Shown piece after piece: positions 1-64,000 of a DNA stretch of 64,000 nucleotides (positions are counted from its first letter, which is position 1; every line of letters begins with the position of its first letter). The stretch comes from an uncultured Bacteroidota bacterium (GTDB lineage Bacteria; Bacteroidota; Bacteroidia; Chitinophagales; Chitinophagaceae), in the NCBI GenBank assembly GCA_903887005.1, contig CAISOH010000067.1, positions 1-64,000 of the forward strand. Direction: 5' to 3'. The translations under genes and the position numbers were made by a program. The notes under the pieces were generated by a model. It was not told the DNA's origin. It ran no database searches and saw only the letters and a program-made list of their open reading frames with translations.

Positions 1-20
1 ATATAAATGTGCAAAATAGG

Positions 21-110
21 TTTCTCGCAAAGGCGCAAAGCCGCCAAGACTAATGAATTGATAATAAGTAAATTATAAAATCAAGGCCGCAAAGTCTTGC
101 ATATTAAACA
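21..110. repeat. Dispersed intergenic repeat copy A ('ctcgcaaaggcgcaaag...aagtaaattataaaa...ccgcaaag')
   Basis: Resembles 31263..31348: shared 'tctcgcaaag.cgca.ag', 'agtaaattata.aaa' and 'ccgcaaag' in the same order and spacing. Confidence 0.65.
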
Positions 111-283
111 ATGCACAATTTTATGCGGCTGCAAGTATAGTATCGCTTACCTATGCATTTTAAATTTTTTATTCTTCCGGTAATAGGATTGCCTTTGTTA
201 GCATAAATATAAATTTACCGGGGTCTGTTCATTTTTTAATAATTTGGTGTGATATTTGAAATACATTTTCCATTCATTCTGTT

Positions 284-733
284 ATGAAGCGATCTAACCA
301 GGTAATGCTTTCCGCGATATTCCTTGCTGCAGTCTCCGCTGCAACAGCAAGGGCGCAGGATATACCTGCAAAAGATACTACAAAAGTTAATGACAGTACC
401 GCCAGTACCAATGACAGTACAATGGTTAACTATAATGATAGTTCTGCAAGCTATGATCCTAACAATGTTTATACCGAGCCGGCGCCGCCTCATTATGGCT
501 TCTTTAGTTTTCATTGGGTTTTTCACTGGCGTAATTACCGTCATTACCACCATCATCACCCGGCAAACGAACATTATGCACCCCGTTCTGGCCCTCGTGT
601 TGCTACACAAACAAATGGGTTGCGCACAACAGCGCCAACTAATTCAGGCCAAAGCCCGGTTGCAGTAAACAGGCCCCGGACACAAGGCTTCGGAAATACT
701 ATGCACAAATCACATGGTTCGGCACATTCATGA
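284..733 (+). CDS. Secreted hypothetical protein with signal peptide and His-rich stretch (HYHHHHP)
   Basis: ORF with N-terminal signal peptide ending ARAQD; overlaps the next gene start by 4 nt. Confidence 0.6.
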   Translation: MKRSNQVMLSAIFLAAVSAATARAQDIPAKDTTKVNDSTASTNDSTMVNYNDSSASYDPNNVYTEPAPPHYGFFSFHWVFHWRNYRHYHHHHPANEHYAPRSGPRVATQTNGLRTTAPTNSGQSPVAVNRPRTQGFGNTMHKSHGSAHS

Positions 734-1887
734 AACGGATACCCATCACTCCCCGTCCCGACTGGGAACAAAAGATACTGGAACAAGGTTTTTTATTCTA
801 TAAAGAGGATTGCTATTACAATGAATCTGCTGTATATGAATTTACCTATGCAGAAATTGAACTGATTGAAAAAGCTACCGCAGAAATATTCGACATGTGC
901 CTGAAAGTAGCAGAGCACGTAATAGAACATAAATTGTGGGACGAGTTTTTAATTCCCGATGAGTATGCAGCACTGATAGAATGGTCGTGGAAAAATGACC
1001 AGCCTTCGTTCTATGGCCGTTTCGACCTTGCTTTCAATAACGGACAGATAAAGCTGCTGGAGTTTAATGCGGATACGCCTACCCTGCTGCTGGAATCGAG
1101 CGTGATACAATGGTACTGGCTGCAGGATTATAACAAGGAACTGGACCAGTATAACAATATTCACGAAGCGCTGGTGGCACATATCAGCGGGTGCAAGCCA
1201 TACCTGCTACCGGGAAAATTGTTCTTTACTTCCCCGGATAATATGGAGGACTTCATGACCGTAAAATATATGCAGGATGTGGCAGCGCAGGCTGGCCTGG
1301 AAACGGAGTTCCTATACATAGACGATGTGGGCATTAATGATGAAGGCCGCTTTACGGATGATAAAGGAAACCCGATAAAAAATATCTTCAAAATCTATCC
1401 CTATGAATGGCTGTTTGACGAGCCGTTCGGGCAATACCTCATAAGTAACCGCGATGAATGTTACTGGATTGAACCGCCGTATAAAGCTATCCTCTCCAAT
1501 AAGATGATGCTGAAATACATTTATGAATTATTCCCTGATTCGCCCTACATACTGCCATGTATGGCGCTAAAGACCGGCGAGACCGGCACACTGCCTGCCA
1601 GCTATGCCAAAAAGCCAATTTTCTCGCGTGAAGGGGAAAATGTGAGCCTGGTTCTCCAGGGCCAAACGCTGGAAGAAACCGGTGGTGAATACGGAGATGA
1701 AGGCTATGTGTACCAGCAATATTTTGAATTGCCGGAATTTGACGGCAGGCACCCCATAATAGGTAGCTGGATAATAGGCGGAGAGCCCGCAGGTATGGGC
1801 ATCAGGGAATCATCCGGCAGGATTACCAATGTTACAAGTAGCTTTTGCTCGCATTATATTGCGAAGGAAGTCAAAAGTGAAAAGTGA
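730..1887 (+). CDS. Glutathionylspermidine synthase-like (preATP-grasp/ATP-grasp) family protein
   Basis: 385 aa; motifs such as FYGRFDLAFNNGQIKLLEFNADTPT, EPPYKAILSNKMMLKYIYELFPDSPYILP and KPIFSREGENV are typical of this family. Confidence 0.88.
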   Translation: MKRIPITPRPDWEQKILEQGFLFYKEDCYYNESAVYEFTYAEIELIEKATAEIFDMCLKVAEHVIEHKLWDEFLIPDEYAALIEWSWKNDQPSFYGRFDLAFNNGQIKLLEFNADTPTLLLESSVIQWYWLQDYNKELDQYNNIHEALVAHISGCKPYLLPGKLFFTSPDNMEDFMTVKYMQDVAAQAGLETEFLYIDDVGINDEGRFTDDKGNPIKNIFKIYPYEWLFDEPFGQYLISNRDECYWIEPPYKAILSNKMMLKYIYELFPDSPYILPCMALKTGETGTLPASYAKKPIFSREGENVSLVLQGQTLEETGGEYGDEGYVYQQYFELPEFDGRHPIIGSWIIGGEPAGMGIRESSGRITNVTSSFCSHYIAKEVKSEK

Positions 1888-1923
1888 AAACCAAAAAGTT
1901 GAGCGTGATAAAATCACTATGCA

Positions 1924-3384
1924 TCAACCTCTAACAGGAATTCGTTTTAATGTCTCCAATAAAAAAGACCAGAATTTCTGAACAGATGATATCTGCACAC
2001 ACTCATCAGGAGAATGAGGCCCATTGATATTCGGGCCGAAAGAAATCATTTGCATATCAGGATAATTAGTACCAAGGATACCACATTCCAGTCCGGCATG
2101 AACAGCATTTACGTTTGCAGGCCCGTGAAACATTTCCTTATAAAGGTTAGCCATAAGTTGTACGATAGGCGCATCGGGCCTGGGTTGCCAGCCGGGATAG
2201 CTGCCACTGAAATTCATGCCCGCGCCCATCAATTCAAAAGCGCTGGCTATGGCTGATGAGAGGTCCTGCTTTTCTGTTTCCACAGAGCTGCGCGTAAGGC
2301 ATTGCAAACTATAAGCGCCATCAGCTACCAGCACACGGGAAAGGTTATTAGAGCTTTGTACCAGTCCGTTAATTTCAGGACTCATCCTGTAAATGCCATT
2401 AGGACAGGCATAAACCGCCCGTAATAATTTTTGCTGAAATTCAGCATCCATTACCTGAGCAGGCATCTCTGCCACATCAATCGTTATGGTAAGTTTAGGG
2501 TCTGTTACTTTATATTCTACTTTTAAAATATTGGCCAGCGAAATCAAAGATTCCTGAATTTTTGCCGCATTTTTTTCATCTGCTGCTATAACGGCAACCG
2601 ACTCGCGGGGTATAGCGTTTCGAAGACTCCCACCATTGATACTTGCTATGCTGATACCATATTCCTTAGTAAGATGCAGCAGGATGCGGTTCATCAGTTT
2701 ATTGGCATTGCCCCTGCCCAAATGAATGTCGCCCCCGGAATGTCCACCTGTAAGTCCCTTTACGGTAATAGTGAAAGCAGCATTGTTGCCCGGCTTTACC
2801 TGGCTGTAGTTAGCTGTTGCAGTAATATCAATGCCCCCGGCACAACCTATTGTTAGCTCATTGTCTGCTTCCGTATCGAGGTTCAGCAATATTTTGCCGT
2901 TCAGCAAGCCGCCTTTTAATGAGAACGCCCCGGTCATTCCTGTTTCTTCGTCTATAGTAAACAGCGCTTCAATAGCGGGATGCGGAATATCATTGGCAGA
3001 TAGTAACGTCATAATACTTGCGACGCCAATTCCATTGTCTGCACCAAGCGTTGTGCCTTTGGCCCTTACCCAGTCGCCATCAACGTACATTTCTATACCC
3101 TGTTTATCAAAGTCGAATGCAGTATCGCTGTTCTTTTGGTGCACCATATCCAGGTGGCTCTGTAACACTATGACCTGGCGGTTTTCCATGCCATTTGTGG
3201 CCGGCTTTTTAATGATTACATTCCCGGCACTGTCTATGGAAGTCTCCAGCTTCAGCCCTTCACCAAATGCTTTTATAAAGGCAATTACTCTTTCTTCTTT
3301 TTTTGATGGCCGCGGCACGGCGTTCAGATCCGCAAAATGGTTCCACAAAACCTTAGGTTCTAAACTTCTTATTTGTTCATTCAT
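1924..3384 (-). CDS. pepD: Aminoacyl-histidine dipeptidase (M20 family, PepD-like)
   Basis: LQSHLDMVHQKN, TTLGADNGIGVA and LFTIDEETGMTGA motifs; start placed at MNEQIRSLEPKVLWNHF rather than the longer ORF start at 3444. Confidence 0.9.
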   Translation of the reverse strand: MNEQIRSLEPKVLWNHFADLNAVPRPSKKEERVIAFIKAFGEGLKLETSIDSAGNVIIKKPATNGMENRQVIVLQSHLDMVHQKNSDTAFDFDKQGIEMYVDGDWVRAKGTTLGADNGIGVASIMTLLSANDIPHPAIEALFTIDEETGMTGAFSLKGGLLNGKILLNLDTEADNELTIGCAGGIDITATANYSQVKPGNNAAFTITVKGLTGGHSGGDIHLGRGNANKLMNRILLHLTKEYGISIASINGGSLRNAIPRESVAVIAADEKNAAKIQESLISLANILKVEYKVTDPKLTITIDVAEMPAQVMDAEFQQKLLRAVYACPNGIYRMSPEINGLVQSSNNLSRVLVADGAYSLQCLTRSSVETEKQDLSSAIASAFELMGAGMNFSGSYPGWQPRPDAPIVQLMANLYKEMFHGPANVNAVHAGLECGILGTNYPDMQMISFGPNINGPHSPDECVQISSVQKFWSFLLETLKRIPVRG

Positions 3385-3657
3385 GTTTAATGAGTTTCGG
3401 GCTTCTAAAGTAATAATTATTGCGTTGATAAGTTCAAAATTCAAAAGTAGGGGGGCAGAATGGTGATAGTAAGGTATTACCGATGAACAGTTCGCCTCAC
3501 GCTGAAAACGTCGGTTGATAAAAAAATATTTATGTTTATTCCCCTAACATTAACACCTGATACCTCGTCCTGTATGTAGGGGGATAAAAAAGAAACCTCT
3601 GAAAACATTCATTTATCATAAACAATTATTCAATTAACCTCAAAAAAACAAAAAATC

Positions 3658-5076
3658 ATGCAAAAAAATCTTATGCTTACCCTATTGGCATTAGTAGTAT
3701 CTTTTGCCTCATTCGCCCTCACTCCCATAAAGGCAGTGTCAACGACCCTCTGTGCCGGCTCGGCAATGTACATTGACGACTCCCTTTCACCGGGAGGCAC
3801 ATGGACCAGCAGCAATACCGCTGTGGCAACGGTAACAGGTTATCCTCCCTATGCGGCAAACCTTACAGGTGTTTCCGCAGGCATAGTGACAATCACCTAC
3901 ACACTCGGCACTTATGTTACTCAAACATTTACAATAAACCCATTGCCTGCAGCTATTACCGGCGCTACAACAATTGCGGTGGGTGCAACCAGTACTTTTG
4001 CAGATGCCACTCCGGGTGGTACATGGAGCACATCAGCGTCCACAGTAGCAAGTATTGGCGCTACCACAGGTGTTCAAACTGGTGTGAGCGCAGGCGCCTG
4101 CCTGGTTTATTATACGGTTGCAGGCTGCAAAGCAACTATAGCGGATACCGTTAATACTTTAAGCGGCATCTGCGGCAATGTATTGTTTACCGGCGCTCCT
4201 TATACCGGCTCCGTTAAGGTTTACCTTATCAGATTCAACCCAACGACCCTTATCCTTTCAGCTTATGACTCAACAACAGTGACCGGCACCGGCGCAAGCG
4301 CATACTATCAATTCTCAGGCATCCCAACAGATTCTTTCAGGGTTAAAGCTGCTGTTACATCGGGATATATTCCAACTTATTATACAAGCAATTTTTACTG
4401 GTATGGCGCAACTTCAATATACCACACCAGCGGTACAGCTGATCTCAATAAGGACATTACAATGGTTGCCGGCACACCAACTTCCGGCCCAGGCTTTATA
4501 GGCGGCAGTGTAACCACCGGCGCAAACAAAGGAACCAGCTCGGCTCCGGCGGTAGGTTTGCAGATCTATGTACTTAATTCCACAGGCGCTGTAATGCAGC
4601 AAACACAAACAGATGCTTCCGGTAACTATTCTTTCAGCACTTTGCCGGTAGGAACTTATACTATATTCCCCGAAGCGCTTGCTTACATGACTACCCCTAT
4701 TACCAGCATTACTTTAACTACTGGTGCGCCATCCATGAATACTGCAAACTTTATCCAACATACCAAATCTTATACTATTACCCCTGGTTATGCGTTAGAT
4801 GTTAATAATATTTCATCTTCTGTATCTCCCGTCTTTGTGTTCCCTAATCCTTCTAACGGAAAGCTGAACATCCAAACGAATGCAATTACTACAGAAAATG
4901 GCAGTGTTACTATATCTGATATCACAGGACGCCAGGTATTTACAACAACAATCAACATAAATCAAGGCGCTGGAATCAACCAGGTTGACCTGTCAGGATT
5001 GAACAATGGATTGTATTTGCTGAACATTAAATCAGCTTCCATTAACTACAATAGCAAAATACAGGTAACTAAATAA
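3658..5076 (+). CDS. T9SS type A sorting domain-containing secreted protein with Ig-like/BIG2-type and carboxypeptidase-regulatory-like domains
   Basis: Signal peptide; GGTWTSSNTAVATVTG repeats; C-terminal VFVFPNPSNGKLNIQT...GLYLLNIKS sorting domain. Confidence 0.85.
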   Translation: MQKNLMLTLLALVVSFASFALTPIKAVSTTLCAGSAMYIDDSLSPGGTWTSSNTAVATVTGYPPYAANLTGVSAGIVTITYTLGTYVTQTFTINPLPAAITGATTIAVGATSTFADATPGGTWSTSASTVASIGATTGVQTGVSAGACLVYYTVAGCKATIADTVNTLSGICGNVLFTGAPYTGSVKVYLIRFNPTTLILSAYDSTTVTGTGASAYYQFSGIPTDSFRVKAAVTSGYIPTYYTSNFYWYGATSIYHTSGTADLNKDITMVAGTPTSGPGFIGGSVTTGANKGTSSAPAVGLQIYVLNSTGAVMQQTQTDASGNYSFSTLPVGTYTIFPEALAYMTTPITSITLTTGAPSMNTANFIQHTKSYTITPGYALDVNNISSSVSPVFVFPNPSNGKLNIQTNAITTENGSVTISDITGRQVFTTTININQGAGINQVDLSGLNNGLYLLNIKSASINYNSKIQVTK

Positions 5077-5104
5077 GAATTGTGAGTTTTTACGATTAAG
5101 AAAA

Positions 5105-5136
5105 GAGGCTGTCTCCAAAAGGGCAGCCTTTTTTTT
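5105..5136 (+). terminator. Rho-independent terminator
   Basis: AGGCTG...CAGCCT stem followed by a T-tract, shortly after the stop at 5076. Confidence 0.8.
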
Positions 5137-5494
5137 ATCAGGTCTATCATTTTTTGTGATTACAGGAATAGCTCTATATTATAAGAATCGCTGTTCACTG
5201 TGAAAAGTTAGACCCAGATTTTGCAACAGATAACTTTTTTAAGTTTGCATCATCTGAAACCATTGCCAGTATTGCCTTTTGCTATTCAAAATCCAACTGC
5301 TATGCAGTTTGAAATGGTGGAATATGGACATTGCGAAAATTATTATCTGTTCATATTTCTAAGCTACACGTTTGATTTGACTGCAAAAATCTGGGATAAA
5401 AAAATCAAACTAGAATTGCGCAAAAAAAAACCTGAACTCTGAATTTTGAATTGGTGTTATTGCAAAGGACAACGAAATAGTAATTATAGTACTT

Positions 5495-8400
5495 CTATTC
5501 CACAGTTACCCTGCTTACATAACTGCCATTCTTTGTAATAACATTCACCACATAAATACCAGGGGTGTCTAAGTGAACGTCTGTTTTTTTATTGGTTTTC
5601 GTCAGCACTTCCTTAACTTTTTGTCCCAGCAGATTGGTTATTGTTATTCGTAATTCTTCATCGGTACCGGACAACAGATCCACCCTAAATATCCCCGAAT
5701 TAGGATTGGGAAATATGTTTAGTTCCGGCTGCTGCCCGGCAAGGGCTTTAGGGACGTTTACTGAAGTACACTGAACAACCGGACGAATGTATATCACAAA
5801 TTCAGAGGTAAACAGGCCACAGGTATTTTCACAGGTGTACATAATGGTATCTATGCCTGAAGACATACCGGTAACCAATCCGCCATCGTCAGTAACTGTT
5901 GCACGTAATGTATCGAAGCTGCTCCATCTCCCGCAACTCACAGAGTCTGCCAGGGTAATAGCATTGGCTGCCCCGATACACAAACTGTCTTTACCAGTGA
6001 TCTTACCTGCATCGGACGGGTTAACCATCACCTGCGTATATGCCAGACAGCCTTTTGCCACATAAGATATTACAGCGTTTCCTGCATTTACTCCGTTAAC
6101 TACACCTGTGCCTGATATGGTTGCAACCTGTGTATTATTACTGCTCCATACACCGCCAGTGGTAACATCACTTAGTGTTATTGTTAAACCGGTGCATACA
6201 CTGCCATCGCCGGCAACCGGAGCGATTGCTATAACTGATACCGGAACAGCAACTGAACAGGCCCCCGACTGATACGATATATCAGTTATCCCCTGTACTA
6301 TAGCACTGACAAGGCCGGTTCCTGATATGGTGGCAACAGTTGTATTGCTGCTACTCCACACACCACCGGTTGTGGCATTACTTAATGTGGCCGTTGTGCC
6401 TGAACATAAGGTGGTAATACCTGTTATTCCAGGCAGTGATGTTACTGTTATCACCAACCCCACAGGTGGGCACGACCCTGATGTGTAGGATATACTTGCC
6501 GTACCCGGTGAAACACCTGTAACAAGGCCCGTGGCTGAAATGGTTGCGACCCCGGTATTGCTGCTGCTCCATGTTCCGCCCGGTGTAGCCTCATTTAATG
6601 TGATTGCTGATCCGCTGCATACTGTAACTGGCCCGGTAATTGGCAGCGTACCAACATTTACTACTGTACTTATGGAGCAACCCGCTTTTGAATAGACTAT
6701 TACAGCAGATCCCGCAGCTACTCCCGTAACAACACCAGCACCTGACACGGTAGCAATTGCGGTATTACTGCTGCTCCATGCACCTCCGGCTGCGGCATCA
6801 CTCAAACTAATGGCGGAACCGGCACAAACAGTGGTTGGGCCAATAACCGGCGAACCACATGCATTCCCAAATATGTAGTCGCCCGGAAGCGCTGCCAGAG
6901 AGATACCTGTAGTCGTTTTGGAAGTATAAGGCACAATAGTATTTGCAGCAGCAAGAGGTGCGCCTAACCATGTGCCACCTGAATAGTTTTGCGTCACAAA
7001 CGAAGCGTTACTTCCCCCGATAATATTGCTTAGATCGTAAGTAGCTTTAGGCGTCACTTTTACAGGCCCTGATGCACTATAATCCGTGATCGTCCAGTAA
7101 TGATTGACCATATTGGAAGTTACTATTCCAGATGTGCCTATGGCGGGATGGATAGCCCGGATAGTTTCTACTCCAATGCTACCGCCTGTTCCCGGACTAC
7201 TCAAAGTAAGTTCCATGGGCGCATAATTCCCATTTCCTACTTCAAAACTGACAGTACTTAAGCCGGAAATGGTTTTTATTAATGTCCCATTCACGAAAGC
7301 AGTTGCCCCAGCTCCTACCACACTTAAGGGGCCACCCGGTATGGATACAGAATTGCTGCCGGTAAATAAAATGCCATTCTTAAATAACAGGGTGCCGGTA
7401 GTTGAAGTGATTTTGGACAGTGTGACGCCTGCATTGTTATTTATAGTAATCGTATCTGGTGCACTAAGAGTAGCTGGCAGAAAAGAACCGGTAACCTGGG
7501 CGGCAACGCCATTAAATTCATAATTAGCATTTGTACTAAAAGTTTTTGCACCAGTAGTGGTAATATTTCCATTAATACCGGACGTATTGGCAACTTTAAG
7601 CGTGGCACCCGGACTTAATGAGAATAATCCTGAGCCATTTATAGCGTATGGAGCAGGGCAGATAAGTGAACCATAAACTGTTAATCCATTAGAAGTATCA
7701 GTTGATGTATTAAAGTTATCATCTAACCGGGCAATGCAACCTGTATCCACAAAAACATTAGTACCAGACCATACGCCGGAACTGGTATTGTCTATTAACA
7801 TCATTCCTGTAGTTCCGGGAAGGGCCAGGTGAAAAACAATAGGGCTGCCGATGCCAATCATCGCCGCTGTATTACTAAAGCTGCAATTTCCATAAATATT
7901 ACTGGTGATAACTCCGCCGGGCAGGGTAGCGTCAAATAAACCTCCCGTCATTTTGAAATTTCCATAAGTACTGAGATCAATAGTTCTTATTCCGGTTGCG
8001 GAACCAAGGAATAAGGAGCCTCCATACATATTGAAATTCCCATAGTCATTGATGGTAAAAAAAGTATTAAAGCCAATGGATGTAATTCTGCCTGCACTTA
8101 TTGTAATATCGCCATGAACATAAACGTTTTCAATATTGGAGTCTCCGCAAAGCCCAAATACACCGGCACTCATAGTTAAATTACCAAAAACATACAGGTT
8201 TTCAGTAGTGCCCGTTCCCCCTCTTGTATAATAACCGCCATTCATTATTACATCGCCATATACGGTAATGTTGGCAGTTCCCCCAACTCCGGTAATATTA
8301 CTAAGTGATCCACCGGTTGTAAAAAATACTTTAACGGGCGCTGAGGTTGCAGTACCGACAGTCCATGTTCCGGTTGAAGACAAAGTCATGACCATATTAA

Positions 8401-8614
8401 TTATCCATGTGTCTCCGGGTTGCGTAAAGCTCACAGGTGAGGTTGTTCCATTTTTCCAATTTGACAGTACAGAAATATCCCCTGCAGCACATGTTGTCCA
8501 TGCGGTTGCATAAACATCATAACCTTTGCCGCAAAACAATAGCGCCAAAAAAAATATTGAAGCAAAAGGAGTGCTTAGTATTTTATTAGCAATATAAATA
8601 AAATATTTTTCCAT
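5495..8614 (-). CDS. Large T9SS-sorted protein with multiple BIG2-type Ig-like repeats
   Basis: Repeated 'GGVWSSSNTxVATISGTGLVxG' modules; C-terminal LNIFPNPNSGIFRVDL...GIYVVNV sorting domain. Start placed at MEKYFIY. Confidence 0.85.
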   Translation of the reverse strand: MEKYFIYIANKILSTPFASIFFLALLFCGKGYDVYATAWTTCAAGDISVLSNWKNGTTSPVSFTQPGDTWIINMVMTLSSTGTWTVGTATSAPVKVFFTTGGSLSNITGVGGTANITVYGDVIMNGGYYTRGGTGTTENLYVFGNLTMSAGVFGLCGDSNIENVYVHGDITISAGRITSIGFNTFFTINDYGNFNMYGGSLFLGSATGIRTIDLSTYGNFKMTGGLFDATLPGGVITSNIYGNCSFSNTAAMIGIGSPIVFHLALPGTTGMMLIDNTSSGVWSGTNVFVDTGCIARLDDNFNTSTDTSNGLTVYGSLICPAPYAINGSGLFSLSPGATLKVANTSGINGNITTTGAKTFSTNANYEFNGVAAQVTGSFLPATLSAPDTITINNNAGVTLSKITSTTGTLLFKNGILFTGSNSVSIPGGPLSVVGAGATAFVNGTLIKTISGLSTVSFEVGNGNYAPMELTLSSPGTGGSIGVETIRAIHPAIGTSGIVTSNMVNHYWTITDYSASGPVKVTPKATYDLSNIIGGSNASFVTQNYSGGTWLGAPLAAANTIVPYTSKTTTGISLAALPGDYIFGNACGSPVIGPTTVCAGSAISLSDAAAGGAWSSSNTAIATVSGAGVVTGVAAGSAVIVYSKAGCSISTVVNVGTLPITGPVTVCSGSAITLNEATPGGTWSSSNTGVATISATGLVTGVSPGTASISYTSGSCPPVGLVITVTSLPGITGITTLCSGTTATLSNATTGGVWSSSNTTVATISGTGLVSAIVQGITDISYQSGACSVAVPVSVIAIAPVAGDGSVCTGLTITLSDVTTGGVWSSNNTQVATISGTGVVNGVNAGNAVISYVAKGCLAYTQVMVNPSDAGKITGKDSLCIGAANAITLADSVSCGRWSSFDTLRATVTDDGGLVTGMSSGIDTIMYTCENTCGLFTSEFVIYIRPVVQCTSVNVPKALAGQQPELNIFPNPNSGIFRVDLLSGTDEELRITITNLLGQKVKEVLTKTNKKTDVHLDTPGIYVVNVITKNGSYVSRVTVE

Positions 8615-8640
8615 AGCTCTTAACCATATAAAGTTAGCAA

Positions 8641-8895
8641 TTATTGCCGGTAATAATGGCAATATAATAACCTTCGATCAAAACTGCTCTGTCCCACGTC
8701 TCGTACTTTTCTTTTGCTTCGCTCCCGATGGAAAAAATCGGGACAGGCTCCAGAAAAGTACCAAAAGAAAAGGCGATTTTTGGCGAAATGCTCCGCTCGC
8801 CAAAAAATAGCTTTACGCTGAACTTTGGGGGAAAGCTATTAAGGGGAAGCCCTTGTTGGCGGGGCAATGATTGAGCCAAGGAACCTTTCATAGGG
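8641..8895. repeat. Structured intergenic element with serial perfect hairpins
   Basis: Inverted arms: ATTGCC/GGCAAT (8641-8646/8656-8661), GTACTTTTCT/AGAAAAGTAC, TTTTTGGCG/CGCCAAAAA (8777-8785/8798-8806), AATAGCTTT/AAAGCTATT (8806-8814/8832-8840). Confidence 0.55.
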
Positions 8896-9057
8896 GCGTG
8901 GGCTATGACTAACTAATGAACTGTATTTATATTATAATTATTGCTGTGTTTAGTGCAGCCAGACTTAAAGAGCAGCCCCCATTTATTGATAAATATCATG
9001 GACATCCCCTGTCATGTCTTATAGTTTTGCATCTTAAGGCAAATTATAAAAAAATCC

Positions 9058-11343
9058 CTACCATTTTCCACTCATCATGCCTATGGCTGCATCCAGCAGC
9101 TCATCCTTGCCCTCTTTTATGCCCTTTATGGTTGGTTTAACCACCCGGTCAATTTTCACTCCCTTACGTTGGGTTTCTGTTTCATCAGGATATAAAATAC
9201 CTATACCGGAGAACATAGTTCTGATCCCGCCGGGCAACATAATCTCCGAAACATTTCCATCGGCGCCCGCAGTTGTGCTGCCAATTACTTTTACTTTCGG
9301 TGCAGTTGATAAAGCCATGGTCTGGTATTCAGCGCTGCTTTGTGTTATTGCATTGACAATGATCACTACTTTACCTTTATAATAATCCTTATTTTTTCTG
9401 CCATTTTCCGGCCCGTCACCGGTTTTAAAGTATCCCGGATAGTCTGTACTGCAAAATGTAAACTTTACAAATGGCGATGCAGCAGGTTTTAGCCATTTGG
9501 CATAAGTAAATGTCATAAAGGTGGAAGGGTAGCAGCGCATATCTATTATTAATCCCTTTGTATCATCAAACAATGTTTCAATACTGTCTATGTCATCATC
9601 TTTTAGTTTAGCGGGGAAAATATAGCCTATATTGCCTTTCAGCATCTTATAGCCCGCTTTTTCTTTTCCCTGGAAATCCACTTTCAGGTCAATTTTTTCA
9701 ATGTCCACCCTGGTAACAGTGATATCTGTGAGCAGCCCATCTCTTTTGATAGTCAATTGCGCTTCCGGTTTATTGCTCCGTAACAGGAACCCACGGCTGC
9801 CGGGCATGTCCCTTAACTGTGTTTCATAATTGGATGCAGGGGTCAGCGGCAAATACTTTTTGATCAAATCATCAAGAGGCACGCCATCTATCTTTTCTAT
9901 AACATCTCCAATTTTTATTTTATTCCTTACAGCTTCATCATTAGTATAATAATCAGTAACTACCAGCCGGCCTTCAATAAACTTCGCCTGGAAAGGAGTT
10001 ATTAGATCGCCCTTCATCTTCCCGATCTGCGTACCACCGCCCCAAATATTGGCATGGGTGTCATGTATCCGGGCTATGAGTTTTAAGCAGGCTGCCTGGT
10101 AAGCCATTGTATCTGCAGCCTCCCAGAATTCAGGTATGAATTCAGTTAATACCTTATTCCAGTTATCATCTATCAGATGTTTGTCGGGGAAGAAATACTG
10201 CACCATATTCCAGTAACGGTATAAGGCCAGCAGGCGCATTCCCGCATCGGGATAAGGCATTTTGGAATAAGCCTTTTCATGTTTAAAAACCGGATTACCT
10301 ACACCCGGCGCGGATTCTATATAATAGTTCTTTTCTTCATTGCGCCTGTTCTGTCTTATATACACCAGTTTGTCAGTGAATTTCTTTGAGAAATTATTTG
10401 GAATAAACAGGTTCCCGTAATCAGGCAATATTTTTATATTTTCTTTTTTATCCGGGTCAGCACATTTTCTGCATAAATCAGGCACGCCAAATGAGTCCAC
10501 CCAATGCTCCATAACTTTATTGGCTTCTTTAACATTTTCCGCGGCCAGTACTTTTGGCAGCACGCGGAATAATTCAGCGTCCATATTATACTCACCTTTG
10601 TTTACTCCGGCATGATAGTATTTTATAAAGCCCCACAGCATACCGAGATTGGTAAGCTCCTTTATTTTATCGCTGTTAAGCGCTGTAGCCTCCATGCCTG
10701 AACCATTATTGAATTCAGTGTCCTGATCAGCTTTATATTCAGATGGAGGTGGCGTATATAATTTCGCTTCAGTAATATCTGTTCCATCAATGGTAATATG
10801 CAGATTATCCATCCACATCTTACCTGTGCCCGATATTAATCCGCCGACAAAAATGCTTTTAACTTCATCCTGGTCGTAGTCCAGTTCTATAGTGTATTCC
10901 TTCCAGTCGGTAGTGCCTTTTATCGGCCGCTTCATCATATTGTCGAACCCCAGGTTTTTATTGTCTTCGCCGTCTAAACGCATCCACAGACCTGCGCCTT
11001 CCGTTACATCCTCTGTTTTTACATAACCGGTTAGTTTTATTTTGCTTCCTTTGAAGATTTGATTAATGGCATAATTGGATGCTGTCCATGGTTTATACCC
11101 TTTGGTCCAGTCTATGAGCAGGGAATACCTGCCATTATGCTTTATTACAGAATCAGATTTATAAGCTCCCGGCTGGTCGCCCGCAATATCAGATTTGCTG
11201 ATATTACCCAGGCCCCAACCTGCAGGCAAGCCTGTTTTCGCGTCTTGTTTTTCAAAGCCAAGGTTATAACTGTTATTATTTGTTTGTGCATAACCTGTAA
11301 GAGCAGCAATGCAAAGTACGAATAAGAGGAACTGTCTTTTCAT
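9058..11343 (-). CDS. S41 family peptidase (C-terminal processing protease-like) with N-terminal accessory domain
   Basis: ITQSSAEYQTMALSTAPKVKVIGSTTAGADG catalytic region and PDZ-like KIGDVIEKIDGVPLDDL; start placed at MKRQFLLFVLC. Confidence 0.85.
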   Translation of the reverse strand: MKRQFLLFVLCIAALTGYAQTNNNSYNLGFEKQDAKTGLPAGWGLGNISKSDIAGDQPGAYKSDSVIKHNGRYSLLIDWTKGYKPWTASNYAINQIFKGSKIKLTGYVKTEDVTEGAGLWMRLDGEDNKNLGFDNMMKRPIKGTTDWKEYTIELDYDQDEVKSIFVGGLISGTGKMWMDNLHITIDGTDITEAKLYTPPPSEYKADQDTEFNNGSGMEATALNSDKIKELTNLGMLWGFIKYYHAGVNKGEYNMDAELFRVLPKVLAAENVKEANKVMEHWVDSFGVPDLCRKCADPDKKENIKILPDYGNLFIPNNFSKKFTDKLVYIRQNRRNEEKNYYIESAPGVGNPVFKHEKAYSKMPYPDAGMRLLALYRYWNMVQYFFPDKHLIDDNWNKVLTEFIPEFWEAADTMAYQAACLKLIARIHDTHANIWGGGTQIGKMKGDLITPFQAKFIEGRLVVTDYYTNDEAVRNKIKIGDVIEKIDGVPLDDLIKKYLPLTPASNYETQLRDMPGSRGFLLRSNKPEAQLTIKRDGLLTDITVTRVDIEKIDLKVDFQGKEKAGYKMLKGNIGYIFPAKLKDDDIDSIETLFDDTKGLIIDMRCYPSTFMTFTYAKWLKPAASPFVKFTFCSTDYPGYFKTGDGPENGRKNKDYYKGKVVIIVNAITQSSAEYQTMALSTAPKVKVIGSTTAGADGNVSEIMLPGGIRTMFSGIGILYPDETETQRKGVKIDRVVKPTIKGIKEGKDELLDAAIGMMSGKW

Positions 11344-11476
11344 AAATAAACCCGGTTTAAAAAAGCATAACGGGAGATTAAGCCGAAAGGTAATAAATAC
11401 CTTAACATCCTTCACCTGATAAATGTTAATTATTATTACGCCAAATCAAAGCGGAGATGGGAGTTGTCCTGTTAAG

Positions 11477-11513
11477 CAGATGTTCCACACTTTTTTCAAG
11501 TGTGGAACATCTG
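11477..11513. repeat. Intergenic hairpin, family member 1
   Basis: CAGATGTTCCACACTT-ttttc-AAGTGTGGAACATCTG: 16-bp perfect stem, 5-nt loop. Confidence 0.85.
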
Positions 11514-11537
11514 GTAACTATTGAGAGAACGAGGCAA

Positions 11538-14114
11538 CTATTCCTTTACAAACTTCCTGCCCTCTGTGCCATTTATCTTAATGAAGTAAACGCCGGAAAT
11601 TAAGTTAGAAACATCAGCCTGTACAGACCCGATGCCATTACTAGTGAATGCAGTTCTCCATACTTCACGGCCTATGATATCTGAAATGATAATAGTATTC
11701 CGGGACGCCCAATTGTTCCATTCGATATTTAAAACCGTTGATGCAGGGTTAGGGAATATACTCAACTCTTGAATTGTATTAACCGGATTACCGAGGGCCT
11801 CGCAATCAACTACTGTTATTTGCTGCATGGTATATGCCCCGCCACATGAATTGCTAACCGAGTAAATAATTGTGTCAATACCTGCTGTGTAGCCTGTAAA
11901 TATCCCTGAGCTTGTAAGCATGCCATGGCCATTGGTCTGCGTCCACATACCCCCGGTGATAGCATCTGACAGCGTAATAGATGCATTCATACAAACGGTT
12001 GTATCGCTTATTATGGTACCTGCATCAGGCGATGGATTGATTGTAATTGTAGCGATAGAAGTATCTGTGCCGCATGTGTTACTCACTGTATAAATTATTG
12101 TATCAATTCCCATTGAAATGCCATTGATTATGCCCCAGCCAGAAACTGTAGCATTACTATTGGTGACACTCCATGTACCCCATGTGATGGCATCGGATAA
12201 GGCAATGGAGGCTCCGGGGCATACAATTGTTGTGCCGGTTATTACACCTGCGGAAGGAAAAGTGTCAATGGTAATTAATTTGGATGCAATTGCGGTGCCA
12301 CATACATTACTTACGCTATATGAAATGGCGGCAATGCCCGGCGATAAACCTTTAACAATGCCTGCGGAAGAAACTGAAGCGTATAGACTGCTTGCAACCC
12401 ATTCTCCGTCGCCTACGCTCTCTGACAAGGTATCCAGGTTACCCATACAAAAGCTGTCATTACCGCTGATAATCCCCGCATTAGGAGGTGCAACAACTGA
12501 AATAGCGTATGAATCTGCAACTGTGCATCCGAAGTATGAAACTGAATACAGAATAGTATCATTACCTGAGGCCAGGCCTGTAGCAACACCTGATGTGGTA
12601 ATTGATGCATTGCTGTTGGTGACGCTCCATATACCGCCTGTTATAGTCTCGGAGAAAGTGGCTGATTTATATAAACATATACCAGGGCCCAGCTTTGTTG
12701 AGATAACGCCTGTGGGAACCGCGCTCATTGAAACGTATATCGTAACAGTATCAACATAAGTACCATCTGTCACACGTATCCTGAATGAATCAGTTCCGGA
12801 ATAACCTGAACCCGGTATATACGAAAGCCCGGTTGGTATAAGCAGAATATTTGGCCCCACAGAAGTAGTAGTATAAGGGAAACCTGATAATGTACCATTA
12901 ACCGGCGCACTTACTACAGACCAGGTTTCCGGCTGGGCATAATCCATATCTGTAATAGACAGCTCTTTATTAATTGAAAAAGCCGTTCCAATACAAGCAT
13001 TTATACTTTGGCCTTCGCCAAAGGCAAACTTAGGCAAATGAGTTACCAATACCAGTTTTCTTATCCGGTCATTGCCATAATCTGCTATGTAAATATTGTC
13101 TGCTGTATCGGCACAAAGGCCTTCATTCATGGCCATAGGTGCATAAAGGGAATTGGTGTCATCGCCGAATGATTTTACGTAATATATTCCGGCGACCGGA
13201 TAAACTGTATCAGTAATAGCATCCAGCTTTCTACAGGAACAGCTCCATTCATCGAAATACAAATCTCCTTTCTTGTCTGCACATAGCCCGCTTGCACCAC
13301 CTAAGAATGTCATCAACGCCGGATGACCATACATTGTTCCTCCTCCTCCTGCAATCGTCGAAATAATACCGGTTGTCGCGTTAATTTTTCTTATAAATGG
13401 GTCACTCTGATCTACAAAAAATACATCTCCTGCCGGGTTAATCCCAATATTGATCCCACGTCCCATACTTAGTGTTGCGGAAGTCGCAGGTCCACCATCT
13501 CCGCTATATCCTTTTACTCCAGTTCCGGCTATAGTTGTAACTATGCCTGTCACAGCGTCAATTTTCCGGATACGGAAATTACTACCGTCCTCTAAGTAAA
13601 TATTACCCGACTTATCAACACCTAAACCAAAAATGTCATTAAATTTTGCATTCGTCGCAGGTCCCCCATCTCCTGAATAACCCGAAATTCCTGTACCAGC
13701 GAAAGTGGTAATAATACCGGTGGCAGCATCAATTTTTTTTATTTTATTGTTTGCCACAACAACAAATACATCTCCGGCTGCGTTCGAGCATATATTTGAA
13801 GAGCCTAATCTTTCGTCGGTCGCAGGAATACCATCTGCAGTTGATGATCCTCCACCTGCAATTGTGGTAACTGTCCCATATTTAGCAGACAATTTTCTTA
13901 TTGTATTAATTGTAAAAAAGTAAACGTTATTTGCACCATCTGTGCATACATCAAATGGGCTTGAAATTTGGGTGGCAACACCCGGATGGCCATCTCCGTT
14001 AAAACCTCCAACGCCAGTCCCTACCACCGTCACAGTAATCCTTTGGGCATTTACAATATTAACTGTTATCAATAACAGCGCAAGGGAGAGTAAGGCAATT
14101 GTACACTTTTTCAT
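11538..14114 (-). CDS. NHL-repeat-like, T9SS type A sorting domain-containing protein
   Basis: Repeated 'TIAGTGVKGYSGDGGPATSA' units, Ig-like modules, C-terminal LSIFPNPASTVLNIEW...GVYFIKI. Confidence 0.85.
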   Translation of the reverse strand: MKKCTIALLSLALLLITVNIVNAQRITVTVVGTGVGGFNGDGHPGVATQISSPFDVCTDGANNVYFFTINTIRKLSAKYGTVTTIAGGGSSTADGIPATDERLGSSNICSNAAGDVFVVVANNKIKKIDAATGIITTFAGTGISGYSGDGGPATNAKFNDIFGLGVDKSGNIYLEDGSNFRIRKIDAVTGIVTTIAGTGVKGYSGDGGPATSATLSMGRGINIGINPAGDVFFVDQSDPFIRKINATTGIISTIAGGGGTMYGHPALMTFLGGASGLCADKKGDLYFDEWSCSCRKLDAITDTVYPVAGIYYVKSFGDDTNSLYAPMAMNEGLCADTADNIYIADYGNDRIRKLVLVTHLPKFAFGEGQSINACIGTAFSINKELSITDMDYAQPETWSVVSAPVNGTLSGFPYTTTSVGPNILLIPTGLSYIPGSGYSGTDSFRIRVTDGTYVDTVTIYVSMSAVPTGVISTKLGPGICLYKSATFSETITGGIWSVTNSNASITTSGVATGLASGNDTILYSVSYFGCTVADSYAISVVAPPNAGIISGNDSFCMGNLDTLSESVGDGEWVASSLYASVSSAGIVKGLSPGIAAISYSVSNVCGTAIASKLITIDTFPSAGVITGTTIVCPGASIALSDAITWGTWSVTNSNATVSGWGIINGISMGIDTIIYTVSNTCGTDTSIATITINPSPDAGTIISDTTVCMNASITLSDAITGGMWTQTNGHGMLTSSGIFTGYTAGIDTIIYSVSNSCGGAYTMQQITVVDCEALGNPVNTIQELSIFPNPASTVLNIEWNNWASRNTIIISDIIGREVWRTAFTSNGIGSVQADVSNLISGVYFIKINGTEGRKFVKE

Positions 14115-14261
14115 AAAAAAAGATAGAAGAGTTAAAGATGGATCATTACATGAAAATTAATAGTAATTATTTAATGAGATAAAATTAAGAAATATCCACA
14201 ATAAAAAAAATAAAAGAATAAATAGTTTGTTTGGCTGAAAATTGCAAGTTCCAGAAGAAAA

Positions 14262-14296
14262 CAGGTGTGCCATATCTTGAAGATGTGACACACCTG
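14262..14296. repeat. Intergenic hairpin, family member 2 (imperfect)
   Basis: CAGGTGTG-c-CATATCTT-g-AAGATGTG-a-CACACCTG. Confidence 0.75.
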
Positions 14297-14443
14297 CGCC
14301 CTGACTATTGTTATCACTTCAATGTCCGCGATATTAATCCACTATCATTTTTCCCTATCCTACATTAACAATACTTTATTTTACTAAAGATGCTTTTCTC
14401 ATATATTTACTACACTTTTGTGCAGTTTTATCAGACACATCTT

Positions 14444-17089
14444 ATGCACTTATTCCGTCTTTCTGCTTTTACACTGATCCTATCATTGCTGGCTTTCCCG
14501 GTATTAGCCCAAACGGGCGCTCCCGGCCCCACAGGGAAAATTGGCAGTATTTCCGGTAAATTAACAGATTCCAAAAATAACCCGGTTTCCTATGCTACGG
14601 TTACCTTGCTCCGCGACTCATCAGTTGTAAATGGTGACCTTTCAAAGGATGATGGCTCTTTCAAAATTATTTCTACAGGTACCGGCAATTTCCGTTTGCG
14701 TATAGAATCAATAGGATTAGCTACCAAGACAATTAATGTGCAGATAACACCAGACGCACCGGATAAAAAAATCGGGAATATTAAAGTAACTGAAATCGAA
14801 AATAAGCTCGGCGAGGTAAGCGTAATAGGAGAAAAGCCGGTAATGGAGCTGAAGGTGGACAAAAAAGTATTTAACGTAGAAAAGAATACCACCACTGCCG
14901 GGGGCAGCGCTACCGATGTGCTGCAAAACGTACCTTCGGTATCTGTGGATGTGGATGGCAATGTAAGCCTGCGCGGTAAAAGCGGTGTAACCATACTGAT
15001 AGATGGCAAGCCTGCCACGATGCTTGGATCCGATGTTAATTCAGCATTGCAGAGCCTGCCCGCCAGCAGTATAGACAATGTGGAAATAATCACCAACCCT
15101 TCCGCCAAATATGACGCGCAGGGCACCAGCGGCATCATTAATATCATCACCAAAAAAGATGGCCGCCTTGGAATCAACGGTAATCTTACGTTAGGCGCAG
15201 GCACCCGAGATAAATATAATGGCAACTTCGGGCTGAATGCCCGGAAAGGAAAATGGAATGTATTTATGAACAGTAGCTTCCGGCTCAACAGCACCTATAA
15301 TGATGTAATCACAGACCGGGAAGATAAAATGCCTGACCTTATTTCGAAAAAAACTCAGTCTTACCACACTTTTGAGCATGTGCCACGTGATTTTAATGGC
15401 AACTTCAATACCATTGGCGCTTCATTTGACCCGGACAAATACAACTCTATAACTCTTACTGAGAATATAAATATCATGGAATTTAAGTTCAGAGACAATT
15501 CCGACTATTATGTATATGACAGCCCGGGAGAAATGGGAAATACCCTGCTGCACCAAAACAGGAATAGCGGTTTTTCCGGGGAGCCGAGGTCCACATCCAC
15601 CGCCCTTGATTATAAGCACAAGTTCAAAAAGAAAGATGAAGAATTAAATGTTGACGGAACCTTTGCGCATACTGCCATGCAACGTTACCAGGACTATACC
15701 ACCACGTTTCCTGATAGTAATTATTTTGTAAAAGAAACGGCTCCCGGCAGCGGCACTAACAGTTCCTTTAATGTATGGGCGGATTATACAGACGCTTTGT
15801 TTACTAAAAACGGTAAACTGGGGTTAGGGTTTAAATCCCAGTTCTACTGGTTTAACAGCAGCAATAACCCCATCATCCAGGATTCTGCGGGGGCAGCCTG
15901 GAGAATTGATTCAAGCCTGTTATCTATATACAACTATACCCAGCAGACTCATGCCGCTTATATAAACTGGAGTGACCAGGTTGGTAAATTTACTTACCAG
16001 GCAGGGCTGAGGGCAGAAGACGCTGCATATGATGGTAACGGAAGCGTACCAAGACCGGCAACATTTCACAATAACTTCCTGAGCCTGTTCCCATCTGCAT
16101 TTATTTCTTATCAATTACAAAATCAGCAAAGCATTTATCTCAACTATAGCCGCCGTACCAACAGGCCCGGTTTTATGCAGTTATTACCTTTTGTTGATCT
16201 TTCTAATCCAAGTACAGTTAACAGGGGAAACCCTAACCTGATACCTGAATTTATTAATAATATTGAATTCAGCTATAACAAATTAGACAATAAGGGGAAT
16301 AACTTTATTTTCAGTACTTATTATGCCTATACACAAAACCTTATCCAGAAAATTACCCGGCCGTTAACGGCTGCTGAGGCAATCCAATTCGGCGTTCCTA
16401 CGAGTGATTTGTTTACAGAACCAATTAATATCGCTTCCGGCGCTACTTACGGACTGGAAGGCACCGGCCATATCCAGATATTGCCCATCTGGGATGCAAC
16501 ACTCAATCTTAACTTTTTCCAAAACCAGCTTATAATCGGCAATGGAGATACCAGTTTTACCAAATACTTATCCAATAACAATGGATTTAGCTGGTTTGGG
16601 AAGATAAACAGTAATCTTAAATTGCCCAGGGGTTTCTCATTCCAGGTAAATGCCAATTATGAATCGCCCAAGGTAATAGCCCAGGGCAGCCTGAAAGAAA
16701 CTTACTGGATAGACCTGGCTTTAAGGAAGAACTTCTGGAAGAATAAGGCTACCCTTATATTAAATTGTTCTGACATCCTGAAAACTCATAATTACGTTAT
16801 TGATTATAATCTCTCTGCTTATAATGAAACTATTAACCGGATAAGAGAAACGAGAATCGGCAATATAACTTTCACTTACCGTTTCGGAAAATCGGATGTT
16901 GGCAAGAATTTTGCAGGAGGTAATGCAGGGAAAAAGGATAAATCACAGGATGACAAATTAAAACCTGTAAAACCGTCAGATGAAGACCGTCAGAAAAACC
17001 TGAAGGAAGGCGATGATAATGACCAGGGCGGCGGAGGAATGGGTGGCGATAAAGGCGGCCAAAAGAAAGATGGAGGTGGGCGTAATTAA
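14444..17089 (+). CDS. Outer membrane beta-barrel / TonB-dependent receptor-like protein with carboxypeptidase-like regulatory domain
   Basis: GSISGKLTDSKNNPVSYATVTLL, plug motif ATDVLQNVPSVSVDVDGNVSLRG, beta-barrel-like C-terminus; start placed at MHLFRLSAF. Confidence 0.88.
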   Translation: MHLFRLSAFTLILSLLAFPVLAQTGAPGPTGKIGSISGKLTDSKNNPVSYATVTLLRDSSVVNGDLSKDDGSFKIISTGTGNFRLRIESIGLATKTINVQITPDAPDKKIGNIKVTEIENKLGEVSVIGEKPVMELKVDKKVFNVEKNTTTAGGSATDVLQNVPSVSVDVDGNVSLRGKSGVTILIDGKPATMLGSDVNSALQSLPASSIDNVEIITNPSAKYDAQGTSGIINIITKKDGRLGINGNLTLGAGTRDKYNGNFGLNARKGKWNVFMNSSFRLNSTYNDVITDREDKMPDLISKKTQSYHTFEHVPRDFNGNFNTIGASFDPDKYNSITLTENINIMEFKFRDNSDYYVYDSPGEMGNTLLHQNRNSGFSGEPRSTSTALDYKHKFKKKDEELNVDGTFAHTAMQRYQDYTTTFPDSNYFVKETAPGSGTNSSFNVWADYTDALFTKNGKLGLGFKSQFYWFNSSNNPIIQDSAGAAWRIDSSLLSIYNYTQQTHAAYINWSDQVGKFTYQAGLRAEDAAYDGNGSVPRPATFHNNFLSLFPSAFISYQLQNQQSIYLNYSRRTNRPGFMQLLPFVDLSNPSTVNRGNPNLIPEFINNIEFSYNKLDNKGNNFIFSTYYAYTQNLIQKITRPLTAAEAIQFGVPTSDLFTEPINIASGATYGLEGTGHIQILPIWDATLNLNFFQNQLIIGNGDTSFTKYLSNNNGFSWFGKINSNLKLPRGFSFQVNANYESPKVIAQGSLKETYWIDLALRKNFWKNKATLILNCSDILKTHNYVIDYNLSAYNETINRIRETRIGNITFTYRFGKSDVGKNFAGGNAGKKDKSQDDKLKPVKPSDEDRQKNLKEGDDNDQGGGGMGGDKGGQKKDGGGRN

Positions 17090-17113
17090 AAAATATTTTA
17101 TAAAACGATATTT

Positions 17114-17866
17114 ATGAACAGGATAACAACAACATGTTTAGCGGTTATTTTATTGGTATGTATGGGTATTGGTGGGCAGGCGCAGATAATGCGCGATTAT
17201 GTAAATGACGCCCGCAAAAAGGTTACTGATTATAGCGGTAAGAAAAAAGGAGGAGGCCTGTCTGAAGCTGAAATATCGGCCGGATTGCGGCAGGCATTGC
17301 AGGTTGGCGCGCAAAACGCCACAAAGAAGGTTTCATCTGTTAATGGTTTCTTTGGGAATGCCCTGATAAAAATTTTAATGCCCCCGGAAGCTAAAAAAGT
17401 GGAAAATACTTTACGCTCCATCGGTATGGGCGACCAGGTTGATAAAGCAGTACTTTCCATGAACCGGGCTGCGGAAGATGCATCCATAAAAGCGTTGGAT
17501 ATATTCATTAATGCGATAAAGAACATGTCTATCCAGGATGGGTTATCTATATTGAAAGGAGGGAATAACGCTGCGACCGAATACCTGAAATCTAAAACCA
17601 CAGCCGCTTTAACAACTGCGTTCCGCCCTATCATTGAAGAATCGCTTGATAAAGTGAACGCAACAAAGTATTGGTCAGAGGTTTTTACTGTTTATAATGA
17701 ACTGCCAACTACCTATAAAAAAGTTAACCCTGACCTTCCTGCGTATGTTACTGAACGTGCGCTGAACGGAGTATTTGTATATATTGCTGATGAGGAAGCA
17801 AAAATCCGTATGAATCCGGCTGCCCGTGTTACCGACCTGCTGAAAAAGGTATTTGGTTCTAATTAG
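17114..17866 (+). CDS. DUF4197 domain-containing protein
   Basis: GLSEAEISAGLRQALQVGAQNATKKVSSVNGFFGNALIKILMPPEAKKVE. Confidence 0.85.
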   Translation: MNRITTTCLAVILLVCMGIGGQAQIMRDYVNDARKKVTDYSGKKKGGGLSEAEISAGLRQALQVGAQNATKKVSSVNGFFGNALIKILMPPEAKKVENTLRSIGMGDQVDKAVLSMNRAAEDASIKALDIFINAIKNMSIQDGLSILKGGNNAATEYLKSKTTAALTTAFRPIIEESLDKVNATKYWSEVFTVYNELPTTYKKVNPDLPAYVTERALNGVFVYIADEEAKIRMNPAARVTDLLKKVFGSN

Positions 17867-17997
17867 CAGGTTCTTATAAATTTAATATATACTTTCTAAT
17901 AAAAAATAAACAATTTGCTTTATCTTGCAGATACTGCCAAAAGGAATAACCACATTCCTTAGAGGCTTTATGTTTAATTAGCAAAACTGTCAGTATT

Positions 17998-19590
17998 ATG
18001 TCGCAGGAACAAAATCAGGATCTTATAACCTGGTGGAATGAGCAATCATTTGCCGGAAAAGAATTATTCAGACTTGAAGAGAACGGAACGCTTATACTGC
18101 TGCCAAACAGCAATATTAAAGAGCGCGTAATTGCCACTATTTCCCCGGAAAATGCAGATGCCGTTATTAATAATCTCCGGGAAAAGTTTACAGCTGTTGA
18201 AGCAAAGGTGAGAGAACTGGAGTTGGAATGGCTGGAGACTGAAGATAAGTTTAAACTGGCAGACAAAGTAGCGAATATTAAAGAGTACCTCCATAAAGCC
18301 AACGCAATAGGCGACTTTGAAAAACCGGCTTTACTGGTACATGACTGGGAACATACCATTTACAGGTTAACAGAGGAGCACCATGCCGCTAAATTAAAGC
18401 TAGTGGAGCTGGCTGAAAGCCTCGCTGACAGCGACCAATGGAAAGAAACCACCCAGGTATTCCGGGATATTGCGGATAAATGGCGGCAATCGGGCTATGT
18501 GGATAAAAACCGCAATGATAAGCTCTGGAATAGGGTAGAAGCCGCACGCAAAGCTTTTCATGAGCGTAAACGCCTCCACCAGGAAGAAGAGGAAAAAGAC
18601 CTGCTCGTAAATCTCGACCTTAAAATAGACCTTGTAGAACAGGCTGAATCAATCGCACATTCTACAGACTGGAAAAAAACTACTGAAGAATATCGCCGCC
18701 TTACCGAAGAGTGGAAAACGATAGGCCATACTTTAAACAAAAAAAATGAAGAGTTATGGCAGCGTTTCCTTGCTGCCAAGAATGTATTTTTTGAAAATAA
18801 AAGAAAGCATTACAACGAAGTGCAGCAGGAGCAGGAAGCTAACTATGCTGTTAAATCCGCCATTGTTGAAAAAGCGGAAGCGCTTAAAGACAGCGTTGAA
18901 TGGAATGTTGCCACACAGGGATTCAGCGCCCTTATGGACGAATGGAAAAAGACTGGCCGGGTGCCACAGGCAAAGGCTGATGAATTGTGGAAACGATTTA
19001 CTGACGCTCAGGAACATTTTTTTGAAGCAAAACGCCAGCATACCGATGCGATAAGAATTGAACAGGAAAATAATTACAACCAGAAGAAAGAAATTCTTGA
19101 CCGCGCCCTCGAATTACAATATTCCAATCAATGGGGAGATGCCACCACAGAGATGAATGAGTTGCTGGAAGAATGGAAAAAAATCGGCCATGTACCCCGT
19201 GTTCACAGTGATAAAATGTGGGAAGAATTTATTGCCGCACGTAAAAATTTCTTCACCCGTAAGGATGCTAACCGCGAACAACGCAGGCAATATGCTGAAG
19301 ATCAAAAAATTGCCAGGGCTGCACAGGCAAAGGGCATTGTGACGAAACTGGAGCAGGACATAAAGGAAGAGGAAGAAAAAATTGCTGATTTTAAGGTTGC
19401 CATTGAAAATATTACGCCTGGCAAAAAAGCAGAAGAACTCCGCGCGCACCTTCAAAGACTTATTGAAGATGGCACTAAAAATTTAGCCCGGCTACAGGAG
19501 AAGTTTTCAAGAGCGCAAAATGATATGAAAGCAGTACCTGAAGCTGAAGCTGAACCTGTGGTTGACCAAACAAATGCTGTAGAACCATAA
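17998..19590 (+). CDS. DUF349 domain-containing protein
   Basis: Several copies of 'ewkxtGxvpxxkxdelWxRFxaAxxxFfexkr' repeats. Confidence 0.88.
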   Translation: MSQEQNQDLITWWNEQSFAGKELFRLEENGTLILLPNSNIKERVIATISPENADAVINNLREKFTAVEAKVRELELEWLETEDKFKLADKVANIKEYLHKANAIGDFEKPALLVHDWEHTIYRLTEEHHAAKLKLVELAESLADSDQWKETTQVFRDIADKWRQSGYVDKNRNDKLWNRVEAARKAFHERKRLHQEEEEKDLLVNLDLKIDLVEQAESIAHSTDWKKTTEEYRRLTEEWKTIGHTLNKKNEELWQRFLAAKNVFFENKRKHYNEVQQEQEANYAVKSAIVEKAEALKDSVEWNVATQGFSALMDEWKKTGRVPQAKADELWKRFTDAQEHFFEAKRQHTDAIRIEQENNYNQKKEILDRALELQYSNQWGDATTEMNELLEEWKKIGHVPRVHSDKMWEEFIAARKNFFTRKDANREQRRQYAEDQKIARAAQAKGIVTKLEQDIKEEEEKIADFKVAIENITPGKKAEELRAHLQRLIEDGTKNLARLQEKFSRAQNDMKAVPEAEAEPVVDQTNAVEP

Positions 19591-19846
19591 TAAAACAGGT
19601 AAGTATTTGCGGCCTTTTATTATTTGCAGTAACCTCTCCTAATGGCATGGGGCTATTGAGATTTCTACCATATCAAAGTGTACTTTTAAGGCCCGATTGG
19701 TATTGCTTCCCGCTTTCCTGATCTGAAAGATATGATTGGTACCTTACTGTCATTATTTTTCAAAAAAAATATGCACTTTAATCGTATTGTAGTAGATTAG
19801 TGACAGCTTCGGATTCATTCTGTAACAACCAATAAAAACCAACTAT

Positions 19847-20518
19847 ATGAAGGGGTGGCTTTCTATTTTCATGATCATACTAAATGCGCCTGTTTGTTTT
19901 TGTCAAAACGGCAGGATTATAGGTAATGAATTGTATGCACCCACAAAATCTGAGAAAGCAAGAGGGTATTATAATGCCGGACATCGTTATATAGAAGAAA
20001 AAAATTTCGGAAAAGCCATTGAGAACTTCAGGCTGTCTATTACTGCAGATACGAACTATATAGATGCATATGATAATATGGGTATTGCATTCCGGCAATT
20101 AAATATGCTGGACAGCGCAGAACACTGCTATTTAGTCTCCAGGCGAAAATACCCAAAAGGAACAGTAGCAATACGCAATCTGGCAATAGTTGAAGACCTG
20201 AGAGGGAATTATAAAAAAGCGTATGATTATTACAAACAGGCACTCGCTATTGATAATAAAGATCCGGAAGCTTATTATGGATTATCGAGAGAGTGCCTAT
20301 ATCTCAAGCAGTACCCGGAAGCCCTGGAAAATGGCAATATGGTTGAGAAACTTTATAAGCAAATGAATAGCCCGTATATGGGAGACTGTTATTACAATCT
20401 CTGTATAATTCACCTTATAATGAATAATAAAGCCCTATCAAAAAGCTATATGGAATTAGCCCAAAAAGCAGGCGTAAAAATTGATCAGGCAATTTCAGAT
20501 GCATTAAAGCAGCAATAG
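19847..20518 (+). CDS. Tetratricopeptide repeat protein
   Basis: TPR-like units (YIDAYDNMGIAFRQLNMLDSAEHCY; KKAYDYYKQALAIDNKDPEAYYGLS) and signal peptide. Confidence 0.8.
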   Translation: MKGWLSIFMIILNAPVCFCQNGRIIGNELYAPTKSEKARGYYNAGHRYIEEKNFGKAIENFRLSITADTNYIDAYDNMGIAFRQLNMLDSAEHCYLVSRRKYPKGTVAIRNLAIVEDLRGNYKKAYDYYKQALAIDNKDPEAYYGLSRECLYLKQYPEALENGNMVEKLYKQMNSPYMGDCYYNLCIIHLIMNNKALSKSYMELAQKAGVKIDQAISDALKQQ

Positions 20519-20581
20519 AATTCAGGATATTTATTTAAATTTTCAGCTTGTGTCTGGATTATCTTTCTAATAGGTTGGGGG

Positions 20582-21955
20582 TTAATGCGGTCTGCCTATC
20601 CATTGTTCCGGATTTAATTTTATAGACCCTTTCTTACCGTTCGATTTCCATATCTGGAATTTGATTGTCGGGACATCCTCATCATTGTTTGCCACCCGCC
20701 CGATCACTTCCCTGGTAGATACATGCTGATCTTTTTTCACAGATACCGACGCCAGCCCATTATATACGGTAAAAAAACTTCCATGCTGTATCATTACTAC
20801 TTCCTGGCTGCCACCGGTGGAAAATATATTTGTTACCGTACCTTCAAATACCGCGCGCACATCCGCATTAGGGGTTGTTTGAATATCAATACCGGTATTG
20901 TCCATCATCACCTGCGGCGCCAATGGATGCGGATGCTGACCAAAATGATCGGAAATGTAGCCCTTTTCTACCGGCCAGTATAGCTTACCCTTATTATCCT
21001 CAAAATTATTGGAAAGCGCTACGTCTGTAGGGGTTAATAACAGCGATGGATTTTCCCTTTCCGGAGCTTTAGGTACGGGCACTGCTGCCGGAGCCGCATT
21101 TCCTGGTTTAACAGCAGTGGCACCTGGTTTTGCCGGCGGGTGAACTGACGGGTTTACCTTGGCAACTTCAGGAGTTTTCTTTTTCGCTGCTTCCTCTTCT
21201 GCACGCTTCAGGGCCAGTTCCATTTCTTTTTCTATCTGCAGCTTTATATAGTTATCTATTTTTTGGGCTACTTTCCTGTTTTTTTCTATTTCCTTCAGCA
21301 GTTCTTTTTCCTTACCCTTTAGTTCCTGTATTACCTGGTCCTTCTTTTCCGTTTCTTTTATCAGCACTTGTTTTTCCTGCACCTGGGTATTCAGCAGTTC
21401 ATCTTTTTGGGCTTTTGTGGCATTTAGCGTCCCGATTTTGTGCTGCAATTGCGCCTGTGTGGTACGTATCTGCTCTACCTGCGCCTTACGGAACTCCCTG
21501 AATTTTTTCAGATATTTCATCCGCCGCATTGCGTCATTAAAGTCGCGGGATGAAAAAAGGAATGCCAGCATATCATAAGAGCTCCTTGTTTCATAGGCGT
21601 AGCGAATGGATTGTGCATACCGCACTTTCAGTTGTTCCAGCTTTTGTTTCATCGTCAGAATTTCCTTCGATGATGATTTTATGGAATTATCTATATCATT
21701 CAGTTGCTCATTTATAGTGCCGATAAGGTTTTGGCGGTATGCCAGTTTATTCTGCAGGGCGCTCAATTCGCCCATCGTTGCTTTTTTATTATTTTTTATG
21801 TCATCCAGTTCTTTCTGTGTCTCGTTGATGGCATCCTGTATTTCTTTTCTCTTTGCGTCCAGTTCTGCTTTAGTAGGTTGCCGCGTTATATATTGTATCT
21901 GCGCAAAAGCGGAAACCGACAGAAAAAAACAAAGAATAAAAGATATTATACGCAT
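20582..21955 (-). CDS. Murein hydrolase activator EnvC-like, coiled-coil plus M23 peptidase-like domain
   Basis: Coiled coil, then GKLYWPVEKGYISDHFGQHPHPLAPQVMMDNTGIDIQT and a LytM-like domain; start at MRIISFILC. Confidence 0.88.
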   Translation of the reverse strand: MRIISFILCFFLSVSAFAQIQYITRQPTKAELDAKRKEIQDAINETQKELDDIKNNKKATMGELSALQNKLAYRQNLIGTINEQLNDIDNSIKSSSKEILTMKQKLEQLKVRYAQSIRYAYETRSSYDMLAFLFSSRDFNDAMRRMKYLKKFREFRKAQVEQIRTTQAQLQHKIGTLNATKAQKDELLNTQVQEKQVLIKETEKKDQVIQELKGKEKELLKEIEKNRKVAQKIDNYIKLQIEKEMELALKRAEEEAAKKKTPEVAKVNPSVHPPAKPGATAVKPGNAAPAAVPVPKAPERENPSLLLTPTDVALSNNFEDNKGKLYWPVEKGYISDHFGQHPHPLAPQVMMDNTGIDIQTTPNADVRAVFEGTVTNIFSTGGSQEVVMIQHGSFFTVYNGLASVSVKKDQHVSTREVIGRVANNDEDVPTIKFQIWKSNGKKGSIKLNPEQWIGRPH

Positions 21956-22114
21956 GAATAAATTTAAGTAGAAACAAAAATAACTAATTATTTGAGGCCC
22001 ATTACCCCATTTATTGACTTTTATCACGTTTTTACAATCTTTTTCTTTAAAAACAGCCTCTAAGGTTTTTTTATTGCCTCACGTTTGTTTTCTTTTGCTG
22101 CAAAGAAATTCATT

Positions 22115-22990
22115 ATGCTATATTCAATGACAGGATTTGGGCGCGCGGAAGCTACAGTAAATGGCCGCCTGGTGGTAGTAGAAGTTAAAGCGCTCAATGG
22201 TAAACAGTTTGATGTTGCTACGAAGTTGCCCCCCATTCTGCGTTCTTATGAACTGGATATACGAAACCTGCTCAATTCCCTTTTGATTCGCGGTACCATA
22301 GATCTTACGGTAAGTGTCAGGGCTGAAGGCGCTTCTAAACCAATGGTAGTTAATACTGACCTTGCCTTGTTTTATTACCAGGGCATGAAACAAATTGCCG
22401 AACAGACCGGCCTGCCGCAGGAAAACATAATATCCACGCTCATGCGTATGCCCGAAGTGGTAGCTCCCGACCAGGATGTATTGCCGGAAAGCGAATGGGA
22501 AAATGTGAAGCTGGTGATTTTACAGGCCGCCAGGCAACTGATGGAACACCGCATGAACGAAGGGGCTGCAATGCTCAAAGACATTTCCCTGCGCATCAGT
22601 AATATAGAAAAGCTCCATGAAAAAATAATCCCTCTCGAAGCCGAAAGGGTGGAAAGGGTACGGGCACGTCTCACACAATGGCTGGAAGACATGGCGGGCA
22701 AGGAAAAAATAGATCCTAACCGTTTTGAGCAGGAAATGATCTATTACCTGGAGCGAATGGATTTTTCAGAAGAAAAAATAAGGTTAAAACAACACTGCAT
22801 CTACTTTAATGATACCATAAATGAAAATGATGCTGCAATAGGAAGAAAGCTCAATTTTATTCTGCAGGAAATAGGCCGGGAAATAAATACGCTTGGTTCC
22901 AAAGCCAATCATGCTGAAATACAACAGATAGTCATAAACATGAAAGACGAACTGGAAAAAGCTAAAGAACAGATATTGAATATTCTTTAA
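22115..22990 (+). CDS. yicC: YicC family endoribonuclease
   Basis: MLYSMTGFGRAE N-terminus; C-terminal EIGREINTLGSKANHAEIQQIVINMKDELEKAKEQILNIL. Confidence 0.93.
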   Translation: MLYSMTGFGRAEATVNGRLVVVEVKALNGKQFDVATKLPPILRSYELDIRNLLNSLLIRGTIDLTVSVRAEGASKPMVVNTDLALFYYQGMKQIAEQTGLPQENIISTLMRMPEVVAPDQDVLPESEWENVKLVILQAARQLMEHRMNEGAAMLKDISLRISNIEKLHEKIIPLEAERVERVRARLTQWLEDMAGKEKIDPNRFEQEMIYYLERMDFSEEKIRLKQHCIYFNDTINENDAAIGRKLNFILQEIGREINTLGSKANHAEIQQIVINMKDELEKAKEQILNIL

Positions 22991-22992
22991 AG

Positions 22993-24204
22993 ATGGATTT
23001 AGAAATACTCATATCACAAATCCAATCGCTTGATGGTGCCCTTAAACAGGAAGCCTGTAAAGCCGTTAACCGGATGCTTACCATTCGTAACTGGCTGATA
23101 GGGTATTATATTGTTGAATATGAGCAAAAAGGTGAAGACAGAGCAAAATATGGAGAGAATTTACTCAATACTTTGGCAGAAAAAATTAATATTAATGGAC
23201 TAGGCAGTAGAAACTTAAAATTGTTCAAACAATTTTATCTTTATTATCCTTCAATTGTGCAGACGGTGTCTGCACAATTGAAAAATGCATTTAACCCAAT
23301 TTATCAGACTACCGCTGACAAATTATTAAATTCAAAAATGTCAATTGTGCAGACAGTGTCTGCACAATTAGAAAATATTGAGAATCAATCAGTTGTAATT
23401 CATCAGACACTGTCTGACGAATTATCAAATAGTGATATGCAAATTGGGCAGACACCGTCTGCCTCTTCTTACGAAACAGAATTACAAGAAAAAATAATAA
23501 AAAGTCTTTCATTCTCGCACATCACTTTATTACTACCTATTGAAGACCCATTAAAAAGGACTTTCTATGCAGTCGAGGCAATTAAAGGTACCTGGAGTGT
23601 GAGAGAATTGAAAAGGCAGATAAATTCGCTGCTGTTTGAAAGGTGCGGCATGTCTAAAAAACCTGAACTATTACTTCAAAACCTGGATAAAAAATCAGAA
23701 AGGGCACTACAGGCATCTTTTGTAAAAGATATTTACACTTTTGAATTTTTAGGCTTGCGAACAAAGGATGCTGTAGAGGAAGATGACCTGGAAAGCGCTT
23801 TGCTGGATCATTTACAACAATTTCTTATTGAAATGGGGCATGGCTTTTGCCTGGAGGCAAGGCAAAAAAGAATATTGATAGGGGATGAATATTTTTTCAT
23901 AGATCTTGTTTTTTATCACCGGGTTTTGAAATGCCATGTATTGGTTGACTTAAAAATAGAAGGATTTAACCATCACAGTGCCGGGCAACTAAACACTTAT
24001 ATAAACTACTACAAGAAAGAAATACAACTTCCCGGCGATAATGCTCCGGTAGGCATTTTAATGGTTGCCGGTAAGAATGATGCATTGGTGGAATATGCCA
24101 CAGCCGGAATGGATGAACAATTATTTGTAAGAAAATATCTGCTCGAATTGCCGGATAAAAAGAAAATTGAAGCTTTTATAAAAAATGAAATGAAAAATCT
24201 ATAA
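22993..24204 (+). CDS. DUF1016 / PDDEXK nuclease domain-containing protein (YhcG-like)
   Basis: MLTIRNWLIGYYIVEYEQKGEDRAKYGENLL; LKRTFYAVEAIKGTWSVRELKRQINSLLFER; nuclease-like LIGDEYFFIDLVFYHRVLKCHVLVDLKI. Confidence 0.92.
   Translation: MDLEILISQIQSLDGALKQEACKAVNRMLTIRNWLIGYYIVEYEQKGEDRAKYGENLLNTLAEKININGLGSRNLKLFKQFYLYYPSIVQTVSAQLKNAFNPIYQTTADKLLNSKMSIVQTVSAQLENIENQSVVIHQTLSDELSNSDMQIGQTPSASSYETELQEKIIKSLSFSHITLLLPIEDPLKRTFYAVEAIKGTWSVRELKRQINSLLFERCGMSKKPELLLQNLDKKSERALQASFVKDIYTFEFLGLRTKDAVEEDDLESALLDHLQQFLIEMGHGFCLEARQKRILIGDEYFFIDLVFYHRVLKCHVLVDLKIEGFNHHSAGQLNTYINYYKKEIQLPGDNAPVGILMVAGKNDALVEYATAGMDEQLFVRKYLLELPDKKKIEAFIKNEMKNL
23250..23463. repeat. Five-unit in-frame palindromic repeat array inside the DUF1016 CDS
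   Basis: Hairpins at 23250-23282, 23298-23324, 23343-23369, 23397-23423 and 23447-23463; centres spaced 45, 45, 54, 45 bp; four of five share CAGAC-centre-GTCTG. Confidence 0.95.
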
Positions 24205-24293
24205 TTATCAATTTACAAATTGTATTACCCGTAATAAAAAACTACCGGGAAACTTTATTTCATAATTTTGTCAAAATATATTGAAGTATAAAC

Positions 24294-24773
24294 ATGCGCG
24301 CTTTTTATTTTTTATTTTTTATTTTTTGCTTATCCGGTTGCCTGCCTGCTCCTTATTACCAGAAAGAGGAGGCGATACCTCAAAATGCCTGGAATAATAA
24401 TTTTAAGCCTTCTTTTACCTTCAATATTACTGACACTATTGCCTCATACCAGCCTTATTTTATTATCCGGCATACACAGGCGTATCCATACAGCAATTTA
24501 TGGATGTGGGTTTATGTAAAAACCCCGGGTGATAGTACTATTAAAAAAGGGCGTATAAACATTACCCTGGCAGAGCCTTCAGGCAAATGGTTAGGACGAG
24601 GCATGGGTGAAATTTATGAACAAAGTATGCCTGTGGACCTCAAAGAAATTATTAACTTTAGTAAAAGCGGTAAATACGAAGTGTCTTTTGAACAAAATAT
24701 GCGCGTCAACCCGCTACCCGAGATATTGGACATAGGCTTTAAACTGGAAAAAACCCCTTTCCGTGCGCAATAA
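24294..24773 (+). CDS. gldH: Gliding motility lipoprotein GldH-like
   Basis: Lipobox-like FCLSGC, FNITDTIASYQPYFIIRHTQAYPYSNLWMWV, GRGMGEIYEQSMPV typical of GldH. Confidence 0.85.
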   Translation: MRAFYFLFFIFCLSGCLPAPYYQKEEAIPQNAWNNNFKPSFTFNITDTIASYQPYFIIRHTQAYPYSNLWMWVYVKTPGDSTIKKGRINITLAEPSGKWLGRGMGEIYEQSMPVDLKEIINFSKSGKYEVSFEQNMRVNPLPEILDIGFKLEKTPFRAQ

Positions 24774-24839
24774 CACAAAACCACCGGAAAGTTGTTGCAG
24801 CAATTTTTTTGAACTGCTAATTGACTAATTGTATTTTTT

Positions 24840-24930
24840 AACTATCTGCTAACGACTATATACTAACGACTATATACTAACGACTAATTACTATCTACTT
24901 TTTGAATTTTTGACTTTTGAATTTCGACTT
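24840..24930. repeat. Heptanucleotide-type tandem array upstream of the histidine kinase
   Basis: 'aacgact atatact aacgact atatact aacgact aattact atctact' then 'tttttgaa tttttgac ttttgaat ttcgac', ending about 6 nt before ATG 24937. Confidence 0.85.
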
Positions 24931-24936
24931 TAAAAA

Positions 24937-25905
24937 ATGCGCTTCTTTCGTTCCGTACATTTACTCCTGCTCGCCTACATTATTGCAGCGATAGCCTTCT
25001 GGGAGATGAGCCTGCAAAAACTAAATGGCCGTATCTATGCGCTGCAGGTTTCATCCCTCAAAAGCCGTATAGACAGCCTGCAGGACCCTGTTAATTACAA
25101 TCGTGAACTCAATGGCCTTAAGCATACGCTTTCTATGGGTACCACCCAGTATATTGCAGAGGGTACCACATTTCTTATAGTCATACTCATTGGCGCTGTT
25201 GTTGTCTATACATCGTTTCTCAGGCGCATCAGGTTATCTCGGCAGCAAAATAATTTCATGCTTTCCGTAACCCACGAGCTTAAATCGCCCATAGCGGCCA
25301 TGAAGCTGAACCTGCAAACATTAGAAAAGCACCAGCTAAGTGAGGAGCAAAGAACGCAGTTAATAGGCCGCTGTATAAAGGAGTCGAACCGGCTAAATGA
25401 TCTGTGCAATAATATGCTTTTTGCATCGCAGATAGAGGGCAGGCAATACAAGCCGGCAAGAGAAACCTTCAACCTGTCTGAGATGCTGGAAGACGCAGTA
25501 AGTGATTATGCAAGCCGTTACCCGCGCAGGTTTGAAGAGGAGATAAAGCCGGGCTGCAAAATCACTGGTGACAAGGTGATGTTGCAAATGGCTATCAATA
25601 ATTTACTAGAGAATGCTGTGAAATACACACCCGGAGATAAACACATTTTAACGACATTAAGCATTAACCAGGATAACGCGATTATCCAGGTCATAGACCA
25701 GGGTACAGGAATCCCTGACAATGAAAAGAAGAAGATCTTTGATAAGTTTTACCGGATTGGGAACGAAGAAAGCCGTAAATCCCGCGGCACGGGATTAGGA
25801 TTATATCTCACCAACAAAATAGTGCTGCAGCATAAAGGGCGCATTACCATCAAAGATAATACGCCCTCCGGATCTGTTTTTGAAATATGCATTCCTATTC
25901 GTTAA
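24937..25905 (+). CDS. Sensor histidine kinase
   Basis: H-box SVTHELKSPIAAMKLNLQTLEKH; N/G boxes NNLLENAVKYTPG, GTGIPDNEKKKIFDKFYRIG, GTGLGLYLTNKIV. Confidence 0.92.
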   Translation: MRFFRSVHLLLLAYIIAAIAFWEMSLQKLNGRIYALQVSSLKSRIDSLQDPVNYNRELNGLKHTLSMGTTQYIAEGTTFLIVILIGAVVVYTSFLRRIRLSRQQNNFMLSVTHELKSPIAAMKLNLQTLEKHQLSEEQRTQLIGRCIKESNRLNDLCNNMLFASQIEGRQYKPARETFNLSEMLEDAVSDYASRYPRRFEEEIKPGCKITGDKVMLQMAINNLLENAVKYTPGDKHILTTLSINQDNAIIQVIDQGTGIPDNEKKKIFDKFYRIGNEESRKSRGTGLGLYLTNKIVLQHKGRITIKDNTPSGSVFEICIPIR

Positions 25906-25910
25906 TTGAC

Positions 25911-26048
25911 AGTTGACAATTGGCAGTTAGCAGTTGCCCTGAAATTAGTTGGCAGTTTACAGTTGGCAGTACTGTAAAATTAGTTGGCAGTTGGCAATTT
26001 GCAGTCTGTCCGTAAACTGTCAACTGTAAACTGCCAACTGTCAACTGC
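25911..26048. repeat. Inverted heptanucleotide array between convergent genes
   Basis: cagttga/cagttgg-type units on the left, aactgtc/aactgcc-type units on the right; can fold into a long stem. Confidence 0.85.
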
Positions 26049-26052
26049 ATAA

Positions 26053-27057
26053 TTACGGCACTTCCACTACATTCAATATCTCGTTCAGTATCATTTCGCT
26101 GGTAACGTTTTCCGCTTCCGCTTCGTAGGTGAGCCCTATACGGTGGCGCATTACATCGTGGCAGATGGCACGAATGTCTTCCGGTATCACATATCCCCTG
26201 CGTTTAATGAACGCATAAGCTTTGGCGGCCAGTGCAAGGTTGATACTTGCACGCGGAGATCCGCCATAACTGATAAACGGCTTCAGCTTTGCAAGTTTAT
26301 ATTCTTCCGGGAAACGGGTTGCGAATACAATATCAAGTATATACTGTTCTATCTTTTCATCCATATACACTTCGCGCACTAAATGCCGTGCACGCATGAT
26401 ATCATCAGTACTTACCACGGGGTTTATTTTTACCATCCCATCCGGGTTCAGATTGGTACGAATGATCTGCCGCTCCTCTTCCTTTTTTGGATAGGTAATC
26501 ACAATTTTCAGCATAAACCTGTCCACCTGCGCCTCAGGCAGTTCGTAAGTGCCTTCCTGTTCTATAGGGTTTTGCGTGGCAAGCACCAGGAATGGCTCTT
26601 CGAGGAAGTAAGTATTATCACTTATGGTTACCTGGCGTTCCTGCATGGCTTCCAGTAATGCGCTTTGCACCTTGGCGGGGGCACGGTTTATTTCATCGGC
26701 AAGAATAAAGTTGGCAAATATCGGCCCTTTGCGCACCGCAAATTCATGCGACTGCGGATTATACACCATTGTACCCAGCACATCGGCAGGTAAAAGGTCG
26801 GGGGTGAACTGTATGCGGGCGAAACGCGCGTGTATGGCAGCCGCCAAAGATTTTATTGCCAGTGTTTTTGCAAGCCCCGGTACGCCTTCCAGCAATACAT
26901 GCCCATTTGCAAGCAAGCCTATCATCAGGCGTTCCACCATATGTTTCTGGCCTACCACAGTCTTGTTGAGTTCCATATTCAGCAACTCTATAAATGCACT
27001 TTGCTGATGGATGCGCTCATTCAGTTCCCGGATGTCAACGGATGAAGATATTTCCAT
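26053..27057 (-). CDS. MoxR family AAA ATPase
   Basis: HVLLEGVPGLAKT Walker A; FILADEINRAPAKVQSALLEAMQE; ATQNPIEQEGTYELPEAQ; start at MEISSSVDIREL. Confidence 0.92.
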   Translation of the reverse strand: MEISSSVDIRELNERIHQQSAFIELLNMELNKTVVGQKHMVERLMIGLLANGHVLLEGVPGLAKTLAIKSLAAAIHARFARIQFTPDLLPADVLGTMVYNPQSHEFAVRKGPIFANFILADEINRAPAKVQSALLEAMQERQVTISDNTYFLEEPFLVLATQNPIEQEGTYELPEAQVDRFMLKIVITYPKKEEERQIIRTNLNPDGMVKINPVVSTDDIMRARHLVREVYMDEKIEQYILDIVFATRFPEEYKLAKLKPFISYGGSPRASINLALAAKAYAFIKRRGYVIPEDIRAICHDVMRHRIGLTYEAEAENVTSEMILNEILNVVEVP

Positions 27058-27152
27058 ACTATTTTGATGACGTTTTTTAAATGAAACCAAAAGTAAACAG
27101 GGAAAAGGAAAAACGGGTGAAAAGAAAATAGTTTTAACTTTTTTTAAAAATA

Positions 27153-27308
27153 ACTATACTGAGCAAGGGATAAATTAGTGAGTTCAGAACTCGGTGCAAG
27201 CTTAGGTTCAGAATTCAGCATGTCATGGTTCGGCGCGGCTCACCATGACAAATTTTCTATTTTTCTATTTCAATAAAAGGCACTAATTTATCCCTTGCTA
27301 AGTATAAC
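27153..27308. mobile_element. MITE-like palindromic element (non-coding)
   Basis: TIR 27162-27180 AGCAAGGGATAAATTAGTG is the perfect reverse complement of 27281-27299, with imperfect extension to about 28 bp; internal hairpin TGTCATGGT/ACCATGACA (27221-27229/27242-27250). Confidence 0.6.
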
Positions 27309-27397
27309 AAGTAAAACCGCAGGAAGTTATTTTGTTAATATTTCTAAAAATCAAATAGAAAATAAGTGAAATTCACGAAATATATTCACCTTCGCTT

Positions 27398-27919
27398 ATG
27401 CGCAAACTGAATATTATTCCGGGGCTTTTATGTACCTTGTTTTTTTCACATTGTACAGCAAGGCAAAATACTAAAGCTATGACAGAGCATAAAAATAATC
27501 TGCACTATTCCCGCACAGATACTACACATTTGCAGGTAAGCAATGCCGAGTGGAAAAAAATACTGTTTAAGGATGTATATGACATTGCCCGGGAGCGGGG
27601 AACGGAATATGCGTTTACCGGCAAGTACTGGAAAACAGATATCAAGGGCACTTATTATTGCGCGGTATGCGGTAACAAATTGTTCCGGTCAGGCGCCAAA
27701 TTTGCCAGCAGCTGCGGATGGCCCAGCTTTTTTGAAGCAGCAACTCCCGGGAGTGTGCGCTACCAGGATGATAATACGCATGGCATGGAACGTACAGAGG
27801 TGGTTTGCGGCAGGTGCGATTCACATCTCGGCCACGTATTTGACGATGGCCCGCCACCTACCCACCGCCGCTTCTGCATGAATTCTGCTGTGCTCGAATT
27901 TGAGCCGGATGAGAAATAG
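27398..27919 (+). CDS. msrB: Peptide-methionine (R)-S-oxide reductase, lipoprotein-like
   Basis: [63 protein letters not shown]; signal with FFSHC. Confidence 0.93.
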   Translation: MRKLNIIPGLLCTLFFSHCTARQNTKAMTEHKNNLHYSRTDTTHLQVSNAEWKKILFKDVYDIARERGTEYAFTGKYWKTDIKGTYYCAVCGNKLFRSGAKFASSCGWPSFFEAATPGSVRYQDDNTHGMERTEVVCGRCDSHLGHVFDDGPPPTHRRFCMNSAVLEFEPDEK

Positions 27920-28228
27920 AGTTATAGGCACTATTTGCTAATTGAGAGGACAAGTGTTGTCTCGTTCTTCCGTCAATGTTTTTTTTTGTTTTCCGTCAAC
28001 CGTTGACGCTGTGTCATGGTATTTTTAGTTTATTATTATTTTTATTAACGCTAATGAAAATAATTTTTAGAGGATAAACTTTGGCGTTATCCACTTTACC
28101 TTTGTTTTTAGAAAGATGGAACACAAAAAAATTGGTTTTATTGCTATTGATTTAAGACTGCAACCGGATTGGCTCCATGCAATTGCAGGATGATTCATGA
28201 ATATATAAAACATAAAAATTGCTACAAA

Positions 28229-28879
28229 ATGAGTGATGTACTTATTTATAAATCATCAGATAACCAAACACAGGTAGAAGTAAAGTTTGAGAACGAAACA
28301 GTTTGGCTTACACTAAACCAGATAGCGGATATCTTTGAACGGGATAAATCTGTAATATCAAGACATTTGAAAAATATTTTCGAAAGCGGTGAATTAGACC
28401 AAGCAGCAACTGTTGCAAAAAATGCAACAGTTCAGATTGAGGCTGGAAGGAAAATAACAAGAAATATTGAATATTACAATCTTGATGCCATACTATCGGT
28501 TGGTTACAGGGTCAATTCCAAACGGGGTACACAATTCCGCCAATGGGCTACACAGCGATTAAAAGAATATCTGGTAAAAGGTTATGCGCTCAATCAGCAA
28601 CGGCTGGAACAACTTAACCAGGTCGTAAATATCATTCAGCAGTCCGGGGGAACTATTGGCTTGCAGTTGACTGAATCAAAAGGGCTGCTTGATATTTTGA
28701 GCGGGTACACCCGCAGTTTTGTAATGCTCAACCGGTATGACAGCAAAAATCTGGAAACAGCGGGACTAACTGAAAATATTACCTATGAAATAAAATACGC
28801 TGAAGCGATAGCCACGATTCCCATCTCGGCCATGTATTTGACGATGGCCCGCCACCTACCCACCGTCGCTTCTGCATGA
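28229..28879 (+). CDS. RhuM-like (virulence RhuM family) protein, C-terminally truncated and fused to foreign sequence
   Basis: [56 protein letters not shown]; downstream residues [20 protein letters not shown] are an out-of-frame reading of msrB sequence. Confidence 0.85.
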
Positions 28880-28917
28880 ATTCTGCAGTGCTGGAATTTG
28901 AGCCGGATGAGAAGTAA
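28815..28917 (+). pseudogene. 3' remnant of a second msrB gene
   Basis: 103-nt segment matching 27817..27919 with 7 mismatches by eye; encodes ...[31 protein letters not shown] in the msrB frame. Confidence 0.9.
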
Positions 28918-28922
28918 GAAAA

Positions 28923-29642
28923 TTAATGCTCCTCAAAATATTTCCTTGATATTTCCTGCCCGGTAATTGGATCAACAATTGTGTCACTTTCTGTATAAGT
29001 TGCGGGTGTGATAATAAATTCCATTGGTGGAACATGTATTGAAACTCCATCAATATCTTTATAGGTTAGGTTAGTTATTATTAATTTGTCTTTGTCTTGG
29101 GTTGTTTTAAAAAAGGCTCTTGTTTCCTTGTCAATTCGTGTTCCAGAAGCGTTGTGCAAGTCTTTAGAAAAAATTATATTATCATTACGTTTAACAATAA
29201 CTGTAAAACTATCAATAGTACATTTTGCATCAATTGGAAAACCTTCAATTGTAGCTACAGGCGCAATCTGAAGACAAACATATTCCTTCGACATTTGCCC
29301 ACCTTTATGTCCACCGAAAGTAACAGATACCTCTACCCTTTTTACTCTGAAATACATACTATCTATAACTTTCAGACCTCTCCATGTTTTCTTGTTTATT
29401 GTTATCATTGCTACACCAAAATGTTTGGGTGTTATTAAATAATGCCCATTATCTCCGGTTATTATTCCATTATTAGTTGTTAGTGAAATAGAGCGGGATG
29501 GACATTTCTCAACGGCAACAGTTAAGGGGTTTTCCAAGCCTAATGTAATAACATTTCGCATGTCATTTTGTATTGCTACCACCTGGCAATAAGCAGGTGC
29601 AGCCAATAAAAAACCGACCAAAAAGCAGATTGTATTTTTCAT
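28923..29642 (-). CDS. Secreted protein with GldM C-terminal-like domain
   Basis: Signal peptide; 'VITLGLENPLTVAVEKCPSRSISLTTNNGIITGDNGHYLITPKHFGVAMITI' resembles the GldM C-terminal region; paralogous to the next gene. Confidence 0.55.
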   Translation of the reverse strand: MKNTICFLVGFLLAAPAYCQVVAIQNDMRNVITLGLENPLTVAVEKCPSRSISLTTNNGIITGDNGHYLITPKHFGVAMITINKKTWRGLKVIDSMYFRVKRVEVSVTFGGHKGGQMSKEYVCLQIAPVATIEGFPIDAKCTIDSFTVIVKRNDNIIFSKDLHNASGTRIDKETRAFFKTTQDKDKLIITNLTYKDIDGVSIHVPPMEFIITPATYTESDTIVDPITGQEISRKYFEEH

Positions 29643-29698
29643 TTGTTAGTATATATCAGTAAATAAATAGCCATTCGAGCCGGTAAACAAGCTTTGGT

Positions 29699-30787
29699 TC
29701 ATTTAAGTTTAAAAATTTCCTGTCCGGTAATGGGGTCAATGTCTGGTTCTCCCTCTACATAGTTTGCTGGTGTTATCGTAAACTCTATAGGATCAAAATG
29801 CATTTTTGAGCCATCATTATTATACCAGCTATACCCAATTATGTTTGTAATGATTAGCTTGTCATTTTCATGAGTTGTTTTAAAAAAGTTTATTGTTTCC
29901 TCGTCAAATTGAGTTCCAATAGGGTAATGATCATGCAGGGTTTTGGAAAAGATTATGGCATCACCCCGTTTTACAATAACAGTAAAACTATCTACTATGA
30001 ATTGTTCAGATCTATTATTAACAGCATGCGCATGTGGGCCAATCATTCTGCAAATAGTCTTTTGAGGAATATTTCCACTGGTATATTCTTCCAGGGACAC
30101 TTTTGCTTTTACACTATCGGCCCCATTTTCAATATACTTATCCGATGCAATGGTAAACTCCGCCGGTGGCAGGCTTCTTAAATTGTTCTCCAGGCCTATA
30201 AACGCAAGATGGGCAATATACAGTTTATCATCCCCCCGGAGCTTTTCAAAAAAAGTTTTTGTTTCTTCATCGAATTCCGCTCCCCGATGTCCGTGTATAT
30301 CCTTATGGAAGTCTCTGTAAAAGATCATTTTATCAGCCCTTATAACAAACAAAGTAAAGCTATCATTAAAAAATTTTGCGTCCATGCTTTCCATCCATAC
30401 TTGCGGGCCCCTGCTCCTGCAAATAATATTCCTGGGAATCCGCCATCCTTCGTTCCGGCTACAAAGAGAAATTTGAGCAGGAAAACTTTTTACCCTAAAC
30501 GGCGAACCTCCAATAACTTTTAAGCTATCCCCTGTTTTCCTTTTCACTGTAATCATCCCGTATCCAAGATGAGCAGGACTTAGAAGATAATGTCCATCCT
30601 CTCCAATTATTGTACCATTATCAGTTGTAATTACAATAGAACCTGACGGACAGTTTTTCCCGCCAACCGTCAAAGGATTACCAACACCTAAGTACGCAAT
30701 ATTTTGTTTATCAAATTGTACGGCTACCTGGCAATAAGCAGGAGCTGCAAATAAAAAACAGACCAAAAAGCAGATTGTATTTCTCAT
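29699..30787 (-). CDS. Secreted protein with GldM C-terminal-like domain (longer paralog)
   Basis: Near-identical signal peptide (M[KR]NTICFLV.FL.AAPAYCQV) and similar GVGNPLTV...DNGTIIGEDGHYLLSPAH module. Confidence 0.55.
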   Translation of the reverse strand: MRNTICFLVCFLFAAPAYCQVAVQFDKQNIAYLGVGNPLTVGGKNCPSGSIVITTDNGTIIGEDGHYLLSPAHLGYGMITVKRKTGDSLKVIGGSPFRVKSFPAQISLCSRNEGWRIPRNIICRSRGPQVWMESMDAKFFNDSFTLFVIRADKMIFYRDFHKDIHGHRGAEFDEETKTFFEKLRGDDKLYIAHLAFIGLENNLRSLPPAEFTIASDKYIENGADSVKAKVSLEEYTSGNIPQKTICRMIGPHAHAVNNRSEQFIVDSFTVIVKRGDAIIFSKTLHDHYPIGTQFDEETINFFKTTHENDKLIITNIIGYSWYNNDGSKMHFDPIEFTITPANYVEGEPDIDPITGQEIFKLK

Positions 30788-30969
30788 TTCAGTGAATTTG
30801 GGTAAATAAATATACTATTATTTTCTACAGACATAGAAATATATCCACTCAATAAGTTAAACAAAAGATAGTTCAATGGCAATATCAGTGTTGGCACGGA
30901 TTTATATATTAATTGCCTGAAGTTGCTTAAATAAGGCATTGGCAGATAAAGACTAAATAGTATAAAATC

Positions 30970-31200
30970 ATGAAAACTATTAAACAGGAAGAATATACCA
31001 AACTGAACAGGGCCCTATATGATCTCGAAGATCTGCTGGGATGTATGGGTATAAAAGAATTTTCCTTGTCCCGCGATAAGCACAATATGCGGCTTGATAC
31101 CGATGCTGAAAATATAGATACTGAATTACTGATTACTTTTTGTAAAAACATAGAACAAATACATCATTCAAAATTTGGCCCCAGGTTGGTTGCTGCCTGA
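30970..31200 (+). CDS. Small hypothetical protein (76 aa)
   Basis: ORF with normal amino acid composition; no family recognised. Confidence 0.45.
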   Translation: MKTIKQEEYTKLNRALYDLEDLLGCMGIKEFSLSRDKHNMRLDTDAENIDTELLITFCKNIEQIHHSKFGPRLVAA

Positions 31201-31262
31201 ATTGTTAATGACTATCACAGACTATTTATCCTACTCACTGGGTAAAACAGTGCAATAAATAT

Positions 31263-31348
31263 CTCTCGCAAAGTCGCAGAGACGCAAAGTATAATTATTT
31301 GATTATTAGTAAATTATATAAAAGTTAAGACCGCAAAGCACTGAATTA
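31263..31348. repeat. Dispersed intergenic repeat copy B
   Basis: Matches copy A near window start (21..110). Confidence 0.65.
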
Positions 31349-31436
31349 ATATAAGCACTAATCTATCCCGAGTACAGTATAAATTCCATCATCATTCAGA
31401 CAGCCTATACAGGTTTGAGGTTTTTTATCTGTAAAT

Positions 31437-32582
31437 TTGCAGCCTAAAATTGTTTTGATGCAATTAACGGGCTTATATGAGCGTGCGCTGCGGTTTGAGT
31501 TTTTGAGCGCTGAGGAGGGGATTTATCTTTTTGAACATGCACCGTTGGCGGAACTGATGTATGTAGCCAACGAACTTAGAAAAATCCAGGTGCCGCACGG
31601 CAAAGTAACCTGGATCATAGATCGCAACATGAATACCACCAATGTATGCGTGGCTAACTGTAAGTTCTGTAATTTCTACCGTGTTCCCGGCCATCCCGAA
31701 TCTTATATCACTGACATAGAGACTTATAAACGCAAAATAGACGAAACTTTTAGATATGGCGGCGAACAACTGCTGCTGCAGGGCGGCCACCATCCGGACC
31801 TTGGCCTCGCTTACTATGTTGACCTTTTTAAGCAACTGAAGCAATTATACCCCAATTTAAAACTACATGCCCTTGGGCCTCCTGAAATAGCGCATATTAC
31901 CAAACTGGAAAAAAGCACGCATCACGAGGTATTGAAAGCGCTCATTGACGCAGGCCTGGATAGCCTGCCCGGCGCCGGTGCTGAGATACTTAACGACCGG
32001 GTGCGCAAACTGGTATCCAACGGCAAGTGCGGCGCACAGGAATGGCTGGATATAATGCACGAGGCCCATAAACTCGGCCTTACCACCAGCGCTACTATGA
32101 TGTTCGGGCATGTGGAAACGCTCTATGAACGTTTTGAACATCTTGTAAAGCTGCGCGAAGTGCAGGCTAAAAAGCCGGATGGAGCAACAGGTTTCCTTGC
32201 CTTTATACCCTGGACTTTCCAGGATGTGGATACGTTATTGCAACGCATTCGCGGCACTAAAAATCTCACTACCGCCGAAGAATATATACGTATGATAGCC
32301 CTAAGCCGCATCATGCTGCCCAATGTGAAAAATATCCAGGCTTCCTGGCTTACAGTGGGCAAGCCTGTTGCGCAGGTATGCCTTAACGCGGGCGCGAACG
32401 ACTTTGGCTCTATAATGATTGAAGAGAATGTGGTAAGCGCCGCAGGGGCGCCGCATCGCTTTACTGCAAAGGGAATACAGGAGTCCATACGTGAAGCGGG
32501 CTTTGAGCCGCAGCTCCGCAATCAGCAATATGAGTTCCGGAATATACCGGAGCAGATAGCTGAACAAGTAATAACTTACTAA
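31437..32582 (+). CDS. mqnC: Cyclic dehypoxanthinyl futalosine synthase (radical SAM)
   Basis: CVANCKFCNFYRVPGHPESY radical SAM cluster; GGEQLLLQGGHHPDLGL; TSATMMFGHVET. Confidence 0.93.
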   Translation: MQPKIVLMQLTGLYERALRFEFLSAEEGIYLFEHAPLAELMYVANELRKIQVPHGKVTWIIDRNMNTTNVCVANCKFCNFYRVPGHPESYITDIETYKRKIDETFRYGGEQLLLQGGHHPDLGLAYYVDLFKQLKQLYPNLKLHALGPPEIAHITKLEKSTHHEVLKALIDAGLDSLPGAGAEILNDRVRKLVSNGKCGAQEWLDIMHEAHKLGLTTSATMMFGHVETLYERFEHLVKLREVQAKKPDGATGFLAFIPWTFQDVDTLLQRIRGTKNLTTAEEYIRMIALSRIMLPNVKNIQASWLTVGKPVAQVCLNAGANDFGSIMIEENVVSAAGAPHRFTAKGIQESIREAGFEPQLRNQQYEFRNIPEQIAEQVITY

Positions 32583-32621
32583 AACATAAGTTAAATATCA
32601 GGAATATTTCCTTTCGGAGTA

Positions 32622-33506
32622 TTATAACATAAACGGCGTCAGAGACGTCAATACTGTTGGAACGTCCAATGGTTCATCAAATGCAGCCGTTGCTGCTGTC
32701 ATTGGGGTTGTTCCTGTAAGGCCCGGCAAAGAAGTGATAGACTGGTTTTCCTGCCAGGAAGTTTCTTCGCCATTATAGTAGGATTGTAAAGAAGCCATTG
32801 GGGGGATATTATTGGTTATCCATGGGGCAGGGTGTTCAGGCGCGGATGCAAACCCCAAAAACCTCCGCACAAGCCGTGCATAAGAAGCATGGCGTGCTAC
32901 TACGCTTTGCATCTGCAGCAACTGAGCCAGCAGCGTGCTATTACCCAGTGCATTGGGTGTTTGTCCTATGTATGCATGCACAAAGGTATCTTCAAACACT
33001 TCGGCAAACATGATAAAGGTAGGGTAGTCATTAAATACCGCGTATGTACCACCTGCTGTAAAATCATAAGCTCCGGAAACCACGAATAATGGGTTTGCCG
33101 ATGTTGGATCATAATTTTTAGGCGTGTAAGGTGTGCCACCAAGAGTGGTGATGGTAGCATTTAAATAATTAATGTGCGCTTTTTTCTGGTTTTCCACAGT
33201 TAGAAAACCCGCCTGATCTGATGCGGGGATAAGTCCGCCGGTATTATTTGCAATATGGTAATAATTATAAGCGAAGTATTCCAGTTCCAATACAAAATTA
33301 AGTACCTGGACAGGGGTAGGGGTTGCGTCTGTAGTTTTACCGGAAGCTTTGGCTTTATTGAAAACAGAGCTGAATACAAGGGGCAAAGCAGCAACTGCCG
33401 CTTTGACGCCGAAGGTTTTTAATACCTGCCTGCGCCCTTTAATTTGTTCATATACACCGGGTTCCGCCTGCTCAATTTCGCTTAGAATATTTCTGAAGTT
33501 CATCAT
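32622..33506 (-). CDS. Ferritin-like domain-containing protein
   Basis: QVLNFVLELEYFAYNYYHIAN; FAEVFEDTFVHAYIGQ; twin-arginine-like GRRQVLKTFG. Confidence 0.85.
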   Translation of the reverse strand: MMNFRNILSEIEQAEPGVYEQIKGRRQVLKTFGVKAAVAALPLVFSSVFNKAKASGKTTDATPTPVQVLNFVLELEYFAYNYYHIANNTGGLIPASDQAGFLTVENQKKAHINYLNATITTLGGTPYTPKNYDPTSANPLFVVSGAYDFTAGGTYAVFNDYPTFIMFAEVFEDTFVHAYIGQTPNALGNSTLLAQLLQMQSVVARHASYARLVRRFLGFASAPEHPAPWITNNIPPMASLQSYYNGEETSWQENQSITSLPGLTGTTPMTAATAAFDEPLDVPTVLTSLTPFML

Positions 33507-33516
33507 TTTTTTATTA

Positions 33517-34206
33517 CTAGTTAGGTAATCTGCTTGAGTCAAAGTGAGTATGGATATACGTCTTCGCGGTGGCAAGGACTGTAGCAGGTGAAATTGCCTG
33601 GTCTAAGCCATTGCTGTCAACAACATTGCTGCCTGCGAAATTATTATGGTTTAAAATGTCGCGGAAATATGCGGAATGCCTTGCTTCAACGGTAACCATT
33701 TTACTCAGCGTTAACACATAGTCCGTGTTGATGAATAAATGGGCCGCTCCGTTGTAACCTGAAATCACCATATCTTCAAAAATAGCGGCGTATGTCAATA
33801 CGCTGGTACGGTCAGCAAATGTGATAAGTGAAAAATCCAATGATATCGCAGCTATTGCACTTGTCCCCAAAATTCTTTTAAAAAATTCCCGGTGGGCAAT
33901 CTCCTGATCCCTGACATCGAGCAATAATTGCATTTCACTTTCTGTCATTCCGTAGTATGGGGTGGCATAGGCCTGTGTATAAAAAGCGGCCTCGATTTGC
34001 TCCAGTATGTACAAAAAATTAAGCAAACCAATATCCCCGCTACCTATATAGGTATCAGTTGGCCCCGACCGTGAATGGCAGGAAGATACCAGCAGGCCAG
34101 CGCCTGCAAGTCCACCGGCAAGCTGAAAAAAACGGCGTCTTGATATATCAGATATTTTATCCGTTTCTTCCGCCTGCATAATTACAGGTGCGTTCTTTAT
34201 TTCCAT
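33517..34206 (-). CDS. Ferritin-like domain-containing protein, Tat-signal lipoprotein-like
   Basis: SRRRFFQLAGGLAGAGLLVSSC signal; LLNFLYILEQIEAAFYTQAY; VTVEARHSAYFRDIL. Confidence 0.85.
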   Translation of the reverse strand: MEIKNAPVIMQAEETDKISDISRRRFFQLAGGLAGAGLLVSSCHSRSGPTDTYIGSGDIGLLNFLYILEQIEAAFYTQAYATPYYGMTESEMQLLLDVRDQEIAHREFFKRILGTSAIAAISLDFSLITFADRTSVLTYAAIFEDMVISGYNGAAHLFINTDYVLTLSKMVTVEARHSAYFRDILNHNNFAGSNVVDSNGLDQAISPATVLATAKTYIHTHFDSSRLPN

Positions 34207-34504
34207 ACTTTTAATTTAATAGTTCAATACAACAAGACGGCTATAGCTATCCTGGTTAAATTTTATTACAGGGCTTAAAATTAAAAAATACAAGCTTCAA
34301 AGCAACATATTTCTTTTGCTTTGAAAAAAAAATTTAACCGAAATATTTTAGCGTCCATGCATCGCAGGAGATAAAGCTATTCAGAAAAATCAGAAAAAAA
34401 AAATTTGGAGGGATATTCCATCACATAAGCTATTAATAAATACGATAAATTTTAATAACTCTTCCTGGTTATTTCCATTTTTTACTATTGTAAGCAGTTC
34501 TTTT

Positions 34505-35347
34505 TTACAATGGAATATCCACCCTTATTTGCTTTGAGAAATTTTTTCCCTGGGCGTCTTTGCCGTCAATTTTCCACATAACAGAGCGAAGGGTTACATA
34601 AAGTGGTTTTTGATTAAGGGTGCGCACATGATGCACACTGTTCACCATTTCTTCGATTTTTCTCCTGCTGATACGCCTGCGCTTTCCCGCTTTCATTATT
34701 GCAGTACGAATTGAACCGGCATTGGCTTCCGGGAAATCCAGTGATTGCGCATCGAGCCCGGAGATCCGGTATTGATTATTACCGCCTTTCAGCGGCTCCC
34801 AGTCTGTGGTAGTAGTGAAGGCGTCAAGCTGCAATGTGCCGAGGTTATTTTTCAGCAATACTACCGTCTGATACCGTTGGGATACTTTGGTTATGTTCCC
34901 CGTGAGCTTCACCTGGTTGCCATTAATAGTGCCGCTGATAAACGTATATACTGCGCCATTAGCACGCTGCAGGTTTGGATGTCCGGATATTTTCGCCTTA
35001 ACATTCGTGATAAGTACAGATACATCCTTAAATTCAGCAAGCAGCCCCGAACCTCCGGCTAAAATCAAAGGTGGCGGCGGCGGCGTAATAATCTTCGTCT
35101 TTTTAATGGTATCGGGGGTAGTAGTTACCTGTGCCTGGTTTTCAGCAGTATCTTTTATTTCAGAAGAAGGAATATCCGGTTTCAGGTCTGTTACAAGGTC
35201 CTGTAGCCTTTGGGGGTCGTGTTCCGTAACAATCGAAGAAGAATCGCCTAAAACTATCGGCCCATGATTTTTAGAGGGCATGTCTTTACAGGAATATAAG
35301 GACAAAGCCCATGCAAACAAGCCAATATATGCAATCCTTTTAATCAT
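34505..35347 (-). CDS. Hypothetical lipoprotein
   Basis: WALSLYSCKD lipobox; no family recognised. Confidence 0.6.
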   Translation of the reverse strand: MIKRIAYIGLFAWALSLYSCKDMPSKNHGPIVLGDSSSIVTEHDPQRLQDLVTDLKPDIPSSEIKDTAENQAQVTTTPDTIKKTKIITPPPPPLILAGGSGLLAEFKDVSVLITNVKAKISGHPNLQRANGAVYTFISGTINGNQVKLTGNITKVSQRYQTVVLLKNNLGTLQLDAFTTTTDWEPLKGGNNQYRISGLDAQSLDFPEANAGSIRTAIMKAGKRRRISRRKIEEMVNSVHHVRTLNQKPLYVTLRSVMWKIDGKDAQGKNFSKQIRVDIPL

Positions 35348-35385
35348 ACAAACCAGATTTCACTTACGAAAGTAGCGTTTCTAAA

Positions 35386-35413
35386 GTCAAAAGTCAAAAG
35401 TCAAAAGTCAAAA
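35386..35413. repeat. Perfect heptanucleotide array (GTCAAAA)4
   Basis: Four consecutive gtcaaaa units, about 40 nt upstream of the minus-strand start at 35347. Confidence 0.95.
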
Positions 35414-35453
35414 AGTGTTAAAGTAAGTTATAATAGTTCGCTTTTTGAAGGCT

Positions 35454-37430
35454 TTAATACCCTGACAATTTCTGCACACAACTATCTAATCTGCTGCTGG
35501 CCATAAAGTTTTGTTCCAGTTCTAAAGCAAATGGTATTGGCGTATCTAAACCTGCACAACGCACAATGGGTGCATCCAGTGATTCAAAACAGTTTTCAGC
35601 TATCCATGCCGTCAATTCGCCTCCTATACCACCAGTGAGCGTGTCCTCATGCAGCACTAACACCTTACCGGTGCGCAGCACAGATTCGCGAATAGCCGTG
35701 TAATCCAGCGGTAATAAAGTACGCAGATCGAGTATATCAAAGGATACATCGTTATGTTTTGCTGCATAATCCATAGCCCAATGCACCCCCAAGCCATAGG
35801 TAATGATACTTATATCACTTCCCTGCTGCACCAGCCTTGCCTTGCCTATTTCAATAGTATAATAACCATCCGGCACATGTCCGCTTATGGCCCGGTATAA
35901 TGCCTTATGCTCAAAAAACAATACCGGGTTAGGGTCTTCAATAGCTGCTATCATCAGTCCCTTGGCGTCTTCCGGAGTAGAAGGATAGACCACTTTAAGC
36001 CCCGGAGTATGCACAAACCATGCCTCGTTGCTTTGCGAGTGAAACGGCCCTGCGCCCACCCCGCCGCCTGTGGGCATTCGTATCACCACATCGGCATTCT
36101 GTCCCCAGCGATAGTGTATCTTGGCAAGATTGTTGATGATCTGGTTAAAACCCACTGTTACAAAATCCGCAAACTGCATTTCCATCATCGCCTTATATCC
36201 TTTGATGGAAAGCCCTAATGCCGCGCCTACAATAGCGCTTTCACATAATGGCGTATTGCGTACCCGCTCTTTCCCGAAAAGCTGCAAAAACCCTTCGGTC
36301 ACCTTAAACGCCCCGCCATATTCCGCAATGTCCTGACCCATTAAAATGAGATTAGGGAAGCGTTCCATACTTTCCCGCAGCCCATCGCTGATGGCCTGTA
36401 TGAATTTCTTTTCCACTCCGGAAGAAGAGGGTTTTACCACTGGCAATGTAACAGGGGCATATACATCTGCCAGTTCTTCCTCCGTGTCAGGCTGAATGTG
36501 CGGGGCGTCAAATCCCGCCGCCAGCCCCTCTTCTATTTCTTTTTGTATCGTTTCTTTGATAAGCGCTATTTGTTTGTGGTCAAGTATCTTTTCGTCCTTC
36601 AGATACTGTTCAAAATTAATCACAGGGTCTTTTTTGCCCCATTCCACAAACAGTTCTTTGGGCACATATTTTACACCACTGGCCTCTTCATGACCCCGCA
36701 TACGGAAAGTCATGCATTCCACCAATATGGGCTTCTGTTCATTGATACAATACTGGCGGGCCATAATCAGTTCGTTATAAACTTCAAGGATGTTATTGCC
36801 ATCAATGGTAATACCCTTCATGCCATATCCTATGGCCTTATCAGCCAGCTGTTTACATACAAACTGCTCGCTTACAGGTGTGCTTAGTCCGTAGCCATTA
36901 TTTTCTATCAGAAATATTACCGGCAGGCCCCAGACCGCGGCCACATTCAGCGCCTCATGAAAATCGCCCTCGCTGGTGCCGCCATCTCCGCAGAATGCAA
37001 GCGATACTTTCTTTTCTTTTTTAAGCTTGTGCGCCAGCGCCACTCCGTCTGAAATAGCCATTTGCGGGCCAAGGTGCGATATCATGCCGCATATATGATA
37101 TTCATTAGCGCCAAAATGGAAAGACCGTTCACGACCCTTGCTAAACCCTTCTTTACGTCCCTGCCATTGCATGAACAGCTTATCAAAAGGCATTTTACGC
37201 GCAGTAAACACACCAAGGTTGCGGTGCATGGGCATAATATATTCATCTTCATCAAGGGCGAGGGTAGCGCCAACTGAAATTGCTTCCTGCCCAATGCCGC
37301 TAAACCATTTGCTCACCCTGCCCTGGCGCAGTAATACCAGCATTTTTTCTTCTATGATCCTGGGCTTTACCAGTTCTGTATATAAATGGACGAGTTGATT
37401 ATCAGTAAAGCTGGTACGGTCAAATTGCAT
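35454..37430 (-). CDS. Fused alpha/beta E1 component of 2-oxoacid dehydrogenase (TPP-dependent)
   Basis: Alpha part: FCGDGGTSEGDFHEALNVAAVWGLPVIFLIENNGYGLS; beta part: MGQDIAEYGGAFKVTEGFLQLFGKERVRNTPLCESAIVGAALG. Confidence 0.92.
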   Translation of the reverse strand: MQFDRTSFTDNQLVHLYTELVKPRIIEEKMLVLLRQGRVSKWFSGIGQEAISVGATLALDEDEYIMPMHRNLGVFTARKMPFDKLFMQWQGRKEGFSKGRERSFHFGANEYHICGMISHLGPQMAISDGVALAHKLKKEKKVSLAFCGDGGTSEGDFHEALNVAAVWGLPVIFLIENNGYGLSTPVSEQFVCKQLADKAIGYGMKGITIDGNNILEVYNELIMARQYCINEQKPILVECMTFRMRGHEEASGVKYVPKELFVEWGKKDPVINFEQYLKDEKILDHKQIALIKETIQKEIEEGLAAGFDAPHIQPDTEEELADVYAPVTLPVVKPSSSGVEKKFIQAISDGLRESMERFPNLILMGQDIAEYGGAFKVTEGFLQLFGKERVRNTPLCESAIVGAALGLSIKGYKAMMEMQFADFVTVGFNQIINNLAKIHYRWGQNADVVIRMPTGGGVGAGPFHSQSNEAWFVHTPGLKVVYPSTPEDAKGLMIAAIEDPNPVLFFEHKALYRAISGHVPDGYYTIEIGKARLVQQGSDISIITYGLGVHWAMDYAAKHNDVSFDILDLRTLLPLDYTAIRESVLRTGKVLVLHEDTLTGGIGGELTAWIAENCFESLDAPIVRCAGLDTPIPFALELEQNFMASSRLDSCVQKLSGY

Positions 37431-37709
37431 ATGTACGATTTGAAAACAAAAGTAATACGGAAATGGGTTGATAGGTTATGTTACATCGGCTTGTAATTGT
37501 GTATAAACGATAACTTTGCATCGCCATGTCCAGTTTATTTGAAGAATAGTACATGTTTGCTGGCTTTAGCATAATCAATGAATTAAATTTGATATCCTGA
37601 TTATAAACATCTCAATTCCCTTACAATTGTTAAAAGTTCCTCTTACTTTCTTCTTATACAATAAAATGTAAAGGAAGTTGTTACTTTTGGAGACAATAAT
37701 TCAGCCCGC

Positions 37710-38873
37710 ATGGCAATAAATCCAAAAAAGAAAAAGTCGGTTTTACGCGAATGGTTAGACGCCGGTATATTCGCAATAGTTGCCGCAACATTGATTCGCA
37801 CCTTCTTTTTTGAAGCATATACTATACCTACCGGGTCAATGGAAGGTACTATGCTGGTAAATGATTACCTGTTTGTAAGTAAGTTGTCTTATGGTCCACG
37901 CATTCCCATGACGCCACTTGCCGTGCCATTGGTACATAATACTATGCCATTTACGGGTACTAAATCCTACACAGAAGCCGTTCAATGGAAATATCATCGT
38001 ATTCCAGGTTTCGGGCATGTGGAGCGCAATGACGTAGTGGTATTTAACTACCCATGCGGAGATACCGTAATGGCGGAGGTGCCCGAACAGGATTATTACC
38101 AGGCATGCAGGGCGGCAGGCCGGGGCAGGATACTTGATAAATATACCATTATTACCCGACCCATTGATAAAAAAGAAAACTATATCAAGCGGTGTATCGG
38201 TTTGCCTGGAGATGTGCTTGAAATAAAAAATGCACGGGTATATATTAACGGGGCCCCAAACATATTATACCCTCATTCCAAACTGAATTATTTAGTAAGG
38301 ACAAACGGCAGTATGCCGGCTGTTGACGACAACCTGGAAATGACATTAATGATCAATAATGGCCAGTATATTTATAACCTTGCCAATGACCAGGTGGACG
38401 TAATAAAAAAAGCGCCCAATGTCGTATCTGTTGACCTGTTTTTAAACACACCCGCAGGAGCGTCGCCTTCCGATCCCGCGGAATGGGTATTCCCGCTTGA
38501 TACTGCTAATTATAAATGGAACCGTGATAATTTCGGGCCTTTAACCATTCCAAAAGAGGGGGCCACGGTGGATCTTACTTCTCATAATATATCTATTTAC
38601 CGCCGCATCATCAGGAATTATGAGGGTAATACCCTCGATGAAAAAGATGGTAAGTTCCTGATTAACGGAAAAGAAACCACATCCTATACCTTCAAAATGG
38701 ATTACTACTGGATGATGGGGGATAACCGCCACAATTCGCTTGATTCAAGGTATTGGGGTTTTGTTCCTGTGGACCATGTGGTAGGTAAGGCATGGTTTGT
38801 ATGGTTTAGCGGCGGCACAGATGGCATTCGCTGGAAGCGGCTGTTTCACGGCATCCATTCATTGGAGCAGTAG
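37710..38873 (+). CDS. lepB: Signal peptidase I
   Basis: IPTGSMEGTMLVNDYLFVSKLSYG catalytic Ser; KRCIGLPGD; YWMMGDNRHNSLDSRYWGFVP. Confidence 0.94.
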   Translation: MAINPKKKKSVLREWLDAGIFAIVAATLIRTFFFEAYTIPTGSMEGTMLVNDYLFVSKLSYGPRIPMTPLAVPLVHNTMPFTGTKSYTEAVQWKYHRIPGFGHVERNDVVVFNYPCGDTVMAEVPEQDYYQACRAAGRGRILDKYTIITRPIDKKENYIKRCIGLPGDVLEIKNARVYINGAPNILYPHSKLNYLVRTNGSMPAVDDNLEMTLMINNGQYIYNLANDQVDVIKKAPNVVSVDLFLNTPAGASPSDPAEWVFPLDTANYKWNRDNFGPLTIPKEGATVDLTSHNISIYRRIIRNYEGNTLDEKDGKFLINGKETTSYTFKMDYYWMMGDNRHNSLDSRYWGFVPVDHVVGKAWFVWFSGGTDGIRWKRLFHGIHSLEQ

Positions 38874-38876
38874 TTT

Positions 38877-38937
38877 AGTAGAAAGTATTTGGTAGATAGT
38901 AGTTAGTCCATAGTAGATAGTCATGAGTAGTGATACC
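38877..38937. repeat. Heptanucleotide array (tagNNag type), left arm of a long inverted repeat
   Basis: 38892-38920 is a perfect 29-nt inverted match to 39151-39179. Confidence 0.88.
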
Positions 38938-39005
38938 GGTTATCGTTGTTAAATTGTTTGATAGCAGCTATGAATTTTCCAGATGTGAAAATGCTGGCCG
39001 GATAA

Positions 39006-39038
39006 AGATTTGACAACTTTTGAGAAGTTGTCAAATCT
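39006..39038. repeat. Intergenic hairpin, family member 3
   Basis: AGATTTGACAACTT-ttgag-AAGTTGTCAAATCT: 14-bp perfect stem, 5-nt loop. Confidence 0.85.
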
Positions 39039-39126
39039 GCACAGGCGAAAGTGATAACATGTTGTCTTCTTTTTTGCAAATAGCGCCTATTTATTAATGA
39101 CCTTACGCTTTTTACAGACAGATTAA

Positions 39127-39196
39127 TAACTAACCACTATCTGCTAACCGCTATCTACTATGGACTAACTACTATCTACTAACTACTATCTACTTC
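39127..39196. repeat. Heptanucleotide array (tactatc/tactaac type), right arm
   Basis: 'tactatg gactaac tactatc tactaac tactatc' ending a few nt before ATG 39199. Confidence 0.88.
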
Positions 39197-39198
39197 AA

Positions 39199-39585
39199 AT
39201 GGACAAACTAAGACTCGACAAATATCTTTGGGCTATACGTATTTTCAAAACCCGTAGCCAGGCAACTGATGCTATAGATGATGGTAAAGTGAAATGGAAT
39301 AATGCGAATGTAAAACCATCACGGAACGTATCTGTTGGCGACCGTTATACTATTAAAACCCCTGCGCGCCGCTGGACAATAGAAGTAACCGGCTTGTTGC
39401 ACAACAGGGTAAGTTATGAAGAAGCCATAAAATACTATTCAGATATTACATCAGAAGAAGATAAACAACTAAACCAGCATATAGGTACCAGCTTTTATAC
39501 CGGAAAACGCTTAAGTAAAACAGGCCACCCCACAAAAAAACAACGGCGCGACCTGGAAGGTTTTTTTGACGGGGATAGTGATTAA
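39199..39585 (+). CDS. RNA-binding S4 domain protein (Hsp15-like)
   Basis: MDKLRLDKYLWAIRIFKTRSQATDAIDDGKVKWNNANVKPSRNVSVGD. Confidence 0.92.
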   Translation: MDKLRLDKYLWAIRIFKTRSQATDAIDDGKVKWNNANVKPSRNVSVGDRYTIKTPARRWTIEVTGLLHNRVSYEEAIKYYSDITSEEDKQLNQHIGTSFYTGKRLSKTGHPTKKQRRDLEGFFDGDSD

Positions 39586-39823
39586 GGAACATTGACAAAT
39601 AAATCCGGCAAGTTGGGCGGTTATTTTTTTCCAATAACCAAAGCTTTTTTTAATAGTCATAGCATATTCAATGGCCAAAGCTTTTGCGAAAGCATGTTAA
39701 TGAAGGCTATAGCGAAAGGCGCTTTCATAGTTCCTTTGCATAGTTTTTACTGACGCCCATATAAGAAATTGACTATTCCCCCAATACAACAATTGCCGTA
39801 TCTTTGCACGCAGTTTTCTGATA

Positions 39824-41440
39824 ATGGATGCATATAGAAGGGGTAGATTGAAAATCTGGGCGCCGTTTTTATTGCCACTGGTATTAACCCTTGGTATGGT
39901 TATCGGTTTTAAGCTGCGTGATTCTTTGCGTAGTAAACGCCGGCTGGATGAAATAATAGACCTCATTAAAGACAAATACGTTGACACAGTAAATAATAAA
40001 CTGCTTTATAAAGACGCCCTTGGCGGCATACTCAAATCTCTTGATCCCCATACTGTATTTATTCCTGTTGAAGAGGTGCAGGGCGTAAATGACGACCTTG
40101 ACGGTGGTTTCTCCGGCATAGGTGTTGAGTTTTCCATTATCCGCGATACCATAGAGGTAACCAATGTTATAGAAAATGGCCCTTCTGCACATGCCGGGGT
40201 GGAAACAGGCGACCAATTTATAAAAGTGGGTGATAGCCTTGTTGCAGGGATTAATATTACTTCAGGCCGTATTATTCGTTTGCTGAAAGGCCGGCAGCAC
40301 AGTGATATATTTGTTACCATCAGGCGCCCGGGAATTGATTCATTAAAGCATTTCCCGATTACCCGCGACATAATACCCATTTATAGTGTTGATGCGAGTA
40401 TCATGCTGGATAGTATTACCGGGTTTATTAAGATAAACCGGTTTAGCGCCACTACTTATGATGAATTCAGCACAGCGCTGAAAAAGCTGATGGCACAGGG
40501 TGCCAGCCGGCTGGTACTGGACCTTCGCGATAATCCGGGTGGATATTTAGATGCCGCCACATCCATTGCTGATAATTTCCTCGATGACAATAAACTGATT
40601 GTTTATACAAAGGGTTTACACGCGCCAAAAACCGAGTATAAAGCAGGCGAAAAAGGTGTGTTTGAAAGCGGGAGGCTGGCTGTTTTAGTGGATGAAGGTT
40701 CTGCATCTGCCAGTGAGATACTGGCAGGCTCAATCCAGGATTGGGACAGGGGCGTGATTTTAGGCAGGAGATCCTTTGGAAAAGGGCTGGTGCAAAAACA
40801 ATATGAATTGCCTGATGGATCTGCATTACGCCTTACCATAGCTAAATATTATACTCCATCCGGCCGCTGCATACAGCGCTCTTTCGCTAAAGGCAGGGAT
40901 GCTTATATGAATGACTATGAAAAAAGATTTGAAACCGGCGAACTTACCGGTAATGACAGCATTTCGCCAGGGGATACAATGCGTTACTATACCTCAAATC
41001 ACAGGCTGGTGTATGGCGGCGGCGGTATAAAGCCCGATGTGTATGTTCCTTATGATACATCTCATCTGTCATCCGGATTATATACAATGATATACAGCCC
41101 GGAAATGAAAGCGGCGATATGGGATTACTTCATACATAACCGGGCAAAGCTCAAATATAAGAGTATCGCGGATTTCATACAGCATTTTGACGGACAGGAA
41201 CAGGTAAAAGATAATTACCTTGCAATGCTTGAGCCTGCCATTCGTAAAAAGGTTATTAAAGAACTTTCCAAACCTGTAAATGATGATTACCTGTTACTTC
41301 AGGTAAAGGCACAGGTAGCGCGGTTCCTGTTCCGGGATAATGGATACTATGCCATAAGCCTGAAGGAAGATAATGTAGTGAATAAAGCACTTGAAGTATT
41401 GAACAGCGACCAGTATTCACAATTGATAAGCGGGAAGTGA
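39824..41440 (+). CDS. S41 family carboxy-terminal processing peptidase
   Basis: PDZ region DDLDGGFSGIGVEFSI; LVLDLRDNPGGYLDAA; LVDEGSASASEILAGSIQDWDRGVILGRRSFGKGLVQ. Confidence 0.93.
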   Translation: MDAYRRGRLKIWAPFLLPLVLTLGMVIGFKLRDSLRSKRRLDEIIDLIKDKYVDTVNNKLLYKDALGGILKSLDPHTVFIPVEEVQGVNDDLDGGFSGIGVEFSIIRDTIEVTNVIENGPSAHAGVETGDQFIKVGDSLVAGINITSGRIIRLLKGRQHSDIFVTIRRPGIDSLKHFPITRDIIPIYSVDASIMLDSITGFIKINRFSATTYDEFSTALKKLMAQGASRLVLDLRDNPGGYLDAATSIADNFLDDNKLIVYTKGLHAPKTEYKAGEKGVFESGRLAVLVDEGSASASEILAGSIQDWDRGVILGRRSFGKGLVQKQYELPDGSALRLTIAKYYTPSGRCIQRSFAKGRDAYMNDYEKRFETGELTGNDSISPGDTMRYYTSNHRLVYGGGGIKPDVYVPYDTSHLSSGLYTMIYSPEMKAAIWDYFIHNRAKLKYKSIADFIQHFDGQEQVKDNYLAMLEPAIRKKVIKELSKPVNDDYLLLQVKAQVARFLFRDNGYYAISLKEDNVVNKALEVLNSDQYSQLISGK

Positions 41441-41860
41441 GTCCAGCCACTTAATATTTTCCACATCGCAGGCGTCCGCGCAAAAAGTCTGGTGGCCATT
41501 GGTAAGCAGCCAGTAATTACTTTGTACAATGCGTTGGTAATTGAGTAACTGGTGCAGTGTTTTTTCAGAGACAGGCACTTCCGGCGCTTTACATTCCACC
41601 AGCATCCAGGGCTTATGATCGCGGCTATATACCACTATGTCAAATCGCTTGCTGAGATTACCTACAAGTATAGTTTTTTCAACTGCCAATAAAGAAGCGG
41701 GGTATTGCATCACGCAAGTTAAATATTGTATCATATACTGCCGCACATGCTCTTCCGGAGTAAGGATTATCCATTTTTTGCGGATAGGGTCAAAGACAGA
41801 TGTCTTATCATCTGTACGTTGTAGTTTTAATTGGATGTTGGAGAAGTTAAGGGAAATCAT
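41417..41860 (-). CDS. Type I restriction enzyme HsdR N-terminal-like domain protein (stand-alone)
   Basis: IRKKWIILTPEEHVRQYMIQYL...RFDIVVYSRDHKPWMLVECKAP; overlaps the S41 gene tail-to-tail by 24 nt. Confidence 0.8.
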   Translation of the reverse strand: MISLNFSNIQLKLQRTDDKTSVFDPIRKKWIILTPEEHVRQYMIQYLTCVMQYPASLLAVEKTILVGNLSKRFDIVVYSRDHKPWMLVECKAPEVPVSEKTLHQLLNYQRIVQSNYWLLTNGHQTFCADACDVENIKWLDSLPAYQL

Positions 41861-41977
41861 TTAATGTCAAAAGTATTAACTTTCTGATTATTAATTTTTT
41901 GATAAATCAATATTGTATGATCTCTGCTCACTTCCGCATTTCTCTTTTGACTAATGAAAACATCTTATCTTTAATCT

Positions 41978-42748
41978 ATGAAAACCAAAAAAGAGATTGT
42001 AGAAAACTGGCTGCCGAGATATACAGGGCAGGCGCTCAAAGATTTTGGTGAATACATACTACTATGCAACTTCAGCAATTATGTAACGCTTTTTGCCGAG
42101 ATGCATAAAGTGCCTGTTGTTGGTTTAGACAAACCTATGCAATGCGCTACTGCTGCGGATATTACTATCATAAACTTTGGTATGGGCAGCCCCGGCGCGG
42201 CAACAATGATGGATTTGCTTTCCGCCATCACTCCCAAGGCTGTTCTGTTTCTTGGTAAGTGCGGTGGGCTGAAAAAGAAAAATAAAGTGGGAGACCTGAT
42301 CCTGCCAATCGCAGCAATAAGAGGCGATGGTACCAGTAATGATTATTTTCCGCCTGAGGTGCCTGCATTACCCTCATTTGCATTGCAAAAAGCTATTTCC
42401 ACCACCATCCGCGACTATAAACGCGATTATTGGACCGGCACTGTATATACCACCAACCGGCGCGTATGGGAACATGATGAAGTATTCAAAACATACCTGA
42501 GAAAAATACGCGCGATGGCGATAGACATGGAGACCGCAACCATATTTACTACCGGCTTTTTTAATAAAATACCCACCGGCGCATTGCTGCTTGTATCAGA
42601 CCAGCCCATGGTGCCGGAAGGTATAAAAACAACGGACAGTGATACCCTCGTTACAAAAAATTACCTCGAAACACACCTCCAGATAGGCATAGATTCATTA
42701 AAGCAACTGATAAACCAGGGGCTTACAGTAAAGCACCTGAAATTTTAA
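41978..42748 (+). CDS. amn: AMP nucleosidase
   Basis: IINFGMGSPGAATMMDLLSAITPKAVLFLGKCGGL; AIDMETATIFTTGFFNKIPTGALLLVSDQP. Confidence 0.9.
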   Translation: MKTKKEIVENWLPRYTGQALKDFGEYILLCNFSNYVTLFAEMHKVPVVGLDKPMQCATAADITIINFGMGSPGAATMMDLLSAITPKAVLFLGKCGGLKKKNKVGDLILPIAAIRGDGTSNDYFPPEVPALPSFALQKAISTTIRDYKRDYWTGTVYTTNRRVWEHDEVFKTYLRKIRAMAIDMETATIFTTGFFNKIPTGALLLVSDQPMVPEGIKTTDSDTLVTKNYLETHLQIGIDSLKQLINQGLTVKHLKF

Positions 42749-44439
42749 TGCCCGGGGAAAATACCATATTGTCAGTAAGTGGCCTGAGGGTAACATTCAC
42801 AGGTAAAGAAACATTTACTGCGGTCAATAATATTTCCTTCACACTAAGTAAGGGCAAGACGCTCGCAATAGTAGGTGAAAGTGGTTCAGGGAAATCACTG
42901 ACTGCTCTTGCATTGATGGGCTTGTTGCCAAATACGGCAGTTCTTCAGGGAGATTTACTGCTGACTGCAAACGGTATTGGATCACAACTCACGGATCATA
43001 ACTTACAGATAATAAGAGGCAGAGATATCGGGATGGTATTCCAGGAGCCAATGAGTTCGCTGAACCCTGTTATGAAGATTGGCAAACAACTTGCAGAAGC
43101 GATACTTACCCACCAGAAAATCACAAATACCGCAGGTAAGCAGCTTGCCATAGACTGGCTGGATAAAGTGCATTTGCCTGAACCCGAGAAAATGTATGAC
43201 CGATATCCGCACCAGCTGTCAGGCGGACAAAAACAGCGGGTGATGATAGCTATGGCGATGTGCAATCATCCTGCCCTGCTGATAGCGGATGAACCTACAA
43301 CCGCATTGGATGTTACTGTGCAACAGGAGATAATGCGGCTGATGCATTTTTTGCAGCAGGAGCATCAGTCGGCCATGATATTCATTACTCACGACCTTGC
43401 GCTTGCTGCAACGATTGCCGATGAGGTGCTGGTAATGTATAAAGGAGAAATGATGGAGTACGGCCCTGCATTACAAGTATTGAAAAAACCTCAGCACCCA
43501 TATACGCAGGCATTACTGGCTTGTAAGCCTTCCCCAGATAAAAAGGGTTATCGGCTGCCCATAGTTGCAGACTTTTTGGAAACGGATAAAATACAACAGC
43601 TGCCTGTAATACAAGTTCAGGCAACTTCTACTCAGGTTCACTCATCAACGCCTGAAACATTGCTCACTGTCAATAATCTGCGGATATGGTTTACGGAACA
43701 CAAAAGCCTGATGGGCAAGCCACTTAGTTATTTTAAGGCGGTTGATGATGTTTCATTCAAAATTAATAAAGGTGAAGTGATGGGGTTAGTGGGAGAAAGC
43801 GGCTGTGGTAAAAGTACATTAAGCCGTGCGCTCGTGGGATTGTTGCCAGCTCATAGCGGAGAAATACAGTTTAATGGGGAAGACCTTGTGAAGATACCAG
43901 CTAAAGAATGGAACAGGATAAGGCGGCAGATACAAATGATCTTCCAGGATCCCTACTCGTCACTTAATCCCCGCATGACGATCGGAGATATGCTTGCAGA
44001 GCCGATGATGGTACACGATATGGTTGCTAAAAATGAAATGCGTAGAGAAGCACTGCGGTTGCTCGACCTGGTACAACTGCCAGCAGATTCTTTCCATCGT
44101 TATCCCCACCAGTTTTCAGGCGGCCAGCGGCAACGGATAGGGATTGCCCGGGCCCTTGCGCTGCGGCCTCAATTGCTGATATGCGATGAAAGTGTTTCCG
44201 CGCTTGATGTAAGCATACAGGCGCAGATACTGAACCTGCTCAAAGACCTGCAGCAGGAATTTCAACTTACCTATCTCTTTATTTCCCACGACCTTTCCGT
44301 TGTTCATTACATCAGTGATCGGGTAATGGTGATGCATAACGGAAAGATAGTGGAGAGCGGAGATGCAGAGCAGGTGCTGATGCGGCCACAGGATGCATAT
44401 ACGAAGACACTGATTGAAGCAATACCTGAACGTTTTTAA
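42748..44439 (+). CDS. ABC transporter ATP-binding protein, fused two-ATPase dipeptide/oligopeptide type
   Basis: Two Walker A sites (GESGSGKS, GESGCGKS) and two signature motifs (LSGGQKQRVMIA, FSGGQRQRIGIA). Confidence 0.92.
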   Translation: MPGENTILSVSGLRVTFTGKETFTAVNNISFTLSKGKTLAIVGESGSGKSLTALALMGLLPNTAVLQGDLLLTANGIGSQLTDHNLQIIRGRDIGMVFQEPMSSLNPVMKIGKQLAEAILTHQKITNTAGKQLAIDWLDKVHLPEPEKMYDRYPHQLSGGQKQRVMIAMAMCNHPALLIADEPTTALDVTVQQEIMRLMHFLQQEHQSAMIFITHDLALAATIADEVLVMYKGEMMEYGPALQVLKKPQHPYTQALLACKPSPDKKGYRLPIVADFLETDKIQQLPVIQVQATSTQVHSSTPETLLTVNNLRIWFTEHKSLMGKPLSYFKAVDDVSFKINKGEVMGLVGESGCGKSTLSRALVGLLPAHSGEIQFNGEDLVKIPAKEWNRIRRQIQMIFQDPYSSLNPRMTIGDMLAEPMMVHDMVAKNEMRREALRLLDLVQLPADSFHRYPHQFSGGQRQRIGIARALALRPQLLICDESVSALDVSIQAQILNLLKDLQQEFQLTYLFISHDLSVVHYISDRVMVMHNGKIVESGDAEQVLMRPQDAYTKTLIEAIPERF

Positions 44440-44473
44440 TAAAGGGCAGATTTTTGCCCTCAAAAGTATTATT

Positions 44474-44875
44474 ATGATACAACACATACAGCTTACGGAA
44501 ATTATCCTTTACGTCAGCGACCAGGAAAAAAGTAAAGAGTTTTACGAACACATTTTTCGTGCGAAAGCGGACCTGCATGTTCCCGGAATGACAGAGTTTA
44601 TGATTTCAGGCAATTGTAAATTAGGGCTTATGCCCGAGGCTGGAATAGCTAAACTTCTTACCGGCAAAACACCGCATCCTGCAACAGGCAATGGAATACC
44701 GAGGTGCGAGTTGTACTTATACGTTGATGACATCGCATATGAGTTTGAAAATGCGCTGGAAAATGACGCAAAACTTATACAACCGGTTACCAATATGGAC
44801 TGGGGAGACTGCGTTTGTTATTTTTCAGACCCGGATGGGCATATTATTGCATTTGCCCAAAAGATTATGCAATAG
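44474..44875 (+). CDS. VOC (glyoxalase/bleomycin-resistance-like) family protein
   Basis: IQLTEIILYVSDQEKSKEFYEHIFRAK...DWGDCVCYFSDPDGHIIAFAQ. Confidence 0.85.
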   Translation: MIQHIQLTEIILYVSDQEKSKEFYEHIFRAKADLHVPGMTEFMISGNCKLGLMPEAGIAKLLTGKTPHPATGNGIPRCELYLYVDDIAYEFENALENDAKLIQPVTNMDWGDCVCYFSDPDGHIIAFAQKIMQ

Positions 44876-44948
44876 GTTTTCAAATGTGGTTCTTTGATTT
44901 CTTTGTGTGAATTTTTTATCAATGAAAGCAATATCGATTTTCCACTAT

Positions 44949-45350
44949 CTAATGCCTGAACAGTTTTAATTCTGTAATGAATTTGTAATCCTTGGTATTA
45001 TAGGTGAATAGCTCTAAATCCGATTCGATAGCTGTTGCTGCAATTAGCCCATCGGGGATTGCAAGGTTATGACTCAACGAATATACCTGTATCAGTGAAA
45101 TTGCTTTGTAAGTGATATAATGATCGATTGGAATAATGTTAAACCGCTCAATATTCTTATTGATTTTTACCAATTCAATTTTGTTTATTGCACCACGGAC
45201 CAGTTCCATTTTTGTGATGGCCGAAATACAAACATTGTCAAGGCCGATCTCTTCTTCAAGAGCTGATTTAGTTGACATATACCGGATATTGGCCCTGTCT
45301 AAATAGTCAATCATGACATCGGTATCACAAATTATTTGTGTCGCTGCCAT
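44949..45350 (-). CDS. PIN-domain (VapC-like) toxin
   Basis: IICDTDVMIDYLDR; ISAITKMELVRGA; IPDGLIAATAIESDLELFTYNTKDY. Confidence 0.88.
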   Translation of the reverse strand: MAATQIICDTDVMIDYLDRANIRYMSTKSALEEEIGLDNVCISAITKMELVRGAINKIELVKINKNIERFNIIPIDHYITYKAISLIQVYSLSHNLAIPDGLIAATAIESDLELFTYNTKDYKFITELKLFRH

Positions 45351-45592
45351 GCTTCCTTTCTTAATTCTTTAGCATCAATATTTTTTCCCGTAAACACATC
45401 ACTCATCTCAGAGATATCTATCGAAGAATCACCACGTACAACAGTTACCCCATTAATGGTAAAAGTGTTATCAGGAAGTTTGTCCTTCTTTTTAGTTTTT
45501 GGCTTTGAAATGATAAAGTCAAAATACTTTGAAAGGTCTTTTAAAGCTTCCAGTGTTTTCGGGTTTTTATATGTTATGGTAACTTCCGGCAT
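45332..45592 (-). CDS. Putative antitoxin partner of the PIN toxin
   Basis: Small charged protein directly upstream of the PIN gene, overlapping it by 19 nt; start placed at MPEVTITYKNPKTLEALKDL. Confidence 0.7.
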   Translation of the reverse strand: MPEVTITYKNPKTLEALKDLSKYFDFIISKPKTKKKDKLPDNTFTINGVTVVRGDSSIDISEMSDVFTGKNIDAKELRKEAWQRHK

Positions 45593-45679
45593 TTCCTGGT
45601 ATTTTTTTACAAAGATAAGCACTTTATATATTACCTCGCAGAGTTCCTGTAAAAACTGTAATTTCGGCCTTTCGCAGTT

Positions 45680-46237
45680 ATGAGGCAATTTCTGACACTA
45701 CTCTTTTTATCACTCCTTTGCTTTTCTTCCTGCAAGAGAAAGCAGGCTGATATTCTTGCGGATATCAGGAAGAATTACACGGAAATAAACAATAATCTTA
45801 AGGACTATACCCGCAAGCAGGTGGATGACATAACATCAGCCATTAACGGATCTATTACAGGGTATTACCGCGATGATGAGATAAAGAAAATTAATTCAGA
45901 ACATTATTCTGATACCTGCAGGACATTTTCAGAATATTATTTTGATGACGGCATGTTGATATTTATCATCAGGCAGAATTACGTTTATAATAAACCCAGA
46001 ACCTATACCGAAGAAAAGGCAAAAGCAAATAATGATAGTGTTTGGTATGATGATAAAAAAACCAGGCTGGAAATAAGCAGGTTTTATTTCGACAAGAATA
46101 AGCTCATCAAATGGCTTAACCCGGATAATATAGATATCCCCGTCAATACTGCGGAGTTTATCAATATGCAATCAGCGTTATGGGCGGAAACAGTAATCCT
46201 TATCAAACAGTTGAAGGAGCAAACCCCAAACCCCTAA
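45680..46237 (+). CDS. Hypothetical lipoprotein
   Basis: FLSLLCFSSCKRKQ lipobox. Confidence 0.65.
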   Translation: MRQFLTLLFLSLLCFSSCKRKQADILADIRKNYTEINNNLKDYTRKQVDDITSAINGSITGYYRDDEIKKINSEHYSDTCRTFSEYYFDDGMLIFIIRQNYVYNKPRTYTEEKAKANNDSVWYDDKKTRLEISRFYFDKNKLIKWLNPDNIDIPVNTAEFINMQSALWAETVILIKQLKEQTPNP

Positions 46238-46426
46238 AACCCCCAGCCCCTGAAGGGGAGCTTCTCCTCGTTTTCTGCTTGCATATTTAAATTTATAGCA
46301 ATACTTTGGCGCCTCTTTAGATTTGTGTACAAATATTATCTCCACTTTTAGGGAATGTTGTTTTTTTTCTTACCGCTAAATGTGGTAATTTTGCCGCGAT
46401 TTATATCATTTTTATTTTAAATTAAT

Positions 46427-47308
46427 ATGTCGGGACAACTTAAAGAAGTACGTAATCGTATAAAATCAGTAACGTCAACCCAGCAGATAACCAAGGCTAT
46501 GAAGATGGTGAGCGCTGCCAAACTGCGCCGCGCACAGGACGCCATCATACAGATGCGCCCATATTCCAGAAAGATGCAGGAAATGCTGGGTAATATAGTC
46601 AGTGGTTCTTCATCTGACGCAAATATGCCGTTGGCAGATGAGCGCCCGGCCGAGCGCATACTGATGATACCTATTACCAGCGACCGCGGCCTTTGCGGAG
46701 GCTACAATGCCTATGTTATCAAGCTTACCCGCGAGATCATCACTACTAAATATGCAGCCCAGCATGCCAAAAAGAATGTAACTATTCTGCCTCTCGGCAA
46801 AAAAGGTTATGAATACTTCCTGCGAAACAATTACAAAGTGGTGGACAACTACTGGAATATATTTGCAGACCTTAGTTTTGATAATGTGCGCAAGGCGGCA
46901 GTATATGCCCAGCAAGCTTTTTTGAATAAGGAATATGACCGTGTGGAACTGGTATATAGCCAGTTTAAAAATGCCGGTACACAGATTTTTACAGCCGAGC
47001 CATACCTGCCGATACCCAAAGCAGAGAAAAAGAAAGGCGCCAAAAGCTCCGACTTTATTTTTGAACCTTCCATGGGCGTGCTGCTGCAGGAACTGATGCC
47101 TAAAATACTGAATACTCAGGTATTTAAGGCTATATTAGACGCTAACGCTTCTGAGCATGGCGCTCGCATGACTGCTATGGATAAAGCGAGTGAGAATGCC
47201 AACGACCTGCTGAAATCGCTGAAAATCAGCTATAACCGTGCCCGCCAGGCTGCCATTACTACCGAACTTACAGAAATAGTGAGTGGTGCAGCTGCATTGC
47301 AAGGATAG
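46427..47308 (+). CDS. atpG: ATP synthase F1 gamma subunit
   Basis: LKEVRNRIKSVTSTQQITKAMKMVSAAKLRRAQ; C-term MTAMDKASENANDLLKSLKISYNRARQAAITTELTEIVSGAAAL. Confidence 0.96.
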   Translation: MSGQLKEVRNRIKSVTSTQQITKAMKMVSAAKLRRAQDAIIQMRPYSRKMQEMLGNIVSGSSSDANMPLADERPAERILMIPITSDRGLCGGYNAYVIKLTREIITTKYAAQHAKKNVTILPLGKKGYEYFLRNNYKVVDNYWNIFADLSFDNVRKAAVYAQQAFLNKEYDRVELVYSQFKNAGTQIFTAEPYLPIPKAEKKKGAKSSDFIFEPSMGVLLQELMPKILNTQVFKAILDANASEHGARMTAMDKASENANDLLKSLKISYNRARQAAITTELTEIVSGAAALQG

Positions 47309-47366
47309 TTTTTTTGTGAAATTTGACTTGGAGGCCCAATTTGTTTAAGCCCCCGTTTCTATATTT

Positions 47367-47392
47367 AAAAGCCTCGTGAAAGCGGGGCTTTT
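47367..47392. terminator. Bidirectional-type terminator after atpG
   Basis: AAAAGCC...GGCTTTT hairpin. Confidence 0.75.
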
Positions 47393-47410
47393 GAGATCCC
47401 TTAAGGCTTC

Positions 47411-47450
47411 CGAACCCAAGACCCTCCCGTTAAAACCGGGATGTTCTACG
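47411..47450 (-). pseudogene. tRNA-Lys-like fragment (anticodon arm plus part of T arm) overlapping the GIY-YIG stop
   Basis: Minus strand cgtagaacatcccggttttaacgggagggtcttgggttcg, then gaagcc with a 9-nt deletion relative to the intact tRNA at 51502..51574. Confidence 0.75.
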
Positions 47451-47682
47451 CTTTTTCAATCATTTGTTCAATGTATTTGCGGGATTTCCTGTTCTTTATT
47501 TCAGGTTCCCTTCTCTTCGCATCCGGTAAAGAATCAAATTGTTCCGTATATTTTAATTCCCACGGAATTCCGGTTGATGTAAAAGTAGAATGGCCAATAT
47601 TATGCTCATACAATCTTCTTTCAAGATTGGTACATGCACCAACATAATACTTGTTTACCCTGGCTGAATAAATGATATACAC
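47446..47682 (-). CDS. GIY-YIG nuclease family protein, copy 1 (ancestral ATG lost; GTG start only)
   Basis: YIIYSARVNKYYVGACTNLERRLYEHNIGHSTFTSTGIPWELKYTEQF; upstream codon AAG where copy 2 has ATG. Confidence 0.88.
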   Translation of the reverse strand: MYIIYSARVNKYYVGACTNLERRLYEHNIGHSTFTSTGIPWELKYTEQFDSLPDAKRREPEIKNRKSRKYIEQMIEKA

Positions 47683-47697
47683 AAATGCCTTAAAGCA

Positions 47698-47727
47698 AAA
47701 AAGCCTCTTAAAGATAGAAAGCTTTTT
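47698..47727. terminator. tRNA-associated terminator-like hairpin (region 1)
   Basis: AAAAAGC...GCTTTTT; same position relative to tRNA 3' end as hairpins at 51113..51142 and 51458..51489. Confidence 0.65.
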
Positions 47728-47737
47728 GTTTCAAAAG

Positions 47738-47768
47738 TGGCTTCGTTGGGACTCGAACCCAAAACCCT
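47738..47768 (-). pseudogene. tRNA-Lys 3'-end fragment
   Basis: Minus strand ...gggttttgggttcgagtcccaacgaagcca; 5' half absent. Confidence 0.8.
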
Positions 47769-47846
47769 GTTCCACAGTTTATCCACAATTTTAATGACGT
47801 TGCAATTATCCTCCCTGTAAATAAATAGATTTGCAGCCCGCACCAG

Positions 47847-50816
47847 GTGAGTGTAGGTGCTTATGAAAACATGGCTGTTAAAAGTAAAAATATCCCATCC
47901 GCTAAAGGCCAGGTAACCAGCCGGGTTGTTTCCCGTACCGCTAATGTCAAATTTGAGATTGGTTTTATGTTAGACGTTGTGTCCGACAAATACCGCATCG
48001 GATTTGAATTAGCGGTAGTGAAGGTGTTTGAAGCAAATGGCAAAAGGGTTTTTAAAAATCTGGACATGGCAGCAAAGGAAGCTAAACTACTGCTGGCGCA
48101 TTGCCCGGCTGATATATTCGGGCTGCTCCAAAGCATGGCCGATGGCGGCGTGTTGCAACATCTTGCAAACGATGGCTACAGCTACCTGCTTAATTACGCC
48201 GAGCCCTGGCCGCATTTCACCGATAATGCAAGACGATCCCTCAGGAAGTACTACGCCGGCCAGCTGACGTTATTATGGCCATGGCTGTGTCAGCAGAAAC
48301 ATACATACATTGTAAAAAGCAAAAATTTCATCCATTCCGAGATACATTCCGTCATCCTCGCTTCACAATTGCTGCAATTTGGCTTCAGGGTGGATGAAGA
48401 AAGAAGGAGCATTTTAATAAGGCTGCAAAAAAAGGTGGACGGCGCACTGCAGGCTTCAGAAAAACTGCGCATGCATGGCGGCTTTATTTTCGAGACAGAA
48501 GGCGCATTATACCTGCCCGATCATCTGCCGGACGCCGAAATTGTCAGGCAATTTGAAAAGGGGGACATGATCGTGCCGGTGCAGAACAAAGAGCGCGTCA
48601 TCAGAACTATTATCCCCCAACTGCTGCGTAACTATTATGTGGATGCTCCGGCTTCTTTGCTGGCCGAATCACTAATAGTAAAGCCGGTGCCGCAGGTGCT
48701 GTTCAAGGAAATGGACGAGAAGTTCCTGGTGCTGCAACCGCGGTTCGATTATAATGGAACAGTGGTAAATTTCGATAACGCTCCGGAGAATATTATACAA
48801 AAGTCAGCAGATGGCCGCTGGTGTGTCATTGAAAGGAACATGACACTCGAGAAAAAATTCTTCGACTCCCTGCGGCCACTGCATCCTCAGTTTCAGAAAC
48901 CAACACTCAGCCATTTTTTTTACCTGCTTTTTGAGCATACCACGCGTGGCAACTGGTTTACCGAAACTGTGTCTGGCCTGCTGGATGCTGATATACTGGT
49001 GCAGGGTGTGCAGGAGCTGAAAAAGCACCGGCACAATACCAACAAGGCTAAATGGAAAGTAAGCGCGGGCAGCGGCATAGACTGGTTCGATATGGAGGTC
49101 ATAGTGTCTTTCGGCGCGGAGATTATTCCTATACACGACATACGCCGCGCATTACTCAAAGGCCAGAATATCGTTACCTTGGGCGATGGCGCTTTCGGGA
49201 TGCTGCCCGATGAATTTCTGAAGCAATACGGGCCGCTGATAAAAATGGCGCGCGAGCAGGCGGATGGCAAACTACGCCTCAGCAAGCTGCTTTATACACT
49301 GCTCGGGGAACTGCCCGAACACGAAAGGAGCGAGGCGGTGACAAGAGAGATAAAACAAAAAAAACAGCAACTGGAGCGCATCGGAAGTATTGAGTCCGTT
49401 CAGCCGGGCAAGGAGATAAATGCACAGTTACGGCCTTACCAGGTGAGTGGCTTTCAGTGGTTCCATATGCTTGATGAACTGGGATGGGGCGGCTGCCTTG
49501 CCGATGATATGGGGCTTGGCAAAACCCTGCAGGCCATTACCTTTCTACAATACCTGCAGGGAAAATACAAAACTGCTACGCACCTGGTTATTTGCCCTAC
49601 ATCCCTCATCTATAACTGGGAAAGCGAACTGCAGAAATTTTGCCCTTCACTCCGGTACCATATTTATTATGGCGCAGGCAGAACGCTCACGGCAGAGCAC
49701 TTCCGGGAAAACGATGTCATCATCAGCAGTTACGGTGCTGTCAGGAACGATGTGGCAGAGTTGCGCCAGTTCGATTGGCATTATATTTTCCTCGACGAGA
49801 GCCAGGCGATAAAAAATCCGGACTCGCTCACTGCAGGTGCATTACAACTGCTCAAAAGCAGGAACAGGATGATACTAAGCGGTACGCCTGTTCAGAATAA
49901 CACCTTTGACCTTTTTGCCCAATTCAATTTTCTGAATCCCGGCTTGCTTGGTACACGTGATTTTTTCAAAAAAGAATTTGCCAACCCCATAGACAAAGAA
50001 AATGATACGCTGAAAAGTGCGCAGCTACGGAAGATGGTATATCCATTTCTGTTGCGCCGCACCAAGGGGCAGGTAGCCAAAGACCTGCCCGACAAAACCG
50101 AAACGGTTATATGGTGTACTATGGGCCGTGAGCAAATGGCCGTCTATGATCAGTACAAGAATACCGTTCGCCTGGCCCTGCTCGAAAAGATTGAGGAAGT
50201 GGGTATGGGCAAGGCAGGGATTGACGTACTGCAGGGACTGCTGCGCCTCCGGCAAATATGCGACAGTCCCGTATTGCTCAAAGACGATAAAATAAAAACG
50301 AAGAAAAGTGCAAAGATAGATGAACTGATGCGCGAGATAGAAGAGAATGCCGGTGGCCACAAAATGCTCATTTTCTCACAATTCACCGAAATGCTGCACC
50401 TGATAGAAGATCACCTGCGCCGCGAAGCGTTACCCTATACTTATCTGGATGGCAGCACCCCCGCTGAAAAGAGACAGGAAGCGGTGGAACGCTTCCAGGA
50501 AGACCCTGCAATCCGTGTATTCCTCATATCGCTTAAGGCAGGGGGAGTGGGGCTTAACCTCACCGCAGCAGATTACGTCTATATCGTTGACCCGTGGTGG
50601 AATCCCGCTGCCGAACAGCAGGCCATAGACCGCACTCACCGCATCGGCCAGGTCAATAAAGTATTTGCCTACAAAATGATTTGCAAAGACACCGTGGAAG
50701 AGAAAATACTTCAGCTACAGCAAAAGAAAAAACAACTCGCTTCTGACCTTATATCGGAAGATGCCGGCTTCATTAAGAAACTGACTAAGGATGATGTTGC
50801 CTTTTTGTTTAGTTAG
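47847..50816 (+). CDS. SNF2-family DEAD/DEAH-box helicase
   Basis: GGCLADDMGLGKTLQAITFL; FLDESQAIKNPDSLTAGALQLLKSRNRMILSGTPVQNN; FLISLKAGGVGLNLTAADYVYIVDPWWNPAAEQQAIDRTHRIGQ. Confidence 0.95.
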   Translation: MSVGAYENMAVKSKNIPSAKGQVTSRVVSRTANVKFEIGFMLDVVSDKYRIGFELAVVKVFEANGKRVFKNLDMAAKEAKLLLAHCPADIFGLLQSMADGGVLQHLANDGYSYLLNYAEPWPHFTDNARRSLRKYYAGQLTLLWPWLCQQKHTYIVKSKNFIHSEIHSVILASQLLQFGFRVDEERRSILIRLQKKVDGALQASEKLRMHGGFIFETEGALYLPDHLPDAEIVRQFEKGDMIVPVQNKERVIRTIIPQLLRNYYVDAPASLLAESLIVKPVPQVLFKEMDEKFLVLQPRFDYNGTVVNFDNAPENIIQKSADGRWCVIERNMTLEKKFFDSLRPLHPQFQKPTLSHFFYLLFEHTTRGNWFTETVSGLLDADILVQGVQELKKHRHNTNKAKWKVSAGSGIDWFDMEVIVSFGAEIIPIHDIRRALLKGQNIVTLGDGAFGMLPDEFLKQYGPLIKMAREQADGKLRLSKLLYTLLGELPEHERSEAVTREIKQKKQQLERIGSIESVQPGKEINAQLRPYQVSGFQWFHMLDELGWGGCLADDMGLGKTLQAITFLQYLQGKYKTATHLVICPTSLIYNWESELQKFCPSLRYHIYYGAGRTLTAEHFRENDVIISSYGAVRNDVAELRQFDWHYIFLDESQAIKNPDSLTAGALQLLKSRNRMILSGTPVQNNTFDLFAQFNFLNPGLLGTRDFFKKEFANPIDKENDTLKSAQLRKMVYPFLLRRTKGQVAKDLPDKTETVIWCTMGREQMAVYDQYKNTVRLALLEKIEEVGMGKAGIDVLQGLLRLRQICDSPVLLKDDKIKTKKSAKIDELMREIEENAGGHKMLIFSQFTEMLHLIEDHLRREALPYTYLDGSTPAEKRQEAVERFQEDPAIRVFLISLKAGGVGLNLTAADYVYIVDPWWNPAAEQQAIDRTHRIGQVNKVFAYKMICKDTVEEKILQLQQKKKQLASDLISEDAGFIKKLTKDDVAFLFS

Positions 50817-51112
50817 GTATAACGCGCTACTAAAATAACGTGAGTTCGGAGTTTTAATAATTGAAAATCAATTAGTTGCAACTCTCCATAACGTGTGTTT
50901 TTATATCACCCTTTCTGGGTTTTGCAATTTTTGAATTTCATTTTCTATAATAATGTCATCCCTATCGGGATTTTGCCCTTGTTGGTCGAATTTCAAACAG
51001 TAAACCGTCGAACTGTTAAAATAGACAATATCAAATATCAGCGCAATTTTCGGTAGTGTCTCAGTTTGAATGTTAACGAAATGTTAGAGTAAACAAATTA
51101 CCCCATAAAGCA

Positions 51113-51142
51113 AAAAAGCCTCCTGAGATCAGGAAGCTTTTT
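51113..51142. terminator. tRNA-associated terminator hairpin (region 2, distal)
   Basis: AAAAAGCcTCCTGAgaTCAGGAAGCTTTTT. Confidence 0.75.
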
Positions 51143-51153
51143 GTTTCAAAAAG

Positions 51154-51211
51154 TGGCTTCGTTGGGACTCGAACCCAAGACCCTCCCGCTAAAGAAGCGG
51201 GATGCTCTACC
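51154..51211 (-). pseudogene. tRNA-Lys(CTT)-like gene lacking its 5' acceptor and most of the D arm
   Basis: Minus strand ggtagagcatcccgcttctttagcgggagggtcttgggttcgagtcccaacgaagcca; upstream of ggtagagc the sequence is GIY-YIG coding. Confidence 0.85.
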
Positions 51212-51452
51212 CCTTCTCAATCAGGTTTTCAATGTAAATGCGGGATTTCCTTTTCTTTATCTCACTTTCTCTTCTTTTCGCTTCCTGTAAAGAATTAAAT
51301 TGCTCTGTGTATTTTAATACCCATGGAATTCCGGTAGATGTAAAAGTAGAATGGCCAATATTATGCTCATACAATCTTCTTTCGAGATTAGTACATGCTC
51401 CAACATAATACTTATTCACTTTTTCAGAGTAAATGATATACACAAATGCCAT
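51207..51452 (-). CDS. GIY-YIG nuclease family protein, copy 2
   Basis: MAFVYIIYSEKVNKYYVGACTNLERRLYEHNIGHSTFTSTGIPWVLKYTEQFNSLQEAKRRESEIKKRKSRIYIENLIEKG. Confidence 0.92.
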   Translation of the reverse strand: MAFVYIIYSEKVNKYYVGACTNLERRLYEHNIGHSTFTSTGIPWVLKYTEQFNSLQEAKRRESEIKKRKSRIYIENLIEKG

Positions 51453-51457
51453 AAAAC

Positions 51458-51489
51458 AAAAATGCCCCCTAAAGATAGGAAGCATTTTT
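51458..51489. terminator. Terminator-like hairpin after tRNA-Lys(TTT)
   Basis: AAAAATGC...GCATTTTT. Confidence 0.7.
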
Positions 51490-51501
51490 TGTTTTCAAAA
51501 G

Positions 51502-51574
51502 TGGCTTCGTTGGGACTCGAACCCAAGACCCATACATTAAAAGTGTATTGCTCTACCAACTGAGCTACGAAACC
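51502..51574 (-). tRNA. tRNA-Lys(TTT)
   Basis: Cloverleaf: acceptor GGTTTCG/CGAAGCC, D-loop AGTTGGTAGA, anticodon loop CTTTTAA, T arm TTGGG-TTCGAGT-CCCAA. Confidence 0.95.
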
Positions 51575-51607
51575 ATAAAAAAAGAACTGTTATACTAAAA
51601 CTATTTT

Positions 51608-51672
51608 GACTCGAACCCAAAAGACCCTCCCGCTAAAGAAGCGGGATACTCTACCAACTGAGCTACGAAACC
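51608..51672 (-). pseudogene. 3'-truncated tRNA-Lys(CTT)-like copy
   Basis: ggtttcgtagctcagttggtagagtatcccgcttctttagcgggagggtcttttgggttcgagtc then unrelated aaaatag; no CCCAA or 3' acceptor strand. Confidence 0.85.
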
Positions 51673-51704
51673 ATAAAAAAAGAACTGCATTACTAAATTA
51701 TTTT

Positions 51705-51767
51705 GACTCGAACCCAAGACCCTCCCGCTAAAGAAGCGGGATGCTCTACCAACTGAGCTACAAAACC
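51705..51767 (-). pseudogene. 3'-truncated tRNA-Lys(CTT)-like copy
   Basis: ggttttgtagctcagttggtagagcatcccgcttctttagcgggagggtcttgggttcgagtc then aaaataat; same breakpoint as 51608..51672. Confidence 0.85.
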
Positions 51768-52004
51768 ATAAAATAAGAACTAAATATTTCCATCCACTTC
51801 CGTGTTTGGGAGTGCAAAGATACGCATCTATGGTTTTCCACAAAATCTTTTTAAAATAAAGTTGCCCAGACCTCTGAAAACCTTTACAGGCAATCATTTT
51901 AAAATATTTAAATAACTTAATTATCATGCAAAACCAAACTAATTAGCCTATAAAGGCAAAAGTTATTTACAGTCCATCTCTCTTTAGGGCGGGGGTGGCG
52001 GGGT

Positions 52005-54431
52005 TTAAAAATTAAACAGCACTTTTACGTTCAGCAGCCTTGATGTGAGCCTGTTGGGCACTGCAAAGGTATTCTGTGTTGTCCAGTCTTCTATCCATGT
52101 ATAGGAGAGGGTATTCTGGATACTTAACAGGTTAAATACTTCCAGGCTGGCCCATATACTTTTTATATTATTAAAGAAACTGTGCGCAGGATGCTCTTTC
52201 CGGGTTACATCAAGCAGCAGGGCGGAGAAACCTATATCCACCCGCTTGTAATCGGGCAGGCGGAGTATATCCTGGTAAAGATGGCCTATGGGCGGGCCTA
52301 CCGGCAGTCCGGTAGCATATACTGCATTTATATGCACTTTGAAATTTTTGTTGCGGGGCAGATAATCTTCAAAATACATACCGAGCGTAAACCGCTGGTC
52401 AGACGGCAGCGGAAAATAATTATTATAACCCGGATAGACTGCGCTGTCAGTTATCTTTTGTTCTGCCTTCATCACACCTATGCTGATAAAGGAAGTAGCG
52501 TCCTTTACAAGGTCGCCATACAGCCGCAATTCTCCGCCATATACATAACCTTTCGCGTCATTCTTGCCGGTGTACCTGATACGCACATTGTCATACATAT
52601 ATGGGTCAAGGTCCCATAGGTTTTTATAGTAGGTTTCCGCTTTGATCTTGAATGGCCGGTTTAACATTTTGAAATTATAGTCGGCGCCCAATACCACATG
52701 ATAGGATTTTTGCGCTTTCAGCGCTTTATTCACACCGCCTTCCAGGTCGCGCATTTCACGGTAAAAAGGCGGCTGGGCGTATAGCCCGGTAGAAAAAGAA
52801 AACACAATATCCTTTTTCCAGTAAGGCTTGTAAGCCAACTGTGCACGCGGACTGATAATAAATTCCTGGTTGAGATCGCTGTAATTAAAACGTACTCCTG
52901 CAACGGCGGTAATCCTGTTTGCAGAATCAAAATGTATATTATCCTGCACAAAACCGCTCATCCGCACATAATTAAAGCTGGTTGCGGAATTAAAGAAGTA
53001 AGCCATATTCAGGACTGTTGGATTATAGGGCTGAGTAAATGCCGCCGAATCCCTGCGCTCCCATTGATGCAGGTCATCAGTGATATTAGTAACGGTACCG
53101 TTTGCGCCAAACTGGATAAAATTCTTCTTCATGTCATAGGATCCCCGGAAACCAACATCACCGACATTTACATTCAGATAATTACGGGCGTAGTCCTGTA
53201 TGCCGCCCGTTCCGAGATACGTTTTTATCTGCCCGAAATCTTTTTTGCTTTGATCTGTCTGCAACTCGCCAAAAAGATACTGTCCGTTTATATCATAAGT
53301 TTCGTATTCATTGGTTTGAAAACCGGATGCGAGGAATTTTATTTTAAAGCGGGAAGAATCGGGGTGATAGGTGGCTGATATACCTGCAAAGCGCGAATCG
53401 AACTGGTCAAATTCACTGCCGTCATAAAAAACATCCAGTTGATATGCCTGGTTCAATACGCCAAAACTTGACACCTGCGATTGTGGGAAAAATGTGAACC
53501 GGTTGCGTGCGTAATTGCCTATCACTTCCATTTCCCATTTACTGTTGAAACGATAGTTGATAAGCCCCTGTATATCTGTGAAGGAAGGATTGTAAACGCC
53601 CTTGGTAGGCTGGGATTGAAGCAAATATTGATTGCTCTTCTGCCGCGCCCCAATGAGGTAAGTGAGTTTTTGGTTTTTAGATGCCCCCTCCAGGTGCATG
53701 CTGGCCCCAAGCAGGCTCGCAGTTACCGAACCGGCAAATTGCGTTGGCCGTTTATAAGCCACATCCAGCACGCTGCTCATCTTATCGCCATACTTTGACT
53801 GGAAACCACCTACCGAGAAATTAATATTAGATACCAGGTCAGGATTGATAAAACTCAAGCCCTCCTGCTGCCCTGCGCGAACCAGGAACGGCCTGTAAAT
53901 TTCAAAGTCATTTACATATACCAGGTTCTCGTCATAGCTGCCACCACGCACACTGTATTGGGCGGTCAATTCATCATGAGATCCAACAGCCAGCTTAATC
54001 AAACCTTCCACCCCGCCAATTGTACTCGGCATATAATCCACCTTACTTATGTCCAGATAAACATTGCCGGCCTCAGTCCTTTTACGTTCGCTTGTTTTGG
54101 TAAATGCCTTTAATTCATTTGCATTTTCTTTCAGGGTTATATCAATAGTCCGTGTTTCACCAGCCGCAAGCGATAAGTGCCTTGTCTGCATCAGGTAGCC
54201 GGCATATCCAAATACTATTGTCAGATTCTTGTCTGCCGTTACTTCCAGGGTATAAAAGCCTTTAGTATTAGTATAAGTACCTATACCGGTTACATTGTCT
54301 GCCACTACAGCCTGCTCCAAAGCCTTGCCCTTCTCATCACGCACAATGCCGGTGATAGTAGCCCGTTGTGCATAAGCGCACACCAGTGAAAACAATAAAG
54401 TTATAGAAAGAATTACCCGCTTTGGAAGCAT
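52005..54431 (-). CDS. TonB-dependent receptor with carboxypeptidase-like regulatory domain
   Basis: ATITGIVRDEKGKALEQAVVADNVTGIGTYTNTKGFYTLEV; plug YSVRGGSYDENLVYVNDFEIYRPF. Confidence 0.9.
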   Translation of the reverse strand: MLPKRVILSITLLFSLVCAYAQRATITGIVRDEKGKALEQAVVADNVTGIGTYTNTKGFYTLEVTADKNLTIVFGYAGYLMQTRHLSLAAGETRTIDITLKENANELKAFTKTSERKRTEAGNVYLDISKVDYMPSTIGGVEGLIKLAVGSHDELTAQYSVRGGSYDENLVYVNDFEIYRPFLVRAGQQEGLSFINPDLVSNINFSVGGFQSKYGDKMSSVLDVAYKRPTQFAGSVTASLLGASMHLEGASKNQKLTYLIGARQKSNQYLLQSQPTKGVYNPSFTDIQGLINYRFNSKWEMEVIGNYARNRFTFFPQSQVSSFGVLNQAYQLDVFYDGSEFDQFDSRFAGISATYHPDSSRFKIKFLASGFQTNEYETYDINGQYLFGELQTDQSKKDFGQIKTYLGTGGIQDYARNYLNVNVGDVGFRGSYDMKKNFIQFGANGTVTNITDDLHQWERRDSAAFTQPYNPTVLNMAYFFNSATSFNYVRMSGFVQDNIHFDSANRITAVAGVRFNYSDLNQEFIISPRAQLAYKPYWKKDIVFSFSTGLYAQPPFYREMRDLEGGVNKALKAQKSYHVVLGADYNFKMLNRPFKIKAETYYKNLWDLDPYMYDNVRIRYTGKNDAKGYVYGGELRLYGDLVKDATSFISIGVMKAEQKITDSAVYPGYNNYFPLPSDQRFTLGMYFEDYLPRNKNFKVHINAVYATGLPVGPPIGHLYQDILRLPDYKRVDIGFSALLLDVTRKEHPAHSFFNNIKSIWASLEVFNLLSIQNTLSYTWIEDWTTQNTFAVPNRLTSRLLNVKVLFNF

Positions 54432-54460
54432 ATTATGACTTAAACGTAATGAATGTAACT

Positions 54461-55114
54461 TTATTTCCCAACCCCCTTTAATCTTTTTATCGTATCCTTC
54501 GGATCTGGCGAAGAAAATACAGTATTCCCTGCAACAAGCACATCAGCCCCTGCAGCTATAATTTCTGCGGCATTTTCAAGAGTAACGCCACCATCTATTT
54601 CTATCAGCGTATTGCTTCCGGCTTTGGTTATCAGGTCTTTTGCCTGGCGTATTTTGTTATAAGTGAGCGGTAAAAATTTTTGTCCGCCGAAGCCCGGATT
54701 AATACTCATTACCAGCAGCAGGTCTATTTCATGTATGAAATCCCTCACCATTTCAACCGGTGTGTGCGGGTTGATCGCCAGGCCAGCCTTCATACCCAGC
54801 GTTCTTATAGCTGTTAGTGTACGATGGATGTGGTAACCTGTTTCGTAATGCACAGTCACATAATCAGCGCCTGCATTTTTAAATTCCACCAGGTAGCGCT
54901 CCGGATCCTCCACCATCAGGTGCACATCGAAGGTTTTCTTTGCCCGCTTTTTCATCTGGGCAATAATGGGCATACCATAACTGATATTCGGCACAAAGCG
55001 GCCATCCATTACATCCAGGTGAAACCAGTCGGCCTCACTTTCATTTATCATATCTATTTCCGCTCCCAGTTTCATGAAATCAGCGGAAAGCATTGATGGC
55101 GCTATTATTGGCAT
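54461..55114 (-). CDS. rpe: Ribulose-phosphate 3-epimerase
   Basis: IIAPSMLSADFMKLGAEIDMINESEADWFHLDVMDGRFVPNISYG; MSINPGFGGQKFLP; EIDGGV. Confidence 0.95.
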   Translation of the reverse strand: MPIIAPSMLSADFMKLGAEIDMINESEADWFHLDVMDGRFVPNISYGMPIIAQMKKRAKKTFDVHLMVEDPERYLVEFKNAGADYVTVHYETGYHIHRTLTAIRTLGMKAGLAINPHTPVEMVRDFIHEIDLLLVMSINPGFGGQKFLPLTYNKIRQAKDLITKAGSNTLIEIDGGVTLENAAEIIAAGADVLVAGNTVFSSPDPKDTIKRLKGVGK

Positions 55115-55124
55115 GTTTTTTAAA

Positions 55125-55152
55125 TTCAAAAGTTAAAATTCAAAATTCAAAA
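55125..55152. repeat. Heptanucleotide array (TTCAAAA/GTTAAAA) x4 upstream of rpe
   Basis: ttcaaaa gttaaaa ttcaaaa ttcaaaa, about 11 nt before ATG 55114 (minus strand). Confidence 0.9.
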
Positions 55153-55202
55153 GTGTATTTCCTGATTGTAATCCTGAGCGTGCCGAAGGGCCAGTCAAAA
55201 TA

Positions 55203-56225
55203 TTACTTCCTTCCTTTAATCCGCTTTAGCGCTTCCTTGGGGCTGCTGTAACTGCTGTCTAAGGATACCGCCATATTATAATCAGTAACCGCGTTTTTTA
55301 TACTGTCCATCATTTCGCTGCACAAGCCCCGGTTGTAATATGCCGCAGGGTTTGTCGGGTCTATTTTCGTTACAATGTTATATTGCCGCCATGCCTTTTG
55401 CACCGAGTCTTCCTGCATGAGTATGTAACCCATATTAAAGTATGCATCCGCAAAATGGGTGGATTTAAGAATACACTTTTTATATTCTTCCTTAGCTGCC
55501 GCAAAGTCTTTTTTATCCTGGTAATATACACCTTTCGCAAAAATGGGGAAAATATCCGTGGAATCCATTTTATAGGCATTGTCAAGATACCGCAGCGATA
55601 CAGGGTCTTTTTTGGCGCTGTACATCAGCCCGAGCTGCACCACTGCTTCCCGATAATCAGGTGATTCCTGCACCGATGTCAGGAAGTTGGATATGGCTTT
55701 CGCAGTATCCCTCATATCCTTGTACACCATGCCTTTCAGAAAGTATGCCTCCGGATTATGCACATCCTTCATCAGCACAATATTTATCTCCTGGAAAGCC
55801 TTTTGATAGTTCTTTATGTACAAAAACAGCTTGGCCATTTTCAGGTGCGCCTTGCGGTCAGTAGGGTTTTTCGCTACGGCCTTTTGTATCCATTCCACCG
55901 AGCCGCTGATGTCTTTGTTTTCAAACAGCAGGTCGCCCACAGCGCTGTAATATTCAGCCCTGCCTGTATCTAATGAGGCCGCCATTTTGTAATCCTTTAT
56001 TGCCAGTGTGTCCAGCTGCATTTTATGCAGCATAGTTCCCCTTTCAAAATACAAACCTGCATCCTTAGGTGAATTACTGATTTGCTCCGTAATATTTTTC
56101 AGCTTAGGGTCGCTTTGAAAAACAGGGTCAGTAACAGCAGCCGTATTTTTCACTGTATTATTTTTGCAGCCAATAAAAAGCATTATCCCTAATACAAGCG
56201 GGAAATACTTTATCCATATTTTCAT
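55203..56225 (-). CDS. Tetratricopeptide repeat lipoprotein
   Basis: GIMLFIGCKN lipobox and multiple TPR units. Confidence 0.85.
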   Translation of the reverse strand: MKIWIKYFPLVLGIMLFIGCKNNTVKNTAAVTDPVFQSDPKLKNITEQISNSPKDAGLYFERGTMLHKMQLDTLAIKDYKMAASLDTGRAEYYSAVGDLLFENKDISGSVEWIQKAVAKNPTDRKAHLKMAKLFLYIKNYQKAFQEINIVLMKDVHNPEAYFLKGMVYKDMRDTAKAISNFLTSVQESPDYREAVVQLGLMYSAKKDPVSLRYLDNAYKMDSTDIFPIFAKGVYYQDKKDFAAAKEEYKKCILKSTHFADAYFNMGYILMQEDSVQKAWRQYNIVTKIDPTNPAAYYNRGLCSEMMDSIKNAVTDYNMAVSLDSSYSSPKEALKRIKGRK

Positions 56226-56606
56226 TCCGCAAACTTATTAAAAACTACACTGAAAAACGGGAATAAGTTAACGGCACATATATGATTAATTTTATTTAAT
56301 TTAATAATTTTTGTGCCATGTCTTCATTGCTTCTGCTATATTTCAGAAACGGGCACCGTTCAGCAACAGGATTACTTTCGGGCCCAATCAAAATCCCAGG
56401 GATAAGTACTAACTCATTACGAGGCTTAAATCCAGTAATAGAAAACAGGACTTCGTACTGCAAAAATGCACCGTACTTCAAAAAAATCCAACTCTCAGCT
56501 CTCTGCCCCCGTCATTCGCCATGCCATATTTCAGGATTGATAGCTATCCGTTTAAGTATTTCAATGGACATAAAAATGTTTGTTTACAAAATTTAAACAG
56601 CACACT

Positions 56607-57740
56607 CTACTTCCCAAATACAGCTTCCATCATCACCTTAGTAAAAGTATCCCAGGTATATTTCTTCTTTTCGTTAAGGATATTTTGGTGCAGGTCTGTG
56701 ATAGAGTTTGGCTGGTAAAATTTAAGAATAGCATCTGCGATAGATTTAGGATTGGGTTCGGCCACAAATCCCACTTTGCCATCTGGCACAACTTCTGCCA
56801 GCCCGCCCACATTGGTAACTACCATTGGTTTTTCAAAGTGGAAAGCGATTTGTGTAATACCGCTTTGCGTAGCGTGCTTGTATGGCTGCACCACCACATC
56901 TGCTGCGCTGAAATAATAGCGCACCTCGCTGTTGGGAATAAAGTCTGTTTTTAAATGGACTACTTTTTGCAGTTGGTGCTTTTCAATAATGCGGTTATTA
57001 TTAGCTTCTACGTCTTTATTATAGTATTCCCCTGCCGCTATCAGCTCTATACCCGCCTTCCTTATGCGTTCATCGGCCATTGCTTCCAGCAGCAGATCTA
57101 GGCCCTTGTATTCCCGTATGAAGCCAAAGAAGAGCATGTATTTTTTACTGGCGTCGAGTTGCAGTTTAGTGCAGGCTTCCTGCTTGCTCACGGCTTCATT
57201 ATAGCTGTCATAAATAGGGTGGGGGGTAAAGCAGGATGGTTTATCTGTAAAGGTTTTTACATCCTTCAATACATCCTTGCTCATGGTTACAAATGCATCC
57301 ACGGCCTTGATGAAATATTTGGTGAACTGAGCATCACCAGGCCGCTTCTCGTGCGGTATTATGTTATCAACTATGCAGAGTACACGGGTATGTTTATTCT
57401 TTTTTGCCTGCCGGAGTATGGTGCCAAAGGCCGGTCCCATAAAAGGCAGCCAGTATTTTACTATGATAAGGTCGTATTTCTCCTTGTTCATCGTTGTACC
57501 AACTTTCAGCCAGTTGAGCGGATTAACCGAATTGACAAATGTGCGTATGGTTAAACCCGCAGGTGAAGGTTCATCAGTGAATTGAGTTTTCCCCGGAAAT
57601 AAAAAAGAAGGGTATTGCAGGGAGAATGAGTAGATAACTACCTCATGCCCCTGTTCCTGCAATTGGTATGCAAGCCGTTCATTAAATGCGGCAAGCCCGC
57701 CACGCAATGGGTGCGCCGAACCAAGGATACCGATTTTCAT
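56607..57740 (-). CDS. Glycosyltransferase family 4-like protein
   Basis: GSAHPLRGGLAAFNERLAYQLQEQGHEVVIYS; LFFGFIREYKGLDLLLEAM; HATQSGITQIAFHFEKPMVVTNVGGLAEVV. Confidence 0.9.
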   Translation of the reverse strand: MKIGILGSAHPLRGGLAAFNERLAYQLQEQGHEVVIYSFSLQYPSFLFPGKTQFTDEPSPAGLTIRTFVNSVNPLNWLKVGTTMNKEKYDLIIVKYWLPFMGPAFGTILRQAKKNKHTRVLCIVDNIIPHEKRPGDAQFTKYFIKAVDAFVTMSKDVLKDVKTFTDKPSCFTPHPIYDSYNEAVSKQEACTKLQLDASKKYMLFFGFIREYKGLDLLLEAMADERIRKAGIELIAAGEYYNKDVEANNNRIIEKHQLQKVVHLKTDFIPNSEVRYYFSAADVVVQPYKHATQSGITQIAFHFEKPMVVTNVGGLAEVVPDGKVGFVAEPNPKSIADAILKFYQPNSITDLHQNILNEKKKYTWDTFTKVMMEAVFGK

Positions 57741-58435
57741 AAAAAAATTGTTTTAAAATCTTCCTGGGCACGGGTATAATCAGCGGGAATACCAATGTCA
57801 ATAAAATAACCTTCGCTTTTGAACCCATAAAATTTCTTTTCGTTCAAAAACCGCTCCAGATAATCTTTTTCAAATGAAAATTTTTCCGGCAACTTTTTTG
57901 CAAGGAAGGCGGCTCTGCTGACGATATAAACGCCTCCGTTTATGAGCCCTGTTTTCTGGTATTGTTTTTCTTCGAAAGAAGTAATCACTCCTTTTGCATT
58001 TGTATTTACCACGCCATATCTGTCGAAATCATGCATTTCTTTTAAGGCTAAAGTTGTCTCCGCATTATTAGCTAAATGAAATTTCAATTGCTCTTTAAGG
58101 TCCACCATAAACATGGTATCGCCGTTCAGCACGATTACATCGTCAGCTGCCGCTTCTTCTAAAGCTGCCTGAATACCCCCTCCGGTGCCCAATGGCTCGT
58201 CCTCTGTTATATAGTCCAGTTCAAAAAACAAGTCCTGAGTTTCAAGCCAGTCTGTAACTATCCGGTGCTTATAGCCCAATGACAAAATTACACGGGTGCA
58301 TTTCTGTCTGTTGAGGTATTCAAAAAGATGCGCCAGGAAAGGTTTGCCAGCCACCTGGGCCATGCACTTTGGATATGCGCCTATTACCCCCTGTAATCTT
58401 GTACCCAGCCCGCCTGCTAAGATTATACACTCCAT
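57737..58435 (-). CDS. Nucleotidyltransferase, HddC-like (heptose-1-phosphate nucleotidyltransferase)
   Basis: ECIILAGGLGTRLQGVIGAYPKCMAQVAGKPFLAHLFEYL; DVIVLNGDTMF. Confidence 0.85.
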   Translation of the reverse strand: MECIILAGGLGTRLQGVIGAYPKCMAQVAGKPFLAHLFEYLNRQKCTRVILSLGYKHRIVTDWLETQDLFFELDYITEDEPLGTGGGIQAALEEAAADDVIVLNGDTMFMVDLKEQLKFHLANNAETTLALKEMHDFDRYGVVNTNAKGVITSFEEKQYQKTGLINGGVYIVSRAAFLAKKLPEKFSFEKDYLERFLNEKKFYGFKSEGYFIDIGIPADYTRAQEDFKTIFL

Positions 58436-58438
58436 TTT

Positions 58439-58560
58439 GGTTAAAAGGTTAATTGGTTAAAGGGTTAAAAGGTTAATTGGTTAATTGGTTAAAGGGTTAA
58501 AGGGTTAAAGGGTTAAAGGGTTAATTGGTTAATTGGTTAAAAGGTTGAAAAGTTAATTGG
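58439..58560. repeat. Octanucleotide array TTAANNGG x15 immediately upstream of the hddC-like start
   Basis: 58441..58560 = exactly 15 consecutive 8-mers (ttaaaagg, ttaattgg, ttaaaggg; one ttgaaaag); ends a few nt before ATG at 58435. Confidence 0.97.
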
Positions 58561-58574
58561 CAAAAAAAAGGGAG

Positions 58575-58973
58575 TTAACCCGACATAGGTTTTGAAATAA
58601 TCATTTTTTTAAGCCAGGACATGTAGCCATTTAATATCTTCTCTAATGCCAGGGCTTTATTTCTGTATTCAGTTAATACTTCTTCTGAAATGTATTTGCA
58701 ATCGTAATCATCTATAATGTCATTTATTGTTTCATACAGGGAGCCTCTTGCCTGTATGCAAAAATGTAACTGGTCTTTATAAGTATATCTTCCATACCCT
58801 TCGGAAATATTGCTTCCAATCGAACGGCAAGCTCGTATTAATTGGTCTTCAAGACGATATTTTTCATTGGGTGGCAACGCTTTAACAAGTTCATAAATAG
58901 AAATCTTATACTTTCTTGCTGTTTGCCATACTTCAAGGTCCGTAAATGATTTATAAACTTTATCATTATCCAT
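58575..58973 (-). CDS. Four-helix bundle protein (23S rRNA intervening-sequence protein-like)
   Basis: FTDLEVWQTARKYKISIYELVKALPPNEKYRLEDQLIRACRSIGSNISEGYGR. Confidence 0.92.
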   Translation of the reverse strand: MDNDKVYKSFTDLEVWQTARKYKISIYELVKALPPNEKYRLEDQLIRACRSIGSNISEGYGRYTYKDQLHFCIQARGSLYETINDIIDDYDCKYISEEVLTEYRNKALALEKILNGYMSWLKKMIISKPMSG

Positions 58974-58975
58974 TT

Positions 58976-59063
58976 TTAACTAATTAACCCTTTAACCAAT
59001 TAACTTTTTAACCTTTTAACCAATTAAGCCATTGAGCCATTTCGAAATTAAGCCATTAAGTTA
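58976..59063. repeat. Octanucleotide array (TTAACCNN type), inverted relative to 58439..58560
   Basis: ttaactaa ttaaccct ttaaccaa ttaacttt ttaacctt ttaaccaa ttaagcca ...; 58984-59004 is a perfect 21-nt inverted match to 58448-58468. Confidence 0.9.
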
Positions 59064-60083
59064 AATGCTCCAGGTAAATAGCCCCCTTTCAGTAAACTGG
59101 TATGGACTAAAGTTGCCGCCAAAATGCTGCAATGCTTTTTTTACAGCATAACGTGTATTGGCAGGGCAATAAAACATCATAAAACCTCCGCCACCGGCGC
59201 CGGAAATTTTACCGCCGGTGGCTCCGGCTTTTAAAGCCGATTCATAAATCTCATCCATGGCGTCATTGGATATACCTTTAGCCATTTGTTTTTTGTATCG
59301 AAACCCAAAATCAAGTATCCCGCCAATCTCGTGAATATTCCCTTTCAGTAAAGCATCCTTCATCATCAGCGCCTGTTCTTTAAGATGGTGCATGGCGTCA
59401 ATGGACTTTTTGTTTTTGTCCTTTACATTTTGGCTCTGCGCTTCGATAATAGTGGATGATAACCGGCTGGTTGCAGTGAAATACAGCAGTAAATTATTTT
59501 CCAGTTCGTATAAATATTCATGCTTAATACGCAGTGGGTTTACGATCACCTTATTGTCTTTATAAAACTCCATGAAGTTCACTCCGCCAAAAGTAGCAGC
59601 GTATTGGTCCTGCTTTCCGCCTGCCATTGCCAGTTCTACTCTTTCTACATCATAAGCCATCTGGGCAATGTCATACTCACCAAGCGGCAGGTTCAGCCAT
59701 TCGCAAAAAACACCAATTATAGCTACCATAAGCGTAGAAGAACTGCCGAGCCCGGACCCGGCAGGCGCATCAACAACAGTTGTCAGTTTAAATCCTGACG
59801 GCACTGGTCCATACTTACGGACAATATGGTTATAAGCTCCTGTTGCCAGGTCCAGTATACCATCAATAGGGAGTTCCTCGCTTTTGTCATAAGATACGCT
59901 TTCATTTCTGTCGAGCGCTTCAATGATTATTTGTGGTGAATTTATTGGCTCAATGGTGGCATAAGCATAAAGAGAAATAGTCGCGTTCAATATAGCTCCG
60001 CCATATAAATCGCAATATGGGCTGACATCAGTTCCACCCCCGGCCAGGCCTATTCTTAATGGCGCTTTACTTCGGTAAATCAT
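59061..60083 (-). CDS. GHMP kinase, HddA-like (heptose-7-phosphate kinase)
   Basis: RSKAPLRIGLAGGGTDVSPYCDLYGG; DAPAGSGLGSSSTLMVA; GGKISGAGGGGFMMFY. Confidence 0.88.
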   Translation of the reverse strand: MIYRSKAPLRIGLAGGGTDVSPYCDLYGGAILNATISLYAYATIEPINSPQIIIEALDRNESVSYDKSEELPIDGILDLATGAYNHIVRKYGPVPSGFKLTTVVDAPAGSGLGSSSTLMVAIIGVFCEWLNLPLGEYDIAQMAYDVERVELAMAGGKQDQYAATFGGVNFMEFYKDNKVIVNPLRIKHEYLYELENNLLLYFTATSRLSSTIIEAQSQNVKDKNKKSIDAMHHLKEQALMMKDALLKGNIHEIGGILDFGFRYKKQMAKGISNDAMDEIYESALKAGATGGKISGAGGGGFMMFYCPANTRYAVKKALQHFGGNFSPYQFTERGLFTWSI

Positions 60084-60212
60084 ATTGGGAGCTAAATTAA
60101 GGAAATAATGGGTCTTCTGTGCTTTTACATATAGTATTCATTTCTGGCACATTTTTTGCCATTTGATGTTTATCTTACTTTTAAAACTTTCTAATTGAAA
60201 TAATTTAAATAT

Positions 60213-60689
60213 GTGAAAAAGCTTGCTGCCATAATCATACTGTTGCTTACAGCCTTTTGTTCCCATGGGCAATCAATACCGGTTGACAGCTTTTAAATAC
60301 CGGGAGCCACCTGGACAGTAACATTTCAATTCTCTCATTCTACCAAATCAGGTTGCGATGAAACAGGCGCTGAAAAATTTTCATATAAGTTAGAGAAAGA
60401 CACAATTATCTCCGGAACTAAATACCATTTGCTGGCCATGTCAGATAATCAGATGAAACTATTCCCCAATCCGGTTGATCACGATCTCTTATCTTTTGAA
60501 GGTGGCAATTTGTCCAAAGTGGTCAATGTCTCTGTTTATGATATCACCGGTAAACTGATTTACTCTTATGATTACCCCTTCTCCGTTGGGAGCAAAGAAT
60601 TGTACGCCCGGTTACATAAGGGTGTTTATATAGTAAAAACAGAATTTGAAGACCATAGTCTGGTTTCAGAAAGAATGATAAAAATATAA
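60213..60689 (+). pseudogene. Remnant of a T9SS-sorted secreted protein
   Basis: GTG start with signal peptide VKKLAAIIILLLTAFCSHGQSIPVDSF, in-frame TAA at 60294-60296, then same-frame IPGATWTVTFQFSHSTKSG...KLFPNPVDHDLLSFEGG...GVYIVKTEF sorting domain. Confidence 0.75.
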
Positions 60690-60835
60690 AAGGCTGTAAA
60701 CCGGGATTCATACCTGTAATCTGGCAATACATTACTTTTTTCACTGCCTCCCATTTGCTGTTTTCACAAAAAATTATAACCCTTCTTTACTATCCTGGCA
60801 TATTTATCTGTAAACTTGTATCATTAAATTAATTT

Positions 60836-61828
60836 ATGATCGATCCTTCATCAGAACCGGTTAGTATTGACGCCACAGTTGCCATTCAGCATCTGGTAGA
60901 TAATGTGGAAAAAGTTATACGCGGCAAGCGTAAACAGATAGAATTGGTAATTACCTGCCTGCTGGCCGGAGGCCATATTCTTATGGAAGGTAATCCCGGT
61001 ACCGGCAAGACCGTATTGGCACGCACATTAGCTCAATGTATCAGTGGAGGAAAGGAGGGCGAACATGTGCTTTTCAAACGTATCCAGTTCACTCCCGACC
61101 TGCTGCCGATGGACCTGATTGGCACCCATATTTTTGATGATGTCAATAAGGAATTTATCTTTAAAAAAGGCCCGCTGTTTTGTAATGTATTGCTTGCCGA
61201 TGAAATCAACCGCGCGTCGCCAAAGGTGCAAAGCGCCCTGCTCGAAGCTATGGCCGAGCAACAAATAACAGTCGGGGATACAACGCTTTTGTTAGAGCGC
61301 CTGTTCTTTGCAATAGCCACCCAGAACCCTATAGAAATGGAAGGTACTTATCCCCTTCCTGCTGCCCAGCTCGACCGCTTCTTTATGAAGATACAGTTTG
61401 GCTATGTTAATGAAGAAACCGAGCTGAACATATACAGGGAATATATCGACATTGCTAAAAACCTCATAGACCTTGTACAGGTGTTAAGTATGCAGGATAT
61501 CCTTTCATTGCAGGAAATGGCAGGACAGGTATTTGTTCATGATGAGATCATACATGCGGTAAGCAACATTGTACGTAATACCCGCGAACACCAGGATATT
61601 TCACTTGGGGCTTCCACACGCAGCGGGATAGCTTTCCTGAAGTGCCTGCGCGCTTATGCGCTCATTAAAGGCCGTACCTATGTTATAGAAGATGACGTAA
61701 AAGACCTGGCGCGACCTGTACTGGAACACCGCCTTATTTACCGCAATAAGGAAGGCAAGTTAAAAGCCCTTGAAAGTATTATTAATAAAGAAACTGAGCG
61801 CCTTGCAAAACTGAAACTATATCAGTAA
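60836..61828 (+). CDS. MoxR family AAA ATPase (second paralog)
   Basis: HILMEGNPGTGKTVLARTLAQ; VLLADEINRASPKVQSALLEAMAEQQ; ATQNPIEMEGTYPLPAAQLDRF. Confidence 0.94.
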   Translation: MIDPSSEPVSIDATVAIQHLVDNVEKVIRGKRKQIELVITCLLAGGHILMEGNPGTGKTVLARTLAQCISGGKEGEHVLFKRIQFTPDLLPMDLIGTHIFDDVNKEFIFKKGPLFCNVLLADEINRASPKVQSALLEAMAEQQITVGDTTLLLERLFFAIATQNPIEMEGTYPLPAAQLDRFFMKIQFGYVNEETELNIYREYIDIAKNLIDLVQVLSMQDILSLQEMAGQVFVHDEIIHAVSNIVRNTREHQDISLGASTRSGIAFLKCLRAYALIKGRTYVIEDDVKDLARPVLEHRLIYRNKEGKLKALESIINKETERLAKLKLYQ

Positions 61829-61830
61829 AG

Positions 61831-61984
61831 CAATTTGGTAATTCGACAATACGACAATTTGGCAATGTGACAATTCGACAATTAACCTTTTGCCTAATTA
61901 ACCTTTTAACCCTTTAACTTTTTAAGCCATTAACCCTTTAACTAATTAACCCTTTAACTTTTTAACCAATCAACCATTTAACTT
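61831..61984. repeat. Two abutting octanucleotide arrays (CAATNNGN then TTAACCNN)
   Basis: caatttgg taattcga caatacga caatttgg caatgtga caattcga, then ttaacctt ttgcctaa ttaacctt ttaaccct ttaacttt ttaagcca ttaaccct ... up to the next gene. Confidence 0.9.
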
Positions 61985-64000
61985 CTGGACTATTTTGAAT
62001 TTAAAAAGTCGCTGATAATAGGATGTTTACTGGCAGTTTGCCTGTATGCCGGCGCTTCTTATGCTCAGGATAAGGCAAACGCACATGGAAACCGGCCGGT
62101 ACCTCAGATGCCGCAATTGCCCCCGCAGCTGATGCCGCCTCATCCGCCTGATAAAATGGCACAACGCTATTTCAATATAGATGCAAAACGCCAGATCGAA
62201 AATATAGAAAGTGAAGATGCATTGCCGCGTTCCAGGGAGTTTAAGCGTATAGACAGCACTTATTATGTTGGCTGGATGTATGAAGGGGTTTATAAATACA
62301 ATCATGCGGCAGATTATTTAGGGTTTAAAAATGCAGCTGTTCCGTTAGAACGCGCGCTTTACCTCATTGAACATGATTATGCCAAAGCCCTTGCAACACG
62401 TACCGATCAGCTACTTGTCATTTACCCTGTAAGGATAATACAGCCTGATTATACCATGATAGCGTATTTCCTGATGCAGTGCTATAGCAATACGGATCAG
62501 CCGGATAAAGTATATGCCCTGCTGCGCCGCACGCTGAAATGGAAATTTCAACTGCACTATAATATGGATACCTACAATTTCCTCGCATGGACCATGCATC
62601 GGAACCGTTTTTATACCAGTGCGAAATATCCGTTTCTGAAAAACTCTATTGATGAAAATGAAAAACTCGCCAACGCCTATCTGGATACCTGCCTGTTGAT
62701 GATCCAGCGGAACAAACGGCTGAATGAACCGCTCAAACAGTATTTCCCCGGCTATGAAGAAAGAGAAAAGATGTCTGTATATCATTATAAGAACGTGCTC
62801 TACAGTTACGCTTTCAATATAGATTCCGCAAGCTATTATTTCGAGCTCATGCGCAAAGGCTTTAGATTGCCTCATAACAACTACGCTAATTTTCTCGGCA
62901 TTTGTGGCGATTTCAGAACTGCTGAGGCAGAATACAAACTGGCGTCCATGCAGGATGCATCTGACAAACGCCTGCAGGAATGGGCCTATTATACCTCTAT
63001 TCTTGATATATACAAAGCACGCCCAAAAGCTGGCATACTCCTTGCAAAGAACATGATAAAAGCCGCCGGTTCCACCCCCGGTTACGGATGGTACAATATA
63101 GCCCTTGCACGCAGCATGTTGTATGACGGCCAAATCAGCGAGGCCGGGCGCTATATTGATAAGGCCGCTGAATTTAAAGAACTGCACATAGGCACTACAC
63201 TGGGCCAAAGCCATTATGATTTCAGCATACAGTTGATTAAACTCATCAATAAGGAACAAGCCTGGCAGATGGACCGTTTTGAACACGGCAACTGGTGGTA
63301 TAACCCCGCTGTGCTGATGAGCATGGCGCGCAAACTAAGCGAAAAATACCTGCAGCAGTTCCTCATCATCAACCAGTTTGCACAAAACCCCGAAAGGGAC
63401 CGGGTAATCTACAAGCTGTTTTCTACGGAGAGTACTGTATCCTGGGATGAAATCTGGTACCTCATTCACGATTTCAGCAATAAGTATTTCGTCAATGTTT
63501 TCCAGAAAGAAGCGGTGAATGATAACCGGGAGCATATCCGCAAATACTTTGCGTTGTTTGTTGCAAGGCTGAAGATGCAGCAAGGCAACTACACAGAAGC
63601 GAAGAAGATACTCGACAAAGTGCTCCATGATCCTAATACAGACAAGGATTATGAAAAACTCTTCACCGCCCGCATATACCAGGCTGAGGCCGAATGTGAC
63701 GCAGAACAAAAAAACCAGGCAGGCCAGAACGAATGGCTGTACCGTCTCTATGTATTATATCCGCAACTGGTGCCCTACACCGGTATGCAGATGAATATGA
63801 ACCTTCACATAAGCGGCGAGGTGGACAAAAACCTAGAAAAAAGGCTCAGGGACTGCAATATCCACTGGGTAACAAACAGCAGCATTCCCGCGCCCGATGC
63901 TTATGTAATATTCACACACACCGGCAATAAAAAAGATATTACCTACTATGTCTTAGACAAGGCCGGCAACTACATTGTTCCCAAACAGGGCTTTGCCTGG
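61985..64000 (+). CDS. Large secreted hypothetical protein, possibly TPR-like, running off the window end; start uncertain
   Basis: Not in the supplied ORF track because it has no stop in the window. Open frame from 61985 (after TAA at 61979) to 64000: ...FKKSLIIGCLLAVCLYAGASYAQDKANAHGNRPVPQMPQ...AYVIFTHTGNKKDITYYVLDKAGNYIVPKQGFAW. Signal peptide present; no in-frame ATG/GTG/TTG before it. Confidence 0.8.
   Translation, partial: MDYFEFKKSLIIGCLLAVCLYAGASYAQDKANAHGNRPVPQMPQLPPQLMPPHPPDKMAQRYFNIDAKRQIENIESEDALPRSREFKRIDSTYYVGWMYEGVYKYNHAADYLGFKNAAVPLERALYLIEHDYAKALATRTDQLLVIYPVRIIQPDYTMIAYFLMQCYSNTDQPDKVYALLRRTLKWKFQLHYNMDTYNFLAWTMHRNRFYTSAKYPFLKNSIDENEKLANAYLDTCLLMIQRNKRLNEPLKQYFPGYEEREKMSVYHYKNVLYSYAFNIDSASYYFELMRKGFRLPHNNYANFLGICGDFRTAEAEYKLASMQDASDKRLQEWAYYTSILDIYKARPKAGILLAKNMIKAAGSTPGYGWYNIALARSMLYDGQISEAGRYIDKAAEFKELHIGTTLGQSHYDFSIQLIKLINKEQAWQMDRFEHGNWWYNPAVLMSMARKLSEKYLQQFLIINQFAQNPERDRVIYKLFSTESTVSWDEIWYLIHDFSNKYFVNVFQKEAVNDNREHIRKYFALFVARLKMQQGNYTEAKKILDKVLHDPNTDKDYEKLFTARIYQAEAECDAEQKNQAGQNEWLYRLYVLYPQLVPYTGMQMNMNLHISGEVDKNLEKRLRDCNIHWVTNSSIPAPDAYVIFTHTGNKKDITYYVLDKAGNYIVPKQGFAW

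Follow-up and report, generated by a model that had tools for sequence, protein, structure and literature searches.

DUF1016 nucleases as putative readers of a palindromic site inside their own genes

Why should a gene for a nuclease carry a series of palindromes within its own reading frame? The question is raised by a DUF1016/YhcG-type gene in the window, i.e., the whole 64,000-nucleotide stretch of a Chitinophagaceae contig analysed here, where it is flanked by yicC upstream (end 22990) and gldH downstream (24294). Its product matches the Pfam models DUF1016_N (PF17761; 103.5 bits) and YhcG_C (PF06250; 165.9 bits), both above the curated cut-offs, in agreement with the DUF1016 nuclease recognized in an earlier note on this DNA, and PADLOC labels the gene as a member of the candidate defence family PDC-S02. 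That note had described five inverted repeats centred at 23266, 23311, 23356, 23410 and 23455, with spacings of 45, 45, 54 and 45 bp; all are present as described, in frame, with each centre at codon position 1, and the array, spanning 23250-23468, does lie between the N- and C-terminal domains. The arms are perfect in copies 1 and 3 (12-13 bp), have one mismatch in copy 4 and are degraded in copies 2 and 5. The antisense ORF at 23309-23512 also exists and reads similar peptides, but only as a by-product of the palindromes, since these are centred on codon position 1. The features are as follows, with protein columns numbered after ORF L037_1 and "word" denoting the variable bases of a palindrome arm:

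22993..24204, + strand: DUF1016/YhcG-type gene, 403 aa (ORF list, Pfam, PADLOC)
23203..23244, + strand: putative DNA recognition helix, aa 71-84, GSRNLKLFKQFYLY, from co-variation with word bases 5-8 and helix H71-83 in the L150 model; R73 is column 102, K76 column 105 and L77 column 106
23253..23279, no strand: palindrome copy 1, AATTGTGCAGACGGTGTCTGCACAATT; perfect arms reach 23250-23282
23298..23324, no strand: palindrome copy 2, degraded, AATTTATCAGACTACCGCTGACAAATT
23343..23369, no strand: palindrome copy 3, perfect, AATTGTGCAGACAGTGTCTGCACAATT
23397..23423, no strand: palindrome copy 4, AATTCATCAGACACTGTCTGACGAATT; T at word position 7, like the same-genus orthologue
23442..23468, no strand: palindrome copy 5, inner part only, GGCAGACACCGTCTGCC
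23515..23517, + strand: S175 (column 127), predicted reader of word base 3 (S:A, T:G/T, G:C)
23596..23607, + strand: S202-V203-R204-E205 (columns 154-157), N-terminus of the third helix, predicted reader of word bases 2-4
23716..24162, + strand: PD-(D/E)XK nuclease domain (YhcG_C), NucS/EndoMS-like fold
23902..23955, + strand: catalytic motif D...(D/E)xK (GAT at 23902; GAC-TTA-AAA at 23947-23955)

An [IV].QT.SA repeat is visible in the peptide; hence, the repeat might exist at the protein level only, with the palindrome as its side effect. The five window copies, nevertheless, hold 52 paired positions; when the peptide was recoded synonymously 5,000 times, the mean was 28.8 and the highest count 40. 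To place this in the family, DUF1016 genes were drawn from 150 genomes of the window's family, GTDB contigs, IMG/VR, and plasmid, phage and E. coli records; viral contigs gave no match when scanned with the single window protein, although a profile scan did find DUF1016 genes. The main set of 183 non-redundant genes is mostly from Bacteroidota, with fewer sequences from other phyla, and includes Proteobacteria (E. coli yhcG among them), Actinobacteria, cyanobacteria and prophages. Of these 183 genes, 167 carry one or more palindromes with the centre at codon position 1, and under a stricter score 124/126 fall in this frame, at a density 10 times that of the flanking DNA. The family consensus is AATT-N7-CA-[C/G]-TG-N7-AATT, in which the N7 word, taken for each gene from its top-scoring palindrome, varies from gene to gene while its two arms still match (CAGAC/GTCTG, GAGAC/GTCTC, GGGAC/GTCCC, CGGAC/GTCCG, GAACGC/GCGTTC, TATCA/TGATA and others); thus, the peptides vary and the dyad symmetry is kept. 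Several genes outside the 167 have a decayed palindrome at the usual place, and in four DUF1016 genes the palindrome lies in another frame and another loop, implying that the DNA is kept and not the peptide.

A position chosen beforehand, namely the codon six ahead of a conserved W (W-6) in 40 short-linker genes, forms a mean of 10.2 of 12 pairs versus 5.3 under synonymous recoding, with p<0.01 in 85% of the genes. The arms of these genes also covary: positions 6-8 pair in 36-38 of the 40, as against the 11-16 expected with independent arms, and all four pair types occur. The earlier note had held that homologs sharing the peptide with no conserved DNA palindrome would speak against selection on the palindrome; the reverse is found, with peptides that differ and palindromicity that is conserved. 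The palindrome is, therefore, under selection at the DNA level. With both synonymous-recoding nulls exceeded (the window gene and codon W-6), and with the same symmetry found under different peptides and palindromes found in frame 1 too, a repeat of the peptide alone is refuted and retains practically no probability.

The number of copies is less constrained. The suggestion of a length-variable linker holds insofar as copy number varies, the E. coli yhcG alleles having three in-gene palindromes (K-12), one (two alleles, with a 78-bp deletion) or two (another), but this is a secondary feature, explained by the palindromes occupying a loop tolerant of insertion. The linker of one DUF1016 gene (L045) has two copies that lack the central codon; the resulting palindrome (GTCAGAC-GTCTGAC) is even, and its half-site spacing is altered. 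Further, in five genes (L197, L166, L143, L182 and L123) a palindrome lies in the loop directly ahead of the recognition helix, which is thus palindrome-flanked on both sides in some members of the family.

Selection on the nucleic acid might act on the transcript, with the repeat forming an mRNA hairpin for RNA autoregulation, and each copy could indeed form a 12-bp stem. An RNA stem would accept G.U pairs; yet the arm mismatches comprise 44 G.T as against 63 A.C. Since G.T is not favoured over A.C, duplex DNA is indicated rather than an mRNA hairpin, and the idea of an RNA target for the protein finds no backing. Also contrary to a hairpin, residues of the protein co-vary with the identity of the bases, beyond their mere pairing, so that this explanation is very improbable.

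This co-variation speaks to the question of what the word is read by. Outside the palindrome itself, the column-base pairs with the highest mutual information are column 102 with base 7, 127 with base 3, 155 with base 3 and 105 with base 8. Kinship was controlled through 80 disjoint closest-relative pairs, i.e., with pairs and clusters rather than a full phylogenetic model, and under this control 2,416 tests rank 127-base 3 (p=2.6e-10), 105-base 8 (p=3.1e-8) and 102-base 7 (p=6.4e-7) highest, with 178-base 2, 156-base 2, 103-base 5 and 106-base 6 among the next-ranked. The varying residues include S/T/G127 for base 3 and K/R/E105 for base 8, and the pairings are chemically sensible: R102 goes with G7 in 64/66 cases and K102 with C7 in 13/14, E105 with C8 in 16/17, R155 with C3 in 20/20 and G127 with C3 in 18/18. 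These trends hold in viral and plasmid genes taken alone. In partial Mantel tests, word distance is related to the contact columns with r of -0.30 (0/500 permutations), as against -0.12 for the rest of the N-domain and -0.06 for the nuclease domain. When whole clusters are left out, the contact columns predict bases 3, 6, 7 and 8 better than random columns do, while bases 4, 5 and 9 are not well predicted from them. The earlier proposal of a DNA target for the protein thus gains strong support from the co-variation of protein and word, and a DUF1016 protein very probably reads a parS-like site in its own gene.

The predicted structure is consistent with such a reader. In AlphaFold models (pLDDT 84 for the whole protein and 87 for the N-domain), columns 102-106, 127 and 155-157 are placed at the N-termini of three helices, and the palindrome-encoded peptide forms the loop between the first and second of these. 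Foldseek with the N-domain returns mostly ParB/Noc/Spo0J chains, the matches being weak (E 0.2-3.5; probability up to 0.94; Noc/ParB on top at E 0.2). Pfam HTH_ParB matches 15 of 28 members, with a best E of 4.9e-5, and falls under the curated cut-off in the model sequence. Searched by sequence against the PDB, the whole protein gave no match, and an N-domain profile chiefly unrelated ones, with Spo0J at E 0.15. The N-domain thus appears to resemble the ParB DNA-binding HTH, in a likeness that is weak by any single test. The C-domain has a fold like that of the NucS/EndoMS nucleases, and the catalytic D and K are kept in all 165 of 165 aligned DUF1016 genes, the PD-(D/E)XK nuclease being intact in its catalytic residues. 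Taken together, DUF1016 proteins are in all likelihood ParB-HTH-like, site-specific DNA-binding nucleases whose site lies inside their own gene.

Closely related genes offer natural experiments. In a genome of the same genus (G099), the orthologue at the same yicC-gldH locus has T102 and T7, where the window gene has R102 and G7; copy 4 of the window gene retains T7 despite its R102/G7. The common E. coli allele (3,795 matching genomes, K-12 included) combines K102/R105 with the word bases C7/G8, and a second allele (473 genomes) combines R102/W105 with G7/T8. In K-12 YhcG the two columns (K, R) fall in GFSAKNLRQM, and the gene's own palindrome is AATTCGCCAGACAATGTCTGGCGAATT. These two yhcG alleles differ nearly only across the recognition helix and the palindromes; within E. 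coli, helix and palindrome have been exchanged together, as one tract. Among paralogue pairs within single genomes, 0 of 50 share a word to within one base, where 0.8 were expected, so that this result is not significant.

Could the palindromes instead be a mobile element that enters ORFs harmlessly, as the earlier note had entertained, in the manner of Rickettsia palindromic elements or REPs? That the copies are repeated and in frame, and that some extragenic ones lie beside the gene, would fit. A search of the 5.96-Mb genome for the core CAGACNNNGTCTG gave five occurrences, four of them inside the window gene; the fifth (contig C290, L013), whose outer arms do not match, was judged to be due to chance. 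The strict consensus finds eight sites in this genome versus none for a control, two of them in the window gene and the others in DUF1016 remnants or in an hsdM-hsdS spacer. As they are confined to such places, the palindromes are better seen as cis companions of DUF1016 than as a dispersed repeat. Since, in addition, the word is private to each gene and matched to reader residues, the mobile-element idea is not sustained by these searches, which for E. coli comprised a BLAST with one word, and must be deemed highly unlikely.

Several observations from the same genome may be recorded here. DUF1016 N- or C-terminal fragments at four loci (L235, L237, L231 and L229) carry or adjoin near-perfect palindromes. 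In a type I R-M operon (C65, L232 1501-1640), the hsdM-hsdS spacer has three palindromes with a single word (CTCTCA...TGAGAG), and some homologous operons have a DUF1016 gene at this very position. In the window, other strong palindromes at 11495 and 39022 are without the DUF1016 consensus and are possibly terminators. Elsewhere in the window, a 102-nt direct repeat (94% identical; 27817-27918 and 28815-28916) corresponds to the 3' end of an msrB-like gene (27398-27919) and lies on both sides of a truncated RhuM-family ORF (28169-28879); the layout would fit an insertion of the RhuM gene that duplicated the msrB end.

Against this backdrop, we propose the following mode of action. DUF1016_N would be a ParB-type helix-turn-helix domain that reads AATT-N7-CA-S-TG-N7-AATT, presumably as a dimer, with the seven variable bases of each half-site contacted by residues at the start of three helices (columns 101-109, 127 and 154-157). 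Site and reader both fall in a stretch of ~100 codons and would therefore mutate, recombine and transfer together. By binding its own gene, the nuclease might limit its own expression and/or be anchored in cis, whatever promoter lies upstream, while its intact PD-(D/E)XK domain could be directed at other DNA, perhaps in a defence role. A site within the ORF would offer promoter-independent autoregulation or cis-anchoring to a gene that moves between plasmids, prophages and islands. Overall, we consider it probable, by a modest measure, that the palindrome serves its own gene's protein as a recognition site in duplex DNA, with such a role; that autoregulation or cis-anchoring is the actual purpose of the in-gene site is a tentative suggestion, quite possible yet short of probable. 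Autoregulation alone would leave unaccounted for the fast diversification of the word, the palindromes just 3' of the stop codon (L015, L103 and E. coli) and the one after gltD in K-12. Further, a protein that binds and is able to cut its own gene would need a brake.

These outlying palindromes bring up cleavage: the nuclease might, perhaps conditionally, cut its own palindromes, leading to gene conversion, cassette exchange, island deletion or spread of the gene. The active-site D and K are invariant, palindrome copy number ranges from 1 to 3 within E. coli, and recognition helix and palindrome are exchanged as a single tract. In K-12 (L218), yhcG-type palindromes at 2645 and 10983, after gltD and just after yhcG, bracket gltF-yhcA..yhcG; E. 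coli S5 (L223), without yhcG, has at this place one perfect palindrome between gltD and nanQ, at the segment junction. The S5 layout is, however, explicable by ordinary homologous recombination or as the ancestral state, and a consensus palindrome lies no more than 300 bp from the gene, on one side or the other, at a minority of DUF1016 loci, flanking palindromes being absent at most. Moreover, cutting one's own gene would carry a high cost, and no methylase that could protect it generally is seen, the window gene's neighbours being yicC and gldH. We regard cleavage as unlikely. The site could also be a self-tag on the DNA, on which an otherwise harmful nuclease is parked inactive until loss or degradation of the gene, through plasmid loss or phage attack, frees it. 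Such a tag would account for an in-ORF site inseparable from the gene, for gene-private words and for the joint conservation of nuclease and site, and it would suit the frequent plasmid, prophage and R-M contexts as well as the candidate defence label from PADLOC. Its stoichiometry is unfavourable, with one gene against many proteins, and E. coli strains without intact yhcG are common, making it distinctly unlikely. If true, it would mean plasmid or island addiction, or a means of sensing that phages are destroying host DNA, with diversifying words keeping co-resident copies orthogonal. Returning to the preferred reading, i.e., a recognition site for autoregulation or cis-anchoring, each gene appears to encode a DNA-binding nuclease plus the site that it recognizes, in a family with a member even in E. 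coli K-12. As the word is written in the gene itself, site and reader can be extracted from sequence alone for nearly every member, which provides, for a ParB-like domain, a protein-DNA recognition code from nature and, for candidate defence genes, predicted target sites.

How do these genes compare with known systems? The window gene is a plain member of the YhcG/DUF1016/COG4804/PDC-S02 nuclease family with an intact nuclease motif. Previous accounts give the YhcG family a helical N-terminal domain that matched nothing known, and assign it no function (PMC1189080); our search of the literature on the DUF1016/YhcG family and on intragenic operators met with no mention of the palindrome. A close parallel in parts is ParB/Noc/Spo0J with parS/NBS, which combine a palindromic site with an all-helical HTH domain that DUF1016_N appears to resemble, and in B. 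subtilis one parS site even lies inside spo0J. ParB/Noc, however, have a CTPase domain, which the window protein lacks (Pfam finds DUF1016_N and YhcG_C only), and a ParA partner, of which there is none beside the window gene (yicC, gldH); conversely, the HTH-like domain of DUF1016 is fused to a PD-(D/E)XK nuclease. ParB reads parS through helices alpha4, alpha6 and alpha8, and a few specificity residues suffice to switch the site (PMC7383237). The parS/NBS consensus is fixed, whereas the DUF1016 site, of ~27 bp, differs per gene and lies inside the ORF of its reader across phyla.

Other systems share single elements. NucS/EndoMS have the fold of the C-domain with a different N-terminal domain. 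In the TRD exchange of type I R-M systems a specificity segment is swapped as a cassette within a species, as in E. coli yhcG, but the DUF1016 cassette holds the reader together with its own target. Rickettsia palindromic elements and PARCELs (PMC2996958) likewise place palindromic repeats within ORFs; those of DUF1016, in contrast, are not dispersed and are apparently read by the protein of their own gene. Homing endonucleases have their target in the empty allele, where the gene interrupts it; the palindrome of DUF1016 is intact within the gene, and an intact one is also present at the empty E. coli S5 locus. In type II R-M systems a methyltransferase adjoins the nuclease; none does so at the window gene, and only some homologues lie in type I R-M operons. 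We know of no other system with a private, co-evolving recognition word in each gene's reading frame. What appears new is the arrangement, a private co-evolving word in the reader's own ORF, the parts (HTH, nuclease and palindromic site) each being of a known kind.

Follow-up and report, generated by a model that had tools for sequence, protein, structure and literature searches.

Background

Proteins of the IVP/S23 family have been described in 23S rRNA insertions for decades, and structures of the family have already been solved; to our knowledge, it has no known function. Arrays of tandem heptamers, for their part, have a long record in the literature as orphan repeats. In the 23S rRNA intervening sequence (IVS) of Coxiella, tandem GACAGAT heptamers precede the S23 open reading frame (ORF) in three or two copies depending on the strain, and the IVS ends in a 28-bp terminal inverted repeat (PMC4990558). 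CPR rRNA insertions contain IVP ORFs too (PMC11270868), and the homology between PF05635 and Avd has been noted (PMC10053308). Period-7 intergenic arrays, often located beside start codons, were described as TAACTGA repeats of Beggiatoaceae, Cyanobacteria and Bacteroidetes, with no mention of IVP (MacGregor 2015, PMC4679880). No publication linking IVP genes with matched inverted arrays was found in the open-access literature.

The window studied here is a stretch of 64,000 nucleotides from an uncultured Bacteroidota bacterium of the Chitinophagaceae (contig CAISOH010000067.1). We show herein that an octamer array in the leader of an hddC-like gene of this window forms one half of an inverted pair of arrays enclosing an IVP gene, and that IVP genes of many other genomes are flanked in the same way. 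Such units are probably mobile or selfish elements.

Results

An octamer array and its inverted partner enclose an IVP gene

The element fills the junction of two co-directional genes, hddA-like and hddC-like, and is made up as follows.

57737-58435, minus strand: hddC-like nucleotidyltransferase, downstream neighbour (PF00483; named from its best match, NF049965, at 226.7 bits, below the curated cut-off of 300)
58441-58560, minus strand: 3' arm of the IVP element, 15 octamers reading CCNNTTAA on the element sense strand; doubles as the hddC-like leader
58575-58973, minus strand: 23S_rRNA_IVP / S23 / TIGR02436 four-helix-bundle gene, 132 aa (profiles, AlphaFold2, Foldseek)
58976-59041, minus strand: 5' arm of the IVP element, octamers of the same family in the orientation opposite to 58441-58560
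59061-60083, minus strand: hddA-like GHMP kinase, upstream neighbour (PF00288/PF08544; named from its best match, NF049969, at 400.8 bits, below the curated cut-off of 600)

Fifteen back-to-back octamers fill the 3' arm, namely fourteen copies of TTAANNGG and one ttgaaaag at 58545-58552; NN in the former is AA, TT or AG, and the units are imperfect and mixed. Tandem Repeats Finder gave the array a score of 125-164. Because the pattern (TTAANNGG)x3 with at most one mismatch was matched 18 times in the window versus 0.00 expected in shuffles, chance is ruled out. On the minus strand the array end reads CCTTTTAACC AAA ATG, into the hddC-like ORF, the ATG of which lies 5 nt beyond the last unit. 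An earlier, sequence-only reading of this DNA was thus right to describe an exact 15 x 8-bp array with one variant unit, placed within the hddC-like leader a few bases from the start codon. The array is not a stand-alone leader, however, and the reading overlooked the adjoining IVP gene and inverted array. The 5' arm fades into degenerate AATGGCTT octamers, to ~59060, and the two arms align with each other at a score of 76. Genome-wide, the same 24-mer pattern has 64 + 52 matches, in dispersed arrays.

The enclosed protein is a clear member of its family (106 bits against a cut-off of 33.8 for PF05635, and 99.5 against 24 for TIGR02436). Its AlphaFold2 model (pLDDT 92) has four helices, and Foldseek matched it to 2gsc (E 7.6e-7) and 2rld (E 1.5e-4), followed by Avd of diversity-generating retroelements (4dwl/8ub7, TM ~0.7). 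The Avd profile itself did not match the window IVP, and reached only 26.4 bits against its 80-bit cut-off with the paralogue L021. No catalytic domain, whether recombinase, nuclease or other, was detected in IVP. A resident reverse transcriptase (RT) as an Avd-style partner was rejected; since no RVT_1 protein was detected in 9 of 17 IVP-rich genomes, RT is not a general partner of IVP. IVP is under purifying selection, with dN/dS values of 0.02-0.16 and dS often near saturation.

Matched inverted arms are common at IVP loci

All six PF05635 genes of this genome (G000) have matched inverted 7- or 8-bp flanking arrays, and the motifs of the six elements are AGTTGGC, TTAANNGG, AAAAATT-like, AATGGCTC, AATTCAA and GGCAAAA/GTGAAAA. 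In our own reading of the neighbour translations, several of these genes are embedded in operons, as where NADH dehydrogenase genes lie on both sides. Sampling of 100 genomes within the same bacterial family found PF05635 in 76. To score the arms, the upstream flank of each gene was aligned to the reverse complement of the downstream flank, with a pass threshold of at least 30. Among 96 family loci, own flank pairs had a median score of 34 versus 18 for mismatched pairs, and 57 of the 96 exceeded the 99th percentile of the mismatched pairs in inverted orientation versus only 9 in direct orientation. The association is not random: a score of at least 30 was reached by 67/96 family loci versus 3/467 control genes (other genes in two of the family genomes; p = 1.6e-59). 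The best flank periodicity of these loci was mostly 7, 14 or 8. With one locus per insertion site, ~58% of the combined set (111 site clusters) still pass; ~30% of family loci and half of the cross-phylum loci fall below the threshold.

Both neighbours are co-directional in 82 of 94 loci, and the arms stand a median of 3 bp away from the stop codon upstream and 5 bp away from the start codon that follows. In a scan of genome contigs, IVP loci turned up in Bacteroidota, Chloroflexota, Acidobacteriota, Cyanobacteria, Planctomycetota, Verrucomicrobiota, others and one archaeal bin, although single phylum labels may be wrong because many of these loci come from metagenome bins. In this cross-phylum set, 37 of 78 usable loci score at least 30; period 7 is the commonest among the flanks (86/156), with some of 8 and 9. 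Cyanobacterial arms are built of GGGAATA and GGGAACA heptamers. Plasmid IVPs have the same layout, as in Riemerella, where the element lies between an iron-sulfur assembly gene and sufB. No match to IVP was found in phage records.

Some single loci deserve mention. On two cyanobacterial plasmids (L355 and L357; NZ_CP112875.1 and NC_019429.1), IVP and its arrays lie between cas6 and cas4 of CRISPR operons. Flanks of period 9, not 7 or 8, occur at L246, L276 and L285 (Muribaculaceae and Anaerolineales bins), and two to three IVP genes are clustered within a few kb at G166:C6:16526-20640 and G045:C65:2895-4061.

The arms change together, and with the protein

The two arms of an element evolve in concert. 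In 89 same-site pairs, an element's own two arms matched each other with a mean score of 40.8 versus 22.4 for the same arm between species, and the within-element match beat the between-species match in 83 of the 89, the pairs not being independent of one another.

Repeat period and motif are, moreover, coupled to the IVP clade. The period requires 13 changes on an IVP tree (a quick FastTree tree), versus a minimum of 28 when shuffled. At non-homologous sites, the motif matched in 1-4% of pairs below 45% IVP identity, in 22% at 55-70% and in 57% above 70%, this last class consisting of 7 pairs only. Within the clade of the window IVP (50-80% identity, several different sites), the octamers GTTRANNN are kept, as GTTAANNG or GTTGANNN. 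A Mantel test over all non-homologous pairs gave a weak correlation (rho 0.08; 34 of 500 permutations as high). The link between motif and protein is visible only among close relatives, and in the repeat period.

Solo arrays and IVP-less hairpins

Arrays also occur apart from IVP genes, and the window holds the following.

25906-26048, no strand assigned: IVP-less hairpin of AGTTGGC/AGTTGAC heptamers, the motif of IVP element L021 of this genome
35380-35413, no strand assigned: solo array of AAAGTCA heptamers, which resemble the motif of IVP elements L025/L026 of this genome
38875-39194, no strand assigned: IVP-less inverted pair of TAGTAGT/ACTATCT heptamers, ~290 bp enclosed, without IVP remnant
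61882-61982, minus strand: solo array of the same octamer family as the window element, without IVP gene (Tandem Repeats Finder, pattern search)

In G000 (264 kb) and G005 (400 kb), strict tandem arrays are nearly all of period 7 or 8. Counts of solo arrays rest on genome samples: 1 was seen in 380 kb of IVP-negative genomes, and just 5 in 400 kb of other IVP-rich genomes. Because solo arrays are rare in most of the IVP-rich genomes sampled, the presence of IVP alone does not drive array proliferation. The match between solo arrays and cognate IVP flanks was computed for G000 only, where 16 solo arrays scored a mean of 53.8 against the genome's own IVP flanks, versus 23.7 (maximum 31.6) when sets of six IVPs were drawn at random from other genomes. 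The result demonstrates a common pool of motifs, but no order of origin. The IVP-less hairpins have arm motifs in common and unrelated loops, and no convincing IVP remnants were found within them.

Other repeats were also seen. The array at 39129-39194, which belongs to the inverted pair at 38875-39194, is with a score of 20 the sole one of the 16 that does not match the IVP flanks of its own genome. At 61832-61882, octamers of a second family, AATTCGAC / AATTTGGC, directly adjoin a TTAACC octamer array. Elsewhere in the window, two tRNA-Lys genes (anticodons TTT and CTT) lie at 51501-51768, in DNA that Tandem Repeats Finder reported as a 95-bp tandem repeat (51549-51781). Same-genome Y1_Tnp (RAYT) genes at L330 and L338-L341 belong to a distinct repeat system, their flanks being inverted REP palindromes of the ordinary kind.

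Occupied and empty sites

The hddA-hddC junction is empty in one genome of the same genus (G271), where it measures 9 bp and has no array. In another (G099) it is occupied, with shorter arrays of ~4 units versus 15 in the window, and in other relatives it holds heptamer arrays on their own or an IVP-less hairpin of 101 bp. Two Flavobacteriales loci have 87.5%-identical IVPs next to the same fadB-like gene, on one side of it in L225 and on the other in L233, and apart from that shared gene the DNA similarity around IVP is limited to the element. Movement in cases of this type would be accounted for alike by transposition, horizontal transfer or rearrangement. It is rare, because 28 of 39 pairs of IVPs at least 75% identical share both neighbours and so occupy the same site; 10 have no homologous neighbour. 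No target-site duplication was established at IVP elements. In two near-identical plasmid pairs, the IVP flanks are identical, with no difference in copy number.

Discussion

The window array is the 3' arm of a small unit that consists of a tandem array of 7-9 bp, an IVP gene and a matching, inverted array. This unit is probably a mobile or selfish element with arrays as its ends, of which the 23S rRNA intervening sequence would be a special case. IVP, an Avd-like four-helix bundle, would recognize the array as DNA or RNA, and would maintain or spread the arrays; the unit as a whole may transpose. In some genomes the arrays also multiply in the absence of the gene, giving solo arrays and hairpins, a relationship that resembles that of REPINs to RAYT. 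In a wider form, which we put forward tentatively, IVP/S23 could be the specificity factor of an unrecognized class of mobile elements with self-specified 7-9-mer arrays as ends; the 23S rRNA IVSs would then be the members of this class that reside in rRNA, and its gene-less derivatives would include many of the orphan heptamer arrays of Bacteroidota and Cyanobacteria.

The alternative that survives best, though it is rather unlikely, is an intervening sequence of mRNA. The arms would pair in the operon transcript and RNase III would cut the stem, freeing the IVP message and splitting the operon, while selection on RNA pairing would hold the arms matched. The protein family and the layout are indeed those of the 23S rRNA IVS, whose 28-bp terminal stem is cut by RNase III (PMC4990558), and the element RNA folds as one long array stem (z -4.5). 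The co-directional placement in operons (82/94) is in line with such processing, but could equally mean the survival of insertions. Under RNA-stem selection, an excess of G.U over A.C is expected among the arm mismatches. None was seen in a comparison of limited power (66:57 and 29:37), so there is no sign that sense-RNA pairing keeps the arms matched, and we rejected selection of this kind.

It is distinctly improbable that the arrays grew neutrally, with replication slippage and quasi-palindrome template switching building and homogenizing inverted arrays at gene junctions and IVP as a passenger. Concerted arm change without RNA-strand bias, and IVP-less hairpins with common arm motifs and unrelated loops, are what such growth would leave behind. 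It does not explain, however, why matched arms are enriched at IVP genes (67/96 versus 3/467), why period and motif track the IVP tree, or why arrays are nearly absent from the sampled IVP-negative genomes (1 in 380 kb).

The sequence-only reading had proposed a candidate phase-variable leader, ahead of a gene that would affect surface glycans, in which octamer slippage would alter the hddC leader and tune a sugar-nucleotide gene. The array does end 5 nt before the ATG, and unit number varies between species, and between Coxiella strains in the case of the IVS heptamers. Nonetheless, the array belongs to an inverted pair that encloses IVP; a leader of this kind leaves the partner array and the IVP gene unexplained, and the same layout surrounds IVP genes beside the unrelated nuo, emr, cas and suf, while the hddA-hddC junction of G271 does without an array. 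In addition, the units are imperfect, mixing AA, TT and AG, and the near-identical plasmid pairs lack variation. We consider the proposal very improbable. Finally, that the arrays are REP-like elements mobilized by RAYT (Y1_Tnp) transposases, with IVP incidental, is hardly credible: G000 has 10 Y1_Tnp matches and many arrays, but the same-genome Y1_Tnp flanks are ordinary palindromic REPs (9/22 inverted) with no 7/8-bp periodicity, on which ground RAYT was rejected as the mover, and array-rich G005 has only 2 Y1_Tnp matches.

Through their tight link, an uncharacterized protein family and a set of orphan repeats each gain a testable function, perhaps the binding of IVP to its own arms. IVP/S23 proteins are widespread, occurring in 76 of the 100 genomes sampled from this family of bacteria and in many phyla. 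As a matter of caution, such arrays should not be read singly as phase-variation leaders.

Comparison with known systems

The 23S rRNA IVSs of Leptospira and Coxiella share with the window element the S23p/IVP family, an ORF enclosed by stem-forming terminal inverted repeats, and a sense strand that lies in the host transcript. The window element differs in its place, between the protein-coding genes hddA and hddC rather than in a 23S rRNA gene. Elements of its type further differ in that both arms are tandem arrays, the motif changes from element to element, and cognate arrays are dispersed. A search of 20 cross-phylum IVP loci against Rfam gave no match.

The likeness to RAYT/REPIN systems is at the level of distribution: a small gene lies between inverted repeats, and hairpins lacking the gene are spread over the genome along with cognate repeats. 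The window gene is a PF05635 four-helix bundle, however, not a PF01797 Y1 HUH transposase; the ends of IVP elements are 7-9-mer arrays, not fixed palindromes, and same-genome RAYTs have REPs of their own. Avd of diversity-generating retroelements has its fold in common with IVP (Foldseek TM ~0.7), but no adjacent RT, template or variable repeat was seen at IVP. The cyanobacterial STRRs and TAACTGA arrays, finally, are likewise intergenic and of period 7, and the arms of cyanobacterial IVPs are such repeats; what sets the arrays of IVP elements apart is their association with a gene family and their pairing in inverted orientation.
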